Source: Snodgrassella communis (GTDB lineage Bacteria; Pseudomonadota; Gammaproteobacteria; Burkholderiales; Neisseriaceae). Taken from it: DNA of 64,000 nucleotides. The notes under the pieces were generated by a model. The model had not been told where the DNA came from, searched no databases, and saw only the letters and a list, made by a program, of their open reading frames with translations. The position numbers and the translations under genes are program-made. The stretch's first letter is position 1; every line of letters begins with the position of its first letter. The stretch spans positions 62,001-126,000 of the forward strand of contig NZ_CAJZCD010000003.1 of assembly GCF_914768045.1 (NCBI RefSeq). The letters are read 5' to 3'. This document shows, piece by piece, positions 1-64,000 of this stretch.

Positions 1-1
1 C

Positions 2-244
2 AACATACAGCCCACAGCACTGGCCGCAGATAAAGTGCAGCCGGCGATAATACAGCAAACGGCCGATTTTCAGGCTGCAATGCAGACCAACAGCAGCGAG
101 CTGGGTGCGCGCCTTGAGCGCATTAACAGTACGTTGGCTTCACAGCAACAGATTATACGCAACGAAATCAGTCTGTCGGTGGATGGCAGAATTATTGCTG
201 AACAGGTATCAGAACGTCAGCTACAGATGTTTGGCAGAGGGTAA
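2..244 (+). CDS. Phage tail tape-measure protein, C-terminal end (partial)
   Basis: The frame is open from the window edge to a TAA at 242-244, so this is the 3' end of a gene that starts outside the window. The visible 80 residues are polar and glutamine-rich and look alpha-helical (for example RLERINSTLASQQQ), ending in MFGRG. In Mu-like phages the gene directly upstream of the circularisation gene N encodes the tape-measure protein, which sets tail length and enters the tail lumen. The assignment rests on this position and on the helical composition, since the diagnostic part of the protein is not visible. The gap to the next gene is 3 nt, consistent with one late operon. Confidence 0.6.
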   Translation, partial: NIQPTALAADKVQPAIIQQTADFQAAMQTNSSELGARLERINSTLASQQQIIRNEISLSVDGRIIAEQVSERQLQMFGRG

Positions 245-247
245 AGC

Positions 248-1576
248 ATGGTGGCATGGACAAACAATTTACAGCCGGCCAGTTATAAAAATATTGGCTT
301 TGATGTATTGTCAATCAATGACAGCAACAGCAAAGTACTGGCGGAACATGGCCGGCCATTTGCTGCCGGTACGGATTTGGAAGACATGGGCACACAGGGA
401 CGGCAGTGTCAGATATCAGCCGTCTATTTTGGTGCCAACTTTGATACCCGCCTGTTGAAGTTGCTCAAGGCACTGGAAGAACCGGGCGCAGGTGTATTGA
501 TACATCCGATATTTGGCGTGATGCAGGACATGATTGCAACCAGCTGGTCATTTCGTACCGAAGCTGACAATGTGAATTATGTTGCCATTGATGTGACCTT
601 TCGCGAGACTAAAGAATCACAGCCGATTTTTCTGTTTGAAAATACTTTTTTAAGCAAGATTGAGGAAATAATCAGTACGCTGGATGGTTATACCCAGCAG
701 CTGCTGGAATATGTTGATGCCATCATGAGCGTCAAGAATGCTGTCTCAGCTATTTGGGGCAGTGCCAATGGCTTGTATGCAGCCTTTTGTGGTGTGGTTG
801 GCAGTGTGTGCAGATTCTTTGACCTTGACCCGCTGCCCTATTTTACCGGTGGTATCTTTTCTGCTGCCTCATTTGGGCAGGACGCAGCAAGGCTGACCCG
901 GTCACTGGCCGATATGGTCAGCGATGGACTAAACAATGATGCAGGCCACGGGACAGACAGCTTAACAACTCAGCAAATGTACGACGTACTAACTAATCGC
1001 GTCGATGAACTAAACAGAATACCGGAGCAAATCCTCACCACAGAGGATACCGGCGACAATAGCGATGAGGCCGGTAATCATGTGCGCAGAGTTACATCAC
1101 AGCAAATGCGACCAGTAGCACAGGCATTGCAGTTAATCAGCATTAATATATTGCTGCAAATCACCATCGAACTGATAGAACAGGATAGTGACGAGGTAAC
1201 GGCCAGCGAGTTAATGCACATCAATAATGATATGCGCAAACGCATACAGACAGCCATAGATGAACTGCGCACCACCTACTGCACCGCAACGGCTGCAAAA
1301 AGCCCAGAGGCCGCAAACATTTACACACAAGTTACCCTGACCAGTGCACGGCTCAAGGATGGCGCAGCGCAGCTTAACGCCCTGATTATGGCTGTCATCA
1401 ATCAAAAGCCGCCGTTGCGCGTTAAGCCCGCCGGTATGGACGGGAGCATCCACCAGATTGCCCATGCCTTTTACGGCGATATGCAGCGCGCAGCTGAGCT
1501 GATGCGTCTCAATCCACACCTCAAGCACCCGGCATTTATTCAGCGTAACGACTGGATTAATTACTATGTCAAATAA
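248..1576 (+). CDS. Mu gpN-like DNA circularisation / tail hub protein
   Basis: A 442-residue protein with a DNA_circ_N-type N-terminus (roughly residues 5-95: NLQPASYKNIGFDV, then the GTDLEDMG and FGANFD region) and a C-terminus ending RLNPHLKHPAFIQRNDWINYYVK-like, as in the Mu gene 43 (N) family. In this family the protein sits in the tail/baseplate and has been linked to circularising injected DNA. The length matches the family. It starts 3 nt after the tape-measure stop and its last 11 nt overlap the P-like gene, indicating translational coupling in the late tail operon. Confidence 0.85.
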   Translation: MVAWTNNLQPASYKNIGFDVLSINDSNSKVLAEHGRPFAAGTDLEDMGTQGRQCQISAVYFGANFDTRLLKLLKALEEPGAGVLIHPIFGVMQDMIATSWSFRTEADNVNYVAIDVTFRETKESQPIFLFENTFLSKIEEIISTLDGYTQQLLEYVDAIMSVKNAVSAIWGSANGLYAAFCGVVGSVCRFFDLDPLPYFTGGIFSAASFGQDAARLTRSLADMVSDGLNNDAGHGTDSLTTQQMYDVLTNRVDELNRIPEQILTTEDTGDNSDEAGNHVRRVTSQQMRPVAQALQLISINILLQITIELIEQDSDEVTASELMHINNDMRKRIQTAIDELRTTYCTATAAKSPEAANIYTQVTLTSARLKDGAAQLNALIMAVINQKPPLRVKPAGMDGSIHQIAHAFYGDMQRAAELMRLNPHLKHPAFIQRNDWINYYVK

Positions 1577-2741
1577 TGATAATCGACTACCTTACCCATA
1601 CGGCAACAAGGTTACAGTCAGAGTTGGCGGCAAAGAGCATCAGGACTGGTTAAGCTATGATATTGACAGTGATTTTCTGATACCGGCAGATGCATTCAAC
1701 TTTGAAACCAATCTTGCCAAAAATCAGCCCAAACTGGCTGACTACAGTTCATTGCAATGCGAAGTGCTGATTAATGACCAGTTAGTGATGACAGGCATCA
1801 TCGGCCGGCAGCGTGAATCAGTGTACAAAGGAGACCGCAGCATCAATTTTGCCGGCCGTGATTTGGCTGGCCTGCTGGTTGATTGCAGCGTAGCGCAGAT
1901 TAACTATCAGGGTATGACCATACTGGCTGCGGCCAAAAAAATTGCTGCACCATGGCCAGCCATTAAAAACGTCGTATTAAAGGCCGAAAAGAACCCAGTT
2001 TTAACCAAGATTGATATCGAACCGGGTACAACTGCATGGCAGACACTAATTAAACTGGCCAACAGCGTCGGCTTGCATGCTTGGATGGAGCCGGATGGCA
2101 CCCTGATTGTAGGCGGTGCTGACTATACCAGCCCGCCGGTTGCCACCCTGTGCCATAGCCGTACCGATAACAGACGTAACCTGCAAAGTATTGAAATTGA
2201 ATATAACACCGAAAATCGCTATTCCGAAGTTACTTTTTTAGGGCAAAGTCATACCAAGCATGGGGATAAATCTAAGCATGATTTAAAGTGGGTATACAAA
2301 GACCCTACCATGACCCTACACAAGCCCAGAACAGAAGTTATACACGATGCTGAAAATCTGGAGCAGCTACAGAAACATGCCAAAAAGAAGCTTGCAGACT
2401 GGCGACTGGAGGGCTTTACCCTGACCATAACCGTACCTGACCACAAGACGCAGGACGGCACACTATGGACACCGGGGCAACGTGTCCATGTTATAGACGA
2501 AGAACAAGGCATTGATGCCATATTTTTCCTCATGGGACGCCGGTTTATGCTTAACCGTTACAGCGGTAGCTGTACAGAGTTGAGGTTGAAAGAAGACGGT
2601 GTCTGGATACCAGATGCCTATAACGAAAAATCGAAACGTGCCCGTGGGCGCAAAGGCAAGCGCAAAGGTGTCACAGACCGCGACAAAAAACGGCGCGGAC
2701 GCAAGCGTAAATCTAAACCGACCGATTTGGCCGTTTTATAA
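1566..2741 (+). CDS. Mu gpP-like baseplate protein (gp44, late control D family)
   Basis: A 391-residue homologue of Mu gp44 (gene P), the baseplate hub component related to T4 gp27 and P2 gpD. The N-terminal region (VTVRVGGKEHQDWLSYDIDSD) and the central LHAWMEPDGTLIVGG segment are family-typical. The last 35 residues are strongly basic (repeated RGRKGKRK-type stretches), which may contact DNA or the membrane during ejection; that is inference. The start codon lies inside the end of the N-like gene. A 13-nt gap with an AAGGAT ribosome site separates it from the spike gene. Confidence 0.85.
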   Translation: MSNNDNRLPYPYGNKVTVRVGGKEHQDWLSYDIDSDFLIPADAFNFETNLAKNQPKLADYSSLQCEVLINDQLVMTGIIGRQRESVYKGDRSINFAGRDLAGLLVDCSVAQINYQGMTILAAAKKIAAPWPAIKNVVLKAEKNPVLTKIDIEPGTTAWQTLIKLANSVGLHAWMEPDGTLIVGGADYTSPPVATLCHSRTDNRRNLQSIEIEYNTENRYSEVTFLGQSHTKHGDKSKHDLKWVYKDPTMTLHKPRTEVIHDAENLEQLQKHAKKKLADWRLEGFTLTITVPDHKTQDGTLWTPGQRVHVIDEEQGIDAIFFLMGRRFMLNRYSGSCTELRLKEDGVWIPDAYNEKSKRARGRKGKRKGVTDRDKKRRGRKRKSKPTDLAVL

Positions 2742-2754
2742 CACAAGGATAATT

Positions 2755-3387
2755 ATGAGCAGTATTGCAAAACTGGCCAAACGCACAAGGTCAATCATCA
2801 GTGATAGTCAAACCAGTGTCAGACAAGCATTTAGAGGTGTGCTAAACCGGGTTAATGCCAGCGAACCAATGCAAACGGCACAGGTAGCCGGCCTTGCTGA
2901 CGAAACCTTGCAGGATGTCGAACACGTCCAGCAATTTGGCTTTACCAGCAACCCGCCACCGGGAACCGAAGCCATTATCATCCCGCTGGGCGGTACCACC
3001 ACGCATGGTATTGTTATCGCCACAGAAAACGGTGATTACCGGATTAAATCACTGGCACCGGGTGAAGTGGCCATCTATAACCAGAGTGGCGCATCCATCA
3101 CCCTTAAAAATGGAAAAGTCATCAATATCGATTGCAATGAATTGAACATCAATGCCAGTGCCGGTGTCAATATTACCGCTCCTGACGTCAACTGTTCGCA
3201 GCAGCTGACTGCCAATGGCCAGATTAACGGTAATGGTGGCATGGCGGTCAGAGGTGGCAGCGGTGCTACTTTTTCCGGCAATATCGCACAGACAGACGGC
3301 AGCTATTCCACTACTGGCGATGTAACTGCCGGCAGTATCAGCCTAACCAATCATGACCATACCATGGGCGTGGGTAAACCAGTTTAA
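2755..3387 (+). CDS. Baseplate assembly protein V / Mu gp45-like tail spike
   Basis: A 210-residue membrane-piercing spike of the Mu gp45/P2 gpV family. I chose the ATG at 2755 rather than the upstream in-frame ATG at 2599, because it has an AAGGAT site 7 nt before it and avoids a long overlap with the P-like gene. The N-terminal half is an OB-fold-like region (EHVQQFGFTSNPPPGTEA). The C-terminal half is a run of short repeats typical of a trimeric beta-helix. Near the end the HDH in TNHDHTMG matches the HxH iron-binding apex motif of contractile-tail spikes. Confidence 0.9.
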   Translation: MSSIAKLAKRTRSIISDSQTSVRQAFRGVLNRVNASEPMQTAQVAGLADETLQDVEHVQQFGFTSNPPPGTEAIIIPLGGTTTHGIVIATENGDYRIKSLAPGEVAIYNQSGASITLKNGKVINIDCNELNINASAGVNITAPDVNCSQQLTANGQINGNGGMAVRGGSGATFSGNIAQTDGSYSTTGDVTAGSISLTNHDHTMGVGKPV

Positions 3388-3441
3388 CTGCTGAACGCAG
3401 ACAGCTATAGCCATACAGGTCAAGTTACTAAAATACCAGTC

Positions 3442-3792
3442 ATGGATAGAGAAATCGACACGCGCACAGGCAGCTATACAGGCCAAAGCATAAACAACCT
3501 GCAAAACGCTGTGTACCTGCGCTTAATGACGCCGCGCGGCAGCTACTGGGCTGACGTCAATCTGGGCTCACTACTGTACACCCTTGAACGAGAAAAAGAC
3601 GTACAGCGCGTCAGCTTGCTGGCCAAACAGTATGCGGAGCAGGCATTGCAGCCGCTGATTAATGATGGCCGCGCGGCAGATATCCAAGTGACCACCGTAC
3701 AACCGCATAACGGCAGACTTCATCTGCATATTGAAGTAACCCAGCAGGCAGGCGAAAAGTTTACTTTTAACTGCCCAATAAAAGTAATTTAA
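3442..3792 (+). CDS. Mu gp46-like baseplate protein
   Basis: A 116-residue protein of the phage GP46 family (Mu gene W), a wedge/baseplate component related to T4 gp25. Visible family features are the N-terminal DIDTRTGSYT-like start, the YWADVNLGSLLYTL segment at about residues 35-48 and a beta-rich C-terminus (LHLHIEVTQQ). It sits 54 nt after the spike gene and 13 nt before the gp47-like gene, exactly as in Mu. The ATG at 3442 lacks a strong ribosome site, so a slightly different start is possible. Confidence 0.82.
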   Translation: MDREIDTRTGSYTGQSINNLQNAVYLRLMTPRGSYWADVNLGSLLYTLEREKDVQRVSLLAKQYAEQALQPLINDGRAADIQVTTVQPHNGRLHLHIEVTQQAGEKFTFNCPIKVI

Positions 3793-3805
3793 ACGGAATT
3801 TAAAC

Positions 3806-4861
3806 ATGCAGGACATACCCACCTTTGACGAGATACGCGCCGCAATTTTACGCGATACCGTGTCATTGAATCCTGATGCAGATGTAACCGCAGACAGCGA
3901 CAACTATATCCGTGCCAGCAGTCTGGCCAGCTGTGCTACTGGTCAGTATGCGCATCAGGCGTGGATATTAAAACAGTTTTTTCCAGATACCGCTGATACC
4001 GAGTATTTGGAACGGCACTGTAACCTGCGCGGTATCCGCCGAAAAAATGCCACACTGGCCGCCGGCACAGCCAGTGTAACTGGTAACACCGGTGCCACCA
4101 TACCTGCGGATGTGCAAATCAGGTGTGGCAACCTCTTTTATCGGGTGCGCACTGCTGTCGTGATTGGTATAAAAGGTACTGCCACAATTGAGATTATTGC
4201 AACCGAACCGGGTACCGCTGCCAATCAGCACGAGGCTGTAGCCGGCCAATTTATGTCAGCACCGCCCGGTGTTGCCACAGATGTACGGATTGAGCAAGCT
4301 GTTGGTGGCACCGATACCGAAACAGACAGCGCATTACTGGCACGCCTATTGGAACTGTTGCGCCGCCCGCCGGCTGGTGGCAATAAATACGATTACAAAG
4401 CATGGGCATTGAGCGTAGATGGCGTAAGCAGTGCCTATGTTTACCCTTTGCATCGCGGATTGGGTACAGTAGATATTGTCATCACCAGCGGCAATAATGT
4501 ACCCAGCGATGAGATAGTCAGCAAAGTACAGGATTATATTGATTCAGTGCGACCGGTTACAGCTAAAAACAGCTTTGTAATCAAACCGGAGGTGACCAAG
4601 GTTGATGTTAAAGTTAAAGTGCGCTTATTCGGGGCAACCCTTGACAGAGCAACCGCAGATATCAGACAAGCCTTGCAGGAGCATTTTAGCGCAATAAAAC
4701 CCGGTGATAGCGTGATTGCATCACAGTTGGAAGCAGTTATTAGTGACGTACCCAGCGTTACTGACCGAAAAATGACCCAGCCAACAACCAATCTGACAGC
4801 AGAGACAAGTAAAAAAATTGAATGGTTTATGCTGGGTAAGGTTGATGTGAGCATGTTATGA
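3806..4861 (+). CDS. Mu gp47-like baseplate wedge protein (baseplate J family)
   Basis: A 351-residue baseplate wedge protein of the Mu gp47/P2 gpJ family (T4 gp6-like). The core motif GGTDTETDSALLARLLELLRRPPAGGN at about residues 165-190 is characteristic: this family carries an E(S/T)D..(Y/L)R.R....P..GG signature. The segment DYKAWALSVDGVSSAYVYPL follows, as in the family. Its stop overlaps the next start by 4 nt (ATGA), a coupled arrangement also present in Mu. Confidence 0.88.
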   Translation: MQDIPTFDEIRAAILRDTVSLNPDADVTADSDNYIRASSLASCATGQYAHQAWILKQFFPDTADTEYLERHCNLRGIRRKNATLAAGTASVTGNTGATIPADVQIRCGNLFYRVRTAVVIGIKGTATIEIIATEPGTAANQHEAVAGQFMSAPPGVATDVRIEQAVGGTDTETDSALLARLLELLRRPPAGGNKYDYKAWALSVDGVSSAYVYPLHRGLGTVDIVITSGNNVPSDEIVSKVQDYIDSVRPVTAKNSFVIKPEVTKVDVKVKVRLFGATLDRATADIRQALQEHFSAIKPGDSVIASQLEAVISDVPSVTDRKMTQPTTNLTAETSKKIEWFMLGKVDVSML

Positions 4862-5424
4862 ATTACACCAACACCTTACTAGGACTATTGCCGCCAGTCG
4901 CATACAACCGTACCGCGCTAGCGGTAAGAAATGCTGCCAGAATTGATGGCAACTGTCTGGATGAAGTACAAAATGCTGCCCGTCGCAAATTGGGCGTGAT
5001 AGACCCGCGCACATCTGGGAACTATATCGTGCGCTGGGAAGAAGTGCTTAATCTGGACAGCACCGGCAAAAATGGCCAACAGAGAATACAGGCGGTTATT
5101 GCAAAAATTAACGAAACCGGCGGACTAAGTATCCCCTATTTCAAAAAGATGGCAGCCTCAATTGGTTATGACATCAATATAACCGAACCGCAGCCATTTC
5201 GTGCAGGTATTAGCCGTGCCGGCGACAGGCTGGCGCGTGAAGACATTATGTGGGTGTGGTGGGTAAATATTAAAAATGCAGACAATCGCACCACAAATTT
5301 TCGTGCAGGCATATCGGCAGCAGGCGACAGATTAGCAGCATATGGCGATGTAATTATCGAAAATATATTAAAAGAACTAAAACCAGCATTTACCGATATA
5401 CGTTTTACATATAAGGACAAATAA
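4858..5424 (+). CDS. Mu gp48-like tail protein (YmfQ family)
   Basis: A 188-residue protein of the YmfQ/DUF2313 family (Mu gp48), a baseplate wedge component. It opens with NTLLGLLPPVAYNR and contains DPRTSGNYIVRWEEVLNLD at about residues 50-66, a family hallmark. An internal duplication is visible: FRAGISRAGDRLARE (about residue 115) recurs as FRAGISAAGDRLAAY (about residue 148), which suggests two copies of a small fold. Translation is coupled to gp47 through ATGA. Confidence 0.82.
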   Translation: MNYTNTLLGLLPPVAYNRTALAVRNAARIDGNCLDEVQNAARRKLGVIDPRTSGNYIVRWEEVLNLDSTGKNGQQRIQAVIAKINETGGLSIPYFKKMAASIGYDINITEPQPFRAGISRAGDRLAREDIMWVWWVNIKNADNRTTNFRAGISAAGDRLAAYGDVIIENILKELKPAFTDIRFTYKDK

Positions 5425-5427
5425 ATT

Positions 5428-6147
5428 ATGTATCCAATTGATACGCAAGATGGACTGTTTCATGATGGTGACGGAATAAGCGAACTGGGCACTATATTGC
5501 CAGCCAGCTGGCTGAATCAAATCCAGCAAGAATTGATTGCAGTATTAAGTGAAGCTGGCATTATTCCCGAAAAAGCTAATACAAAACAGGTTGTAAACGC
5601 AATTAAACTGATAATTAGTAATAGCACGGCAAAATTTGCTACACAAGCCACACGGTTGCAAACGGCGCGAAATATCAATGGTGTGCCTTTTGATGGCACT
5701 CAGGATATTAATGCAACACCTGCTGGTGCTGTTCAGTTCTTTGCTATATCGACTGCGCCTACAGGCTGGTTAAAAGCCAATGGTGCTGAAATATCACGGA
5801 TAACTTATGCCAACCTGTTTGCTGCCATTGGTACTACCTTTGGTGCAGGAGACGGTAAAACTACATTTAATTTGCCGGATTTGCGTGGAGAGTTCTTACG
5901 CGGCTGGGATGATGGGCGAGGAGTTGATACGGGTCGGGCATTGGGTTCTTATCAGTTGGATATGATGGCGGCACATAGCCATTCTTTTGGCCCTTATAGA
6001 TCAGCAAATGCTGATATAGGCAATTCTATAACTTATGGTGCCGAGCTATCAACAGTCGGGTTAGGCGGTGAGATTTACGGAGGCGTATCAGGAGGGTCAG
6101 AAACGCGACCACGGAATATTGCTTTACTTGCTTGTATCAAAATTTAA
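5428..6147 (+). CDS. Tail fibre protein with tail-collar domain
   Basis: A 239-residue host-recognition fibre in the position of Mu gene S. The N-terminus (FHDGDGISELGTILPASWLNQ) is the tail-attachment type seen in Mu-like fibres. A phage tail-collar domain follows at about residues 105-175 (GWLKANGAEISR, then TTFNLPDLRGEFLRGWDDGRG). The C-terminus (TRPRNIALLACIKI) is the standard collar-domain ending. It is much shorter than Mu S, so the receptor-binding part is compact. The start follows the gp48 stop by 3 nt. Confidence 0.85.
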   Translation: MYPIDTQDGLFHDGDGISELGTILPASWLNQIQQELIAVLSEAGIIPEKANTKQVVNAIKLIISNSTAKFATQATRLQTARNINGVPFDGTQDINATPAGAVQFFAISTAPTGWLKANGAEISRITYANLFAAIGTTFGAGDGKTTFNLPDLRGEFLRGWDDGRGVDTGRALGSYQLDMMAAHSHSFGPYRSANADIGNSITYGAELSTVGLGGEIYGGVSGGSETRPRNIALLACIKI

Positions 6148-6156
6148 GGATTAAAA

Positions 6157-6741
6157 ATGAAAATATATGCTCCCACTATTCCTGTATGTCAACTAGACGA
6201 AAACAACTACTTTGTTGGTATGACTACAGCAGATTTAGACCCATTAGAAAATAATGGACATTATCTATTACCAAGGTTATGCATTAAAGCCGAACCGCCA
6301 GAATTAAGAGTTGGCTATGTTGCGCAGTGGTGCGACACAGAGTGGCAATATATTGAAGATCATCGCTACGAAGTTTTTTATAGCAAAGAAACTGGAGAAG
6401 TAGTAGTAATCGATGAGCCGGGCAAATTGCCGGAAACAGTGACAGACACTCCTCGTCCTGATTCTTTCCATCATTGGGCAGAAAAAGAAAATAAATGGGT
6501 TATGTCGCCAGAAGCCGAGGCACAGAAACAGCAGCAAAAACGAAAGGCGAAAATTAATACCTTGCTATCGGTTGCTACTGAAAAAATAGCAGCATATCAA
6601 GATATGATTGATTTTGCTGATACCGAAGAAGAAAGCACAGAAGCAGAAAAGGGATTACTTGCTTGGCGGAGGTATCGAGCTGCTTTATTGAAGTATCAGA
6701 AAGGTTTAATTTCTGAATTGCCGCGCACGCCGGAAGAGTAA
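6157..6741 (+). CDS. Tail fibre assembly chaperone (Tfa/U family)
   Basis: A 194-residue caudoviral tail-fibre assembly protein (Mu gpU/Tfa family), which helps the neighbouring fibre trimerise. It has the usual order: an N-terminal beta-rich part, a WCDTEWQYIEDHR-like centre and a helical, charged C-terminal half with a Lys/Gln-rich linker (EAQKQQQKRKAK). The ribosome site AAGGATTAAAA lies just upstream. It is the last recognisable phage gene on this side. No invertase (gin) or mom-like gene follows. Confidence 0.82.
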   Translation: MKIYAPTIPVCQLDENNYFVGMTTADLDPLENNGHYLLPRLCIKAEPPELRVGYVAQWCDTEWQYIEDHRYEVFYSKETGEVVVIDEPGKLPETVTDTPRPDSFHHWAEKENKWVMSPEAEAQKQQQKRKAKINTLLSVATEKIAAYQDMIDFADTEEESTEAEKGLLAWRRYRAALLKYQKGLISELPRTPEE

Positions 6742-6759
6742 TAAAAAGTACAAAAGAAT

Positions 6760-6781
6760 GCGCCAGCGAGATTGCTGGCGC
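6760..6781. terminator. Perfect GC-rich hairpin after the tail genes
   Basis: GCGCCAGC (6760-6767) and GCTGGCGC (6774-6781) form a perfect 8-bp stem around a GAGATT loop, 19 nt after the fibre-assembly stop. There is no U-run immediately after it, so it is either a weak or Rho-assisted end of the late transcript or a boundary element. Confidence 0.45.
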
Positions 6782-6894
6782 GGTACAAAAGAATCAGCAA
6801 AAAGGTGTAAAAGTTTTCGCCGTCCTACAATTGGTGGCGTGAAATCAGCATTTATTGTTTGCCACTGGGCAATATGGGGCATGTAGTAAACTAA

Positions 6895-6984
6895 CTATAC
6901 CGATAATACAGCGCCACCACAGGCTATCCAAGCAAAATAAACAGCAATTACTAGCAAATTAAGTATCAAGCTTGAACGCGCCAT
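6895..6984 (-). CDS. Putative 29-residue hydrophobic microprotein
   Basis: A short ORF on the minus strand in the spacer after the phage tail genes. It runs from an ATG (CAT at 6982-6984) to a TAG (6895-6897). The peptide starts MARSSLILNLLVIAVYFAW and continues with ACGGAVLSV, which is one transmembrane-length hydrophobic stretch after a short positively charged start. An AGGCAG ribosome-site-like sequence lies 7 nt before the ATG. I do not recognise a family. Its position at a prophage edge makes a phage morphogenetic, lysis or toxic peptide possible, but this is inference. Confidence 0.35.
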   Translation of the reverse strand: MARSSLILNLLVIAVYFAWIACGGAVLSV

Positions 6985-7582
6985 AACTGGCTGCCTTTCT
7001 TTATCTAACTTGATCAATAACAAAATTTATATTTTATTTTTATCATCAATTTTAAACAGTTTAAGAAATCATCATCAGATTCTTCTGCCTGCATTCTTAA
7101 ATTTAAGCATAATATCTTAGCTAAATATCTGATTTACAAATCTATATTTATCAATCAAACAAAATTTAATTTATCATATCTAATATCCCGAGTATTAGTT
7201 GTATTGATAAACGATAAACTTACACCTGAAAAAATCCGTTACTGCTTTATTCTGTCGTTGGATATCAGCTTGGCTGCACCCACCCGCCATCGCAATAAAT
7301 TGAGCACTCAAAAATTAAAACATACAGGCAAATAAAGTAATAATGTGGTGCTATATCACTGATATCAAAAATAGTTATTCAGTAATTATTAATCTAATTT
7401 CACTTTAAATATTAAATATTAAAATTTAAAACGTTTAAATATACATTATGCAATTATATTCATCCAACTATTACCTATATTAAAAATAATTGCATAGACA
7501 ACAACTTATGTAATCAGCTACCTTACAAATGGAACATTGGACAACAAACCGAGAACTACTCGTATAAGCAAGGAGATAAAAC
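6985..7582. other. AT-rich spacer, no gene recognised
   Basis: About 600 nt of very AT-rich DNA between the phage tail genes and the ferritin-like gene. I found no sizeable coding frame and no tRNA. This stretch should contain the right end of the Mu-like element, if it is a prophage, but I could not identify an end sequence or target duplication by eye. Confidence 0.6.
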
Positions 7583-8164
7583 ATGAACAAACGCAAACCA
7601 CTAAAACGTGATATTAAATTCAGCACTACCGAAGAATTGCGTGCCAACGCACGCAAAAGTTATCAGGACGGTGCGGTAACATCAACTTATGAACTGGATG
7701 TTGAGCGGGTAATTGAATTGCTCAATATCGCATTAGCCTCAGAATGGGTGTGTGTGCTGCGTTATTTACGCCATTACTATATGGCTAGTGGCCTGTTTAT
7801 GGATGCAGTAAAAGAAGAATTTATGGAACACGCCCAGCAAGAACAGAAACATGCGGCCATGCTGGCTGAGCGCATTACCCAGCTAGGTGGCGAGCCGGAT
7901 TTGAATCCTGATGTTTTTATTCAGCGCTCACCTACCGAATACATCGAAGGCGAAACCTTGCGCGACATGGTGGAAGCAGACTTAATTGCAGAACGCATTG
8001 TCATTGACTTATACCGGCAGACAATTATGTATGTTGGCGATTATGACACCACGACCAAACGTATGCTGGAACATATTCTGGCCGAAGAAGAAGACCATGC
8101 CGATGAATTATCTGACATGATGGAAGGTTTGGATGGCAAGCCAGTATCAGACAAAATAATTTAA
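7583..8164 (+). CDS. Bacterioferritin-like (ferritin-like diiron) protein
   Basis: A 193-residue ferritin-like four-helix protein. The diiron pattern is visible: Glu in ALASEWVCV (about residue 53), EFMEHAQQEQKH with E and H (about residues 80-91), Glu in EADLIAER (about residue 131) and EEEDHADEL (about residue 165). This is the ExxH pairing used for iron oxidation. It is longer than classical Dps and lacks the obvious heme-ligand Met of bacterioferritin, so I call it bacterioferritin-like. The likely role is iron storage and peroxide protection in the cytoplasm. AGGAGAT precedes the ATG, and a strong terminator follows, making it monocistronic. Confidence 0.8.
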   Translation: MNKRKPLKRDIKFSTTEELRANARKSYQDGAVTSTYELDVERVIELLNIALASEWVCVLRYLRHYYMASGLFMDAVKEEFMEHAQQEQKHAAMLAERITQLGGEPDLNPDVFIQRSPTEYIEGETLRDMVEADLIAERIVIDLYRQTIMYVGDYDTTTKRMLEHILAEEEDHADELSDMMEGLDGKPVSDKII

Positions 8165-8173
8165 TTGCTGAAT

Positions 8174-8208
8174 AAAAAATATCCGTGTCAAACCCACGGA
8201 TATTTTTT
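8174..8208 (+). terminator. Intrinsic terminator of the ferritin-like gene
   Basis: AAAAAATATCCGTG and CACGGATATTTTTT form a perfect 14-bp stem with a short loop, ending in a T-run, about 10 nt after the stop codon. Confidence 0.9.
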
Positions 8209-8478
8209 GTTGTCAAATTAGCCACAACAGCACATTTCATCACACAATAGCAGCTTTAATACCTGTCAAACTGTCCATAATTTTAAAATAATAAACATGA
8301 CTACGGTAGTAAATAGCTAAAACTTGAGACAGATTAAAATAAACAAACCTTTTGGCCACAACAGCCAGTAATAAAATTTTGTATAGGCTATCTTTGTACT
8401 ACAATGAGTAAAGCGTATGATAATTCTGGTAGTATAGCTATCCGGATGATTTTTTTAATAATTAAAGGAGTAAAGAGT

Positions 8479-9549
8479 ATGAAAGCAATGGTGTACTACG
8501 GTGCTGGGGACATAAGATTCGAAGAGCGCGCCAAACCGGCAATTATCGAACCCACTGATGCAGTTATCCGTTTAACCAAAACCACCATCTGTGGCACTGA
8601 TCTGGGCATCTGGAAAGGCAAAAATCCAGAAATTGAGCAAACTGCCATCCAGAAAGCGGGTAAATTCAATGGTCGTATTTTGGGACATGAAGGTATTGGC
8701 ATAGTTGAAGAAACTGGCAGCGGTGTTAAAAACTTTAAGAAAGGTGATAAAGTCATTATCTCCTGTGTCAGCCGCTGCGGTACCTGTGAAAATTGCCAAA
8801 AGCAGCTTTATGCACATTGCCAGAATGGTGGTGGCTGGATAATGGGCTATATGATTGATGGTACACAGGCTGAATATGTGCGCACACCATTTGCAGATAA
8901 CTCTCTTTACCGATTACCGGCAGATTTAAATGAAGATGTTGCTGTATTGCTATCTGATGCCCTTCCCACTGCGCATGAAATCGGCGTGCAATACGGTGAT
9001 GTCAAACCCGGTGACACCGTTGCCATTGTTGGTGCCGGCCCAGTAGGAATGAGCTGTTTATTAACCGCGCAATTGTATTCACCCAGCCAGATTATCATGA
9101 TTGATATGGACGATAATCGTCTGCACATGGCCAGAGAACTGGGTGCCACCCAGATTATCAATTCTGCTAAAGAAGATGCAGTGGCACGCGTGCTGGCGCT
9201 CACCAATGGCCGTGGCGTAGACTGCGCCATGGAAGCAGTTGGACTTAGTGCTACTTGGGACATCTGCCAGCGCGTGGTGAAAGAAGGCGGTCATCTCGCC
9301 AATGTAGGCGTACACGGACAATCAGTAAATTTTGAGCTCGAAAAACTGTGGATTAAAAATCTCACCATTACCACCGGTCTGGTCAATGCCAATACCACTG
9401 GTATGTTGCTAAAAACCTGTTGCTCAGGCAAACTGCCTATGGAAAAGCTGGCGACCCATCATTTCCATTTTAACGAGTTGGAAAAAGCTTATGATGTATT
9501 CAAACATGCCGCAGACCAAAAAGCCATGAAAGTGATTATTGATTACTGA
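8479..9549 (+). CDS. Zinc-dependent alcohol dehydrogenase family protein
   Basis: A 356-residue medium-chain dehydrogenase. I use the ATG at 8479, preceded by AAAGGAG; the longer frame from 8404 adds 25 residues without a ribosome site. Catalytic-zinc residues are Cys in TTICGTDLG (about residue 38) and GHEGIG (about residue 62). The structural zinc site is the Cys cluster SRCGTCENCQ plus a later HC (residues 95-115). The Rossmann motif is VAIVGAGPVGMS (about residue 175). It is likely an NAD(P)-dependent reductase of small alcohols or aldehydes; the substrate cannot be read from sequence. It is transcribed alone and ends at a hairpin terminator. Confidence 0.82.
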   Translation: MKAMVYYGAGDIRFEERAKPAIIEPTDAVIRLTKTTICGTDLGIWKGKNPEIEQTAIQKAGKFNGRILGHEGIGIVEETGSGVKNFKKGDKVIISCVSRCGTCENCQKQLYAHCQNGGGWIMGYMIDGTQAEYVRTPFADNSLYRLPADLNEDVAVLLSDALPTAHEIGVQYGDVKPGDTVAIVGAGPVGMSCLLTAQLYSPSQIIMIDMDDNRLHMARELGATQIINSAKEDAVARVLALTNGRGVDCAMEAVGLSATWDICQRVVKEGGHLANVGVHGQSVNFELEKLWIKNLTITTGLVNANTTGMLLKTCCSGKLPMEKLATHHFHFNELEKAYDVFKHAADQKAMKVIIDY

Positions 9550-9594
9550 ACAGTAGCCGGATAAGCCTCAATGGCTATATCTGATTTCTATAAT

Positions 9595-9618
9595 AAAGCA
9601 GCCATAAAGGCTGCTTTT
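9595..9618 (+). terminator. Intrinsic terminator of the alcohol dehydrogenase gene
   Basis: AAAGCAGCC and GGCTGCTTT flank a 5-nt loop and are followed by T residues, 45 nt after the stop codon. Confidence 0.85.
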
Positions 9619-9727
9619 CAATTGACTACCGCTTGAATATCTTCCCATTCTATTAGCTTAATTTATCAGCAAATAAATCTTCTCACAGCAATTGAATAGC
9701 TAAACGGATCCAGATAATAGTATCGGC

Positions 9728-11263
9728 TTACTCCTCTTCGTCTTCATCTTCCCGCACACTGACACTGTGCTCAATCAGACCCGGTATCACAAAAGAAGTG
9801 CCCAGTGTATTCTTATCTGCACAAAGGCGTTGCAGATAAGCCTCATCCACATCAGCAGTAATATAGCGCCCATCAAAACAAGAGCTGTCAAATCCTTCAA
9901 TCTGCGGATTCAGTTTTAGCACCACAGCCTGCAAATCGGATAAATCCTGAAACACCACGGCATCCGCACCGATTTCAGCAGCCACCTGTTCAGCATTGCG
10001 TTGATAAGAAATCAATTCCTCCCGGGTAGGCATATCAATCCCATAAACATTGGGGAACAATACCGCCGGTGCAGCAGAGGCAAAGTAAACTTTTGTCGCC
10101 CCTGCTTCACGCACCATCTCCACAATTTCACGGCTAGTGGTACCACGCACAATCGAATCATCCACTAGCAAAACTTTTTTACCGCTAAACTCATAATTCA
10201 TCGGATTGAGCTTCTGCCGTACTGATTTTTTGCGTACTGCCTGCCCGGGCATGATAAATGTCCGGCCAATATAGCGGTTTTTAAACAACCCTTCACGAAA
10301 GGGTTTATTCAGATGCTGTGCCAGCTCCATCGCACTAGGGCGGCTGGTATCCGGCACGGGCATAACCACATCAATATCCTGTAAATCCAGCGTCCGCTTT
10401 ACTTTCTCCGCCAGCGTAACGCCCATATTCAGCCGCGCCTGATATACAGATACTCCATCAATCACTGAATCCGGGCGAGCAAAGTATACATACTCGAACA
10501 GACAGGGCATCAGGTGTGATTCCTGAGCACACTGCTGTGAAAACAATTGTCCTTCATTACTGATAAAAATGGCTTCACCGGGTGCTATATCACGTACCAG
10601 TTCAAAATCCAGACTCGGAAACACCACGGATTCAGAAGCCACCACATAATCTGTATGTCCGTTCTGTACTCTTCTACCCAGACACAGTGGCCGAATCCCG
10701 AACGGATCACGGAAAGCAAGCATTCCATAGCCAGCAATCAGTGCCACTACGCCATAAGCACCATGCACACGTTTATGCAAAGTGGAGACTGCTGCAAAAA
10801 TATCTGTCAGCGTCAGTGCTGTACGATTGCCAACCTGATTTTCCAGCTCACGAGCCAGCACATTAAGCAATACTTCAGAATCAGAACGGGTATTGACATG
10901 GCGTAAATCAGTAAAACACACATTTTTGAACAGCTCTTCGGTATTGGTTAAATTACCATTGTGTGCCAGTACAATACCAAAAGGTGAATTAACATAAAAT
11001 GGCTGCGCCTCGGCACTACAATTGGCATTGCCGGCAGTCGGATAGCGAACATGAGCAATGCCAATATTGCCAACCAGCTCTCGCATATTGCGGGTACGGA
11101 ATACATCACGCACCATACCACGGCCTTTATGCATATGAAACATTGTACCCTCAGCAGTTACAATTCCGGCTGCATCCTGTCCTCGGTGTTGCAGCATTTG
11201 TAAACCATCATACAAAAGCTGATTTACCGGTTCATGCGCAACAATTCCCAACACACCACACAT
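9728..11263 (-). CDS. purF: Amidophosphoribosyltransferase
   Basis: Catalyses the first committed step of purine synthesis: PRPP plus glutamine to 5-phosphoribosylamine. I start at the ATG giving MCGVLGIV, because Cys2 must become the N-terminal nucleophile after Met removal; upstream in-frame codons only add MERM. The N-terminal glutamine amidohydrolase domain contains LQHRGQDAAGI. The C-terminal phosphoribosyltransferase domain has the PRPP loop LLVDDSIVRGTTSREI. The 511-residue length is normal for the family. It is the last gene of a minus-strand series folC-SPOR-cvpA-purF, an order shared with other Neisseriaceae and gamma-proteobacteria. Confidence 0.97.
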   Translation of the reverse strand: MCGVLGIVAHEPVNQLLYDGLQMLQHRGQDAAGIVTAEGTMFHMHKGRGMVRDVFRTRNMRELVGNIGIAHVRYPTAGNANCSAEAQPFYVNSPFGIVLAHNGNLTNTEELFKNVCFTDLRHVNTRSDSEVLLNVLARELENQVGNRTALTLTDIFAAVSTLHKRVHGAYGVVALIAGYGMLAFRDPFGIRPLCLGRRVQNGHTDYVVASESVVFPSLDFELVRDIAPGEAIFISNEGQLFSQQCAQESHLMPCLFEYVYFARPDSVIDGVSVYQARLNMGVTLAEKVKRTLDLQDIDVVMPVPDTSRPSAMELAQHLNKPFREGLFKNRYIGRTFIMPGQAVRKKSVRQKLNPMNYEFSGKKVLLVDDSIVRGTTSREIVEMVREAGATKVYFASAAPAVLFPNVYGIDMPTREELISYQRNAEQVAAEIGADAVVFQDLSDLQAVVLKLNPQIEGFDSSCFDGRYITADVDEAYLQRLCADKNTLGTSFVIPGLIEHSVSVREDEDEEE

Positions 11264-11290
11264 CATTCTCTCCATTTAAGACAAATAAAT

Positions 11291-11319
11291 ACGCGCGTTT
11301 TTATCATTAAAACGCGCGT
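11291..11319. terminator. Hairpin between cvpA and purF
   Basis: ACGCGCGTTTT (11291-11301) and AAAACGCGCGT (11309-11319) are exact inverted repeats around TATCATT. With T-runs on both strands this can act as a terminator or attenuator between cvpA and purF. Confidence 0.6.
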
Positions 11320-11345
11320 TGTATCTGGTTACCTTATTCATACCG

Positions 11346-11843
11346 TTATACCGATGGTGAATTCAGCTTATCAGCAAGAAAAGCCGGCAAATACGGCACT
11401 GCCAGCATCGCCAGCTGTTCAAACATACCTGCCGTGACTGAATTGCGCCACATAGGTGATTTCGGTAAATCAGTAAAAGTACATATCAGCACCACCAGTG
11501 TAACAATAATAACCCCCTTAACGGCTCCAAAACAGGCTCCAAGAATACGATTAACCCCGCCCAGCCCTATGGTTTGCAGTGCCGAAGTAATGAGCGCACG
11601 CAACAGACGCTGCACTATCCATAAAGCCCCGAATACCAGCACAAAAGACAACGAAGTAGCCAGTGCCTGCGGTTGCATACTGGTAAAGGCCAGATTGGCC
11701 ACAGGCACGGCCAGTACCTTCGCACCGATAAAGGCTACAACCCAGCATAGTAGTGAGGCTATTTCACCCACCAGTCCACGCATCATGGCAACCAGCGTAG
11801 TCAAAAGAATCAGGCCTAGAGACAATACATCAAACACTGTCAT
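11346..11843 (-). CDS. cvpA: CvpA family inner-membrane protein
   Basis: A 165-residue protein of the CvpA (colicin V production) family with four predicted membrane segments (for example SLGLILLTTLVAMMRG and GAVKGVIIVTLVVLICTF). The family is almost always placed directly upstream of purF, as here, and is linked to envelope homeostasis. The GLVGEIASL motif near residue 24 is family-typical. It lies 15 nt after the SPOR-domain gene, so the two are probably co-transcribed. Confidence 0.9.
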   Translation of the reverse strand: MTVFDVLSLGLILLTTLVAMMRGLVGEIASLLCWVVAFIGAKVLAVPVANLAFTSMQPQALATSLSFVLVFGALWIVQRLLRALITSALQTIGLGGVNRILGACFGAVKGVIIVTLVVLICTFTDLPKSPMWRNSVTAGMFEQLAMLAVPYLPAFLADKLNSPSV

Positions 11844-11858
11844 GCCAGTATCAACTTC

Positions 11859-13088
11859 CTATAAACCAATTACCAGCCCATCCAATCCTACCGCACGCAC
11901 TTTATCCAGATTCTGCATCGCCTGACTGCGGCTATTATAAACGCGGCTACGTACCCGATACAGCGTACCTTTACTGGTCTGGCTGCTGCTTATAGTAGTG
12001 GCCACACCGGCAACCGCCAGCCTTTGCTGCACCTGATTAGCCTGAGCCTCAGTAGTATAGGCACCAATCTGAATTACGGTACGTTCCACAACTGCTTTAC
12101 TGTTACTGGTGGAAGTAGTACTGATGGAACCTTGATTAGATCCAGCTTTCTTGGTCACCGTACCGGCGGCTTTATTTTCCAGTATCTGCTGCGGTGTCAG
12201 TTTATCTGCTGCGGCACCGTTTTTCGCACGGCCTGCATTATTGGCCGGTTTAGCTGTAGGAGCCTGTTTTGCCGGTGCCACCATTTTATTGACAGTTTTA
12301 GGTGCTGTTGCCGTTTTCTTCTCCGCACCAGTAATAGCGGATTTAGCTGTTGCCTTTCCAGCGGTACTTGCCGCTTCATTGTTTTTTTTGTTTTGCTTCG
12401 CCGTTACTTCAGTATGGTTTTGGCTGTTTGTGGCTTTAGTCACCTGCCCCGCTGTATTTTTCTCTGCCATATCAGCTGGTCTGGTTATAGCACCTTTGGT
12501 TCTGGATTCCGGTACATTTTGTGTATTATGCAACCGTTTTTTTTCTAGAGCTTTTTTATCAGCAGGCACACTGGCCACTACACCGTTTTCAGCTACCGAT
12601 CTGGCTGAATGCAAAGACGGTCTGTTAGATGCCGAATTTGCCTCACCCTGCTGCGTGGTCTGAGTATGAGCAGGTGTTTTCACTGGAGCAGCATTTGTAG
12701 TAACTGTTTCAGTACGTTTCGCATGCGGTGTAGCCATTTGAGGTGTTGTAGCTGATCCAGATACAGCACTGCCAGATTTAGCTTCAGACGCAATCAACGC
12801 TTCTGGCACCGTACTATTCACTCCGGCAACAGGTACTGTTACAGAAGATGCCGGCGCGCTCGCCACCGGTTCCAGTATTACGGCAGAAGTGGATTGCGTA
12901 TCCGCACTGGCCGCTTTACTTGCAGAAGCAGCCATAATATCCAGTTGCGGAGCCGGTACTGGTTGTGGTGTACGACGGCTCAGCATAATAGCCAGCAATA
13001 TGGCAGCAATGGCCACCATGAGTAATGCTCCTACCAAGCGGCGTCGATTACGCCGTTTCAACTGTTCATAATTTTCCTGTGCATTCAT
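11859..13088 (-). CDS. SPOR-domain cell-division/peptidoglycan protein (DedD/FtsN-like)
   Basis: A 409-residue single-pass membrane protein: a short basic cytoplasmic start, one TM helix at about residues 17-35 (LVGALLMVAIAAILLAIML), then a long Ala/Thr/Lys-rich low-complexity linker, and a C-terminal SPOR domain from about residue 330 (ERTVIQIGAYTTEAQANQV to VRAVGLDGLVIGL). SPOR domains bind denuded septal peptidoglycan, so a role at the division site is expected. The linker is rich in Lys and Ala and varies in length between relatives. Its place between folC and cvpA matches DedD of enterobacteria. Confidence 0.88.
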   Translation of the reverse strand: MNAQENYEQLKRRNRRRLVGALLMVAIAAILLAIMLSRRTPQPVPAPQLDIMAASASKAASADTQSTSAVILEPVASAPASSVTVPVAGVNSTVPEALIASEAKSGSAVSGSATTPQMATPHAKRTETVTTNAAPVKTPAHTQTTQQGEANSASNRPSLHSARSVAENGVVASVPADKKALEKKRLHNTQNVPESRTKGAITRPADMAEKNTAGQVTKATNSQNHTEVTAKQNKKNNEAASTAGKATAKSAITGAEKKTATAPKTVNKMVAPAKQAPTAKPANNAGRAKNGAAADKLTPQQILENKAAGTVTKKAGSNQGSISTTSTSNSKAVVERTVIQIGAYTTEAQANQVQQRLAVAGVATTISSSQTSKGTLYRVRSRVYNSRSQAMQNLDKVRAVGLDGLVIGL

Positions 13089-13133
13089 TTAATTCACCAA
13101 CTCCTCTGTGCTATCCACTTCTATTTTCCAATA

Positions 13134-14438
13134 TTACTGCGATGGTAAATCCATTATTTCTGCTACCGTATGAAATGAACCAAACACCACAATTCTATCA
13201 TTTTTACCCGCTTGCGATAAAGCTGATACATAAGCATCCCGAACCGAAGGATAAGCAGTTACAGTAGTAATAGCATGCTGAGTAAATTTCTGCTGTAATG
13301 CTTCTATAGTCATACCACGTGGTAAATCCAGCGGCGCAATCAGCCAGCAGTCAAACTGGTCTTTAATAATTTCCAGAACCGAATCAATATCCTTATCCGC
13401 CAGCATACTGAATATGGCTATACGTTTTTCTGCATAGGGCAAAGTAATCAGGCTACTGCGCAATGCTCGTGCCGCATGAGGGTTATGCCCGACATCAAGC
13501 ACGGTAAGAGGCTGGCCAGGCAATATCTGAAACCGTCCCGGATGACGCACACGCAACAATCCACGCTTAATCGCACCGATGTCCAATGGCAGATATTCAG
13601 ACAAGCACGCCAGCACTGTTAACGCACAGGCTGCATTATTCATCTGGAAATCACCGCGTAATACCGGTATCGGTAAAGCATGGCGGGCATGCTCAGCAGC
13701 ATACAAACTGTCAGATTGCGGATGAAAACGATACGACCACTGCTGCAACCCCTGTTTGTGGTAATCAAAATCTCGCCCAATCAGAAGTAAATCCGCTCCT
13801 ACTGTCTGCGCTTGTGCCGCCAAACTGCATGGCACTGGCAACTGCCCACACACCACCGGCTTGCCACAACGCATAATACCCGCTTTTTCAAACGCCACTT
13901 TTTCTATCGTGTCGCCCAGAAATGCCTCATGATCCAGATCAATGCTGGTAATCACCGCAACATCGGCATCAAATATATTTACCGCATCCAGCCGGCCACC
14001 CAACCCCACTTCCAGCACCATCACATCTACCTGCTGCTGCACAAAAATAGCTACCGCAGCCAGCGTATTGAATTCGAAATAAGTCAATACTGTATCTGCC
14101 CGTGCCGCCTCAATGCGTTCAAACGCAGCGACAATCAGCTCATCAGCAACTGCCTGCCCATTAATGGCAATTCGTTCATTAAAACGCAACAAATGAGGAC
14201 TGGTCAGCGTACCAACCCGATAGCCGGCTTCACGATAAATCTGTGTCAGATAGGCGCAAACCGAACCTTTGCCATTAGTTCCACCGACCACAATCAGTGG
14301 ACATTGTGGCTGTAACCGCATACGTTCACGAACGGCCTCTACACGTGCCAGCCCCATTTCAATCTGCCCGCCAGCAACTCCGTTTTCAAGATATTGCAGC
14401 CATTGAGCCAATTCGGCTGCGTGAAATTTCTGTGTCAT
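13134..14438 (-). CDS. folC: Bifunctional folylpolyglutamate / dihydrofolate synthase
   Basis: A 434-residue Mur-ligase-family enzyme that makes dihydrofolate and adds glutamate tails to folates. The ATP-binding P-loop is VVGGTNGKGSVC (about residue 50), followed by TSPHLLRFNERI, GLGGRLDAVN and TSIDLDHEAFLG, all FolC signatures. The C-terminal domain shows VLDVGHNPHAAR. The start ATG overlaps the stop of the upstream YgfX-like gene by 1 nt (TAATG), which indicates coupled translation. Confidence 0.96.
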   Translation of the reverse strand: MTQKFHAAELAQWLQYLENGVAGGQIEMGLARVEAVRERMRLQPQCPLIVVGGTNGKGSVCAYLTQIYREAGYRVGTLTSPHLLRFNERIAINGQAVADELIVAAFERIEAARADTVLTYFEFNTLAAVAIFVQQQVDVMVLEVGLGGRLDAVNIFDADVAVITSIDLDHEAFLGDTIEKVAFEKAGIMRCGKPVVCGQLPVPCSLAAQAQTVGADLLLIGRDFDYHKQGLQQWSYRFHPQSDSLYAAEHARHALPIPVLRGDFQMNNAACALTVLACLSEYLPLDIGAIKRGLLRVRHPGRFQILPGQPLTVLDVGHNPHAARALRSSLITLPYAEKRIAIFSMLADKDIDSVLEIIKDQFDCWLIAPLDLPRGMTIEALQQKFTQHAITTVTAYPSVRDAYVSALSQAGKNDRIVVFGSFHTVAEIMDLPSQ

Positions 14439-14926
14439 TATTTTAAATTATTATCCTTCAGCCTGAACCAATGAATAACCTTATTCAAAATTGATTGCCT
14501 TAAACCAGGCTCTGCCTTGTGCAACTGGCACCAGCGTCCCCATACCTGTAAGCGCCGCCATGCCTGAGCATCCATCATATCCGGCAGCAGAAGCTGGTAT
14601 ACCCTACCGCTGGCCGTTTGCCACTGCATGGCCATCATTTTCGCCCTGATCATACTGCCATAGCACAGAATAGCCGGCATAGCAGTTTTCCGGTGCATAA
14701 ACACCAAACTTACCTGTCCCTGCGGGCTGATTTCAATCCGTTTCACCTGAGTCTGGCGTAATCCATAACCTGCCCACAATGCAGAAAAGATCCACGCCAG
14801 CAACCATAATACACGTTGCCAGCCCGTGCTATACAGCATAATGACACCTAATGCCAGCCCGTGCATACCCACCGCTAGACATCGGGCACTCAAAGACGGC
14901 CGCAAGCGCACAATACATGCTGACAT
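14438..14926 (-). CDS. Small inner-membrane protein resembling YgfX (CptA)
   Basis: A 162-residue protein with two closely spaced hydrophobic helices near the N-terminus (CLAVGMHGLALGVIMLY and VLWLLAWIFSALWAGYG), then a soluble beta-rich region (RIEISPQGQVSLVFM). That is the architecture of YgfX, which in enterobacteria pairs with SdhE and has been described as a membrane toxin or cytoskeleton modulator. No sdhE gene is adjacent here. It is coupled to folC by a 1-nt overlap and follows a conserved hypothetical gene by 12 nt. The family call is by architecture only. Confidence 0.5.
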   Translation of the reverse strand: MSACIVRLRPSLSARCLAVGMHGLALGVIMLYSTGWQRVLWLLAWIFSALWAGYGLRQTQVKRIEISPQGQVSLVFMHRKTAMPAILCYGSMIRAKMMAMQWQTASGRVYQLLLPDMMDAQAWRRLQVWGRWCQLHKAEPGLRQSILNKVIHWFRLKDNNLK

Positions 14927-14938
14927 CAGCGCGTACGC

Positions 14939-15292
14939 TTACGCTTCACCATAAACTGGTGATACCTGCAAATCGGTATCTACTAGATCCAGCACCATAT
15001 CGTGTACCTCAACCGTGAAAAAATTCCAGAATTGGTCAATATTTATTGCCGGCCACAACTTGCGGTCAATTTCCCAGCCAGACAGCTCAGCTTCAAAAAT
15101 CAGCATAAAGCGCTCACCAATATAACCAATTACCTGTTCCGGAGTTTCAAATTCCGGCACCAGCAACGTAGTACAATTACTCTGTAACTGAGCCAGCGTT
15201 AAATCAGGCAAGTCATCACTGGTATTTTGCAACCAGTCGAGAAAAGCCTGAGCAGGTTTCAGCACCACGGCACTGCGATCAACAAAATACAT
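14939..15292 (-). CDS. Conserved hypothetical acidic protein
   Basis: A 117-residue soluble acidic protein without signal peptide or membrane helix. It opens MYFVDRSAVVLKPAQAFLDWL and contains WPAINIDQFWNFFTVEVHDMV near the C-terminus. I do not recognise a characterised family. It is the first gene of the minus-strand series leading into the YgfX-like gene, folC, the SPOR gene, cvpA and purF. It is divergently oriented from the FAD dehydrogenase. Confidence 0.7.
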   Translation of the reverse strand: MYFVDRSAVVLKPAQAFLDWLQNTSDDLPDLTLAQLQSNCTTLLVPEFETPEQVIGYIGERFMLIFEAELSGWEIDRKLWPAINIDQFWNFFTVEVHDMVLDLVDTDLQVSPVYGEA

Positions 15293-15419
15293 GCCACTTC
15301 CTTACTAATATGAATGAATAGCAATATTGTACTGTAAACCTTGCCTGATAGCGTATATTTACCATTGCCAGCTACACCTGCCTTACAATCAGCCTATCGT
15401 CTCCACAGGGATAACTGCC

Positions 15420-16826
15420 ATGCCAACTGCTACTCACCTTACCCGATTACGACAGATACTCACCCCCAGTGAAATCCTCACCGATAACGAACTCATCGCC
15501 CCTTTCTGCACCGACCAGCGCAACCGGTATCATGGACAAGTATTTGCCGTATTACAACCTCATACCGTCAGCAGTGTGCAAAACATCCTGCGCTACTGCC
15601 AGCAGCAGCATATCCCCGTTACACCACAGGGCGGTAATACCGGATTATGTGGTGGTGCCACCCCCCATGCCTCCATCGCCGGTAAAGGTATTATCCTATC
15701 ACTGAGCAAACTCAATCGCGTGCGCCAGCTTAATCTGGCTGACAACACCATTACTGTAGAAGCAGGCATGATACTGGCAGAAGTTCAGGCCGCAGCGCGT
15801 GATGCCAACCGCTACTTTCCACTCAGTCTGGCCAGTGAAGGTTCCTGCCAGATAGGAGGCAACATCGCCTGCAATGCCGGTGGTCTGAATGTAGTACGTT
15901 ATGGCACCATGCGCGATCTGGTACTGGGGCTGGAATATGTACTGGCCAATGGCGAGCTGGTAAGCCACCTATATCCACTGCATAAAAACACCAGCGGCTA
16001 CGAAATGTATCAGCAAATCATCGGCAGCGAAGGCACACTGGCCATTATCACCGCTGCTACCCTAAAACTGTTTGCACCACCGCAAAGCGTATTAACAGCC
16101 TGGGTTGGAGTAGAAAATATCCACGCTGCCACCAGCCTGTTATCTGCACTAAAAAACCACTTTGCCGAACGCCTTTCCAGCTACGAATTAATCAGTCAGG
16201 CTGCCCTCAGCCTGTCAGCCAGCTATAGCCAGCTACGCGAGCCTACCAGCGCCAACTGGCATATTCTGTTAGAACTGAGCGATAGTCTGCCTGCACAGGA
16301 CTTAACCGAACCCTTAATCAGCGTACTTGAACAGGGTAACTGGCTAAATACCGTGGTTGCTCAATCAGAAAATGAACGTCAGCATCTGTGGACACTACGC
16401 GAAAATATATCCGCAGCACAGCGTAATCTGGGCGCCAGCATCAAACATGACATTGTAGTACCAATTGAACATGTTGCTGAATTTGTCGAAAACTGCCAGC
16501 AACAACTGGCCAGCACCTTTCCACAAACTAAAACTATCCTGTTTGGCCATCTTGGCGACGGCAGTCTGCATTATAATGTTTTTATCGCCGACATTCGGAG
16601 CAATGACGTCTATCATTACGAAGACAGCATTAACCAACTAATATATGAGCAAGTATTAAGCCATCATGGCAGCATTGCTGCCGAACATGGCATCGGTCAA
16701 CTAAAAAATCAGTGGCTGCCACGAGTACGCAGCGACGCAGAAATCAAATGGATGTGGGCACAAAAACAATACCTCGACCCACAAGGCATTCTCAACCCCG
16801 GCAAAGTACTACCGCCTCAGGCATGA
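15420..16826 (+). CDS. FAD-linked 2-hydroxyacid dehydrogenase (GlcD/D-lactate dehydrogenase type)
   Basis: A 468-residue flavoprotein with a PCMH-type FAD domain (VTPQGGNTGLCGGATP at about residues 70-85; GGNIACNAGGLNVVRYG at about 145) and an FAD-oxidase C-terminal domain (HLGDGSLHYNVF; EHGIGQLK; LDPQGILNPGKVL). The start is taken at 15420 (AGGGAT upstream); an in-frame ATG at 15327 would add 31 poorly matching residues. Members oxidise D-lactate, glycolate or D-2-hydroxyglutarate and pass electrons to quinone or ETF; the substrate is not determined here. D-lactate use would suit a gut niche shared with lactic-acid bacteria, which is inference. Confidence 0.88.
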   Translation: MPTATHLTRLRQILTPSEILTDNELIAPFCTDQRNRYHGQVFAVLQPHTVSSVQNILRYCQQQHIPVTPQGGNTGLCGGATPHASIAGKGIILSLSKLNRVRQLNLADNTITVEAGMILAEVQAAARDANRYFPLSLASEGSCQIGGNIACNAGGLNVVRYGTMRDLVLGLEYVLANGELVSHLYPLHKNTSGYEMYQQIIGSEGTLAIITAATLKLFAPPQSVLTAWVGVENIHAATSLLSALKNHFAERLSSYELISQAALSLSASYSQLREPTSANWHILLELSDSLPAQDLTEPLISVLEQGNWLNTVVAQSENERQHLWTLRENISAAQRNLGASIKHDIVVPIEHVAEFVENCQQQLASTFPQTKTILFGHLGDGSLHYNVFIADIRSNDVYHYEDSINQLIYEQVLSHHGSIAAEHGIGQLKNQWLPRVRSDAEIKWMWAQKQYLDPQGILNPGKVLPPQA

Positions 16827-16853
16827 TATAGTTAGTCCTTTTCAAAATTGCTT

Positions 16854-17294
16854 ATGAACATGAGTGAAGTTACCTTGTATACCGATGGCGCCTGCAAAGG
16901 GAATCCCGGCGTGGGTGGCTGGGGAGCTTTCCTGCAATCCGGCCGACACAGTAAAGAACTCTTTGGTGGCGAAGCCAACACCACCAATAATCGCATGGAA
17001 CTAACCGCAGTAATTCAGGGACTAGCTGCCCTGAAACGCCCCTGTATCGTCAACATCTATACTGACTCCCAATACGTTAAAAACGGCATGCAGGAATGGA
17101 TTCACAACTGGAAAGCACGCGGCTGGAAAACCGCATCGAAGCAGCCAGTTAAAAACGTCGAACTGTGGCAGGCACTGGATGCTGAAGTGAACAAGCATCA
17201 GGTACACTGGCACTGGATAAAAGGCCATGCCGGCAATCCGGGTAATGAAAAAGCGGATGAACTGGCCAATCGCGGTGTTGAACTGATTAAATAA
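16854..17294 (+). CDS. rnhA: Ribonuclease HI
   Basis: Degrades RNA in RNA:DNA hybrids. The four catalytic carboxylates are visible: Asp in [12 protein letters not shown], Glu in [10 protein letters not shown], Asp in IYTDSQYV and Asp in NEKADELAN; the basic handle region [15 protein letters not shown] is present. I start at the ATG at 16854 (146 residues); an ATG 6 nt further in is equally possible, and a TTG lies just upstream. The gene follows the FAD dehydrogenase by 27 nt. Confidence 0.95.
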
Positions 17295-17598
17295 TCATAG
17301 CCAATTGTCATCACACCAAGCTGCTTTATTATCCATATTAAGGATAGATATAAACTAACCTTAATAACTCAATTGTTTACCATATATACCTTTCCACTGA
17401 TCGCTGAAATTATTAACTTCCACCATAATCTTACAACATGTATTCTTTATATTATTCTAAACAAACACAAACCGGATATCTTGCAATATCCTGTTATCAT
17501 ATTATCAAGTTAAATGGTTAAGCAATATACCAAATAGCAGCATATTACTCCCCAGTTATCTCATTAAAAGCATACATTCAAACCAATACAATTAATAA
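17295..17598. other. AT-rich spacer, nothing recognised
   Basis: About 300 nt between rnhA and the YegP-like gene. It contains a weak imperfect hairpin near 17470-17490 (CCGGATATC / CAATATCC) and no coding frame I can support. Confidence 0.6.
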
Positions 17599-17763
17599 TC
17601 AACCTAAGTCGCCGGTGTAACCATTGCGGCGTGCATTTTCTAAACAATCATTACGATTTACATAACCTTGAGTAGATGTTCCCACGATACGGCCATTAGA
17701 AGCTGTGCGACGCCAGCGCCATTCATTAGCATGATCTTTATAAATTTCCCATTTATCATTCAT
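17599..17763 (-). CDS. YegP-family microprotein (DUF1508, single repeat)
   Basis: A 54-residue ORF embedded in a spacer. Its translation begins MNDKWEIYKDHANEWRWRR and continues TASNGRIVGTSTQGYVNR and CLENARRNGYTGDLG. The WEIYKD...WRWRR...SNGRIVG..QGY..R..C..NARRNGY pattern is the DUF1508 (YegP) unit. Most relatives carry two copies in about 110 residues; here there is one. GAGAAATTGT precedes the ATG. YegP function is not well established. The gene stands alone in a kilobase otherwise lacking genes. Confidence 0.82.
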   Translation of the reverse strand: MNDKWEIYKDHANEWRWRRTASNGRIVGTSTQGYVNRNDCLENARRNGYTGDLG

Positions 17764-17940
17764 ACAATTTCTCAAAATTAAGCTTAAATAACAAAATACT
17801 TAAAACCAAAAACTTATTAGGCTCTAGCATATCTCCAAATACGATAAAACAATAATGAATATAGAAACAGCAGACTAAATTTCAATATTATTTATATCTT
17901 ATCAATCAACATAATTATTTTCTAACTATTTTTGATTAAT

Positions 17941-18249
17941 TCAATTTAATCTGCATACACCATCCTCATTAGTGTTTCCACACAGGACAGCATAACCACC
18001 ATCAAAGCAACTCTCCCCAGCATACCAATCCAGCGATACCATTAGTCTGGAACATGCAGATTATTAGCAATACCCCAACTGCCTATCTGGCTGGCACTGA
18101 TGCACAGAATCATCCATTTTGAAATCGTCAAACTGGTCAGATTCAAACCTGTGCAGCCTTGTGTGAACTAAAGAGCCATAAAAAAGAAGCCATAAATTGC
18201 AACAATTCTGCACCAAGTAGAATCTAACGCAAATCAATGCTGAAAGCAT
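17941..18249 (-). pseudogene. Possible decayed small Cys-rich protein gene
   Basis: On the minus strand two pieces in different frames read like protein: one ends MDDSVHQCQPDRQLGYC then a stop, and the next reads SLDWYAGESCFDGGYAVL followed by CGNTNEDGVCRLN and a TGA at 17941. The second part has a regular Cys/Gly spacing. I could not find a start or a family, and the frames do not join. It may be a frameshifted remnant or chance. Confidence 0.25.
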
Positions 18250-18473
18250 CCATCAATATCTACAATATTCCCAACAAGAAATAGCCTGTTTACAGGAATA
18301 AAGCTACAGAATAACTAATGCTGATATCGGATATATACCAATATCAGCATTAAATTTTTTTAAAATAAACAGCCCGTACAGCCTAATAGCAAAATACTGA
18401 AGCGATTTCTAAGACTTACCACCCCATACTGGCTATTTCAATATTTTAAATCAACACTTTTGTTAACCAACAC

Positions 18474-18504
18474 AAAAGCCGGATATCTTTGATATCCGGC
18501 TTTT
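18474..18504 (-). terminator. Intrinsic terminator of groES-groEL
   Basis: AAAAGCCGGATATC and GATATCCGGCTTTT form a perfect 14-bp stem with a 3-nt loop, about 30 nt downstream of the groEL stop. Confidence 0.92.
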
Positions 18505-18534
18505 GCCTAACTAAGCTGAGTGCTTAAAGCAACA

Positions 18535-20190
<1,656 letters not shown>

Positions 20191-20243
20191 CTAATCTTAA
20201 ATAATCAATTACGCAATAAAATTTTAATATCTGAATAAATAAT

Positions 20244-20531
20244 TTATTCAACAATACCGAAAATATCTTCTTCGCGCATTACCAGCAATTCCTCGCCATC
20301 TACCTTAACGGTCTGGCCACTGTATTTGCCAAAAATCACTTTATCGCCAACTTTAACATCCAATTTCTGACGGTCACCATTTTTTAGTAACTTACCATTA
20401 CCTACCGCCAGTACTTCCCCCATATCTGGTTTTTCAGCAGCGGAACCCGGCAGCACAATACCAGAAGCAGTTTTTTCTTCAGCTTCCAAACGTTTTACGA
20501 CAACGCGGTCATTCAAAGGACGAATAGTCAT
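20244..20531 (-). CDS. groS: 10-kDa co-chaperonin GroES
   Basis: A 95-residue lid of the GroEL chamber. It starts [28 protein letters not shown], with the mobile-loop region [18 protein letters not shown] and the roof hairpin [16 protein letters not shown] in place. It is the first gene of the groESL operon. Confidence 0.99.
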
Positions 20532-21325
20532 ATAATCTTCTCCACATCTTTAGTGCTTGCAGCACTGCAAAGTTGGTTAATACAAACCCGCATCAATTGC
20601 GGGGCGTAAAATTCAAGTCGCTAAATAAGGTAAGGTTAGCTGCTCACAATTCAAGAGTAACTGGAATAATTTTTTTCCCATTTCTTACAAACGCTTAGCT
20701 AAATTCACAGATTAGCTTGTTATTACAGCTACATAGCATCATCAGCAATCCGGATATATTTACATCCGCAAAATCAGTCTGACCAGATATCACATACATC
20801 CCCAGAACAATACTTCTATTTTGCAGATAAACAGGATATAGATTTCCAGACAAACCTAATGTCAACTTAGATTTAACTGCTAGATCGGCCTGCCTAATGA
20901 TTAATTAGGTAATTTATTAACAAATAAGCAATCATTCAGCACATCAGAAAGCTTACTGCAACTGCATACTGAAGCCTTATCCATCAACAAAGTATCTCAG
21001 CAACTAAAGACAAAAGAGAAAAATATTGACACTTATCTGTCAAAGAAACACATACTCAAACCAGAAAAACCTTGTCTATCAGGTTATCAGTTTTTTTAAA
21101 TAACTTACTAAATCCTATGGCATTAGCGATAAGAACATCAATGCAAAACAAATATTTTAGCCTTAGAAACAGCAATAACTAAGCATGACCACTGTATGTT
21201 ATGAATTAAACAGATATCTGGTTAATTTATAATGCATTCTGTATTAATTTCACTAGCTACGGCTGCATCTACACGTATGAAATGATGCAGCCATCTGACT
21301 TCAAAGCAGAAGTGCTATGGTGATT
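20532..21325. other. groES upstream spacer with small inverted repeat
   Basis: About 790 nt without a supportable gene. A perfect 6-bp inverted repeat (AGTGCT-TGC-AGCACT, 20552-20566) lies just before groES; it is not the CIRCE consensus (TTAGCACTC-N9-GAGTGCTAA). On the minus strand CTTGAAT (20611-20617) and CCCCGC (20599-20604) resemble heat-shock sigma-32 elements but are too closely spaced, so I cannot name the promoter with confidence. Confidence 0.4.
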
Positions 21326-21970
21326 TCAGCTGGCATTTTTCACATCCGGATAAACCCAGAGTTTCTGTTCATGCACTTCGGCCAGAAAAACCTCATCCAG
21401 TTTTTGTCCCAAACGTTTCAGTTCTTTTTCCAGCCATTCCTCATCATGCCCCACTGCTTCCAGACTGGGATAATTAATCACCCCGTTTTCAATTACCACT
21501 ACAGCCATAGCCGGATCGCCTTTTTTGACCACTGTCATCTGACCATTGTATTCAAACCAGACATCACTGAGTACTTCCAGACTAGGATAGCCGCGCTGAT
21601 GCAATAACATAATGAAATCGCGGATCGACAATTTGGCTTTGCGAAAATTCTGTGATTGTACGATGCCATTTTTCATCAAGCGTATTGAGGTACCATCGAC
21701 AAAATCTTTAGCAATATTGCGCTTGAATGTAGCATAACGCACAAGTAATAGCAGTCCTGCCCAGAAAATGGATGCACTCATCAGTAATGTTATGCTGATG
21801 GAAGGATTATATAAAGGGCCGCCGATAATCGCCCCCAGAACCACATTACCTACTTGATCGATGGCAGAAATCGGTGCCAGAGATCCTTTACCGGATAAAT
21901 TGATGTACACCAGCAATATGCAAAACGCTACCAACATTTTAAAGATAATATTGATGTAAATGGGATTCAT
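21326..21970 (-). CDS. DUF421 (YetF-like) membrane protein
   Basis: A 214-residue protein with two or three N-terminal membrane helices (INIIFKMLVAFCILLVYI; SASIFWAGLLLLVRY) and a cytoplasmic DUF421 domain (GTSIRLMKNGIVQSQNFRKAKLSIRDF, then LEVLSDVWFEYNGQMTV). I start at MNPIYINI, which has AAGGAAGC 4 nt upstream, rather than at the earlier in-frame ATG. Family members such as YetF affect spore or envelope properties in Bacillus, but a molecular role is not settled. It appears monocistronic. Confidence 0.82.
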   Translation of the reverse strand: MNPIYINIIFKMLVAFCILLVYINLSGKGSLAPISAIDQVGNVVLGAIIGGPLYNPSISITLLMSASIFWAGLLLLVRYATFKRNIAKDFVDGTSIRLMKNGIVQSQNFRKAKLSIRDFIMLLHQRGYPSLEVLSDVWFEYNGQMTVVKKGDPAMAVVVIENGVINYPSLEAVGHDEEWLEKELKRLGQKLDEVFLAEVHEQKLWVYPDVKNAS

Positions 21971-22186
21971 AATAGCTTCCTTTGTCTGCACAACAGATGT
22001 TTTATCTAGTCATGATTTGCATGGATTGTTTTTTTACAATCGTAGCGTTTTGCCAGATATTGTGTTGATACTGTATCTGTTATATCTGAAACAGACTATG
22101 GTAGCCACCTGTTTTTTATTAATTATTTACATTAATTTTCTCATATGCTTTTTCACAAAGCTAGTTATTATAAATTCGTGTTTAAA

Positions 22187-22238
22187 AGCCCTATATTCGG
22201 TCTCTTAACTATTTTATTAAGAGACCGAATATAGGGCT
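22187..22238. repeat. 22-bp perfect inverted repeat (very long hairpin)
   Basis: AGCCCTATATTCGGTCTCTT plus AA (22187-22208) is exactly mirrored at 22217-22238 around an 8-nt loop. It lies between the DUF421 gene and prfH, both on the minus strand, so it is about 70 nt downstream of prfH. It may be the terminator of the prfH operon, but the stem is unusually long and is followed by only short T-runs. Confidence 0.8.
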
Positions 22239-22306
22239 AATATATCGGCTATTTGCTTGCTATATCTGGCAGGCAACCATGAATACATCTGGTTGCCTGT
22301 AGACGA

Positions 22307-22915
22307 CTATAAAGGTTTGAAATCAAGTTGGGTAAATATTCGCACCGGATTACCGCGCGCTATCTGGTGATGGTGCTTATGTTGTGCAGCTTTATGTTTT
22401 GCCTGTAACTGCTGCGCCCGCTGTGCCAGCTTATGCTGTAGGAGCAGAACAGCGAGTTTTTTGTTGGCATGCTGGCTGCGCTCAGTTTGCACTTTAACGC
22501 TGATACCGCTAGCCACATGGGTGGCTCTGACTGCTGATTCGGTTTTGTTAATGTGCTGACCACCAGCTCCAGATGCGCGCATGGTCTCGAAGATAATTTC
22601 ATCAGACTGCTGCTGAATAGTTGGGCTAAAACAGCTTGCTCCGATAAACCAGTTTTTGCGCTTGTGCTGCGGTCGATAAGGGCTGGGGCAAATCCATTGA
22701 ATGGTGCCCTGCCAGCTATCAGCCAATGCCTTGGCCTGTGCACCCTCCAAGGTAAGCAGTACTGAATGCAGTCCATGTTTAGCTGGCTCCTGCTCCACAA
22801 TTTCAACTTTCACCTGCATTTGTTTAGCCTCATATTGTAAGCGTGCCAACGCTTTTACCACTGCCAGACAGCATTCAGCCGGTCCATAAGCGGCAGATAA
22901 TTGTAAGAGTTGCAT
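22307..22915 (-). CDS. prfH: Peptide chain release factor homologue PrfH
   Basis: A 202-residue class-I release-factor relative lacking the codon-recognition domains of RF1/RF2. The catalytic loop [17 protein letters not shown] (about residues 113-129) carries the GGQ motif needed for peptidyl-tRNA hydrolysis. The C-terminus is basic with many His/Gln residues. It overlaps the rtcB stop by 1 nt (TAATG), so both are made together. Work on RtcB2-PrfH pairs shows PrfH rescuing ribosomes whose decoding centre has been cut, so that RtcB can reseal 16S rRNA; the same role is inferred here from gene pairing. Confidence 0.92.
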
Positions 22916-24051
22916 TATTTTTTCTCCGTTTGAACTTTATAGGTGATTACCGGTTTGAAGCGGGCTATTGGTCGGATTAAATCTGCCTGCACCATGGCGG
23001 TAATGACACTATCAATTGATTTATATGCCTGTGGTGCTTCTTCGTACAGGAGTTCACGATTGCAGCAAACTACGCGGCTGCCATGCATGGTACGAGTGAG
23101 TTGTTCGGCGGTATAGTGCGCTGCCAGTCTGCCTTTGCAGGCTGAGCGCTGCCATTTGCGACCGGCACCATGTGCCAGTGAATACAGGGCGGATGCTGTA
23201 TCCAGTGGCTGCACCAGATAGCTGAAGTCACCGCGTGAACCCGGAATAATCACCAGTCCTTTCGTGGCTGCTGCGGCACCTTTGCGATGCAGCCAGCCAC
23301 TTTCACCGTTAATGGTGACTGGCTCAATAAAGTTGTGGCTGATATCTACCAGTTTCTGTCCCTGTGCGCGCAGGTTGGCCAGTATGCGCCGGCCAATCAG
23401 CTCACGGTTTTGTTGTGCATAATCCAGAGCCTGATTGTGTTGCATCAGGTAAGTGCTGCCAGCAGCGCTATCGGCAACTAAACCTTGATGGCCATACTGG
23501 CGAATGTGTTTATCCAGAATCACACCGCCCAGACCACGCGAACCGCTATGCACCATCAGTTGCAGATGCCGCCGATTTAGGCCGATTTGTCGGGCAGTTT
23601 CCGGCGCATAAATGGTTTCCAGCATTTGCAGTTCGGCAAAGTGATTGCCGCCGCCAATGGTACCGGAAGCATACGTGTGTTCCGCAAGTGGCTGAATATC
23701 CGGCCACAGGCTGATGCATTCTGCTTCAGACAGGGGCTGGTCGATATTGCCCAGACGTTTAATCAGTTTGGCCTGATTCATGGCATGGATTTTTACTGTG
23801 GTTTGCCATAATGACATGCCGCAGCCGATATCTCCGCCAATGAGTGCCGGATAAAGATATTGTGTAGTAAAAAAAGCTGCACCTACCGGATAACCACGAC
23901 CGGGGTGTAAATCCGGCATACCGGCTACCAATTTAATATTGGGAAGTGTTGCTGTTGTTTGTAGCTGCTGGATGGCCTCGCCCTCTAACCAGAGTTCTGG
24001 TGTTGCTATCAGGGTGATGTTGTCCGCCAGCGGCTGAATAGAATTGCCCAT
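22915..24051 (-). CDS. rtcB: RNA 3'-phosphate/5'-OH ligase RtcB (RtcB2-type)
   Basis: A 378-residue GTP/Mn-dependent RNA ligase. Metal and guanylate motifs are visible: [27 protein letters not shown] (Cys and Asp metal ligands), [26 protein letters not shown] and the guanylylated-His motif [11 protein letters not shown] in the last quarter. I start at ATG 24051 (MGNSIQPL); a TTG five codons upstream also fits. The length, shorter than housekeeping RtcB of about 400-480 residues, and the overlap with prfH place it in the RtcB2 group that heals ribotoxin-cleaved ribosomes. No archease or RtcR is nearby. Confidence 0.92.
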
Positions 24052-24393
24052 TCTGATCCATTCCAATTATTTTTATTTGGTAATAAGCAAGCAATAGCCA
24101 GCCATGTTCATCGGGGCTGAACAGGATTAGCGTGCTGAAGAATAAATTGGCAGGCCGAAGCCAAGGATCAGGAGGTGATTAGCCCTGGATTGACCTGCAA
24201 GGGATAGGTAGTACAAGCATAATTATTCCTTTCCATTGCAATGTTGATGATTTGATAGAGTGGCGTACTGTAAATTATGTTCTACGGATAGTCAAAAATA
24301 ATCAGCCATTTTTATTCTGATAGGCTGAGTATGTTTAATATTGTGTGGCTATTTCACTACTGTTTGGCTATTTCGGGCACTTTTGTTATGGGT
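24052..24393 (-). promoter_or_regulatory. Leader of rtcB-prfH with anti-Shine-Dalgarno mimic
   Basis: A 340-nt gene-free region upstream of rtcB. Read as the rtcB transcript it contains AUCACCUCCU (complement of 24170-24179), identical to the core of the 16S rRNA 3' end, and is more GC-rich than neighbouring spacers (around 24110-24215). The segment could form local hairpins, for example GCAGGTC with GACCTGC-like partners. No known riboswitch is recognised. Regulation by damaged ribosomes is an inference. Confidence 0.35.
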
Positions 24394-24849
24394 TTATTTT
24401 AAGTTTAAAAAATAATAAACAAATTGATTATCAATTTGATATCCCGCCTGTTCATATAGGGCTCTTGCCTTGTGATTGTCACTGGCGGTGCATAATGAAA
24501 TGCCACTGTAGCCACCATCATGGGCAAATTTTTTCACGTATTGCATGAGCTGGGTGGCGATGCCCTTTTGCCGATGGTTTACAGGGATATACAAGTCGTT
24601 GAGGATTATAGTGGACGATATTGATAATGAAGAAAAGGAAAAATATAACTGTACAAATCCGCAGGCTTGTTGCTGATGATAGGCAATGAAGATGGCTGAA
24701 TCCTGCTTCTCCAGTCTTTCCTGAATGAATTTTCTGCTTTCTGTTTGATTATCAGCCAGACCGTAGAACTGGCGATAGCTAGCAAACAGTAAAGCAGCAG
24801 CATCGAGCTGCTCTGATGTTGCCCGAACAATAGAAATTTGATCAACCAT
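24394..24849 (-). CDS. GNAT family N-acetyltransferase
   Basis: A 151-residue acetyl-CoA-dependent acetyltransferase. The acetyl-CoA-binding motif A is VNHRQKGIATQLM (about residues 88-101), preceded by the beta-strand ILNDLYIPV and followed by LCTASDNHKARALYEQAGYQ, the usual motif B. The substrate is unknown. It follows the macro-domain gene by 26 nt on the same strand and precedes the rtcB leader, so it may be part of the same accessory block. Confidence 0.85.
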   Translation of the reverse strand: MVDQISIVRATSEQLDAAALLFASYRQFYGLADNQTESRKFIQERLEKQDSAIFIAYHQQQACGFVQLYFSFSSLSISSTIILNDLYIPVNHRQKGIATQLMQYVKKFAHDGGYSGISLCTASDNHKARALYEQAGYQIDNQFVYYFLNLK

Positions 24850-24875
24850 TTAATAATTTCTTGTGCAGTTATTGA

Positions 24876-25343
24876 TTAAGTGGGCATATATTTAACAATA
24901 ATAACCCGTGCGTTGGTTTCAATCGGTAACAATGTTTCCTGCATAAGCTCAAGTGCCTGCTCCGGACTGAAACCGCCTGAACCGGCGCCAATCAGTGGGA
25001 AAGCAACAGACGCATAGTTCTGGGTATTAACAATGTTCATGGCGGAAATAACTGATGTTCGGATTGAATAAGCGCTGGCGCGCCAGAACATGTTGATGCC
25101 GGCCACATGAATGATGGCCTGATAAGGTAATTTACCGGCACTGGTAACGACTGCGGAACCTAATTTGATCGCCCCTGCTCTGCCTAGCTGGCGAAAAGGT
25201 GCGTAGCCGGCTTTTCGCTTGATGGCACCAGATACCCCCTGTGGCAATAGTAACCACCATGGAATAATATTCCGGTTCCATGCATTGACAATAACTTCGA
25301 CAGGTTGTTCCAGTAAATCTCCACTGATAATTTCAGGCTGCAT
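24876..25343 (-). CDS. Macro-domain protein (ADP-ribose binding)
   Basis: A 155-residue stand-alone macro domain. Signature parts are GDLLEQPVEVIVNAWNRN (residues 8-25, the VNAAN-like adenine/ribose loop, here VNAWN), GVSGAIKRKAG (about 36-46), GSAVVTSAGKLPYQAIIHVAG and FPLIGAGSGGFSPEQ (about 113-127, phosphate loop). Such domains bind or hydrolyse ADP-ribose derivatives, including O-acetyl-ADP-ribose and protein or nucleic-acid ADP-ribosylation. It heads a minus-strand run macro, GNAT, rtcB, prfH, which suggests nucleic-acid damage reversal. That link is inference. Confidence 0.88.
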   Translation of the reverse strand: MQPEIISGDLLEQPVEVIVNAWNRNIIPWWLLLPQGVSGAIKRKAGYAPFRQLGRAGAIKLGSAVVTSAGKLPYQAIIHVAGINMFWRASAYSIRTSVISAMNIVNTQNYASVAFPLIGAGSGGFSPEQALELMQETLLPIETNARVIIVKYMPT

Positions 25344-25523
25344 AATAAGTTTTTCTCGCAGAATTTCTGTTTATTTTATTGCCCGCCTGAGTATGTGCTG
25401 CGTCTGTTTATTGCCTGTAACACCTCTTGAAGACTAGTAGATGCATATTAAGCTTATCAGGGTGGCACGCTTATGTTTACAATAACTGATTGCAATGATG
25501 AACACAAGAAGAGGAAATCATTT

Positions 25524-26144
25524 ATGGCACAATTTTTTGCTATCCACCCTACTGATCCGCAGGAACGCCTGATTACTCAGGCAGCGGATATTATTCGTCA
25601 TGGCGGTGTAATTGTTTATCCAACTGACTCCTGTTATGCACTGGGCTGCCAGCTAGGTAACAAAGAGGCAATGGAACGGATTCTGCGTTTACGTGGTATT
25701 GATCAGAAACATCATCTTACATTGATGTGCCATGATCTAAGCCAGCTGGGTGTTTATGCCAGAGTGGATAATAGCCAGTTTCGTTTACTCAAAGCCACAA
25801 CGCCGGGCAGTTATACTTTTATTTTACAGGCAACTAAAGAAGTACCTGCCCGTACGCTTCATCCCAAACGCAAAACCATTGGTTTACGTGTACCGGATAA
25901 TCGGATTGCGCTGGCGTTATTACAGAATCTGGGTGAGCCAATGTTATCGTGTACACTGATGCTGCCACACGAAAGTGAACCTTTAACTGATCCGTATGAG
26001 ATACGTGATCAACTGGAACATACGGTTGATCTGGTGATAGATGGCGGCTGGTGTGGTACGGAGCCGACAACGGTAATTGATATGACTGAAGGCATTACAC
26101 TGGTGCGTGCAGGCAAAGGTGATACAGCTGTATTTGGTTTGTAA
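25524..26144 (+). CDS. yciO: YciO/Sua5-family putative RNA-binding protein
   Basis: A 206-residue YrdC/Sua5/YciO-family protein. I take the ATG at 25524 (AGAGGAAATC upstream). The fold signature is visible: GGVIVYPTDSCYALGCQLGN (about residue 25), RILRLRGIDQKHHLTLMC, PGSYTFILQATKEVPARTLHPKRKTIGLRVPD, and the C-terminal STVID-like PTTVIDMT. The family includes threonylcarbamoyl-AMP synthase; the KxR and 206-residue YciO form resembles the accessory paralogue rather than TsaC. It is 65 nt before the membrane-protein gene on the same strand. Confidence 0.85.
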   Translation: MAQFFAIHPTDPQERLITQAADIIRHGGVIVYPTDSCYALGCQLGNKEAMERILRLRGIDQKHHLTLMCHDLSQLGVYARVDNSQFRLLKATTPGSYTFILQATKEVPARTLHPKRKTIGLRVPDNRIALALLQNLGEPMLSCTLMLPHESEPLTDPYEIRDQLEHTVDLVIDGGWCGTEPTTVIDMTEGITLVRAGKGDTAVFGL

Positions 26145-26209
26145 AGGACAAACTGGTACTATATCGTGCCTAGTGTGATGGTTTTTATTTATGTTTTAAG
26201 GATTGTACC

Positions 26210-26860
26210 TTGGAGAAATTTGATCTGGCTTTTCTATTGTTGGCCATTTTGCCAATTTTACTGGCCATTACTCTTTCAGAAGCGGCCTGTGGCTATATGG
26301 CACGTTATTGTGGAGACCGTACGGCTGAAACGATGGGCAGGCTTAGCCTGAATCCGGCTAAGTACATTGACATCGTTGGAACAATTATTGTCCCGGCCTT
26401 TACGCTGATTGTTTTGCAGGGTTATTTTATGGTTGGCTGGGCCAAGCCGGTACCGATTGATCCGCGTAATTTCACTAATCTGCGCAAGGGTGAGCGTCTG
26501 GTGGCCATTGCCAGCCCGCTGGCCAATCTGCTGATGTGTCTAGGCTGGACGATTGTGGTGATTATCAGTCGCTGGGTACCGGAGTATTTTCAGGAACCAA
26601 TGATGCTGATGGGAATAATGGGTATGCGGTTTAATGCCGTGTTCTGCTTTTTCAGTCTGCTGCCGATTCCGCCGCAGCCGGGCGCCCGCTTTGTTGACAG
26701 CTTTCTGTCGCCTCGTGCTTCGATGCAGTACCGCAAGCTTGAACCGTATGGCACATGGATTATTATATTTATGATTATCAGTGGCGTACTGTCTTTTATA
26801 CTACGGCCATTTGTCAATTTGGTTATGTCAATGATGGCAATCTTAATTGATCTGTTCTGA
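26210..26860 (+). CDS. Site-2-protease-family membrane protein lacking the zinc site
   Basis: A 216-residue polytopic protein with the scaffold of peptidase M50 (site-2 protease, bacterial compact group): GRLSLNPAKYIDIVGTIIVP, WAKPVPIDPRNF and LLPIPP are all family landmarks. The metal ligands are gone, however: the HExxH position reads S23-E-A-A-C27, and the usual NLLPIPPLDG reads SLLPIPPQPG (149-158), so the third ligand Asp is replaced by Pro157. The frame is intact with about five membrane helices, so it is not a pseudogene. It starts at TTG after AAGGA. A non-proteolytic scaffold or chaperone role is inferred. Confidence 0.8.
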   Translation: MEKFDLAFLLLAILPILLAITLSEAACGYMARYCGDRTAETMGRLSLNPAKYIDIVGTIIVPAFTLIVLQGYFMVGWAKPVPIDPRNFTNLRKGERLVAIASPLANLLMCLGWTIVVIISRWVPEYFQEPMMLMGIMGMRFNAVFCFFSLLPIPPQPGARFVDSFLSPRASMQYRKLEPYGTWIIIFMIISGVLSFILRPFVNLVMSMMAILIDLF

Positions 26861-26966
26861 GTATTTTTAATGCCGCAATAAGTGATGACAACTTGTATCA
26901 GGCCGCAGACTTTGTTTCTGTGGCCTGATGTTTTTATATTGAATGAAAAATTTTAGATGCGGCAAA

Positions 26967-27809
26967 TCAGGGATGGATATTGCTTTGTCCCAGAGTCACT
27001 CTATCCAGACCGGCTAAATCAGGTAAGGTGTGAATCTGGCTGAAACCATGTTGCGCCAGCATATCACGCACGGCTTCTCCCTGATCGAACCCATGCTCCA
27101 GTAACAGCCAGCCTGCCGGACGCAGAAAGGCTGCGGCACCAGCAATAATAGTTGCCAGTGCACTCAGACCGTTGTGATTATCTGTTAGTGCGTGCTGCGG
27201 CTCAAAGCGTAAATCCCCCTGCTGCAAATGCTGGTCGTGTGCAGCAATATACGGAGGATTGGATACAATCACATCTACACTATGCAGTGCCGGCTGTGGC
27301 TGTGCCTGATACCATGATCCTTGCCCGAAACGCACATTCGCCTGTAAGGCCGTAGCATTGCTACATGCAATAGCCAGTGCCTCGCTACTGATGTCTGCTG
27401 CCCATACTTGCGCATCAGGGCGCTCACAGGCAACGGTTACTGCGATGACACCACTGCCCGTACCTAAATCCCACAGAGTGCCCTGTTCAGGCAAATGTGC
27501 CAACGCAGCCTCTACCAGATGTTCCGTTTCCGGGCGAGGAATCAGTACTGCTGTAGAAACCTGAAAACGCCGGCTGTAAAATTCGCGCCAGCCAAGCAGA
27601 TAGGCTAATGGTTCACCTGCCAGCCGTCGCTGTGCCAACTGACTCAGGCTGGCCTGTTCGCTAGTACTCAGCGGTTGCTGGCCATGGGCAATAATGTAGG
27701 CATAATTGATATCCAGTACCTGAGCAAGCAGCATACGCGCTTCCAGCCGTGGCAAGCCACAGTTGCGTAACCAGCCGTCAATGGTTATGGGTAAATCAGC
27801 ATTCATCAT
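26967..27809 (-). CDS. prmC: Release factor glutamine methyltransferase
   Basis: A 280-residue HemK/PrmC enzyme that methylates the Gln of the GGQ motif of RF1 and RF2. The SAM motif is LWDLGTGSGVIAVTVA and the catalytic motif is VSNPPYIAAHD. The helical N-terminal domain contains ARMLLAQVLD and LAYLLGWREFYSRRF. It lies 18 nt after mgtE on the minus strand. Confidence 0.96.
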   Translation of the reverse strand: MMNADLPITIDGWLRNCGLPRLEARMLLAQVLDINYAYIIAHGQQPLSTSEQASLSQLAQRRLAGEPLAYLLGWREFYSRRFQVSTAVLIPRPETEHLVEAALAHLPEQGTLWDLGTGSGVIAVTVACERPDAQVWAADISSEALAIACSNATALQANVRFGQGSWYQAQPQPALHSVDVIVSNPPYIAAHDQHLQQGDLRFEPQHALTDNHNGLSALATIIAGAAAFLRPAGWLLLEHGFDQGEAVRDMLAQHGFSQIHTLPDLAGLDRVTLGQSNIHP

Positions 27810-27827
27810 TTACTTATCAGAACTGGT

Positions 27828-29261
27828 TTATAACAGAAACAGGGTGGCCAGACCGAGAAAAATAAAAAAGCCGCCGGAGTCGGTAACAGCGGTAATCAGC
27901 ACACTGCTGCCCAGTGCCGGATCACGGCCGGCTTTCTGCATACATACCGGAATGAGCACGCCGACAGTAGCAGCCAGTAACAGATTCAACGTCATAGCAG
28001 CCACCATCACCAAACCAATGCCGACACTATGATAGAGAAAATAGGAAACTAAGCCCATCACTGAGCCCCAGATAATGCCATTGACGAGAGCAACGCCCTC
28101 TTCTTTGCGCAATAAACGCCACGCCTGACTATTACTAATCTGACCGGAAGTCATGGCACGTACAATCATGGTAATAGTCTGATTACCGGAATTACCACCA
28201 ATACCGGCTACAATCGGCATTAAGGTAGCCAGAGCAACAATTTTTTCAATTGAGTGTTCAAACATGCCAATCACGCGACTGGCCACAAAAGCCGTACACA
28301 GATTAACAGCCAGCCAGATCCAGCGGTTTTTTACCGAATCGAATACTGGTGCAAACAAATCTTCCTCTTCACGTAAACCGGCCATATTCAGCATATCGGT
28401 TTCTGATTCTTCACGAATTACGTCCACCATTTCATCTATGGTAATACGTCCGATTAATTTACAATTATTGTCTACTACCGGTGCGGTAACTAGATCATAA
28501 CGTTCAAATGCTGCGGCTGCTTCTTCGGCATCGTCTTCTGGACGGAAAGTAACCACATCATCAGCCATAACAGTAGAAACCAGCAAGTCCGGATCGGCTA
28601 CCAGTAAGCTGCGGATAGGCAATACGCCTTGCAGTACATCATAATTATCGACAACAAAGATTTTATCAGTATGGTCGGGCAGACGCTCAAACCGGCGCAG
28701 ATAACGCAATACCACTTCACAGCTTACATCGGCACGAATACTAACCAGCTCAAAATCCATCAATGCGCCAACCTGATTGTCCTCGAACGACATGGCGGCG
28801 GTAATCTGCGCCCGCTCTTCTTCATCGCGGCTGCTTATCGCCTCATAAACAACTTCTTTGGGCAAATCCGGTGCTAGCTCGGCTAGCTCATCAGCATCTA
28901 ACTTATCTACGGCGGCCAGCAGCTCCTGCTGTGCCATATTCTCAATCAGAGTTTCACGTACCGGATCTGAAACCTCCAGTAACACCTCACCATCTTCAGT
29001 AGGAGTGGCCAGCTTCCACACCAGCATACGTTCCTGCAATGGCAATGACTCCAGCAAGGTGGCCATATCAGCAGGATGTAATTCGTGCAGGATAGCAATC
29101 AGTTCAGTCAGTGCCTGCTGCTGCTCGGGCATCTGTAAATAAGATTGAGTGTGCGAATGGATATATTCAGCAACAGGTAAAAGAGTAGCAACCAGCTCAC
29201 AAATATGGTCAGTGTCTAGATGCAGACGTTCCTGCTCGCTGAAGTTACCGTGGTTATCCAT
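27828..29261 (-). CDS. mgtE: Magnesium transporter MgtE
   Basis: A 477-residue Mg2+ channel/transporter with the standard domains: an N-terminal superhelical domain (HPADMATLLESLP; LAPDLPKEVVYEAISS), two CBS repeats (about residues 165-290; IRADVSCEVVLRYLR, DDVVTFRPEDDAEEAAAAF) and five membrane helices in the last 180 residues with the pore signature PIVAGIGGNSGNQT. The family gates on cytosolic Mg2+ through acidic residues in the N and CBS domains. It is the first gene of a two-gene unit with prmC. Confidence 0.96.
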   Translation of the reverse strand: MDNHGNFSEQERLHLDTDHICELVATLLPVAEYIHSHTQSYLQMPEQQQALTELIAILHELHPADMATLLESLPLQERMLVWKLATPTEDGEVLLEVSDPVRETLIENMAQQELLAAVDKLDADELAELAPDLPKEVVYEAISSRDEEERAQITAAMSFEDNQVGALMDFELVSIRADVSCEVVLRYLRRFERLPDHTDKIFVVDNYDVLQGVLPIRSLLVADPDLLVSTVMADDVVTFRPEDDAEEAAAAFERYDLVTAPVVDNNCKLIGRITIDEMVDVIREESETDMLNMAGLREEEDLFAPVFDSVKNRWIWLAVNLCTAFVASRVIGMFEHSIEKIVALATLMPIVAGIGGNSGNQTITMIVRAMTSGQISNSQAWRLLRKEEGVALVNGIIWGSVMGLVSYFLYHSVGIGLVMVAAMTLNLLLAATVGVLIPVCMQKAGRDPALGSSVLITAVTDSGGFFIFLGLATLFLL

Positions 29262-29730
29262 TGTATCGTTGTCCTAATTGTTGCACCGTGCAATCCGGAG
29301 CATTCCCGCCGTGAGTACAGGCCGTATACTCTAATGCAACAGTATTTGCCTGATATGATAAATTAAAGCCTGCTTTGGCAGGCTATGGATATATTATTGT
29401 ACACGGATTTCAGCCAATGCTTAAAGCCAAGATCAAGGAACAGCGCAGAAAATATTTATCAAGATTGATGATTTCTCCCGCGACCGATACATAGGAATTT
29501 ACTCAGATAAGTCTCTATTTAACTCAGCGTTTTTTACAAACCGATGTCTTAGCCTAATGCGCTGATACCATTGATTGAACTTGCAACCATTGCCGGATTA
29601 GCTCAATTGCTTTTTTAAATATTGAATTATCAAGCAGAACCAGCATACCAAACAAATTTACTCATGCGAAAAACAGTAATATCGGCCACAAGCATTTGCT
29701 TTAATTGACATAGAATAAAACAGCGATAAT
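29262..29730. other. Spacer upstream of mgtE, nothing firm
   Basis: About 470 nt of spacer before the degraded coding fragments at 29731. I see no Mg2+-sensing M-box signature and no intact ORF. Confidence 0.5.
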
Positions 29731-29891
29731 AGAATTGATTATTTTCAGGTATTTTTACCAGATGATTTAAAACATCAGCTTACGCTCTTAAAAGATAAAA
29801 AAACATAATAGTCTGAATAAAATTTAATCAACTAAAAAATCAAAGTAATGACTACTTTTATAATAATTTTTTGTTTACCGGCGAAACCTAA
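29731..29891 (+). pseudogene. Remnant of an immunity-like (YwqK/MORN-type) gene family
   Basis: Two coding scraps remain on the plus strand. Positions 29731-29808 read RIDYFQVFLPDDLKHQLTLL ending at a TAA, the C-terminus of one gene. Positions 29847-29891 read NDYFYNNFLFTGET followed by a stop, part of a second gene copy. Both match, at residue level, the decayed minus-strand locus at 61382-62028 (IDYFQAFLPDDLKQQLI and NHYFYNDILFTGKAY). Stops and frame breaks show they are not expressed as full proteins. Confidence 0.7.
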
Positions 29892-30667
29892 GGTCACTAC
29901 AAGAATCCGTTTTTTATTAATTTATAATTATTCAGCTAAAATAACCCTATCTGAAATAGAAATTCGGTATGATGAGAATAATAGAGAATTATAAAATCAA
30001 AAAATCACTGAATAGCAAATTGTATCAATAAAATGGTACAAATTTAGCCAAACTATCAATAATATAATCAGTAATAAAAAGTATTATCCTATCACCCTAA
30101 ATAGACTAACTTCTTTTGTATAGAAATTGCAGTTAATACATATAGTTCAATAAAAATTCTGCATTTAAAATTCATATCGCATATCCAATTATCAGCAAAA
30201 TATGCAAACAACAAAATCATACCAGCCCAATCAACATAAATTATTAATCTTAAACAACATATTTATTAAAAATATTAAATCTTATTTTATGTTTAGCAGA
30301 TTAATAGTAACCATACTTTGAAAGAACTATGAAAGAATATACGGCGGTAACAAAGTTAGAGCTTAGCAGAGCAAAAGCGACTTTGACTGATGATAGGCAT
30401 ATATGCGGTATCAAAATTGGTTTTGAAAGTGATTGTTGCCAGCGTTACTATATCAGATGCTCACATCCACGTTCAGGATTGATGTCTGGTTTCATACCGC
30501 CAACTACTGCTGCCTCAACCACACCATAACCATTAATATCATCATCACAAAATAGTCAGATACACATAGTACTTACCCAATTAAAGCCATATCTATAGCC
30601 GATTCAGTTTTCCTGCCCCACTACAGACAAATACCGGACTGTCTGAAGTATTGCCAAAACTGATCTC
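29892..30667. other. AT-rich spacer, nothing recognised
   Basis: About 780 nt of low-GC DNA before the end of rpoE. A 66-codon frame at 30329-30529 exists but has no ribosome site and no protein-like composition, so I do not call it. I see no anti-sigma gene here. Confidence 0.55.
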
Positions 30668-31264
30668 CTATTCACGTTCAAATCTGGTTTTAATTTGCAC
30701 CGACAAAATTTCACGAGCCCGTGCAATACGCGAGCGCACAGTACCAACCGGACAACCTATCACATGAGCAATTTCCTCATACGTTAAACCATTAACTTCC
30801 GACAATATAATTGGCTGCCGTAAACTGACAGGCAAATTATCAATGGCCTCATCCACAGCATCAATCAATTCGCGATTAAGCAGTTGCGCTTCCGGCGTGT
30901 GATAATCAGACAGATATTCCAGAACATCAATCTGTTCGCCATCGTCATCCACAATCTCAGTAATCATCTGAGGTTCCCGCCCGGAAATAGCAGCCATAGA
31001 TTTTGCTGTATTCATTCCAATGCAGCATAACCACGTATAAAACTGACTATCAGCACGAAATTGTGGTAACGCCTTATAAGCTTTGAGGAACGTTTCCTGT
31101 ACTAAATCCAGCGTTATTTGCTCATCATGAGTAAAACGATGCAGAAAATGGTTTAAACGACGTTGATATTTATTGACAAGTAAACTAAAAATCTGTGCAT
31201 CACCCTGCTGAGCCTTACGCACCAACATCTGCTCTTCAACCTGTTGAGTACGGTTATCATGCAT
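30668..31264 (-). CDS. rpoE: ECF RNA polymerase sigma factor RpoE
   Basis: A 198-residue ECF sigma factor. Region 2 is visible as VNKYQRRLNHFLHRFTHD...LVQETFLKAYKALPQFR (about residues 27-72) and region 4 as DEAIDNLPVSLRQPIILSEVNGLTYEEIAHVIGCPVGTVRSRIARAREIL (about 135-185). It is close to the RpoE/AlgU type, which controls envelope-stress genes. In other Neisseria an anti-sigma gene follows; here the sequence downstream to 29892 lacks one. Two direct repeats (31280-31315) lie directly before the start. Confidence 0.92.
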   Translation of the reverse strand: MHDNRTQQVEEQMLVRKAQQGDAQIFSLLVNKYQRRLNHFLHRFTHDEQITLDLVQETFLKAYKALPQFRADSQFYTWLCCIGMNTAKSMAAISGREPQMITEIVDDDGEQIDVLEYLSDYHTPEAQLLNRELIDAVDEAIDNLPVSLRQPIILSEVNGLTYEEIAHVIGCPVGTVRSRIARAREILSVQIKTRFERE

Positions 31265-31279
31265 ACTGGTATCCTCTAA

Positions 31280-31315
31280 TTATTGTTATTGCATCAATAG
31301 TTATCGTTATTGCAT
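31280..31315 (-). promoter_or_regulatory. Tandem direct repeats upstream of rpoE
   Basis: TTATTGTTATTGCAT (31280-31294) and TTATCGTTATTGCAT (31301-31315) differ by one base and are spaced 21 bp apart, two helical turns, just 16 nt before the rpoE start. A regulator could bind both on one face of the helix. Confidence 0.45.
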
Positions 31316-31361
31316 TAATCAGCAGCTGAATCTGCGATAAATATAGTATCAGTTTTCTGAT

Positions 31362-32687
31362 TTATAATCTGATAGGCAAATCCTCCATAAACGGCATCCA
31401 GCCATTAACCACACCAATATCAGTTGCCACAGCCACATTAATAACAGCAACACACTGATTATTCGAATCACACAAGACCGGCCAAACAGCACGCATAAAA
31501 GGTGGAATTTTCCGTTCCTGTAATAATTTCTTAACCTTTTTTCTTCCTCCTCGCAAAACAATTGTATCCTGAACATGCACTTGACGCACCGTCCACTCAG
31601 CAATAATTTCTGCCAAGCCAAAACTATGCCGATTCCATTGCAAATAGTGGGCAGCAACCAACTGCCGGCAGGCTACTGGCAACTGTCCAAACCAGCGCCA
31701 TTGCCCGTTGACCTCATGTCTGTCAATCCACAATCTGGAATCATAATAGATTATACAAGCCTGAGGCAAAGACCATTGTGCACCATTTTTACTTTCCATT
31801 AACTGTCGTTCAAATTCTATCAGCGCAGCCGCTGTTGACATCCCCAGACAGTTTTTATGTGCAAACAAGCGTAACTGCTGCCGGCGCCGTACCCCACTCA
31901 AAGTACGCCATAAAGGTATCTGAAATCCCTGCTGTTGTGCATGAATCATTGCCCAGTCAGCTTCGACCACCTCATCCAGCAAAGCTAGCTCATCCTGTAA
32001 GCGCCCAACCGCTGCTTCAATCTGCGTATCCAGATTCGGTAAATGCTCACGCCAGTGAGGTAAACCATCCAGACGTAGCCAGTTGCGCAAATAAGCACAA
32101 TTACTGTTACTGTCATCCTCAATATGCACCAACTGCATCTCATCAGCATAAGCCTGTAACTGCTGGCGTGAAAAATGCAACAATGGCCGCCACAAAGCGG
32201 TACGTTCAGTTAATTTGCGCACAGCTGGCATAGCCGAAAGTGAACGTAAACCACCTCCACGCAATGCCCCCAAAAAAAAGGTTTCTATCTGATCATCCCG
32301 GTGATGTGCCAGTACCACTGCATCCGCCTCACTATCAGCATAAACCTGATACCGAACCTTACGAGCCGCAGCCTCAAGTCCCTCACCGACAGCACACACA
32401 TCCACCTTAACTATCTTTAGCGGCACCGACCAAGATGCGCATAACTGCTGACAAAAAGCAGCCCATTCATCTGCATGACGGCTTAATCCATGATGTACAT
32501 GAATGGCAGACACCTCAAGCGGCAAACGGTGACGTAAAAGAGTCAAAGCATGCAACAGAACTACCGAATCCAGCCCGCCACTAAGACCGACAGACAAAAT
32601 ACAACGGCCAGCCATAGTGGCTGACCATTGTTGCGCAATACTGTCACATAATTGGATACAAAATTTATTTACCGCTGAACTGACCAT
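31362..32687 (-). CDS. tilS: tRNA(Ile)-lysidine synthase
   Basis: A 441-residue enzyme that converts C34 of the CAU-anticodon tRNA-Ile to lysidine so that it reads AUA. The PP-loop ATP site is [18 protein letters not shown] (residues 29-46). [29 protein letters not shown] and [11 protein letters not shown] are the family landmarks, and the C-terminal domains ([34 protein letters not shown]) are present. Its start overlaps the accA end by 23 nt, indicating coupling. Confidence 0.96.
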
Positions 32688-33624
32688 AATTCATCAGGCG
32701 ATCAAAGCGACGCGTCAATAAAGTCGACAACTGTTTACCTTTAGCTTCTTGCAGCTGGCGGGTAAGTACAGATTTAACTCGCTGCATAATTTCCGGATAA
32801 TTACGATGAGCGCCCCCCAATGGTTCCTCAATCACAGTATCAATCAGCTTCAGCTCATACAGGCGTTTGGCCGTAATACCCAGTGCCTGAGCAGCTTCCG
32901 GCGCTTTTTCAGCCGTTTTCCACAGAATCGAAGCACAACCTTCCGGCGAAATCACAGAATAGGTAGAAAACTGCAACATATTTACATAATCGCCCACAGC
33001 AATAGCCAATGCCCCGCCCGAGCCACCTTCACCAATTATCGTACAAATCACCGGTACCCGCAGCCGCGCCAGCTCATACAGATTACGACCAATTGCCTCA
33101 GACTGGCCACGCTCTTCTGCCCCGATACCCGGATAAGCTCCCGGTGTATCAATAAAAGTCAGCAAAGGAATCTGAAATTTTTCTGCCAGCTTCATCAAAC
33201 GCAAAGCCTTGCGATAACCCTCTGGCTTAGGCATACCAAAATTCCGGCGAATTTTTTCCTTGGTATCACGACCTTTCTGATGGCCGATTACCATAACACT
33301 TTCACCATTAAAGCGCGCCAGACCACCTACAATAGCAGCATCATCAGCAAATGCACGATCACCGTGCAACTCCTCAAAATCAGTACACAGCGCATCAATA
33401 TAGTCTAAAGTATAAGGACGCTGCGCATGACGTGATACCTGCGAAATCTGCACTGGTGTCAGCTTGGCAAAAAGATTTTTGGTTAAATCATCGCTTTTCT
33501 TCTTCAGGCGCGCGATTTCTTCGGAAATATCCACAGCCGATTCATCCTGCACAAAGCGCAGCTCGTCAATTTTCTGTACCAGCTCGGCTATAGGTTGTTC
33601 AAAATCCAAAAAAATCTGTTTCAT
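32665..33624 (-). CDS. accA: Acetyl-CoA carboxylase carboxyltransferase subunit alpha
   Basis: A 319-residue subunit that transfers the carboxyl from carboxybiotin to acetyl-CoA, the first step of fatty-acid synthesis, together with AccD. The signatures are [75 protein letters not shown] and [15 protein letters not shown]. It precedes and overlaps tilS. The biotin carrier and carboxylase genes (accB-accC) are separate at the end of the window. Confidence 0.97.
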
Positions 33625-34031
33625 TGTTAAGATATCCGCAAAAACATGTCGCAGCTATGATACGCGAAGAAATGAAGCTATGCAGCCCCAAATAACAAAA
33701 ACCTGATACCGCATATCAACAAATAATATATAAACACATGATTTCCATAAAAAATAATTATAGAAAACATCTGAATCACCTTCAGCATATCCAGCTAACA
33801 TTACCAAATTTCATTACATTTTAACCATATACAGCAACAACTTACCCAGACAGCATCAGCCAACATGTCAGCAAAATAAGTATCCGGCAATAAATAAATC
33901 TACAGCAGGATATATGCAACAATATGCATTAACAGCTTGCCAAAATTGGGAATTACCCGCTAAAATTGGCGATTTTCTGTTATATTGGCAGAAGAAAATT
34001 ACTTCGATTTTTTCACTAAGGAATATACACA
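33625..34031. other. Divergent promoter region between accA and rpsP
   Basis: About 400 AT-rich nt between two divergently read operons. A TATATT box (33981-33986) lies about 45 nt before the rpsP start, followed by AAGGAATA as ribosome site; a matching -35 is not clear. No gene is visible. Confidence 0.45.
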
Positions 34032-34280
34032 ATGGTAGTTATCCGTTTGGCTCGCGGTGGTTCTAAACACCGTCCTTTCTATAACATCGTCGTAACTGAC
34101 TCTCACAACCGTCGCGACGGTCGCTTTATCGAACGCGTTGGCTTTTACAACCCTGTTGCCAATGAAAAACAGGAACGCGTACGTCTGAGCGCAGACCGTC
34201 TGAACCACTGGATTGGTCAGGGTGCGCAATTAAGCGAAGCTGTTGCCAAACTGGTTAAAGAGCAAAAGGCTGCGGCCTGA
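34032..34280 (+). CDS. rpsP: 30S ribosomal protein S16
   Basis: An 82-residue S16: [41 protein letters not shown] is the standard start. It is first in the rpsP-rimM-trmD-rplS operon. AAGGAA precedes the ATG. The coding DNA contains ACCGTCTGAA (34195-34204), one mismatch from the neisserial uptake word. Confidence 0.98.
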
Positions 34281-34296
34281 TTCAGCAGTAAAGCAG

Positions 34297-34809
34297 ATGA
34301 ATAGTACACAGCCACAATGGGTAGCAATGGGCTACATTAAGGGCGTATTTGGCGTAAAGGGCTGGGTGAAAGTCCATTCCGATACCGAATATACCGACAG
34401 CCTGCTCGACTATCCACAATGGCAGCTGAGCAAAGATGGACAGATCAAAACTGTAAGCATTGCCGAAAGTAAAATCAGCGGTGATGAATTACAGGTGAGG
34501 TTTGATGGAATAAACGATCGTGACAGCGCAGCATTACTGCGTGGCTTTACTATCGAAATAGACCGTGCCAGCTTTGCCGAAACTGATGATGATGAGTATT
34601 ACTGGACAGACCTGATTGGCCTGAGTGTCATTAACCGTACACAGGAAAATCTGGGTATTGTCAGCTCATTAATGCAGACCGGTGCGCATGACGTGCTAGT
34701 AGTAGATGGTGCCTTTGGCCGCAAACTGATTCCCTTTGTCGCCCAGTACATTGACGAAGTAAGCCTGCCACAACAGCAGATTTGTGTCGACTGGGGCAGC
34801 GACTACTGA
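34297..34809 (+). CDS. rimM: Ribosome maturation factor RimM
   Basis: A 170-residue 30S maturation factor that binds S19 and aids assembly of the 16S head. I start at ATG 34297 ([28 protein letters not shown]); the longer frame from 34243 overlaps rpsP. The PRC-barrel C-terminal half includes [20 protein letters not shown] and [15 protein letters not shown]. The stop overlaps the trmD start (TGATG). Confidence 0.95.
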
Positions 34810-35555
34810 TGCACATTCAGGCCATCACCCTGTTTCCGGAAATGTTTACTGCCCTTACCGACAGTGGCGTAACCGGACGTGCCTTACAACAGGGCATCTG
34901 GCAGTTTGCAGCAATTAACCCGCGGCAGTTTGCTGATAATCCACAGGGCTATATTGATGACCGTCCGTTTGGCGGTGGCCCCGGAATGATTATGATGGCT
35001 CCGCCCTTACAGGCAGCCATAGATGCAGCCAGACAAAGCAGCCCGCAGGGACGACTGATTTACATGAGCCCTCAGGGCAAACCGCTGAATCATATGCAGG
35101 CAGCCAGTCTGGCCAGAGAACCGGCGCTGATTGTACTGTGTGGTCGTTACGAGGGTATTGATGAACGTATTCTCACCAGCAACGAAGTAACCGAAATCAG
35201 TATTGGCGACTTTGTGGTTTCCGGTGGAGAATTACCGGCCATGATGTTAATGGACGCAGTAATCCGCCTGCTACCCGGCACACTTGGTGATGCACGCTCA
35301 GCAGTAGAAGATTCATTTGCCAATGGTTTACTTGATTGCCCGCATTACACCCGTCCGGTAGAATTTCGTCAACAGACAGTTCCCGACGTTTTACGTAGCG
35401 GTAATCATGCTTTAATCGCTCAATGGCGATTAACTCAGGCGCTCAGGCGCACACTGACACGTCGTCCGGATTTACTGGCCGATCGTGGATTAACCCCAGA
35501 GGAATCCAGACTCTTGCAGCATATCAGACAAGAGGAACGGGACATCCCATTATAA
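34809..35555 (+). CDS. trmD: tRNA (guanine-N1)-methyltransferase
   Basis: A 248-residue SPOUT enzyme that methylates G37 next to the anticodon and prevents +1 frameshifting. The family motifs [34 protein letters not shown] and [26 protein letters not shown] (trefoil-knot SAM site) are visible, with the C-terminal [17 protein letters not shown]. The start is the ATG overlapping the rimM stop. Confidence 0.97.
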
Positions 35556-35568
35556 TAGGAAGCTTAAC

Positions 35569-35934
35569 ATGAACTTGATTCAACAATTAGAGCAGGAAGA
35601 AATCGCTCGTCTGAATAAAGAAATCCCGGCATTTGCGCCTGGTGATACCGTGGTTGTATCTGTACGCGTTACCGAAGGTAGCCGTACCCGTTTACAAGCC
35701 TACGAAGGCATTGTAATCGCCCGTCGCAACCGTGGCCTGAACAGCAACTTCATCGTACGTAAGATTTCCAGCGGTGAAGGTGTGGAACGTACATTCCAGT
35801 TATACTCTCCAGCCGTTGAAAAAATCGAAGTTAAACGCCGTGGTGATGTACGCCGTGCCAAACTGTATTACCTGCGTGGCTTAACCGGTAAAGCTGCCCG
35901 TATTCGTGAAAAACTGCCGGCTCGCAAAGCCTAA
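35569..35934 (+). CDS. rplS: 50S ribosomal protein L19
   Basis: A 121-residue L19: [40 protein letters not shown] and [13 protein letters not shown] are the conserved core. It is the last gene of the rpsP operon, 13 nt after trmD, and is followed by a strong terminator. Confidence 0.98.
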
Positions 35935-35979
35935 GCAGCATACACCATACATTAGCTGCCTATGGCAGACTAATCCTGA

Positions 35980-36007
35980 GGCCGAATTCATTAATTCGGC
36001 CTTTTTT
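35980..36007 (+). terminator. Intrinsic terminator of the rpsP operon
   Basis: GGCCGAATT and AATTCGGCC form a 9-bp stem with a 4-nt loop followed by six T residues, 45 nt after rplS. Confidence 0.93.
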
Positions 36008-36298
36008 CTTTGATTGCTGCACTAAACCACCTAGAATCCCTGTCTGCTACCAGCATATCAAAGCAGATAACAAACCATCAATATCTGGAAATTTAAACCA
36101 ACTACTCGCCATAGCTTATCCCCCTTCCTTATCTGAGGTTTATCCTGCTTAAAGTTGCCCGAAAAATATCAGCCAGAATATACCCGCAATAAACCTTACC
36201 AATTTCAGCACCGTAAAAAGCTGAAAAATGTTAAAATTGCCCAGTTTTTGTCTACTTCATCTCAATCAGCTTTGTTCTTGTCCAAAGGAAGCACACTA

Positions 36299-37333
36299 AT
36301 GAGCCAGTCCCTGAGTTATCGTGATGCCGGTGTTGATATTAACGCTGGCGATTCGCTGGTCGAAAAGATTAAGCCATTTGCTAAACGCACCATGCGCCCC
36401 GAAGTATTAGGCGATCTGGGCGGCTTTGGCGCACTGGTCGAAATCAGCCAGAAATACCGCCAGCCAGTACTGGTATCCGGTACTGATGGCGTAGGCACCA
36501 AACTAAAACTGGCTTTTGAATGGGATCAACACGATACCGTCGGCATCGATCTGGTGGCCATGAGCGTCAATGACATTCTGGTACAGGGAGCGGAACCACT
36601 GTTTTTTCTGGACTACTTTGCCTGTGGCAAACTGGATGTTGAATGTGCAGCAACAGTGATTAAAGGCATTGCTGCCGGTTGTGAACAATCAGGATGCGCC
36701 CTGATTGGCGGTGAAACCGCCGAAATGCCCGGCATGTACCCAGATGGCGAATATGATTTGGCCGGCTTTGCCGTAGGCGTAGTTGAAAAAGAACAGGTCA
36801 TCAACGGACGCAGTATTGTAGCCGGTGATATTGTACTGGGACTCGCCTCTAATGGTATTCATTCCAACGGCTATTCATTAGTGCGCAAAATTATTGAGCG
36901 TGCCCAACCTGAACTGGACGCAGAATTCGAAAATGGCAAAACCCTGCGGCAGGCCATCATCGCCCCTACCCGTTTATACGTTAAGCCCGTTCTGGCTGCA
37001 TTAAAACAGTTTACCATCAAGGGTATGGCACACATTACCGGTGGGGGCATCAGCGAAAACGTCCCCCGTATCCTGCCAGATAACACCGTTGCCACAATAG
37101 ACGCACAGTCTTGGCCACTGCCAAAACTTTTCCAGTGGCTACAACAGGCCGGACAAGTAGATATACAGGAAATGTATCGTACCTTTAATTGCGGTATCGG
37201 CATGGTAGTGATTGTAGATGCCGCAGACGCTGTTGCGGTACAGCACTTTCTACAGCAGCAGGGCGAAACTGTTTACCAGATTGGCACCATTCGTACACGT
37301 CAGGGTGATGAACATCAAACGCAAATAGCATAA
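36299..37333 (+). CDS. purM: Phosphoribosylformylglycinamidine cyclo-ligase (AIR synthase)
   Basis: A 344-residue purine enzyme forming aminoimidazole ribonucleotide from FGAM and ATP. I start at ATG 36299 ([26 protein letters not shown]) with AAGGAAGC upstream; the longer frame from 36155 adds 48 unrelated residues. Typical motifs are [58 protein letters not shown] and [14 protein letters not shown]. It is transcribed alone and has its own terminator; the other pur genes lie elsewhere in the window. Confidence 0.97.
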
Positions 37334-37360
37334 AAAATTACATCTACAGAATATAAAACA

Positions 37361-37397
37361 AAAGCCCAGTATCAGCTTCCGCAAATTTCTGGGCTTT
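37361..37397 (+). terminator. Intrinsic terminator of purM
   Basis: AAAGCCCAG and CTGGGCTTT pair across a 19-nt loop, followed by T residues, about 30 nt after the purM stop. Confidence 0.8.
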
Positions 37398-37691
37398 TAT
37401 CAGATTAATCTGGTCAGGTAATACTGATAACTAATTAACTTTGTAGTGAAAAGCACTTTCGTCTGTCGCAAGCAAAACTACTCTCCTTAGGAAGCTTTTC
37501 CATAGACAAGTTATATAAAATCTTACTTCTTTATTAAGACTTCAAGGATTATTAAATGATTCAGATAAATCAGAATGGTGCCTAAACAAACTAATCATTC
37601 CTGTGCAAACAACGATACAATATTAAAGAATAAATAATTTTTTACAACCATCATAATAGATAACCCAAACACATGACACTAAAAATTTAAA
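37398..37691. other. AT-rich spacer, nothing recognised
   Basis: About 290 nt after purM with no gene or RNA that I can support. The base composition falls markedly from here to about 40.1 kb. Confidence 0.5.
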
Positions 37692-38659
37692 TCATTGATT
37701 CTGTAATAATTCATTTAAATCTTCAAAGCTTAATTTAACTTTATCTGTGCTATCTTTGCGCCATTTTAGAGCTTTTCCCTTAATTCTACTTTTAATTTCT
37801 TTGGTTAATTCGAATGCTTCTCCAGATATATTTTTTAAAAAATCAATAAGATAAAAATTACCTTTTGATTTATCGACGACAATTTTCTGGCAACAAAAAC
37901 TTGATTTTATTCCTTCGTTCATTCATACATAAAATAATCTCAATTTCTCTATAGTCTTTCTCATACTTACGCTTAATCTTAAAACATTCATGCTTATCAA
38001 AATTCAGTTGCTCACAAGAATTTTCTTTTCCAACTTTCGCTTCAATATATTTCATCGCCTCCTCATCCATATAACTATCCCAAATTAAAATTGCCAATTC
38101 AGGTGGAATTTCTTTTTTTAAATAATCTTCCAAACTTGAATCTATACAATTTGAATTTAACCAAATTCTGGATTTTGAATGTTTTTTCTATATTTTTTAG
38201 TTCATTATTAAAATTTTCATTCTTACAATCGAATACTTTATCTAAAGCTTTTACTTCAGCACTTTCTTTTAAATAGTCTAAATACAACTCTTTATTCTTT
38301 ATGTAAAGGCACATATCTTGAATAAATTTCAGCCCTTTTTGAGTAAAATTGACGCTCCCTATAACAGTAATATCTGGCTTTATCATATAAAGCTTCCAAT
38401 GAACGCTATCGTCATATCTGAAATCAATATAAAATTTAAAATTATTATTCTCCTCAGCCTCTTCAATGCAAAAATCTATCAAATCAATAGAAGAAAAGGC
38501 ATTGATCGTACCCATAATAAGTTTAACCTGATTATGTTGGGCAAGTAATTATTTTATATCAGATTCATTTCCACTTATAAAAGCACAAACAATAGTAAAT
38601 TTTTTATTATAACTTTGTAGTAAAATTTCACGCAGACAATCTTCTCTCAAAATTTTCAT
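37692..38659 (-). pseudogene. Broken phospholipase-D-like nuclease gene
   Basis: On the minus strand a gene begins at ATG 38659 (MKILREDCLREILL...) and is disrupted three times: an in-frame TAA after 36 codons, a +1 shift near 38110 at a run of seven A (removing one A rejoins FGRLFKK to EIPPELAILIW), and another shift near 37880-37915. The joined protein has a PLD half-site: HWKLYMI then GSVNFTQKGL, the HxK...GS.NFT pattern of PLD-type nucleases. The region is far more AT-rich than the neighbours, indicating transfer. It may be a former restriction or defence nuclease, now dead, or a set of homopolymer sequencing errors. Confidence 0.78.
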
Positions 38660-39355
38660 ATTTATCTTCTAATTTAATATTCAGATGCTTAATATGCTAA
38701 CTAGAGTACATAATTATTTACAACAACTTTTTTGTTGATTAATCTTAAGCCAAATCACTTATTCTTATTATTATTTAGCCAGTATTGTTATAGGCTTTAT
38801 CCAACAAGTGCTGTATTTAGACAAAATAAAAAGCTTACTACACAAAAGATAATGTATCAATAAGCTATATTTGTATAAAAACATAATATTAACAAGGATC
38901 TCTGTATTCTATTTTATCGATAATAACTTTAATTATCAATTAAAATAACAGGGAAAGTGAAGAAAAATGGCTATTAATTATAACCGCAGCTACTTTCATG
39001 GTTAGCAGTACACAAGTCACAGACTGTTTGCCCTGCTCAAGAAAAAAGCGGTATTTCTTATTGTGCGGGTATAGAACCTGTTTGCAAGATGGAAGTCTCA
39101 TCGCTTCCAAGCTTATTTGTAAGGTACAAATTAAAAAAGGCATAATCATCATGGTTATGCCTTTTTTTATTAACTGGATAAAGTACAATGATAAAATTTT
39201 AATCTAAATACCTTATATCTAGTACAAAATCTATCCAGAAAATTAAGCAGTCTGTTTCGGGGTTGCCTATTGCATTGGCATGATATTAGTTAGTACCTGA
39301 TGAAGTATTTAAGTACTGAGAATTATTAACCATTCGGCCAAATCATACAGGCAGG
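38660..39355. other. AT-rich spacer with an orphan terminator
   Basis: About 700 nt. Frames at 38940-39207 exist on both strands but lack ribosome sites and look random. The only firm feature is the hairpin at 39133-39168. Confidence 0.5.
39133..39168. terminator. Bidirectional intrinsic terminator without an adjacent gene
   Basis: AAAAAAGGCATAA and TTATGCCTTTTTT form a perfect stem around a 9-nt loop, with A/T-runs allowing termination on either strand. Reading rightward there is no protein gene before it; reading leftward it is 190 nt beyond the HPP gene stop. A GGAAG...CTTCC hairpin lies at 39089-39107. Confidence 0.75.
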
Positions 39356-39907
39356 TTAGTCCACTTTTGATTTTATATTTTTGTTATCCATACCTGAACG
39401 ATAACCCAACCAATAACAAGGCCAATGGGTTCCAGCTCCGATATTATTGACTATTAATGCGACAAGAACCAACAGAACTGAACCTATTAGTACGGGTGTT
39501 ATCAAGAATGAATAATCAGTGATTCCTGACATCATGATAAGAATGGGATTAGCACCCGCTGGGGCATGGACTACACGTAAAAATTGCATTAAAGCAATGG
39601 CTATGCCAACCGCTAATGCTATGGATAGTACTCCATTACCAAATAAATTGATGAACAAAATCCCTACTAAAGCGGAGATAAAATGCCCGCCGATAACACT
39701 TCTTGGCTGGGCTAATGGTGCTTTAGGTACGGCAAATAATAATACACATGTTGCACCAAATGGAGCCATGATTGCTAAAGTACCGCTCCAGTAAGTTATC
39801 AGGAGTAACACGAAAATTCCCAAAGTACCACCAGTAAAACCTCTCAATATCGCTACTGCATTAGGTCTGGGCTGCATGGCCTCTCCCCCTTTAATTTTTG
39901 CTAACAT
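39356..39907 (-). CDS. HPP family membrane protein
   Basis: A 183-residue protein of the HPP family with four to five membrane helices: FTGGTLGIFVLLLITYWSGT, LAIMAPFGATCVLLFAVP, the conserved LAQPRSVIGGHFISALVG and VVHAPAGANPILIMM (the HPPAGA-type signature, here HAPAGA). Plant chloroplast members transport nitrite; bacterial substrates are uncertain. I start at MLAKIKGG, which has AGGAGGAATTC before it. It is divergent from a TetR gene and shares with it a clear palindromic operator. Confidence 0.85.
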   Translation of the reverse strand: MLAKIKGGEAMQPRPNAVAILRGFTGGTLGIFVLLLITYWSGTLAIMAPFGATCVLLFAVPKAPLAQPRSVIGGHFISALVGILFINLFGNGVLSIALAVGIAIALMQFLRVVHAPAGANPILIMMSGITDYSFLITPVLIGSVLLVLVALIVNNIGAGTHWPCYWLGYRSGMDNKNIKSKVD

Positions 39908-39950
39908 GAATTCCTCCTGTAATAAATAAGTAAACATAATTGTTCAAATA

Positions 39951-39988
39951 AATACAATAAGTAAACAACATCGTTTACTTATTGTATT
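39951..39988. promoter_or_regulatory. Palindromic operator between HPP and TetR genes
   Basis: AATACAATAAGTAAAC (39951-39966) is exactly mirrored by GTTTACTTATTGTATT (39973-39988) around AACATC. An additional half-site AATAAGTAAAC lies at 39925-39935, closer to the HPP start. This is the expected layout for a TetR repressor controlling its divergent neighbour and itself. Confidence 0.8.
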
Positions 39989-40079
39989 TTTAAAACCATA
40001 TATGGTCAAATAATATTTATAATTAACCAAAATAGTATTATTGTGATAAAATTAAAAAATATGCTAAAAAGTAAAAATA

Positions 40080-40646
40080 ATGAAATCTGAAATTATTGAT
40101 AAGATACTTACTGCTGCTGAATCACTATTTAATGAATTTGGTTACTGCGCTGTTAGTCTGGAACTGGTTGCAGAACATGCAGGAGTATCAAAACGAACGT
40201 TATATAAATATTTCGGTGACAAAAATGGGCTGGTGAGTAAAGTATTACTTAGGAGGAATGCTTTTTTTAAAAAGTCACTTACAGATGTGATTGCGGTATT
40301 TTCGGAGAAAAAAGATAAAATTAATGCGCTTATTTCATGGCATATCAGGTGGTTTAATGATGACGACTATCGCGGTTGCATGTTTGTGCGTGCTCAGGCT
40401 GAATATGGCAATAGGAGTGAAGAAATATGCTCTATTGTTAGAGAACACAAACAATGGATGCAGGCTTCTATTGCTCAATGGCTGGGTGCAACCGCAGCAT
40501 CTGAGCAGGCGGCTTGCCTGATTATGTTAATACTTGAAGGTATGATCGCCTACACATCAGTTTTTGGTGTTAAGGAACATGATTTTGAACGAGAAAAGAT
40601 ATATATATATGATATAGTTGACGCTATTGGTAACGCTAATGCATAA
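40080..40646 (+). CDS. TetR family transcriptional regulator
   Basis: A 188-residue regulator. The N-terminal helix-turn-helix is ILTAAESLFNEFGYCAVSLELVAEHAGVSKRTLYKYFGDKNGLVSKVL (residues 9-56), a textbook TetR DNA-binding domain. The C-terminal ligand domain is helical (CLIMLILEGMIAYTSVF). The ribosome site is weak. It is divergently placed against the HPP gene, with the 16-bp palindrome in between, so it most likely represses that transporter. Confidence 0.92.
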   Translation: MKSEIIDKILTAAESLFNEFGYCAVSLELVAEHAGVSKRTLYKYFGDKNGLVSKVLLRRNAFFKKSLTDVIAVFSEKKDKINALISWHIRWFNDDDYRGCMFVRAQAEYGNRSEEICSIVREHKQWMQASIAQWLGATAASEQAACLIMLILEGMIAYTSVFGVKEHDFEREKIYIYDIVDAIGNANA

Positions 40647-40938
40647 AATCCTGAATAGCCGTTTATCTGTCTAATCGTCAATTTTGTGGAGATGTGATTT
40701 TAAATCAGCAATGGGTGTGTTCTGCACATTTTGAAATCAGCTGATAGTACGCTTTTCTAGTTTTATATTGGCGAGCCTATTTTTAGCTGTTGGCTATATT
40801 GTTTCATGGGTGTGCTTGCCAATATAAGATTCTGAACAGGTAAATTCTGATTCACCCTGAACAACTCTTGTAAAATAAATACATTAATATTTAATTGCTT
40901 ATATTTTAATTAAGCATTCAGGGTAGGAATATTTTTTA

Positions 40939-41574
40939 TTATTCAGCCAGTAACGCTGGAAACAGCCGCTCAATCCACTGGCGCAGCAAAATCAGTTTGC
41001 CATGAAAAAAATGGCCGGAGCCGGGCACAACCAGTACAGGTAAATCCTGCGCCTCTGCCCAGTTCATGCTGTTTTGCAATGGTACAACTTCGTCTTTTTC
41101 ACCGTGAATCAGCAAGGTAGTGGCTGGATTGTAGGCATTGGGCGCATCAACAGGATACATGCCGATTGCCGGCCCCATCAGCAGTAAAGCATCCGGACGG
41201 GCAGTTAAGGCGCTGAATAAGGCAACATAGCCGCCAAAGGAAAAGCCGGACAACACCAGTTTGTTCACTTCTGGATGCTGGGAACGGGCAAAATCAACTA
41301 CAGCAAGGCAGTCTGCTACTTCACCGCGGCCATAATCATGCTCGCCGTCGCTGTTGCCCACACCGCGCAGATTGGGCAGATAACAGTGAAAGCCCAGAGT
41401 GGTCAGCGCTTTGGCAGCAGTCTGTACGACTTTGTTGGTATTCAGTCCGCCCTGTAATGGGTTAGGATGATTAATCACGGCCACACCACGGGCGGTGCCC
41501 TGTGCCGGTAAATATATGGTTTCCAGCCGTCCTGCCGGCCCGTTAATCCAGATGTTGGGTTGTTGCTTTAGCAT
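40939..41574 (-). CDS. Alpha/beta hydrolase (dienelactone-hydrolase-like)
   Basis: A 211-residue alpha/beta hydrolase. The nucleophile elbow is LSGFSFGGYVALF (Ser about residue 114), the acid is in LLIHGEKDEVVPLQ and the catalytic His in VPGSGHFFHGKL. NHPNPLQGGLNTNKVVQTAAKAL near the N-terminus matches the YcjY/UPF-type esterase-like family often annotated as alpha/beta hydrolase. The substrate is unknown. It is followed upstream on the same strand by a ferredoxin gene 5 nt away, so the two are co-transcribed. Confidence 0.85.
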   Translation of the reverse strand: MLKQQPNIWINGPAGRLETIYLPAQGTARGVAVINHPNPLQGGLNTNKVVQTAAKALTTLGFHCYLPNLRGVGNSDGEHDYGRGEVADCLAVVDFARSQHPEVNKLVLSGFSFGGYVALFSALTARPDALLLMGPAIGMYPVDAPNAYNPATTLLIHGEKDEVVPLQNSMNWAEAQDLPVLVVPGSGHFFHGKLILLRQWIERLFPALLAE

Positions 41575-41579
41575 CGGGT

Positions 41580-41915
41580 TTACTCACTACTTTCGGGTTT
41601 ATCCATTAATAAACGGGTAACGACTCGGTCATTAGCCAGTTCTTCATCAAGAATTTCCTGTAAATCACTTTCGTCTACATAGGTATACCAGCGACCTTGC
41701 GGATACAGTACCATAACTGGCCCTTCATCACAGCGTCCGAGGCAGCCGGCACTGCTGATGCGCAGTTTACCTACGCCCATCAGTCCCATTGCTTTGGCAT
41801 GGCCTTTGAGGTAATCGACTGCATCGGCACCGACGTTATTGTCACCGCAGCTCTGGCGGCAAGGGTTATCACGGCGATTGGTGCAGACAAACAGATGTTT
41901 GGCATAATAACTCAC
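41580..41915 (-). CDS. Thioredoxin-like [2Fe-2S] ferredoxin
   Basis: A 111-residue ferredoxin of the shethna/thioredoxin-fold type: KHLFVCTNRRDNPCRQSCG near the N-terminus and SSAGCLGRCDEGPVMVLYP supply the four cluster cysteines (C..., C in the first motif, and CLGRC). WYTYVDESDLQEILDEEL is the usual C-terminus. It is a likely small electron carrier in the cytoplasm. It lies between the hydrolase and the spermidine-synthase-like gene on the minus strand. Confidence 0.85.
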   Translation of the reverse strand: MSYYAKHLFVCTNRRDNPCRQSCGDNNVGADAVDYLKGHAKAMGLMGVGKLRISSAGCLGRCDEGPVMVLYPQGRWYTYVDESDLQEILDEELANDRVVTRLLMDKPESSE

Positions 41916-41983
41916 GGGTTTTCCTTTATTCTTTCTGCCTGTTTACGCTGACAGGGCGAGTTGCCGCGCCAGCGTGAGGTTAT

Positions 41984-42781
41984 TTAATCATTAAATGACA
42001 GCGGACGATTGCTGTGTACCTGCTGAGCTTTTATGGCAGCCAGCATGGCGGGTAAGTCCAGATTAAACTGGCTGGCGCGTTGCCCGGCACGTTTTTTCAG
42101 CTTATCCCAGTCGCGCAGTGTTGGCTGCTGCTGAAAGGCCAGTACGGCAATATTGCCATGAGTTTCTGCCGGCACCATCAACACTCGGTTGTCAAATACT
42201 TCGCGCAGACGGCGTACAAAGGTTTGAAAACGTTTGTCACCCTGCCACCAGTTGGTGACAAAAATGCCTTGTTCACTGAGTGCCTGACGGCAATCAGCAA
42301 AAAATGGTTCCGCTACCAGACTGTCTATAATCTGCTCACCATCAAAGCCATCTACCAGAATGATGTCGGTATTGCCGCGTAATACTTTGATGTATTCGGC
42401 ACCGTCGTCTTCGATAATTTCGAATTTTTCACCTTCAAACGGCAATTCAAACATGCTGCGCGCAATGCTGATGACCTGCGGATTGATATCAACAGCAGTT
42501 TGGCGGGTATCAGGCAGATAGGCATCAATCCAGCGTGCAAATGAACCACCGCCCAATCCGATCTGGGTAATATGTTGCGGCATATCATCGGCAAACAGCA
42601 GCCAAGCCATCATGGCACGGCTGTATGATAGAACCAGCTCGGCCGGATTATCTACATTCATTGAGCTTTGAATGGTAGGGGTACCCAGATGCAAAGAACG
42701 GATATTACCTGATTCGGATATGCCCACTTCCGGTAACTCATGGCGGGCAGGTCGTAAACGGCGATAAGGATGTTGTGGCAT
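41984..42781 (-). CDS. Spermidine-synthase-like aminopropyltransferase
   Basis: A 265-residue SpeE-family methyltransferase-fold protein. SAM-type motifs: ITQIGLGGGSFARWI, TAVDINPQVISIARSMF, FEIIEDDGAEYIKVLRGNTDIILVDGFDG. I start at MPQHPYRRLR, with GGAAA 6 nt upstream; two ATGs just before also fit. The gatekeeper loop usually seen in true spermidine synthases (DGxxQ before the Rossmann part) is replaced by ESGNIRSLHLGTPTIQSSM, so the polyamine substrate is uncertain. No speD decarboxylase is adjacent. Confidence 0.75.
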   Translation of the reverse strand: MPQHPYRRLRPARHELPEVGISESGNIRSLHLGTPTIQSSMNVDNPAELVLSYSRAMMAWLLFADDMPQHITQIGLGGGSFARWIDAYLPDTRQTAVDINPQVISIARSMFELPFEGEKFEIIEDDGAEYIKVLRGNTDIILVDGFDGEQIIDSLVAEPFFADCRQALSEQGIFVTNWWQGDKRFQTFVRRLREVFDNRVLMVPAETHGNIAVLAFQQQPTLRDWDKLKKRAGQRASQFNLDLPAMLAAIKAQQVHSNRPLSFND

Positions 42782-43056
42782 GGTGGTTTCCATCATCAGA
42801 TAATATGGTGTTGCTGGTGCCTGTCTGGTAATCGAATATGCGCCCAGCTACGTCTGTTTATCCTCATTAGCTTTAGTCAGCAGAATATCAGTAACCTGCT
42901 ACTCAAGCTAATATTGGAGGTAAATAAGCCAGTGCTGTCATGCAGGGAGCTACTGGCAAAAACAGTCTCACTGTTCTGAACAGCTTAAATTTAACAGTAC
43001 GAATAGTGAGGCCTGTTGAGGCATATTATATATGTATGGCAGGATTTATGTTTTAT
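42782..43056. other. Spacer, nothing recognised
   Basis: About 275 nt upstream of the spermidine-synthase-like gene, reaching into the dead nitroreductase. I see no separate gene. Confidence 0.5.
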
Positions 43057-43795
43057 TTAAAGAGCACAAAAATCCTGCTTGTGAATGATGTCTAATATAT
43101 TGCCACGTTTGTAATGTGTATTTGATAAATTACTGGCTATTTGGGTGGTAAATGAATCAATACGCTGGTTGCTGTCGCTTACGCCGTAATAAGTTTGCAC
43201 AATTTTATTGTATTCAGCAAAATCGGCCACAGTGAATAGATTCCGATAATGATGTTATTCAAATGAACACGTTACCAGTGGCAGGCGGGATTTACGTTCA
43301 GGCATCTGAGCAGGAATGCCTATCTGCATGGCCACCAGAGGAAAAGTCAGTTTGGGCAGTTTTAGTATCTGGATAAGCGGACGGATATCGTTCTGAATAC
43401 TGCTCAGGTATACACAACCAATTCCATGCTTTCGGCAGCAATTATCACGCTTTGTGTGGCAATTATCGCTTCTTGCACGCCCTGAATAAAAATATCGGTG
43501 CTGATGCCAAGCCAAGCTGGTTGCAGATACGATGGTTACGATATAAATCAACCACAAAAACCTGCAAATTACTTTTCGTTCCTACATATTGCTAATGACA
43601 GATGCCGCGAATCTGTTCACGTAATTGTAAATCTGTAACACGGATAATAGAACATTGCGGTGAGAAATGCGATGTAGCTGCGTTGCGCGCAATTTCCATC
43701 AGGCGTGTATATTGCTCGGTTGTGAATGGCTGGTCTTTGAAATTTCGTACAGTGCGCCGTTATAACAATAATTCTTCTGTTACAGATATATTCAT
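43057..43795 (-). pseudogene. Dead nfsA-type NADPH nitroreductase
   Basis: Read on the minus strand from ATG 43795 the pieces spell an NfsA-family flavoprotein: RRTVRNFKDQPFTTEQYTRL and EIARNAATSHFSPQCSIIRV, then LQVFVVDLYRNHRICNQLGL, GCVYLSSIQNDIRPLIQIL, PLVAMQIGIPAQMPERKSRLPL, and a C-terminal YYGVSDSNQRIDSFTTQIAS. Breaks: in-frame TAA after 11 codons, in-frame TAG after ICH, a frameshift in the ASAPIF region, another near ESMELVV/GIGCVY, and one before the C-terminal part. The stop is at 43057-43059. Nearly the full length is preserved, so inactivation is recent. Confidence 0.88.
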
Positions 43796-44177
43796 TACTT
43801 TTTCTTTAAAAAATGGTCTGTATTCAGTAAATGTCAATGGACTCAATCTGCCTGAATGCAGATAAAAGAATACCAGCGCGAAGCCGGTTAGCACTGGTAT
43901 GGTTTCAAACAGATACTTATTGCTAAAGCATAATTTGTGCTATCAATTCAGGATTAATAATAAAGTATGCCCGGTATATTGATAATGCCAGTCTGGTTAA
44001 GGTGTCATTTCTTAGAAGAAGATCAATAATGAAATCATAAATTCAGAATTGATAGATTAGTTAATAATCTTTGCCTTTATTGATGCTTACTCGCACCAAT
44101 GGCTTCTAAAAGTTTAATTTCAGATAGGTATTAAAGTTTAGAGCAGTTGTAACTGAACAATCTGCCTGCTGTCCTGA
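43796..44177. other. Spacer downstream of purC, nothing recognised
   Basis: About 380 nt between the dead nitroreductase and the purC stop. I see no gene, tRNA or clear terminator. Confidence 0.5.
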
Positions 44178-45047
44178 CTAAGATGACACGCCTGCAAGTA
44201 AATGTAGTGCCTCCTGATATTTAGCCAGTGTTCTGGCAATAATATCGGCCGGTACTTGCGGTGCTGGCGGTTGTTTGTTCCAGCCGGATGCCACCAGCCA
44301 GTCTCGGATAAACTGTTTGTCAAATGAAGGTGAATTGGTACCAACCTGATAGTTATCTACTGACCAGAAACGACTGGAATCCGGAGTAAGCACTTCATCC
44401 ATTAAGGTTAAAGTACCATTCTCATCCAAGCCGAATTCGAATTTGGTATCAGCAATAATGATGCCTTTACTGCGGGCATAAGTAGCCGCTTCGGTATACA
44501 GCTCAATGGCTTTGGCGCTTACCTGTCTGGTGAGTTCTTCTCCCAGCAGTGCGGTGCATTGTGCCAGACTGATGTTTTCATCATGGTCACCCACGGCAGC
44601 TTTGCTGGACGGGGTAAAAATCACTTCCGGCAACTGCTCGGCTTCACGCAGACCGGCCGGTAACTGAATCCCACAGACAGCACCTGTAGACTGATAATCA
44701 CGCCAGCCACTGCCAGAAAGATAACCGCGGACGATGGCTTCGATTTTCAGTGGCGTCAATTTCTTCACTACTACCGCGCGTTTGGCAATTTTATCTGCCT
44801 GCTGGCTTGGAAGCACATCGTACACTGTTTCGCCAGTAAAATGGTTAGGCATGATATGTTGCAGTTTTTTAAACCAGAAGTTGGATATCTGGGTAAGAAT
44901 TTCACCTTTTCCTGTTATAGGTTCAGGTAAAATTACATCAAAAGCTGATAAGCGATCAGTGGCTACCATCAGCATGCGCTGCTCGTCAATTGCATACAGA
45001 TCGCGTACTTTACCCGAATATATTTTCTTTAGTGCCAGCTCACTCAT
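44178..45047 (-). CDS. purC: SAICAR synthetase
   Basis: A 289-residue enzyme adding aspartate to CAIR in purine synthesis. It starts [20 protein letters not shown] with the KVRDLY signature; later [22 protein letters not shown] and [16 protein letters not shown]-type sequence ([15 protein letters not shown]) are present. The length is that of the longer bacterial/yeast-like PurC form. It is transcribed alone from a divergent spacer facing the YqjD-type operon. Confidence 0.96.
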
Positions 45048-45270
45048 TATCCATTCCCATCAAAACGGTTAATTGCTAATAGTTCAATATCTGTGCAAAA
45101 ACATATCCTTGTGCTAAGGTAGTCTTTGTGTAACAGATGTTAGCAGCCAATAATTATTTTAACCGATATTGCACCTAAACTGGCAGTCTGTTTGCTGCAC
45201 GACTGAGGTTAAGTTAGCTGCTGACTTTGATGTTGTCGATATTTTCACGCCACTTGTTAGGAGAATTGTT

Positions 45271-45585
45271 ATGGCTGATTTTGATTCCCAAAAAAAAGAT
45301 TTAATGAAAGAAGTACGTTCAGTGCTGGATGAAGTTGAAGATTTATATGAAAACGCCAGTGATAATGGTTCAGATCAGGCCAAGGAGCTGAAAGATCAGC
45401 TGCGCAAGAAATTAGGTAATACCAAATCCAAACTGAGCGATCTGGAAAGCACGCTGGCCGATAAAGCCCGTGCTACAGCCGAACGCACAGATGAGCTGGT
45501 ACGTGAACAACCCTATTACGCTATGGGTATTGCTGCTGCGGCTGGTTTGATTGCCGGCATTATGCTCGGACGCTGTAAGCGCTAA
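45271..45585 (+). CDS. YqjD/ElaB-like membrane-anchored ribosome-associated protein (DUF883)
   Basis: A 104-residue protein: a long charged helical domain (KKDLMKEVRSVLDEVEDLYENASDNG...LRKKLGNTKSKLSDLESTLADKARATAERTD) and a C-terminal TM helix (YYAMGIAAAAGLIAGIMLGRC) ending RCKR. This is the ElaB/YqjD/YgaM architecture, whose members bind stationary-phase ribosomes and anchor them to the inner membrane. I start at ATG 45271 with TTAGGAGA upstream. It is first in a YqjD-YqjE-YqjK-like operon. Confidence 0.88.
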   Translation: MADFDSQKKDLMKEVRSVLDEVEDLYENASDNGSDQAKELKDQLRKKLGNTKSKLSDLESTLADKARATAERTDELVREQPYYAMGIAAAAGLIAGIMLGRCKR

Positions 45586-45670
45586 ACCTGCCTATACAGG
45601 CTACATTCAGGCAATCTGGTAACTATACCGCTTGCCTGAATATGATTCACTCTTTAACGGATACCATTGC

Positions 45671-46078
45671 ATGAGTTTAGGTAATCTTGGCCGCGATTTA
45701 CGCAAGCTGAAAATCTGGCTGACATACGGTAGTGAGTTATTATGGATTCGTGTACGTATGCTGCGTCTGGATGCCATTGCCCAGCTACAAAGTATTATTA
45801 CTTTGCTGGTGCTTATCATGCTGGCCGGATTAATGTTTTTTCTGGGTTTTATCAGTCTGTTGTTCGGTCTGAATACCCTGCTCACACCACAGGCCAAAAT
45901 ATGGGTGTTTTTTGGCATCGCCATATTGTTTCTGCTGTTAATCCTGCTTATGTCTATTGCGATTATTAAGTTACTACGCAAACAAAGTCAGTTTATGACT
46001 GAAACACTGGCCGCCATAAATGAAGACATCAATTATCTCAAACATACCAGTGATACCAAAGGTAATGGAGAACATTGA
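45671..46078 (+). CDS. YqjE-like phage-holin-fold membrane protein (DUF1469)
   Basis: A 135-residue protein with two adjacent TM helices (IITLLVLIMLAGLMFFLGFISLLFG; IWVFFGIAILFLLLILLMSIAI) flanked by amphipathic helices, the DUF1469/YqjE pattern. The start is ATG 45671. It lies 85 nt after the YqjD-like gene and overlaps or abuts the YqjK-like gene, so the three are one envelope-stress-type operon; in E. coli yqjCDEK is also clustered. Confidence 0.85.
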   Translation: MSLGNLGRDLRKLKIWLTYGSELLWIRVRMLRLDAIAQLQSIITLLVLIMLAGLMFFLGFISLLFGLNTLLTPQAKIWVFFGIAILFLLLILLMSIAIIKLLRKQSQFMTETLAAINEDINYLKHTSDTKGNGEH

Positions 46079-46080
46079 AT

Positions 46081-46377
46081 ATGAGTAAATTCAGTAAGCT
46101 GAATATAGCCCAGCAACGCGAACTGCTAGACCTACAGGCACAAGGTGCACGATTAAAATTACTAGCTGAACAACTTAAAAATGGTCACAATCCTACCAAG
46201 TCAAACCTGTGGCAGCGTTCATTGAATATCGTGGACAAAATTCCGGCCGGTGGTTTGGCACTGAAGCTGGCCAGTAAACCAAAACGCTGGCGTAATAAAA
46301 TACTGGTAGGTGCGTTGTTGACTGCGGCCACGCTGATGGCCAATAAAATCAATCAGTCTATACGCAATCGGTCTTAA
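46081..46377 (+). CDS. YqjK-like protein
   Basis: A 98-residue protein of the YqjK position: a helical charged N-terminus (NIAQQRELLDLQAQGARLKLLAEQLK), a basic middle (SKPKRWRNK) and one weak C-terminal hydrophobic segment (ILVGALLTAATLMANKI). I take ATG 46081 with GGAG 10 nt upstream; a TTG two codons earlier overlaps the preceding stop. It is the last gene of the operon, before a shared terminator. Confidence 0.75.
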   Translation: MSKFSKLNIAQQRELLDLQAQGARLKLLAEQLKNGHNPTKSNLWQRSLNIVDKIPAGGLALKLASKPKRWRNKILVGALLTAATLMANKINQSIRNRS

Positions 46378-46431
46378 GTTGATAAAAAATATGATGAATG
46401 GTGGCAGATATGTAATTTGTCGCATTCGAAA

Positions 46432-46466
46432 ACAAAAGCCTGTTACGACCAGTAACAGGCTTTTGT
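46432..46466. terminator. Bidirectional terminator between YqjK-like gene and dapD
   Basis: ACAAAAGCCTGTTAC and GTAACAGGCTTTTGT form a perfect 15-bp stem with a 5-nt loop, serving the converging YqjK-like and dapD transcripts. Confidence 0.93.
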
Positions 46467-46487
46467 TTACTGTAAACAGATTGAAAA

Positions 46488-47306
46488 TTAAACACCACGC
46501 AATAATTCATTCACGCTGGTTTTGGCGCGGGTTTTGGCATCCACTTTTTTCACAATCACAGCACAGTACAGGCTATGGCTGCCGTCTTTGGCCGGCAGGC
46601 TGCCAGACACGACCACAGAACCGGCAGGCACGCGACCATAAGTAATTTCACCGCTTTCGCGATCATAGATTTTAGTGGACTGGCTAATAAAAACACCCAT
46701 AGAAATCACACTGCCCTCTTCGACAACTACCCCTTCAACGATTTCAGAACGGGCACCGATAAAACAGTTGTCTTCAATAATGGTGGGGGAAGCTTGCAAA
46801 GGTTCCAGTACGCCACCAATTCCCACGCCGCCACTGAGGTGAACATGTTTGCCAATCTGAGCACAGGAACCTACAGTTGCCCATGTATCTACCATGGTGC
46901 CTTCATCAACAAACGCACCAATGTTTACAAATGAAGGCATCAGCACCACGTTCTTACCGATATGGCTGCCGGCACGTACTACCGCACCCGGCACGGCACG
47001 AAAACCGGCTTGTTGAAAATCTGCCGCGCCCCAGCCAGCAAATTTGGTGGGCACTTTGTCAAAATAGCGGTTTACAGCATCATCGGTAACCACATTGTCA
47101 CTGATACGGAATGACAGTAACACTGCTTTTTTCGCCCATTCATTTACCTGCCATTGATTGCCCTGTTTTTCAGCCACGCGCAGGCGACCACTATCCAGTT
47201 GTTGCAAAGTTTCTGCTACTGCTTCTTTTACTTCCGCAGTAACAGAAGCCGGGGTAATTTCGGCACGATTTTCAAAAGCAGTTTCAATTACTTGTTGTAA
47301 AGACAT
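46488..47306 (-). CDS. dapD: Tetrahydrodipicolinate N-succinyltransferase
   Basis: A 272-residue left-handed beta-helix acyltransferase of the succinylase branch of diaminopimelate/lysine synthesis. The hexapeptide repeats are visible in [65 protein letters not shown], with [30 protein letters not shown] as the catalytic part. It stands at the end of a minus-strand run with aat and fur. Confidence 0.97.
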
Positions 47307-47321
47307 AAAGTATTCCTATAA

Positions 47322-48104
47322 TCATTGAATCAGGTCAAAGTTGTTGCCGGATAAGGGGACGACACCATTGTCGGCCAGTATCTGTGGTTTAACCGGCTGT
47401 AGTAGTGGCTGTGCATTAAACTGACGCAGACAGGCAATAAAATCAGTAAATGGAATTTCCCGTGCACCAAAACTGGCCAAATGACTGGTATACACCTGAC
47501 AGTCAATCAGCGGCACACCTTGCTGCTGCAAATAACGTACTGCATGTACAAAAGCAATTTTAGAAGCATCGCTAGCATGGGCAAACATGGATTCTCCATA
47601 AAATATCTGCCCGAGCAGCACGCCATACAAACCACCGGCCAGAAAGACCTGCCCGTCTGCATTCTGATACCAGCATTCAAACGAACATGCATGATGCTGT
47701 TGGTGCAGTGCGTAATACGCCTGCTGCATTTGCGGCACCAGCCAAGTGCCGTTCTGGCCATTACGTGGCGTTTGCGCACAATTGGCAATTACCTGCCTGA
47801 AAGCAAAATTCATCGTTACCGCGTAGGGTTTATTGCGCAGATTTTTCGCCAGTGAACGGCTGATTTTCAATTCGGTTGGAAATAGCACCATCCGCTGTGC
47901 AAATGCCCACCACATGATTGGTTCATCAGGCGCATACCATGGAAAAATACCTTGCCGGTACGCAGCCAGTATTCGTGCCGGATTTAAATCGCCACCAATG
48001 GCTACCAGCCCGTTACGCTGACGTTGTGCAGCTACAATATCAGGGAAATCCAGACTTTCACTGTCTAGCACCGGAATACATGACGGGTATTCAGGCTCGC
48101 TCAT
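47322..48104 (-). CDS. aat: Leucyl/phenylalanyl-tRNA-protein transferase
   Basis: A 260-residue N-end-rule enzyme adding Leu/Phe to proteins with N-terminal Arg or Lys, marking them for ClpAP. Signatures: GLVAIGGDLNPARILAAYRQGIFPWY, IMWWAFAQRMVLFP, ECWYQNADGQVFLAGGLYGVLLGQIFYGESMFAHASDASKIAF and LIDCQVYTSHLASFGAREIPF. It lies 15 nt before dapD, so the two share a transcript. Confidence 0.97.
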   Translation of the reverse strand: MSEPEYPSCIPVLDSESLDFPDIVAAQRQRNGLVAIGGDLNPARILAAYRQGIFPWYAPDEPIMWWAFAQRMVLFPTELKISRSLAKNLRNKPYAVTMNFAFRQVIANCAQTPRNGQNGTWLVPQMQQAYYALHQQHHACSFECWYQNADGQVFLAGGLYGVLLGQIFYGESMFAHASDASKIAFVHAVRYLQQQGVPLIDCQVYTSHLASFGAREIPFTDFIACLRQFNAQPLLQPVKPQILADNGVVPLSGNNFDLIQ

Positions 48105-48126
48105 GCCTATATTTCCTGCCCGTTAC

Positions 48127-48561
48127 TTACAGATATTTATTATCAAGTGGCTGACATTCACTACACACACCATACATATACAATGCATGGTCAACAATGC
48201 GGTAGCCGTTATCGTCGGCAATTTTCTTTTGCAGCTGTTCAATCTCTTCACTGCAAAACTCAGTTACTTTACCGCATTTAATACACACTAAGTGGTCATG
48301 ATGGCCGCCGCGATTCAGTTCGTATACCGCCTTGCCAGTTTCAAAATGATGGCGCAGCAGAATATTAGCTTGTTCAAACTGAGTAAGCACCCGGTAAATG
48401 GTAGCCACACCGATTTCCACGCCCTCATCCAGCAAGCGGCGGTACACATCTTCTGCACTCATGTGCAATTCAGGCTGAGCTTCAAATAGCTCCAGAATCT
48501 TCAGTCTGGGGCCAGTCACCTTTAAACCGTTATCTTTCAATTGAGCTACATTGTTATTCAT
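48127..48561 (-). CDS. fur: Ferric uptake regulator Fur
   Basis: A 144-residue Fe2+-dependent repressor. The winged helix is visible (LKDNGLKVTGPRLKILELFEAQPELHMSAEDVYRRLL), then the metal site HHDHLVCIKCGKVTEFC with regulatory and structural zinc ligands; the C-terminal CSECQ supplies the last Cys pair. The divergent fur/bamE arrangement is conserved in proteobacteria. A candidate Fur target here is the siderophore-binding gene at 58089. Confidence 0.97.
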   Translation of the reverse strand: MNNNVAQLKDNGLKVTGPRLKILELFEAQPELHMSAEDVYRRLLDEGVEIGVATIYRVLTQFEQANILLRHHFETGKAVYELNRGGHHDHLVCIKCGKVTEFCSEEIEQLQKKIADDNGYRIVDHALYMYGVCSECQPLDNKYL

Positions 48562-48690
48562 GACGCTTATTTCACCACGATCTGATAATACTCGCTATAA
48601 TACGCACTTTTAAAGCAATTGCCCACTGGGTGTCATACAATGTCGCCATCGCCATTGCTAACTGTTTCGTCCCGGCTCCGAGGTATCAGC

Positions 48691-49888
<1,198 letters not shown>

Positions 49889-50045
49889 GCATAGCAAAAA
49901 ATTGTTGTCACAAGACCAGTCATTAATCCGGCTAGCCTTGTATGCTTGTTTTATCCATATATATACACCGCAACTAATCAACTTTAACCAAAAAACCTTT
50001 CAGTTGATTTATTTCCCAGCAACAATTTGATATAGCAGATACTAA

Positions 50046-50072
50046 CAGGCCATTATCTTTGATAATGGCCTG
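50046..50072. terminator. Hairpin downstream of the copper-storage gene
   Basis: CAGGCCATTATC and GATAATGGCCTG form a perfect 12-bp stem with a 3-nt loop, 16 nt after the csp stop. U-runs are short, so it may terminate both this gene and dapB transcription. Confidence 0.7.
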
Positions 50073-50087
50073 AAAAACTTTGTGATA

Positions 50088-50417
50088 TCAGGCAGCCATC
50101 GCCATGCATTTATCTGCACAGGCATTGCAGGCTTCAGCGCAGCGCTGGCAGTGATCCATATCAAAGCGGCCACATTCCTGCGCACAAGCACGGCACACCT
50201 GTGCACATAGCTGACATACCTGTACGACAAAATCACTGTTCTTACACATAAAATTAACTGCAAGTGCACACATTTCAGCACATTGCAGATCCAGACTGAT
50301 GCATTTAGCCATCATTTTGACATCATCTTCTTGCAGACAGGCTGTTGAGCAATACTGACACAAGGCTATACAACAATTACATGCTTCTACACATTCCTTA
50401 AATTTAAGTGCATCCAT
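50088..50417 (-). CDS. Cytosolic copper-storage protein (Csp3-like four-helix bundle)
   Basis: A 109-residue protein with 21 cysteines, nearly one in five. They are arranged on helices in CxxxC and CxxC spacings (KECVEACNCC, ALCQYCSTAC, VCQLCAQVCRAC, CQRCAEACNACADKC), the pattern of Csp1/Csp3 proteins that fill a four-helix bundle with Cu(I). No signal peptide is present, so it is the cytosolic Csp3 type. I start at MDALKFKEC (AAGGA upstream) rather than seven codons earlier. No copper exporter or CueR gene is nearby. Confidence 0.88.
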   Translation of the reverse strand: MDALKFKECVEACNCCIALCQYCSTACLQEDDVKMMAKCISLDLQCAEMCALAVNFMCKNSDFVVQVCQLCAQVCRACAQECGRFDMDHCQRCAEACNACADKCMAMAA

Positions 50418-51042
50418 GATTCGCATCCTTTTTAACAATATTTTGATTTAACAAGATAAATCAAAATCAGTCTATAAAACGATAGCGCATAATGCAATCC
50501 AGTTATAAGTAAATAAATTTATGATTTAGATAGGTTAATTTAATTTGTAGTGGCAAATAATCAATATTAGCCAAATACACAATATTAACTGTTTGTTACT
50601 GTAAACTGGCCAGTGAAAAGCTCAGCAATAATTATAAGATTGTGGGTCTGAATGATTATTTTTCTACTAGAGAATGATTTGTCTTATAAGCCTGCCCTGT
50701 AATCATATAGATTGAATAGTTAACAAATACAGTTTCGCTACAAAGTAAACAGCAGGCAGCCTAGACACATATGATGCTACACATGGCATACAAGAGACTA
50801 TTTAATACAATTTATACACAGCATTTTAACAACTGCGCTGATATACATATCACCATTGTTTTCAGCCATAATAATAGTCGTTTTGCTGCCAGCATTTTAT
50901 TTATCTGAGGCCATTGTCTGGATGACAGCGACAATCCTCTGATTTAGCTATCCACGCTTACAATAATGATGTTAATTAGCAGCATATTGAAAATCAAATG
51001 AACACCCCCATTTCAATATCCTGATATTTAAAGGAATTTATT
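50418..51042. other. Spacer upstream of csp and the DksA-like gene
   Basis: About 620 AT-rich nt between divergent genes. It contains one AGGCAGCCTAGAC word (50754-50766) that resembles an uptake word of other Neisseriaceae genera. No gene is recognised. Confidence 0.45.
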
Positions 51043-51315
51043 ATGGCTAGTGGATGGGCTTCAGATGATGCTGTGAATCAACAGATAGAGAGTACGATTG
51101 CAGATGCCCTTAATCATGTACGCCAGCAAATGGATCTGGCGGCTGAAAGTGCAGAATTCTGTGAAGAATGTGGAGAGGAAATTCCATTGGCACGCCGGCA
51201 GGCAATTCAAGGTGTACGGTTTTGTGTTAGCTGCCAGACAGAACGCGATAAGGAAAGGCAGAAAACATTCAGTTTATACAACCGGCGTGGCAGTAAGGAT
51301 AGTCAGTTGCGCTAG
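51043..51315 (+). CDS. DksA/TraR-family zinc-finger protein (YbiI-like)
   Basis: A 90-residue protein with one C4 zinc finger: FCEECGEEIPLARRQAIQG and FCVSCQTERD supply the four cysteines. It lacks the long coiled coil of DksA, matching the short YbiI/TraR subgroup that can enter the RNA polymerase secondary channel. AAGGAATTTATT precedes the ATG. It is transcribed alone. Confidence 0.88.
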   Translation: MASGWASDDAVNQQIESTIADALNHVRQQMDLAAESAEFCEECGEEIPLARRQAIQGVRFCVSCQTERDKERQKTFSLYNRRGSKDSQLR

Positions 51316-51709
51316 AGCAATCGATTTAGCTTATCCGATACTGATTGAATGGCTCGCACTGTATCTGGATTAACCTAATTTCCAGTAAATTCCAGATGGA
51401 TATGAAAATCAGTTATATCAGCGATGCTTCATATGCCACTTAGCCTATTAGTTCTATTTGTAGCCGATTACAACCATAGGCTTGATTAACACTCATTTGT
51501 CTGAGCTGCCTCTTTAAATAAACATGCAGTTGTGTGCATATACCCGTTTTCAGTTATCGTTACAAGCCATACGGTTTCAGGAATAATAATTAAGATTGCT
51601 ATTAAGCTGTTTAACAGACACTATCTCAATTTGATTAGTCGTTTCAGATTCAGTAAGGACGATACATTCAGCCATTGATATGGTTTTTCCTGTAGACCTA
51701 GTGGTCAAA
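51316..51709. other. Spacer, nothing recognised
   Basis: About 390 nt between the DksA-like gene and the repressor stop. No gene is supported. Confidence 0.45.
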
Positions 51710-52465
51710 TCAGATTTTGCGACCAAACCATTCAACTTTGCCTATAATTTCAAAATCCTGTTCAGTATTAGCTAAATCAACAGTAAATGGTTCATAAACA
51801 CTATTAGCTGATGTTACCAGAAGTTGATTATTTGGTTTTAGCTGAGTGCGCTTCACCAAAATATTCTTCCCGATCCGTAATACATACAAGCCATCGCCAC
51901 CAGCTTTTTTAGCGTGATTAATCAGCACATGATCGCCATCGTTGAGTACACCGGTCATGCTGTCATCTTTAATAATTAGGGTACTGAGTTTTTGCGGATC
52001 AACATTCAGATAATTTTCCAGCCAGTTGCGGTTGAAAGCGGTGGTACATATTGCTTTATTTTCTGTAGCATCCAGATCATTCATATTCTCGGTTAAGTAT
52101 ACCGGAACAAATACATAATCGCTGGCACAGACTGTATGAAGATGACTGCCATAACCACATTCGGCCTCACCGATAACGTTATTTCTTATCAGTGGATTAG
52201 CCAGTTCTGCATAAAAATCTGTCAGCCCGTTTACGCCTTGCTGTTCAAATTTTGGTCCTCTACCTGTTGCCAGCCATTTTATTTCTACTTGGGCAACACG
52301 AGCTATTTTGATCAGATTAGTGGTACTGGGTTCAGCTCCCTCTTTAACCCATTTTGATGCTGTCGGATAAGCTACCTCTACTCTTCTGGATAACTCAGAA
52401 ACACTGCCGAGTATATCCACTACTTCTTGCATTCTTGAGGCAAAGCCAACATTAAAATTTTCCAT
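51710..52465 (-). CDS. Phage-type CI-like repressor with S24 peptidase domain
   Basis: A 251-residue LexA/CI-like protein. The N-terminal helix-turn-helix region reads LGSVSELSRRVEVAYPTASKWVKEGAEPSTTNLIKIARVAQVEIKWLATG. The C-terminal S24 domain has the Ser in IKDDSMTGVLNDGDHVLI and the Lys in ILVKRTQL, the self-cleaving dyad used during SOS induction. It is not LexA because the DNA-binding domain is of the lambda-repressor kind. It has no partner phage genes; upstream are inverted repeats and a strong opposing promoter in an otherwise empty kilobase. Confidence 0.88.
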   Translation of the reverse strand: MENFNVGFASRMQEVVDILGSVSELSRRVEVAYPTASKWVKEGAEPSTTNLIKIARVAQVEIKWLATGRGPKFEQQGVNGLTDFYAELANPLIRNNVIGEAECGYGSHLHTVCASDYVFVPVYLTENMNDLDATENKAICTTAFNRNWLENYLNVDPQKLSTLIIKDDSMTGVLNDGDHVLINHAKKAGGDGLYVLRIGKNILVKRTQLKPNNQLLVTSANSVYEPFTVDLANTEQDFEIIGKVEWFGRKI

Positions 52466-52494
52466 ATTTGAATTACCTTCAAATAAAAATAACT

Positions 52495-52588
52495 AAGGTT
52501 TGATTTAAAATTTATTATTAAACAATCATTTACAACTTAAAGATTAATAAAATGCAACACTGACCTGCATAAAATTAAATCAAACCTT
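52495..52588. repeat. Separated 14-bp inverted repeats upstream of the repressor
   Basis: AAGGTTTGATTTAA (52495-52508) and its exact reverse complement TTAAATCAAACCTT (52575-52588) flank 66 nt just before the repressor start. The second copy touches the -35 box of the rightward promoter at 52587. They are good candidates for repressor operators. Confidence 0.7.
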
Positions 52589-52614
52589 GCAAAATATAAC
52601 TTTTGCGATATAAT
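52587..52614 (+). promoter_or_regulatory. Strong sigma-70 promoter pointing right
   Basis: TTGCAA (-35, 52587-52592), a 16-bp spacer and a perfect TATAAT (-10, 52609-52614). It is divergent from the repressor gene and overlaps an inverted repeat arm. It is followed by AGGAG at 52631-52635 but no clear ATG. Confidence 0.75.
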
Positions 52615-53560
52615 TTACATGTATATATATTAGGAGTAGCAATTCAACACATTAAACAGATTCCAAGCTAACTTTATAAAATTAAGTTAAAGATTCTATT
52701 TAAACTTACAGGTATAGTATTAAATGTTAGGACTATACTACTCCCGCCTGTTTTGGTATTTTCGATCGGACAAACGTTGATGATACCATGTCGTCATGTA
52801 CATGAAAATGCATGGACATGAGTTAATTTGCGTCTAAATTACTACATACACAATCAGGTAATTGCAACTTAGCCTGTTGCATTACAATCCTTGCTTGGAT
52901 TTATTTTGTCTTCTGAGAAAACTGCAAGCTATTATATGTTAATTTATCGTTATTTTTACATAAAATAAACATTAATAACTTCAAAATTAGATTTTAATAT
53001 TTCATCGCTTATTTAATATTTACATAAGACCATTTTTCAATCTTTTCAACAATATCTTTTAATATCAGTATTTTATTATTATTCTTTAATAGAAATTTAA
53101 TTTATATAATAAACCTTAAATTTGGCTATATAGATTAATCTAGAATTGCATGTTGCATTTCACTAATCTTTATTAAAATTTTATATTATCTCAATACCAA
53201 CAACATATTATGTAATCTAGGCTTAAGTTTTAGTTTTAATGTTTATACAAACATTTCTAGGTACAGGTACATTTATATAATATTTATCTAAAACCATTTC
53301 TTATGAATGAATTATAAACAATCTGGATTCATTCTGATAAAACCAATACATAACATATTGTTTTTTTTTAATTTAAATTAATAAATATACAACATACTGT
53401 TTTATCAGTTAAAACAGATAATACTTTCAGCTATGAAAAATACTTGAAAGACTAAAAACGGTTTGCCCTGTTGCAGATTGGTTCAATTCCAACAAATTAT
53501 CCGTATTACAAAACAAATACAGCCAGTGATACTCACTGGCTGCAAATGCTGATAACTGTT
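52615..53560 (+). other. Apparently gene-free transcribed region
   Basis: About 950 nt after the promoter with no ORF of length or composition to call. A GGTATAGT...ACTATACT inverted repeat (52711-52740 area) and AT-rich tracts are present. The segment at 52740-52930 is less AT-rich and is where an RNA or a decayed early phage gene could lie. A GGTTCAATTCCAAC stretch at 53479 looks like a tRNA T-arm but no full tRNA fits. Confidence 0.4.
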
Positions 53561-54046
53561 TTATGGCAGACGTTGCCAGCTGCCAGACTGGCCACCTTCT
53601 TTATGTTGCAGACAAATATCACTAATGATCATACTGCGATCTACGGCCTTGAGCATATCGTATATAGTCAGCAAACCGATGCTGGCTGCGGTTAAGGCTT
53701 CCATTTCCACGCCAGTTTGACCGGTGTTTTCGGTTTGTACACAGATGCTTATCGTGCGCTTTTCGTCATCAAGACTAAAATCCACTTTGACTCTGGTTAG
53801 GGCGATGGGGTGACACAGCGGAATTAAATTACTGGTTTGTTTAGCTGCCTGTATGGCTGCAATTCGGGCTACACCAAGCACATCGCCTTTTTTACTGTCT
53901 GCGCTAAGTATTTTGCTATAGGCGTTGTCATTGACACTAATCATACCGCTTGCAACAGCGATGCGTTTACTGTGTGGCTTGGCGCCTACGTCTACCATAT
54001 GCGCTTCGCCACGGCTATTAAAATGGGTTAACTCGTCTGAATTCAT
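53561..54046 (-). CDS. moaC: Cyclic pyranopterin monophosphate synthase MoaC
   Basis: A 161-residue enzyme of molybdenum-cofactor synthesis, acting with MoaA on GTP. Signatures: NSRGEAHMVDVGAKPHSKRIAVA, KKGDVLGVARIAAIQAAKQTSNLIPLCHPIALTRVKVDF and GVEMEALTAASIGLLTIYDMLKAVDR. The C-terminus ends GGQSGSWQRLP. moaA, moaD and moaE are not in the window; mog is divergent next to it. Confidence 0.96.
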   Translation of the reverse strand: MNSDELTHFNSRGEAHMVDVGAKPHSKRIAVASGMISVNDNAYSKILSADSKKGDVLGVARIAAIQAAKQTSNLIPLCHPIALTRVKVDFSLDDEKRTISICVQTENTGQTGVEMEALTAASIGLLTIYDMLKAVDRSMIISDICLQHKEGGQSGSWQRLP

Positions 54047-54117
54047 CTTGCTTCACTGACAGCTTAAAAGGTCTATATTACAATAATTGTCTTTTTGCTG
54101 CTGGGTATACTCTGAAT

Positions 54118-54693
54118 ATGAACACATTGCCTTTATTAAAAATCGGTCTGGTTTCCATTAGTGACCGTGCCTCAACCGGTATCTACGCTGATCAGGGTTT
54201 GCCGGAATTAAAAAAATGGTTGCAGCGAGCGGTATTGAATCCATTGGAGCTGGTTGAACAGCTGATACCAGACGAGCAGGCACTGATTGAATCAACGCTG
54301 ATTCGGCTGGCCGATGATGAGTTGTGCCCACTGATTCTGACTACGGGCGGCACTGGCCCCTATCTGCGCGATGTCACACCAGAAGCAACACTGGCCGTGG
54401 CCGACCGGGTGATTCCCGGCTTTGGTGAACTGATGCGGCAGATTAGTTTACACTTTACGCCTACAGCTATTCTGTCACGTCAGGTAGGTGTATTGCGTGG
54501 TAACAGTCTGATTCTGAATTTACCCGGTAAACCATCAGCAATTGCCGAAACATTAGGCGGAGTAAAAGATGAGCAAGGTAAAACACTGATTCCGGGGATC
54601 TTTGCTTCGATACCCATTGCGGTAGATGCCGTTGGTGGCCCGCTGATTCAGACTGATGCAGATTTCTGCCCGGTAGTGTTGCCCAAGCGCTGA
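54118..54693 (+). CDS. mog: Molybdopterin adenylyltransferase
   Basis: A 191-residue MogA/MoaB-fold protein that adenylylates molybdopterin before metal insertion. Visible: GLVSISDRASTGIYADQGLPELKKWL, LILTTGGTGPYLRDVTPEATLAVADRVIPGFGELMR and NLPGKPSAIAETLGGV. It is divergent from moaC with a short promoter spacer, a natural pairing for Moco synthesis. Confidence 0.92.
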   Translation: MNTLPLLKIGLVSISDRASTGIYADQGLPELKKWLQRAVLNPLELVEQLIPDEQALIESTLIRLADDELCPLILTTGGTGPYLRDVTPEATLAVADRVIPGFGELMRQISLHFTPTAILSRQVGVLRGNSLILNLPGKPSAIAETLGGVKDEQGKTLIPGIFASIPIAVDAVGGPLIQTDADFCPVVLPKR

Positions 54694-54804
54694 TTTTCAA
54701 TTAACCATCTGATGTTTTTTGGTGTATTAGCGCATTATAGTGGTTATGTTGGCTGCTAAAGCTGTGATTGTACTGTAGCCGCTACGGATAATCTTTTTAG
54801 CAAT

Positions 54805-54840
54805 AAAAAACAGTCTGGAAAGTTTCCAGACTGTTTTTTT
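54805..54840. terminator. Bidirectional terminator between mog and pntB
   Basis: AAAAAACAGTCTGGAA and TTCCAGACTGTTTTTT pair almost perfectly and carry T-runs for both strands; it separates mog from the converging pntB. Confidence 0.92.
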
Positions 54841-54849
54841 AACTACTGC

Positions 54850-56229
54850 TTAGATATTCTTATCCACTTCGTCCAGTGTTGCTTTGGCATCACCAAAACA
54901 CATTTTGACATTTTCTTCATAAAATAGTGGGTTATCAACACCTGCATAACCAGACTGCATAGAACGCTTGAAAACAATTACATTTTTGGCTTCCCAGACA
55001 TGCAATACCGGCATACCGGCAATGGGACTGCCCGGATCGGTAACGGCTGCCGGATTAACAGTATCATTAGCTCCAATCACCAATACCACGTCGGTATCGC
55101 TGAAATCATCATTGATTTCGTCCATTTCCAGTACCACATCATAGGGTACTTTGGCTTCAGCCAACAGTACGTTCATGTGTCCGGGCAATCGACCAGCTAC
55201 CGGATGAATGCCAAAGCGTACATTCACACCCTGCTGGCGCAATTTAGCCGTGATACTGGCCACAGCATTCTGAGCATGAGCCACTGCCATGCCATAGCCC
55301 GGGGTAATGATGACACTATGCGCATTTTTCAGTGTTTCAGCCACCTGTTCCGGCTTGGTCTCCTGCACCTCACCGGCAGGGGTATTGTCGCCACTGGCCG
55401 CTACGGGTGCTGCACCAAAGCCACCGCCAATCACTGCCAGAAACTTGCGGTTCATGGCCTGACACATGATATACGACAGAATAGCACCAGAAGAACCCAC
55501 CAGTGCACCGGTAACAATCAGTAAATCATTGTCGAGCATAAAACCGGCAGCGGCAGCAGCCCAGCCGGAATAGGAATTGAGCATGGAAATCACGACCGGC
55601 ATATCTGCTCCGCCAATCGAGGCTACCAGATGATAACCAAAGGCCAGCGCTATCAGAGTCATCACAATCAGCGCAAAGCTGGAGCCACCAACTCCTACAA
55701 ACCACAGCATCAGCAAAAAAGATAATACTAGCGCAGCCAGATTAAGCAGATGTCGGTGTGGCAGTTGTAAGGGGCTGCTGGCAATTTTGCCATTTAGTTT
55801 ACCCCATGCCACCAGAGAACCGCTGAATGTTACCGCACCGATAAATACACCCAGAAAAACTTCAATCAGATGAATGGTGAACATATCTGAATCTACATCG
55901 TGCGGGTCGATATAGCTATTAAAGCCCACCAATACAGCAGCCAGACCGACAAAGCTGTGCAGCATGGCAATCAGCTCCGGCATCTGAGTCATCTCTACTT
56001 TTTTAGCCTGTTGCAGGCCAACTGCACCGCCTATCACCATGGCGATAATCACCCAGCCCAATCCGTGCGCATCTTGGCTGAAAACGGTAGCAATCAGGGC
56101 GATGGCCATGCCGGCTATGCCCATATAGCAGCCACGTCTGGCACTTTCCTGCTGCGACAGTCCGGCCAGACTCAGAATAAACAATACGGCAGCAACGATG
56201 TAGGCGGCAGTTACGATACCTTGAGACAT
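54850..56229 (-). CDS. pntB: NAD(P) transhydrogenase subunit beta
   Basis: A 459-residue membrane subunit of the proton-pumping transhydrogenase that makes NADPH from NADH. The N-terminal half holds about nine membrane helices ([26 protein letters not shown] onwards), and the C-terminal half is the NADP(H) domain dIII ([70 protein letters not shown]). It is coupled to pntA 12 nt upstream. Confidence 0.97.
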
Positions 56230-56241
56230 CCTGTTTCTCCC

Positions 56242-57783
56242 TTATTTACGAAACATATTGAGCATACGACGGGTAACAGCAAACCCGCCGAAGATATTGA
56301 CGCTGACAATAGCCACCGCAATAAAGGCCAGTAACGACACAAAGCCATGTCCCTGTCCGATTTGCAGCAATGCACCCAGCACAATGATGCCGGAGATGGC
56401 ATTGGTTACCGACATTAACGGCGTATGCAGGGCATGGTTAACATTCCATACCACAAAGTAGCCCACTACGCAGGACAGTACAAACACCATAAAATGATTA
56501 AGAAAGGCCACCGGAGCCACGGCACCAACCCATAACACCAGAATAACGGCAATAGCTGCCCAGATTAATTTTTTCTTTGCCGTATTCGGCGGTACAGCCG
56601 GTGCAGCAGTAGTAGTAGACGCTGCGGCTTTGGGCGCCGCTTTGGGTGTGGCAGATACCTGAATTGGTGGTGGCGGATACATGCTGTTGCCTTCATGGGT
56701 TACAGTCATGTTACGGATAATCACGTCTTCAAAGTTCAGCGCTAATTCGCCATCCTGATTAGGCGTGAGTAATTTAGCCAGATTAACCAGATTGGTGCCA
56801 TAAAGCTGTGAAGACTGACCAGCCAGCCGGTTGGCCATATCGGTATAGCCGATTATTTTCACGCCATTGGCAGTAGTAATGATTTTACCGGGCTCGGTAT
56901 ATTCGCAGTTACCGCCAGTTGCAGCAGCCAGATCAACGATTACCGAACCTTCGTGCATACTGTCTACCATTTCGCGGGTAATCAGTTTTGGAGCTGGTTT
57001 GCCCGGAATCGCGGCGGTGGTAATGATGATATCAACTTGTCTGGCCTGTTCGGCAAACAGTTTCATTTCTGCTTCAATGTAGGCAGCACTCATGGTTTTG
57101 GCATAGCCATCCCCACTGCTACTTTCTTCTTCCTGATAATCTAAACGCAGGAAATTACCGCCCATAGATTCAATCTGATCGGCCACTTCCGGTCGGGTAT
57201 CAAAAGCATTGACTACGGCACCAAGCTGGCGCGCAGTGCCAATGGCAGCCAGACCAGCCACGCCAGCACCGATAACCAGCACTTCTGCCGGTGGTACTTT
57301 ACCGGCAGCAGTAATCTGACCGGTAAAAAAACGGCCAAAATTTTCCGCAGCTTCAATGACGGCGCGATAGCCACTGATATTGGCCATTGAAGACAATGCA
57401 TCCATCGCCTGCGCACGCGAAATGCGCGGCACCATATCCATCGCCAGCACAGTAATTTTTTTCGCCTGTAACTGTTCAAGCAGTTCTGGCTGCTGTGCCG
57501 GCATAATAAAGCTGACCAGAATCGTACCTTCATTCATGGCGGCGATTTCATCCTTATTGGGCGCATTTACCTTAAATATCAGCGGGCACTGCCAGACGGT
57601 AGTCGCATCAGCCACTGTTGCACCGGCTTCATGGTACAGTCCGTCAGACAGACTGGCCGCTTTGCCGGCATCATGTTCAATAATAACTTCATGCCCCAAT
57701 TTAATCAGTTGGGTAACGGTTTTCGGCGTAGCCGCTACTCTGGTTTCACCGGCAAGAGATTCGCGTGGAATACCTATCTTCAT
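56242..57783 (-). CDS. pntA: NAD(P) transhydrogenase subunit alpha (fused alpha1-alpha2)
   Basis: A 513-residue subunit. The first 380 residues are the soluble NAD(H) domain ([56 protein letters not shown]). A proline/alanine-rich linker ([21 protein letters not shown]) leads to four membrane helices. The two parts are one protein as in E. coli, rather than split as in many alpha-proteobacteria. It is the first gene of pntAB and has its own spacer to the siderophore gene. Confidence 0.97.
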
Positions 57784-58042
57784 GCTTATTCCTTTCCAAG
57801 GAAGATGCCGTAAAAAACAATTTTTGACTGAAAGTGATATGCCATCAGACCACTGGCCGCCAAGCCAGCAATATTCTATTACTGTTTTTACAACGGCTGT
57901 GGTAGCAAAATACAGCGATAAACCGCAGTGATGGCGTTATTTCACTCTGACTTAAAAAAATTAACAATAACATCAAATTGACGTAGATAAAAGTTAAATA
58001 TCTATGTCAGAAAGAACAGTCAGGTATTTGAAACAAAAAAAA

Positions 58043-58065
58043 CCAGCCGTCAAAAAAATGGCTGG
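58043..58065 (-). terminator. Intrinsic terminator of the siderophore-binding gene
   Basis: CCAGCC and GGCTGG pair across an 11-nt A-rich loop, with eight T on the minus strand after the stem, about 25 nt beyond the stop. Confidence 0.8.
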
Positions 58066-58088
58066 CTTTTGCATGGCATTCTATGATG

Positions 58089-59030
58089 TTAATTAACATC
58101 ATTTAAAGGCTTTATGACTTCATCAATCTGCCGGTTCAGACTTTCCAGCCCATTACCAGACAAATACCATAAATCGGCACTGAGATAGACTAATTTTGTA
58201 CCGGCACGCTGCAATATTTTGTCATCAAAATAGTCATTGCGCATCGGTGTTTTGCCGATGGCTTTACTGCGGTCAATAACATAAACAATATCCGGCTGGT
58301 ATTGGGCAATAAACCGGTTATCCACCATTATTCGAGTAGGTTTGTCATTATTACTGCTAATAAGCGTGGGCAGTAAATCCTTAGTTGCAGCCGGTTTAAT
58401 CTTCAGTTCATCAAAAATCAGTGCCGAAAAAGCGCCCTGATTCACCAGTATAACATTGCCGTCATTATGCAATACCACAATAGCTTTCTGTGCTGAATGC
58501 TGCGCCAGCTCGCGGGCAGCGTTCATTTTCAGGTCTAGTGCTTTTAGTTGCTGTTGCGCCAGTGCTTCCTTACCGGCAATTTTTCCCAACAGGCGGATAT
58601 GCTTTTTCACATCTTCATAGTAATGCCCGTCTGCGGGATTAACAAAATAATTCAGGGTAGGAGCAATCGCACTTAAATCTTTATAAAAAGCATTCTGGCG
58701 TCCGCTCATAATAATCAGGTCTGGCTTGAGTGCCTGAATGGCTGCCAGATCCGGCTCTTTCATCTGGCCTGCATTCTGTACCTGATCGTTCTGATACTGG
58801 TGTAGATAACTGGGTATACTTTGCTCAGGCACAGCAACTACCCGGTCACCGACATGAAGTGCATCCAAAGTATCCAGAGCACCGAAATCCATTACCACAA
58901 TTTTTTGTGGTGCGGCCGCCAGTTTTAATTCTTCACCTGTCTGCGTTACCGTAACTGGTGTTGTACTTTGACAGGCACTCAGCCCCAAAGCTAATGCAGA
59001 TAACACAGCCATCGCCAGAATTTTTTTCAT
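58089..59030 (-). CDS. Periplasmic siderophore-binding lipoprotein (FetB/FatB-like)
   Basis: A 313-residue class-III substrate-binding protein for ferric-siderophore ABC uptake. Lipobox LSAC follows an n-region and hydrophobic core (KKILAMAVLSALALGLSACQS). Landmarks: AAPQKIVVMDFGALDTLDALHVGDRVVAVP, AGQMKEPDLAAIQALKPDLIIMSGRQNAFYKDLSAIAPTLNY and the C-terminal YQPDIVYVIDRSKAIGKTPMRNDYFD. I use ATG 59030; the GTG just before is also possible. No permease or ATPase genes are next to it, so it must use a system encoded elsewhere. A Fur box lies 24 nt upstream. Confidence 0.88.
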   Translation of the reverse strand: MKKILAMAVLSALALGLSACQSTTPVTVTQTGEELKLAAAPQKIVVMDFGALDTLDALHVGDRVVAVPEQSIPSYLHQYQNDQVQNAGQMKEPDLAAIQALKPDLIIMSGRQNAFYKDLSAIAPTLNYFVNPADGHYYEDVKKHIRLLGKIAGKEALAQQQLKALDLKMNAARELAQHSAQKAIVVLHNDGNVILVNQGAFSALIFDELKIKPAATKDLLPTLISSNNDKPTRIMVDNRFIAQYQPDIVYVIDRSKAIGKTPMRNDYFDDKILQRAGTKLVYLSADLWYLSGNGLESLNRQIDEVIKPLNDVN

Positions 59031-59053
59031 CACAAACTACCTCTTTTTATTAA

Positions 59054-59072
59054 ATAATGATAATTATTATTA
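59054..59072. promoter_or_regulatory. Fur box upstream of the siderophore-binding gene
   Basis: AATAATGATAATTATTATT matches the Fur consensus GATAATGATAATCATTATC at most positions, and the surrounding ATTATTATTT extends the overlapping hexamers. It sits immediately before the gene, as expected for iron repression. Confidence 0.85.
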
Positions 59073-59179
59073 TTTATATTAAGGCAAAAGTCCAGCCTGT
59101 AGGTTGTCATTAATGGCTATAGGGTATAAACAGATGATTTTTAGCAGATACTGGCAAATAGCCAAATGCGCTTAGGGCT

Positions 59180-59497
59180 TTAGTGCCCACCAAATTTCAG
59201 GCCAATGATACCGATAATAATCAGCCCCAGACTAATCAGGCGCAAGCTGCCGGCCGGTTCCTTGAAAACGATGATACCTACAATGGTTGCACCCACTGCA
59301 CCAATCCCTGTCCAGACGGCATAAGCTGTTCCTACCGGCAAGGAGCGCATCGACTGCGCCAGCAGCAGAAAACTGCCCACCAATGCCACCAGCGTAATGA
59401 TGCTGGGTGTCAGTTTAGTGAAATTCTGTGAATATTTAAGACCGATCGCCCAGACTACTTCTAATAATCCGGCCAGTAATAATGACAGCCAAGCCAT
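59180..59497 (-). CDS. gdx: Guanidinium exporter Gdx (SugE-type SMR protein)
   Basis: A 105-residue small multidrug-resistance-family protein with four TM helices: [75 protein letters not shown] and [20 protein letters not shown]. The [13 protein letters not shown] and [15 protein letters not shown] motifs, including the coupling Glu13, mark the Gdx (SugE) subtype that exports guanidinium in exchange for protons. I start at MAWLSLL, preceded by AGGGAC. The leader carries a guanidine-II riboswitch, which supports the substrate. Confidence 0.92.
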
Positions 59498-59519
59498 AAT
59501 TGTCCCTGTACAGGCTGAT

Positions 59520-59565
59520 GCAGGCCGTCCTGCGTGAAAATTGACCGGTCGGGTCGTCCCAGACC
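59520..59565 (-). ncRNA. Guanidine-II (mini-ykkC) riboswitch
   Basis: In the gdx leader, read on the minus strand, two hairpins carry the diagnostic ACGR loops: GGUC(U)GGG-ACGA-CCCGACC (59547-59565, one bulged U) and GCAGG-ACGG-CCUGC (59520-59533), separated by 13 nt. The ribosome site AGGGAC and ATG follow about 22 nt later. Guanidine-II riboswitches consist of exactly these paired ACGR hairpins and control SugE/Gdx genes by freeing the ribosome site on guanidine binding. Confidence 0.88.
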
Positions 59566-59723
59566 AGATGCATAAGCATGTGAATAACCGCATCATAGTA
59601 GGCAGACAAAGCCAGCGTCAAGCACTGAGAAACCATGATGGTGCAGCAACAGACGGCATCGCGGCCATCTGGCGTAATCTTAGCAGTTGGTGGCACTTTA
59701 GGGCTTAAAGCACCACCGGCTGA

Positions 59724-60116
59724 TTATGCAGATTTGTTTTTCTGGATAAATTCAATTTTATAGCCATCCGGATCTTCTACAAATGCGATTACTGTCGTGC
59801 CATGCTGCATGGGACCGGCTTCACGTGTTACCCGACAGCCCTTGGCACGCACAGCATCACAGGCAGCATAGGCATCCTCTACCTCAATAGCAATATGGCC
59901 ATATCCAGTACCCAGCTCATAAGCATGGGTATCCCAGTTATAGGTTAATTCCAGCACGGTGCTATTGGATTCTTCACCATAGCCGACAAAAGCCAGAGTG
60001 AAACGGCCGCCGGGAAAATCTTCACGTCGCAGCAGTTTCATGCCTAACACATCCTGATAAAACGCCAGTGATTTATCCAGATCGCCTACGCGCAGCATAG
60101 TATGCAACATTCTCAT
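59724..60116 (-). CDS. gloA: Lactoylglutathione lyase (glyoxalase I)
   Basis: A 130-residue metalloenzyme that converts the methylglyoxal-glutathione hemithioacetal to S-lactoylglutathione. It opens [30 protein letters not shown] with the metal-binding His, and has [27 protein letters not shown] and [12 protein letters not shown], the four metal ligands H, E, H, E. It lies 12 nt after queA on the same strand. Confidence 0.96.
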
Positions 60117-60127
60117 GATTTGTTCCT

Positions 60128-61168
60128 TTATTCTGTTTTTGTTTGCGCCAGATTACCCAGCAGCATGGCATCGCCATAACTGAAAAAACGATATTCTGCT
60201 GCTATGGCGTGCTGGTAAATGGCACGGATTTCATCATAACCGCTAAAGGCACTCACCAGCATCAGTAACGTTGATTTGGGCAGGTGAAAGTTGGTAATCA
60301 TGCGGTCGATAACCTTAAACTGATAACCGGGGGTAATAAATATATTGGTATCCCCCTGCCCAGCCTGCAATTTTCCACTGCGCGCAGCAGATTCCAGTGC
60401 GCGTACTGCGGTAGTACCCACTGCCCAGACTTTATTACCACGTGCATGTGCAGCTTCTATTTCTGCCACTACTTTTTCGCTCACGTCATACCATTCACTG
60501 TGCATGTGATGCTCGGCAATATTCTCTACCCGTACCGGCTGAAAAGTACCTGCACCGACATGCAAAGTTACCTCAGCCAGATGCACACCCTTGTCGCGCA
60601 ATTGTTGCATAATAGTATCAGTAAAATGCAAACCGGCTGTCGGCGCAGCCACTGCACCTTCATGCTTGGCATACACTGTCTGGTAACGTTCATCATCGTC
60701 ATTATCGGCTGAACGGGTAATGTATGGCGGTAAAGGCAGATGCCCGTGAGCGGCCAGCAGCTCCCATACTGTCTGTTCACCTGCGAAGTGCAATATAAAC
60801 AGCTCACCCTGACGTGCCTGCATCTGTGCATGCATACCGCCTTCAAAAATCAGTTCTGTACCCGGTTTGGGGGATTTGGATGAACGCACATGTGCCAGCG
60901 CAGTATGCGCATCCAGCACGCGCTCAATCAACGCTTCAATCTGGCCGCCACTAGCCTTGTGGCCAAACAGGCGGGCTTTCATAACACGGGTATTGTTGAA
61001 TACCAATACGTCACCGGCTGCAATATAGTCTGCCAGCCGGGTAAATTCACTGTCTGCCGGCTGTTGCCCGGGCAGTGCTACCAGCAGACGGCTGCTGCCA
61101 CGCACGGCCGGCGGATGTTGCGCAATCAGCTCTGGCGGTAAATCAAAATCAAAATCATTAATATGCAT
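60128..61168 (-). CDS. queA: S-adenosylmethionine:tRNA ribosyltransferase-isomerase
   Basis: A 346-residue enzyme transferring ribose from SAM to preQ1 in tRNA to give epoxyqueuosine. Landmarks: [68 protein letters not shown] (read [19 protein letters not shown]), [24 protein letters not shown] and [17 protein letters not shown]. It is the first gene of a queA-gloA unit. Confidence 0.97.
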
Positions 61169-61381
61169 GTACTAGTGCCTGAAAACGGCAAAATACATAT
61201 TATATGCCTGCTGCGGTAAGCTGCGAAGCCATAGCACACGATAGCAGGCTGAAGATAGTTCAAACAGCCGGCTTTCCGAAAATCAAGGTTATCTAGCGTA
61301 TTTTTATAATTAATTTGGTTTCAATAATCAAATATAAACTTAAATCAGAGCTTTATTTTATCTGGCATAGTTTTTATCAGC
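61169..61381. other. Spacer upstream of queA
   Basis: About 210 nt containing the queA promoter region; no other feature is recognised. Confidence 0.4.
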
Positions 61382-62028
61382 TTAAATTAACTGCTGTTTC
61401 AAATCATCTGGTAAAAATGCCTGAAAATAATCAATTTTGCCGTCATTAAAGGTTATTTTGATATTGCTATTCTGTTGCAGGGTAAATAATGCGAGTGCTT
61501 GCACTCGCATAATCAACCTCAATATTTGCACGACTGATTTATTTTTGCTCATTGAAATGCAACTCTAAATCGCCCGAATGATGTGTTCCTGCATAATCGG
61601 AATAGCGAGATTCAATCCGTTTACATGTATTATTTTCCCATTCCAGATACCAAATCCTATCGCCATTCCTAACGTTTGAATCTACCAGTACCATCAGCAA
61701 AAAAACTGATATATTCAATTAACCAACTGTTAATACATATTGCTTCAACCAATACAAAACTCAATCTGTATTAGTATGCAATACCGGTAAATGGTTGTCC
61801 TTGAAAATAGTATGGTAATTGATTCATCTCATAATCAACATATTCACCACTGGTTAACAAATCATAGTCAATTTTAATCATTCCCTCAGCTTGTAAAGCT
61901 CCATAATTCCGACTATTAGTAGTAATACCATCGGTGATTTCATATATTTGATAAAGCTGATTATCCCGATAATCGTAGGCTTTACCGGTAAATAAAATAT
62001 CGTTATAAAAGTAGTGATTACTGCGATT
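61382..62028 (-). pseudogene. Decayed immunity-like locus with YwqK/MORN-type repeats
   Basis: On the minus strand three coding pieces persist. 61771-62028 reads NRSNHYFYNDILFTGKAY, then about 45 further residues and YYFQGQPFTGIAY; the paired xxxFTGxAY units are typical of YwqK/MORN-like antitoxin or immunity proteins. 61539-61684 reads NGDRIWYLEWENNTCKRIE and ends HHSGDLELHFNEQK. 61382-61506 reads MRVQALALFTLQQNSNIKI and ends FLPDDLKQQLI. Frames differ and starts are missing. A GCGAGTGC/GCACTCGC hairpin (61492-61509) lies inside the last piece. The same sequences recur in fragments at 29731-29891. Confidence 0.75.
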
Positions 62029-62438
62029 TTATAACTGCTTAAGGTTCTGTTCTGACTATCAGGGATATTGATTCCTTAATCTTTTTAATCATTAATTTGG
62101 TAGGTTGGAATTTAATGGCTTCCAATTTGGCAGGAATGGCACTACAAAGCAGACTTAAAACCACTGGATCTTATCTTGGTTAAGATAAAATTTCAGTTGC
62201 TACCTGGCAGGAAGATAAAATATAAGCACCAGCAAGCTATAAAAACGTTGAATGCTTATAACATAAAGAATTAGTTTATTTAAGTGATGGTGATGGCAGT
62301 GAGCACGCAAAATAAGGCTGCCAGACTACACCCGGTATAAAAAAACATTATTTACACTGTGAAATAAATACGAAAACACTGGACATCTGCGCGCATTTTC
62401 GGCAAAAATGACGCAATTTTGCTAAAACCAATAAATTT
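62029..62438. other. Degraded spacer before aroQ
   Basis: About 400 nt. On the plus strand 62200-62315 gives a broken frame containing YKNVEC and KELVYLSDGDGSEHAK between stops, possibly another remnant. The aroQ promoter must lie at the right edge. Confidence 0.35.
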
Positions 62439-62897
62439 ATGAGTGCCTCTATTCTGGTTTTAAACGGCCCTAATCTGAATCTTTTGGGTGTGCGTGAACC
62501 GCATATATATGGTTCTACTACACTGGCAGACATCAATCAGAAACTGCTGGTACAGGCACAGGCGGCCGGTATGACGCTGGAAACATTGCAAAGCAATGCT
62601 GAACACGTTCTGACAGAACGTATTCAGGCGGCTTTAACTGATGATACCCGGTTTATTATCATTAATCCGGGTGCATTTACGCATACCAGTGTCGCCATTC
62701 GTGATGCTTTTGCTGCTGCCGGCAAACCATTTATTGAGGTGCATATTTCCAATGTACATGCCCGCGAGTCTTTCCGGCGTCATTCTTATCTGTCCGATAT
62801 TGCTATGGGTGTAATCTGTGGTCTGGGCGTATATGGCTACGAAGCGGCATTACATCGGGCAATAGAATACATTCAAGAGACTAGCCGCCAACACTAA
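62439..62897 (+). CDS. aroQ: 3-dehydroquinate dehydratase, type II
   Basis: A 152-residue shikimate-pathway enzyme. The active-site stretches [49 protein letters not shown] and [32 protein letters not shown] contain the catalytic Tyr, His and Arg of type II. It precedes accB by 41 nt, a common neisserial and pseudomonad arrangement. Confidence 0.97.
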
Positions 62898-62938
62898 TAC
62901 TTATTGCGGCTAAGTCCAATCACACAAGGGTTCATAAT

Positions 62939-63406
62939 ATGGATTTACGTAAACTAAAAAAACTCATTGATCTGGTAGAAGAATCCGGCATTGCCGAAAT
63001 CGAAGTTACTGAAGGTGAGGAAAAGGTACGCATTACCCGTACCACTGCTGCAACTCAGCCTATATATGCAGCACCGATGCAGCAACAACCTGCCATAATG
63101 GCAGCAGCACCAGCGACTGCAACAGAAACGGCAGCAGCGGGCTCCACAGCGGAAGCGGCTGCTCCTGATCTCAGCAAAGCAGTGAAATCACCCATGGTCG
63201 GTACATTCTACCGAGCAGCCAGCCCTAATTCTGCGCCGTTTGTTGAAGTTGGTCAGACGGTTAATGCCGGTGATACCTTGTGTATCATTGAAGCCATGAA
63301 ACTGATGAACGAAATCGAAGCTGATCACAGTGGTGTGGTGAAAGAAATTCTTATAGCCAACGGGCAGCCTGTTGAATTCGGTGAACCGCTGTTTATTATT
63401 GAGTAA
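62939..63406 (+). CDS. accB: Biotin carboxyl carrier protein of acetyl-CoA carboxylase
   Basis: A 155-residue carrier whose biotin is carboxylated by AccC. The N-terminus [32 protein letters not shown] is standard; a long Ala/Gln/Thr/Pro linker leads to the biotinyl domain with [25 protein letters not shown] and the biotinylated Lys in [15 protein letters not shown]. It lies between aroQ and accC. Confidence 0.98.
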
Positions 63407-63452
63407 TGCTCAATATCAGTAATACTTCCCGTTTCTTACAAGGTACTGCCTT

Positions 63453-64000
63453 ATGTTAAAAAAAATTCTTATTGCCAATCGTGGTGAAATTGCGCTGCGC
63501 ATTCTGCGCGCCTGCCATGAAATGGGCATTGCAACCGTGGCTGTGCATTCAGAAGCAGACAGTGATGCCCTACATGTGAAGCTGGCAGATGAATCAGTAT
63601 GTATTGGTCCGGCCAGCTCTGCTCAGAGTTATCTGAATATTCCCGCTCTGATTTCCGCAGCCGAAGTTACCGATGCTGATGCGATTCATCCCGGCTATGG
63701 TTTTCTGGCTGAAAATGATGGCTTTGCCGAGCAGGTGGAACAGTCTGGCTTTGTATTTATCGGTCCGCGTCCGGAAACCATCCGTCAGATGGGAGACAAG
63801 GTTTCAGCCAAAAAGGCGATGCAGGCTGCGGGAGTACCTTGTGTGCCCGGTTCAGATGGTGCATTGCCGGAAGACGCGCATGAAATTGAAAAAATTGGTG
63901 CGCAAGTTGGTTATCCGGTAATTATTAAAGCTTCCGGTGGTGGTGGCGGTCGTGGTATGCGTGTGGTAGAAAAGGCTGAAGACCTGCTTGCTGCAGTAGA
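63453..64000 (+). CDS. accC: Biotin carboxylase of acetyl-CoA carboxylase (partial)
   Basis: The first 182 codons of AccC, cut by the window end. [36 protein letters not shown] is the standard start; [59 protein letters not shown] and the ATP-grasp glycine loop [18 protein letters not shown] follow. It is 46 nt after accB in the same operon. Confidence 0.98.

Follow-up and report, generated by a model that had tools for sequence, protein, structure and literature searches.

The RtcB2-PrfH module of Escherichia coli has been reported to protect cells from colicin E3, with the two proteins bringing about peptide release from E3-cut ribosomes and the religation of these ribosomes (PMC9223846); the terms “leader” and “attenuat” do not occur in the main text of that paper. 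The RtcB-RtcA operon, described as being under the control of RtcR, likewise has an RtcB-family RNA ligase as its repair enzyme (PMC7790460). In Pseudomonas aeruginosa, PA5470, beside armZ (PA5471), is reported to be prfH (PMC12057347), and ArmZ is described as an anti-repressor of mexXY (PMC12057347, PMC13041342). Stalled translation of PA5471.1 is reported to increase transcription of armZ, and PA5471.1 to respond to ribosome-targeting antibiotics (PMC12057347, PMC13041342). The PA5471.1 peptide carries Gln3-Phe4, and according to the same source neither Q3K nor F4L alone raised expression (PMC13041342).

Here we describe a locus of Snodgrassella communis within a stretch of 64,000 nucleotides, analysed as a whole and referred to as the window. 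We consider it likely, with a probability of roughly 0.7, that this locus is an RtcB2-PrfH rescue and repair operon with its own promoter, under a PA5471.1-type attenuator that works through a leader peptide.

The rtcB2-prfH pair

All features discussed lie on the minus strand of the window. The prfH gene (22307..22915) encodes a peptide chain release factor H of 202 aa whose GGQ lies in a GAGGQ motif; the protein scores 292.3 bits against TIGR03072 (cut-off 166.65) and has 7sa4, “Peptide chain release factor H”, as its top PDB match (E 6e-72). The rtcB2 gene (22915..24051) encodes an RtcB family RNA ligase of 378 aa that scores 528.5 bits against NF007153 (cut-off 407) and 516.8 bits against TIGR03073 (cut-off 271.8), which places it in the release-factor-linked RtcB subfamily. 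Alignment puts the conserved start at the ATGGGC at 24051 rather than at the TTG at 24066 of the mechanical ORF, and the TAA stop of rtcB2 has one base in common with the ATG of prfH. The original prediction of an rtcB ligase gene and a GGQ-bearing prfH overlapping by 1 nt agrees with these coordinates, and its RtcB2-PrfH reading appears right because the family models, the gene order and the overlap all identify the pair as the known module for ribosome rescue and repair. Both proteins have end-to-end matches in 11/11 genus genomes with rtcB2-prfH. A scan of 14 genus genomes for the colicin E3-type toxin domain PF09000 gave no matches; as no control gave a match either, the domain may nonetheless be present.

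The window has the same two protein families as the module of E. coli ATCC 25922 (PMC9223846), although its PrfH is about 60% identical to the E. coli records and its activity is predicted from sequence. A copy on an E. coli plasmid (L120, a record other than that of ATCC 25922) likewise has overlapping rtcB2 and prfH genes, and the same leader layout precedes them, with a uORF (MTNPLSMTLCRPFQD) and the P1 and P2 pairings described below. The RtcB-family ligase is also the point of likeness to the RtcB-RtcA operon as described in PMC7790460; unlike in that RtcR-regulated operon, rtcA and rtcR are not among the identified genes adjoining rtcB2 in the window, and the site before the leader is sigma-70-like.

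A conserved leader ahead of rtcB2

The gap between the GNAT gene upstream and the rtcB ORF measures 327 nt (342 nt if counted to the ATG at 24051). The original prediction makes no mention of this gap, in which both a promoter-like site and a conserved leader are located. The promoter-like site, TTGACT-17-TACAGT (24267..24295), lies behind the GNAT gene and before the leader and has a sigma-70-like appearance. The promoter scan returned sites no more numerous than in shuffles, and TTGAC-17-TAnAnT stands at the same place in 11/11 genus carriers. For sigma-54/RtcR control, a comparison by eye of the region upstream of rtcB2 gave no correctly spaced match to the consensus.

The leader RNA element (24139..24248) comprises the uORF and the pairings P1, P2 and P3; over 10 congeners it is 93% identical to the window, compared with 71% before it and 84% after it. 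Its uORF of 13 codons (24179..24220; MLVLPIPCRSIQG), preceded by GGAAAGGA, is found in 11/11 genus carriers. Of the 110 rtcB2 loci in the wider sample (from which G015, with an rtcB2 fragment, G032 and G060 are excluded), 108 carry a uORF with a Shine-Dalgarno sequence ahead of the gene, against 12/1100 dinucleotide shuffles and 17/1392 random stretches (about 1%). Before the leaders were counted, L121, L122 and L171 were dropped as probable duplicates, their contigs being equal in length to contigs of G072, G080 and G049. The core of the uORF stands in a Cys-codon frame, often LCRS, in 68 of 107 uORFs; because this core falls into a different frame (giving Phe-Ala and similar) in 20/107 and is unrecognised in 19/107, it seems that the RNA rather than the uORF peptide is conserved. 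The ATCACCTCCT after the uORF stop, which is like the 3′ end of 16S rRNA, was considered as an anti-Shine-Dalgarno mimic and rejected, as it is not conserved in the genus alignment.

A covariance model of the leader, R1, scores 74.1 bits on the window, its sole match in that genome at E ≤ 1; this match arises by construction, since the window row is in the training set. R1 matches in 11/11 genus carriers, 7 of them outside training. Over 83 family genomes it gives 28 matches at E < 1e-4, one per genome (13 in training and 15 outside), which lie 73-215 nt from the rtcB2 match and always upstream, the next best match having an E of 0.13. Among 45 held-out loci with rtcB2, 29 match at E ≤ 1e-4, 9 more weakly and 7 not at all; 0/9 loci without rtcB2 match. 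The model also matches G032, fails to detect the leaders of G066, G067 and G082, which are divergent, and gives the leader of P. aeruginosa PA7 just 23.1 bits (E 0.14). Some rtcB2 loci have no leader, namely G058, G059 and G060 in the family (G060 judged by eye) and, by eye, G335, G281 and G150 in the class sample, where G102 is ambiguous. Searches against Rfam at gathering scores gave no leader match in the window or in 11 relatives.

Compared by sequence and layout, the window leader is the counterpart of the PA5471.1 leader of armZ-prfH. Like PA5471.1, as far as it is described in the reports cited above, it has a short leader ORF with a Shine-Dalgarno sequence ahead of an RtcB-family gene that adjoins prfH, and it has alternative hairpins; the uORF of P. 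aeruginosa PA7 (L162) is MIQFSTLCRLRLA, in which Gln3-Phe4 are the residues of the reported peptide. The peptide of the window uORF differs from PA5471.1, and the uORF stop lies 127 nt from rtcB2 in the window compared with 212 nt from armZ. The window element also has a pairing of the ribosome-binding site (RBS) plus a weak terminator-like hairpin, and the anti-repressor role of ArmZ towards mexXY is one described for P. aeruginosa.

Alternative pairings around the uORF

P1 (24195..24241) joins TTGCAA (24241-24236) with TTGCAG (24200-24195), while P2 (24150..24198) joins GCAGGTC (24198-24192) with GGCCTGC (24156-24150), holds the uORF stop in its loop, and has bases in common with both P1 and P3. 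P3 (24147..24164) is a weak terminator-like hairpin, TTGGC-TTCGGCCT-GCCAA followed by TTTATTC, with a poor U-tract; it is one of 4 sites in a terminator-like scan, for which the shuffle mean is 5.4. The candidates for P4 (24053..24171) are CTGATCC (24171-24165) with GGATCAG (24059-24053), the latter immediately ahead of the rtcB2 ATG, or CCAATT with AATTGG (24068-24063).

Covariation of P2 was assessed on 49 of the 107 scored leaders, hand-picked for diversity and clear register, from which three (L174, L187 and G067) were removed because sequence alignment left their 3′ arm unplaced. In the remaining 46, 95.3% of cells are paired, compared with 87.0 ± 0.9% in shuffles (0/500), there are 22 double changes against 4.5 expected, and slid versions of the pairing reach 20-52%; two of the five measures are unremarkable, being reached by 31/500 and 136/500 shuffles. 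In a partner-exchange test, which scores the best stems irrespective of register, P1, P2 and P4 (the last as downstream by RBS) each exceed all permutations (0/2000); a 70% identity filter had reduced the 107 leaders to 54, 28 and 44. Automatic best-stem picks missed P1 (for example in G070, G079 and G080) or P2 (for example in G074, G075, L126 and L140), and these rows were kept; G066, for which the wrong uORF was picked automatically, was left out. With covariation and partner exchange supporting P1 and P2, and with their bases overlapping, the two are mutually exclusive pairings around the uORF.

When the window leader is folded freely, P1, P3 and the CTGATCC:GGATCAG form of P4 are present and P2 is absent. 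RBS pairing is 0.73 in this free state; with a ribosome masked it is 0.61 when the ribosome stands at the uORF stop, 0.63 when it stands at the start and 0.73 when it stands at codon 4. No clean switch appears, and P2 stays outside the lowest-energy fold in all four states.

Proposed control and rival readings

The genes, the conserved promoter-like site, the uORF and the covarying pairings are observed features; the conserved small leader RNA probably turns on rtcB2-prfH upon ribosome stalling. A stalled ribosome would be the signal in this organism, and transcription, translation or both may be what is controlled. In a healthy cell, ribosomes would read the short uORF through to its stop and cover the 5′ arm of P2, so that the downstream arm would enter P3 and/or the RBS of rtcB2 would stay paired in P4, giving little RtcB2-PrfH. 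Damaged or blocked ribosomes would stall early in the uORF and prevent P1; P2 would then form around the uORF stop codon and disturb P3 and P4, and rtcB2-prfH would be expressed. On the damaged ribosome, PrfH would then release the peptide, and RtcB2 would reseal the cut 16S rRNA. We infer that damaged or stalled ribosomes thereby activate their own repair module. Conserved together with rtcB2-prfH and read by the ribosome itself, such a leader would offer a simple and direct answer to how cells sense cut ribosomes. At slightly less than even odds, the PA5471.1-like leader could be the ancestral sensor of RtcB2-PrfH across beta- and gammaproteobacteria, with ribosomes cut in the decoding centre stalling on the uORF and directly inducing the repair enzymes, and with rtcB2 translation also gated by RBS pairing. 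If so, a PA5471.1-like leader would be no peculiarity of efflux control in P. aeruginosa.

The Cys-codon frame found in 68/107 uORFs, often as LCRS, could instead mean that the leader responds, through conserved Cys/Arg-type codons, to the supply of particular amino acids and not to ribosome damage. We regard this as improbable, as 20 uORFs have the core in another frame and 19 have no recognised core, and as the Q3K and F4L changes reported in P. aeruginosa did not by themselves raise expression (PMC13041342). That strong R1 matches occur only in front of rtcB2 over the 83 family genomes would also fit autoregulation in which RtcB2, PrfH or another RNA-binding protein binds the leader, while the uORF merely couples translation. 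Such autoregulation appears unlikely, since the Shine-Dalgarno sequence and uORF in 108/110 loci and the reported PA5471.1 precedent both favour sensing through uORF translation.

As predicted, the GNAT gene (24394..24849; PF00583, 59.8 bits) and the macro-domain gene (24876..25343; PF01661, 74.9 bits) lie upstream of the pair on the same strand, with 26 nt between them. The original prediction suggested that they form a four-gene RNA-damage island with the pair, and called their link to it the novel part. In such an island macro and GNAT would assist RtcB2-PrfH; the removal of ADP-ribose marks and the acetylation of ribosomal or RNA substrates are examples of what they might do. A survey of related genomes for co-occurrence of the four genes speaks against it: macro is a full ORF in 5/11 genus carriers of rtcB2-prfH and GNAT in 4/11, both together only in the window's own genome (1/11), and homologues of either were found beside rtcB2 in 0/99 loci outside the genus (tblastn, E ≤ 1e-3; L171 and L117, which are one genome, are both counted). 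Because macro and GNAT vary independently of the pair, gave no homologue beside rtcB2 in the 99 outside loci, and are separated from rtcB2 by a promoter-like site and a leader that belong to the pair and follow GNAT, the island is not supported; independent variation of this kind is what the original prediction had named as refuting evidence. We consider the island highly improbable, and the two genes do not appear to belong to rtcB2-prfH but to be bystanders. A GNAT gene, yafP, also stands upstream of rtcB2-prfH in the E. coli plasmid copy, but it is unrelated: BLASTP of its product against the window GNAT gives no alignment, and the latter was rejected as a YafP orthologue. Inside the genus, macro and GNAT are broken or absent independently of rtcB2-prfH, and a macro gene of 63% identity is found at a different place in a congener without the pair.

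The RtcB2-PrfH pair and its neighbors

The macro (24876-25343), GNAT (24394-24849), rtcB (22915-24066) and prfH (22307-22915) genes lie on the minus strand, and the original prediction of four genes on one strand, with rtcB and prfH overlapping by 1 nt, is borne out by these coordinates and by the TAATG at the junction, where one base is common to the rtcB stop and the prfH start. The proposed identities of the RtcB ligase and PrfH also hold, both proteins scoring above family-model cut-offs (RtcB: NF007153, 528.5 bits, cut-off 407, and TIGR03073, 516.8, cut-off 271.8; PrfH: TIGR03072, 292.3 bits, cut-off 166.65). Among solved chains, 7sa4, titled Peptide chain release factor H, is nearest to the window PrfH, and the ATGGGC at 24051 is the conserved RtcB2 start. 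RtcB2-PrfH is a known module that in E. coli, according to passages of PMC9223846, gives protection from colicin E3.

Among 83 surveyed genomes of the family, prfH exceeds the cut-off in 35, and RtcB2 is carried by the same 35, being nearly full length in 34. The other carrier, G015, holds a fragment (locus L105): prfH is intact, but only ~92-97 C-terminal rtcB2 residues match, as if rtcB2 were truncated. Within Snodgrassella, whose S. alvi is an inhabitant of bee guts, the pair is found in 11 of 14 genomes, that of the window included (G076, G077 and G078 are without it), and both proteins are complete in all 11, in the window and end to end in the 10 others. Across 101 extracted loci, L100-L200, most of which span 3 kb each side of rtcB2, a PrfH match stands beside rtcB2 in 100; the exception, the Xenorhabdus stockiae locus L145, has none, though its stretch runs ~3 kb past rtcB2.

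Five of the 11 genus carriers (the window's genome, G000, and G069, G070, G071 and G075) have a complete macro ORF at the locus; the gene lies in pieces in G072, G073 and G079, is a decayed remnant in G068, and was undetected in G074 and G080. A complete GNAT ORF is present there in four (G000, G072, G073, G079); GNAT is broken in G069, G070, G071 and G075, and was not found there in G068, G074 and G080; GNAT-like decayed copies occur elsewhere in the genomes G068, G079 and G080. A survey of co-occurrence in relatives thus finds both neighbors intact in one of 11 carriers, the window's genome. Assembly errors could explain the breaks in part, but the break pattern differs between macro and GNAT and spares rtcB2-prfH. 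The macro/GNAT place in G074 is occupied by other DNA.

The four-gene island originally predicted is not supported, since macro and GNAT are broken or missing independently in the genus and homologues stand beside rtcB2 in 0 of 99 loci outside it (tblastn E <= 1e-3, window proteins as queries; the 99 are the 101 minus L121, which is G072, and L122, which is G080, and L171 repeats the genome of L117). Among L100-L200, macro and GNAT matches occur only in L121. Judged from these comparisons of sequence, macro and GNAT appear to be the wrong partners for the module.

Other genes were noted around these positions. The DNA at the macro/GNAT place in G074 includes a 291-aa ORF (L087:6399-7274), which runs antiparallel to rtcB2 and, by eye, contains beta-propeller-like repeats. 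In G078, which is without rtcB2-prfH, a 63%-identical macro gene sits at another site in the chromosome (L092:5952-6422). In an E. coli plasmid copy of the pair (L120), the gene immediately 5' of the rtcB2 leader is yafP (L120:4843-5295), a different GNAT gene; BLASTP found no similarity between it and the window GNAT.

A conserved leader ahead of rtcB2

The segment 24139-24248 shows 93% identity between the window and 10 other carriers, whereas the flanks are less alike, at 71% in the preceding stretch (24296-24393) and 84% in the following one (24052-24138). A promoter-like TTGAC-17-TAnAnT occupies the same position in 11 of 11 genus carriers, and is followed by a Shine-Dalgarno-like GGAAAGGA, a uORF of 13 codons, constant in length in all 11 with a TGA stop in G068 and TAA in the remainder, and conserved hairpin arms. 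The same layout is seen ahead of rtcB2 in further genera of this family, in L120, and in named loci from Pseudomonas, Pectobacterium, Serratia, Burkholderia, Ralstonia, Vibrio and others. Under a strict definition, requiring an ATG, any of three five-letter SD strings and a length of 12-20 codons, 108 of 110 rtcB2 loci have the uORF, the exceptions being G058 and G059. The 110 comprise 11 from the genus, 21 from the rest of the family, one from E. coli and 77 named loci, and are related and so not 110 independent events; controls gave 12/1100 dinucleotide shuffles and 17/1392 random stretches of named loci. The conserved uORF core is read in the majority frame in 68 of 107 and is not recognized in 19; because another frame is used in 20, constraint seems to act on the RNA rather than the peptide.

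R1, a covariance model of the leader, gave 28 matches at E < 1e-4 over the 83 family genomes, one per genome (13 supplied training rows, 15 did not), each lying 73-215 nt away from the match to rtcB2; beyond these, the best match in any genome has E 0.13. Of the 34 genomes whose rtcB2 is nearly full length, it misses six: G066, G067 and G082 have a divergent leader by eye, and none was seen in G058, G059 and G060. In a search of 77 sources, selected to exclude most training loci, 29 of 45 held-out named loci matched at E <= 1e-4, nine between 1e-4 and 1, and seven not at all (L151, L169, L174, L185, L186, L187, L192), which nonetheless have the uORF; none of nine loci without rtcB2 matched. 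A class-wide draw of 274 genomes yielded rtcB2 above cut-off in six, and under stricter filters R1 found the leader in G000 and G221 (E 0.009). By eye no leader precedes rtcB2 in G335, G281 and G150, and G102 is ambiguous, so the leader is common, not universal, ahead of rtcB2.

Pairings and a possible attenuator

Four pairings are recognized: P1 joins sequence before or at the uORF SD to the late part of the uORF; P2 joins the uORF end to a segment 3' of its stop; P3 uses this same downstream arm but pairs it with a segment lying just upstream; and P4 joins the region around the arm to the binding site of rtcB2. Bases are shared between P1 and P2, as they are between P2 and P3. In 46 leaders aligned on sequence alone, a set that favors P2 because it was picked for diversity and clear register, 95.3% of cells of P2 (7 pairs) are formed against 87.0 ± 0.9 in shuffles (0/500 as high), with 22 double-change cells against 4.5 expected and covariation of 0.278 against 0.125; pairs with double change (4; 31/500 reach this) and further pair types (9; 136/500) are unremarkable. 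Pairing falls to 20-52% when the partner is slid. Swapping partners among thinned leaders, a test free of the above selection (2000 exchanges, 0/2000 as high in each case) gave 17.41 against 14.71 for P1 (sd 0.39, n=54), 19.30 against 16.01 for P2 (sd 0.57, n=28) and 15.98 against 13.96 for P4 (sd 0.37, n=44). The held-out G221 is striking by eye, with a 12-base arm at the uORF end and a perfect partner 3' of the stop.

Excerpts of PMC12057347 and PMC13041342 describe P. aeruginosa armZ, which is RtcB-like, as adjoining prfH under the leader peptide PA5471.1, stalling of ribosomes on which is said to increase armZ transcription, with attenuation as the proposed mechanism. The PA7 uORF MIQFSTLCRLRLA has Gln3-Phe4, as those excerpts report for PA5471.1. 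The terms 'leader' and 'attenuat' are absent from the main text of PMC9223846, and among the matches listed from the open-licence PMC literature no excerpt describes such a leader outside P. aeruginosa. Folded without a ribosome, the window leader forms P1, P3 and CTGATCC:GGATCAG at the rtcB2 start, a predicted off-like state. When a ribosome was masked at each of three positions, neither a clear switch nor P2 emerged, and the order of the switch between pairings is therefore our inference. We put the probability that rtcB2-prfH is controlled by a PA5471.1-type attenuator at about 0.7, lowered from 0.72 because P2 is missing from all four folds of the window leader. The conserved leader, overlooked in the original prediction, makes regulation of the known module testable.

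An extra ORF at the pair and further RtcB-family genes

In five family genomes (G040, L101:5424-6116; G021, L102:5996-6682; G067, L104:5301-6077; G082, L106:6177-6830; G003, L100:5590-6195) an extra ORF, ~200-260 aa as called (MKIISKFKDFYDH..YGIDPVLVFDRR and variants), lies between rtcB2 and prfH. Those of L101 and L106 gave no Pfam match above cut-off (a weak 13.8-bit match for L106) and none in PADLOC. The window's genome has three more RtcB-family genes, of 468 aa (C1:170927-172333; L095:7928-9334), 406 aa (C1:201935-203155; L096:7936-9156) and 408 aa (C4:117988-119214; L097:7989-9215), and the leader model matched at none of the three loci. The 408-aa gene is preceded by a 539-aa ORF that is slipin-like by eye.
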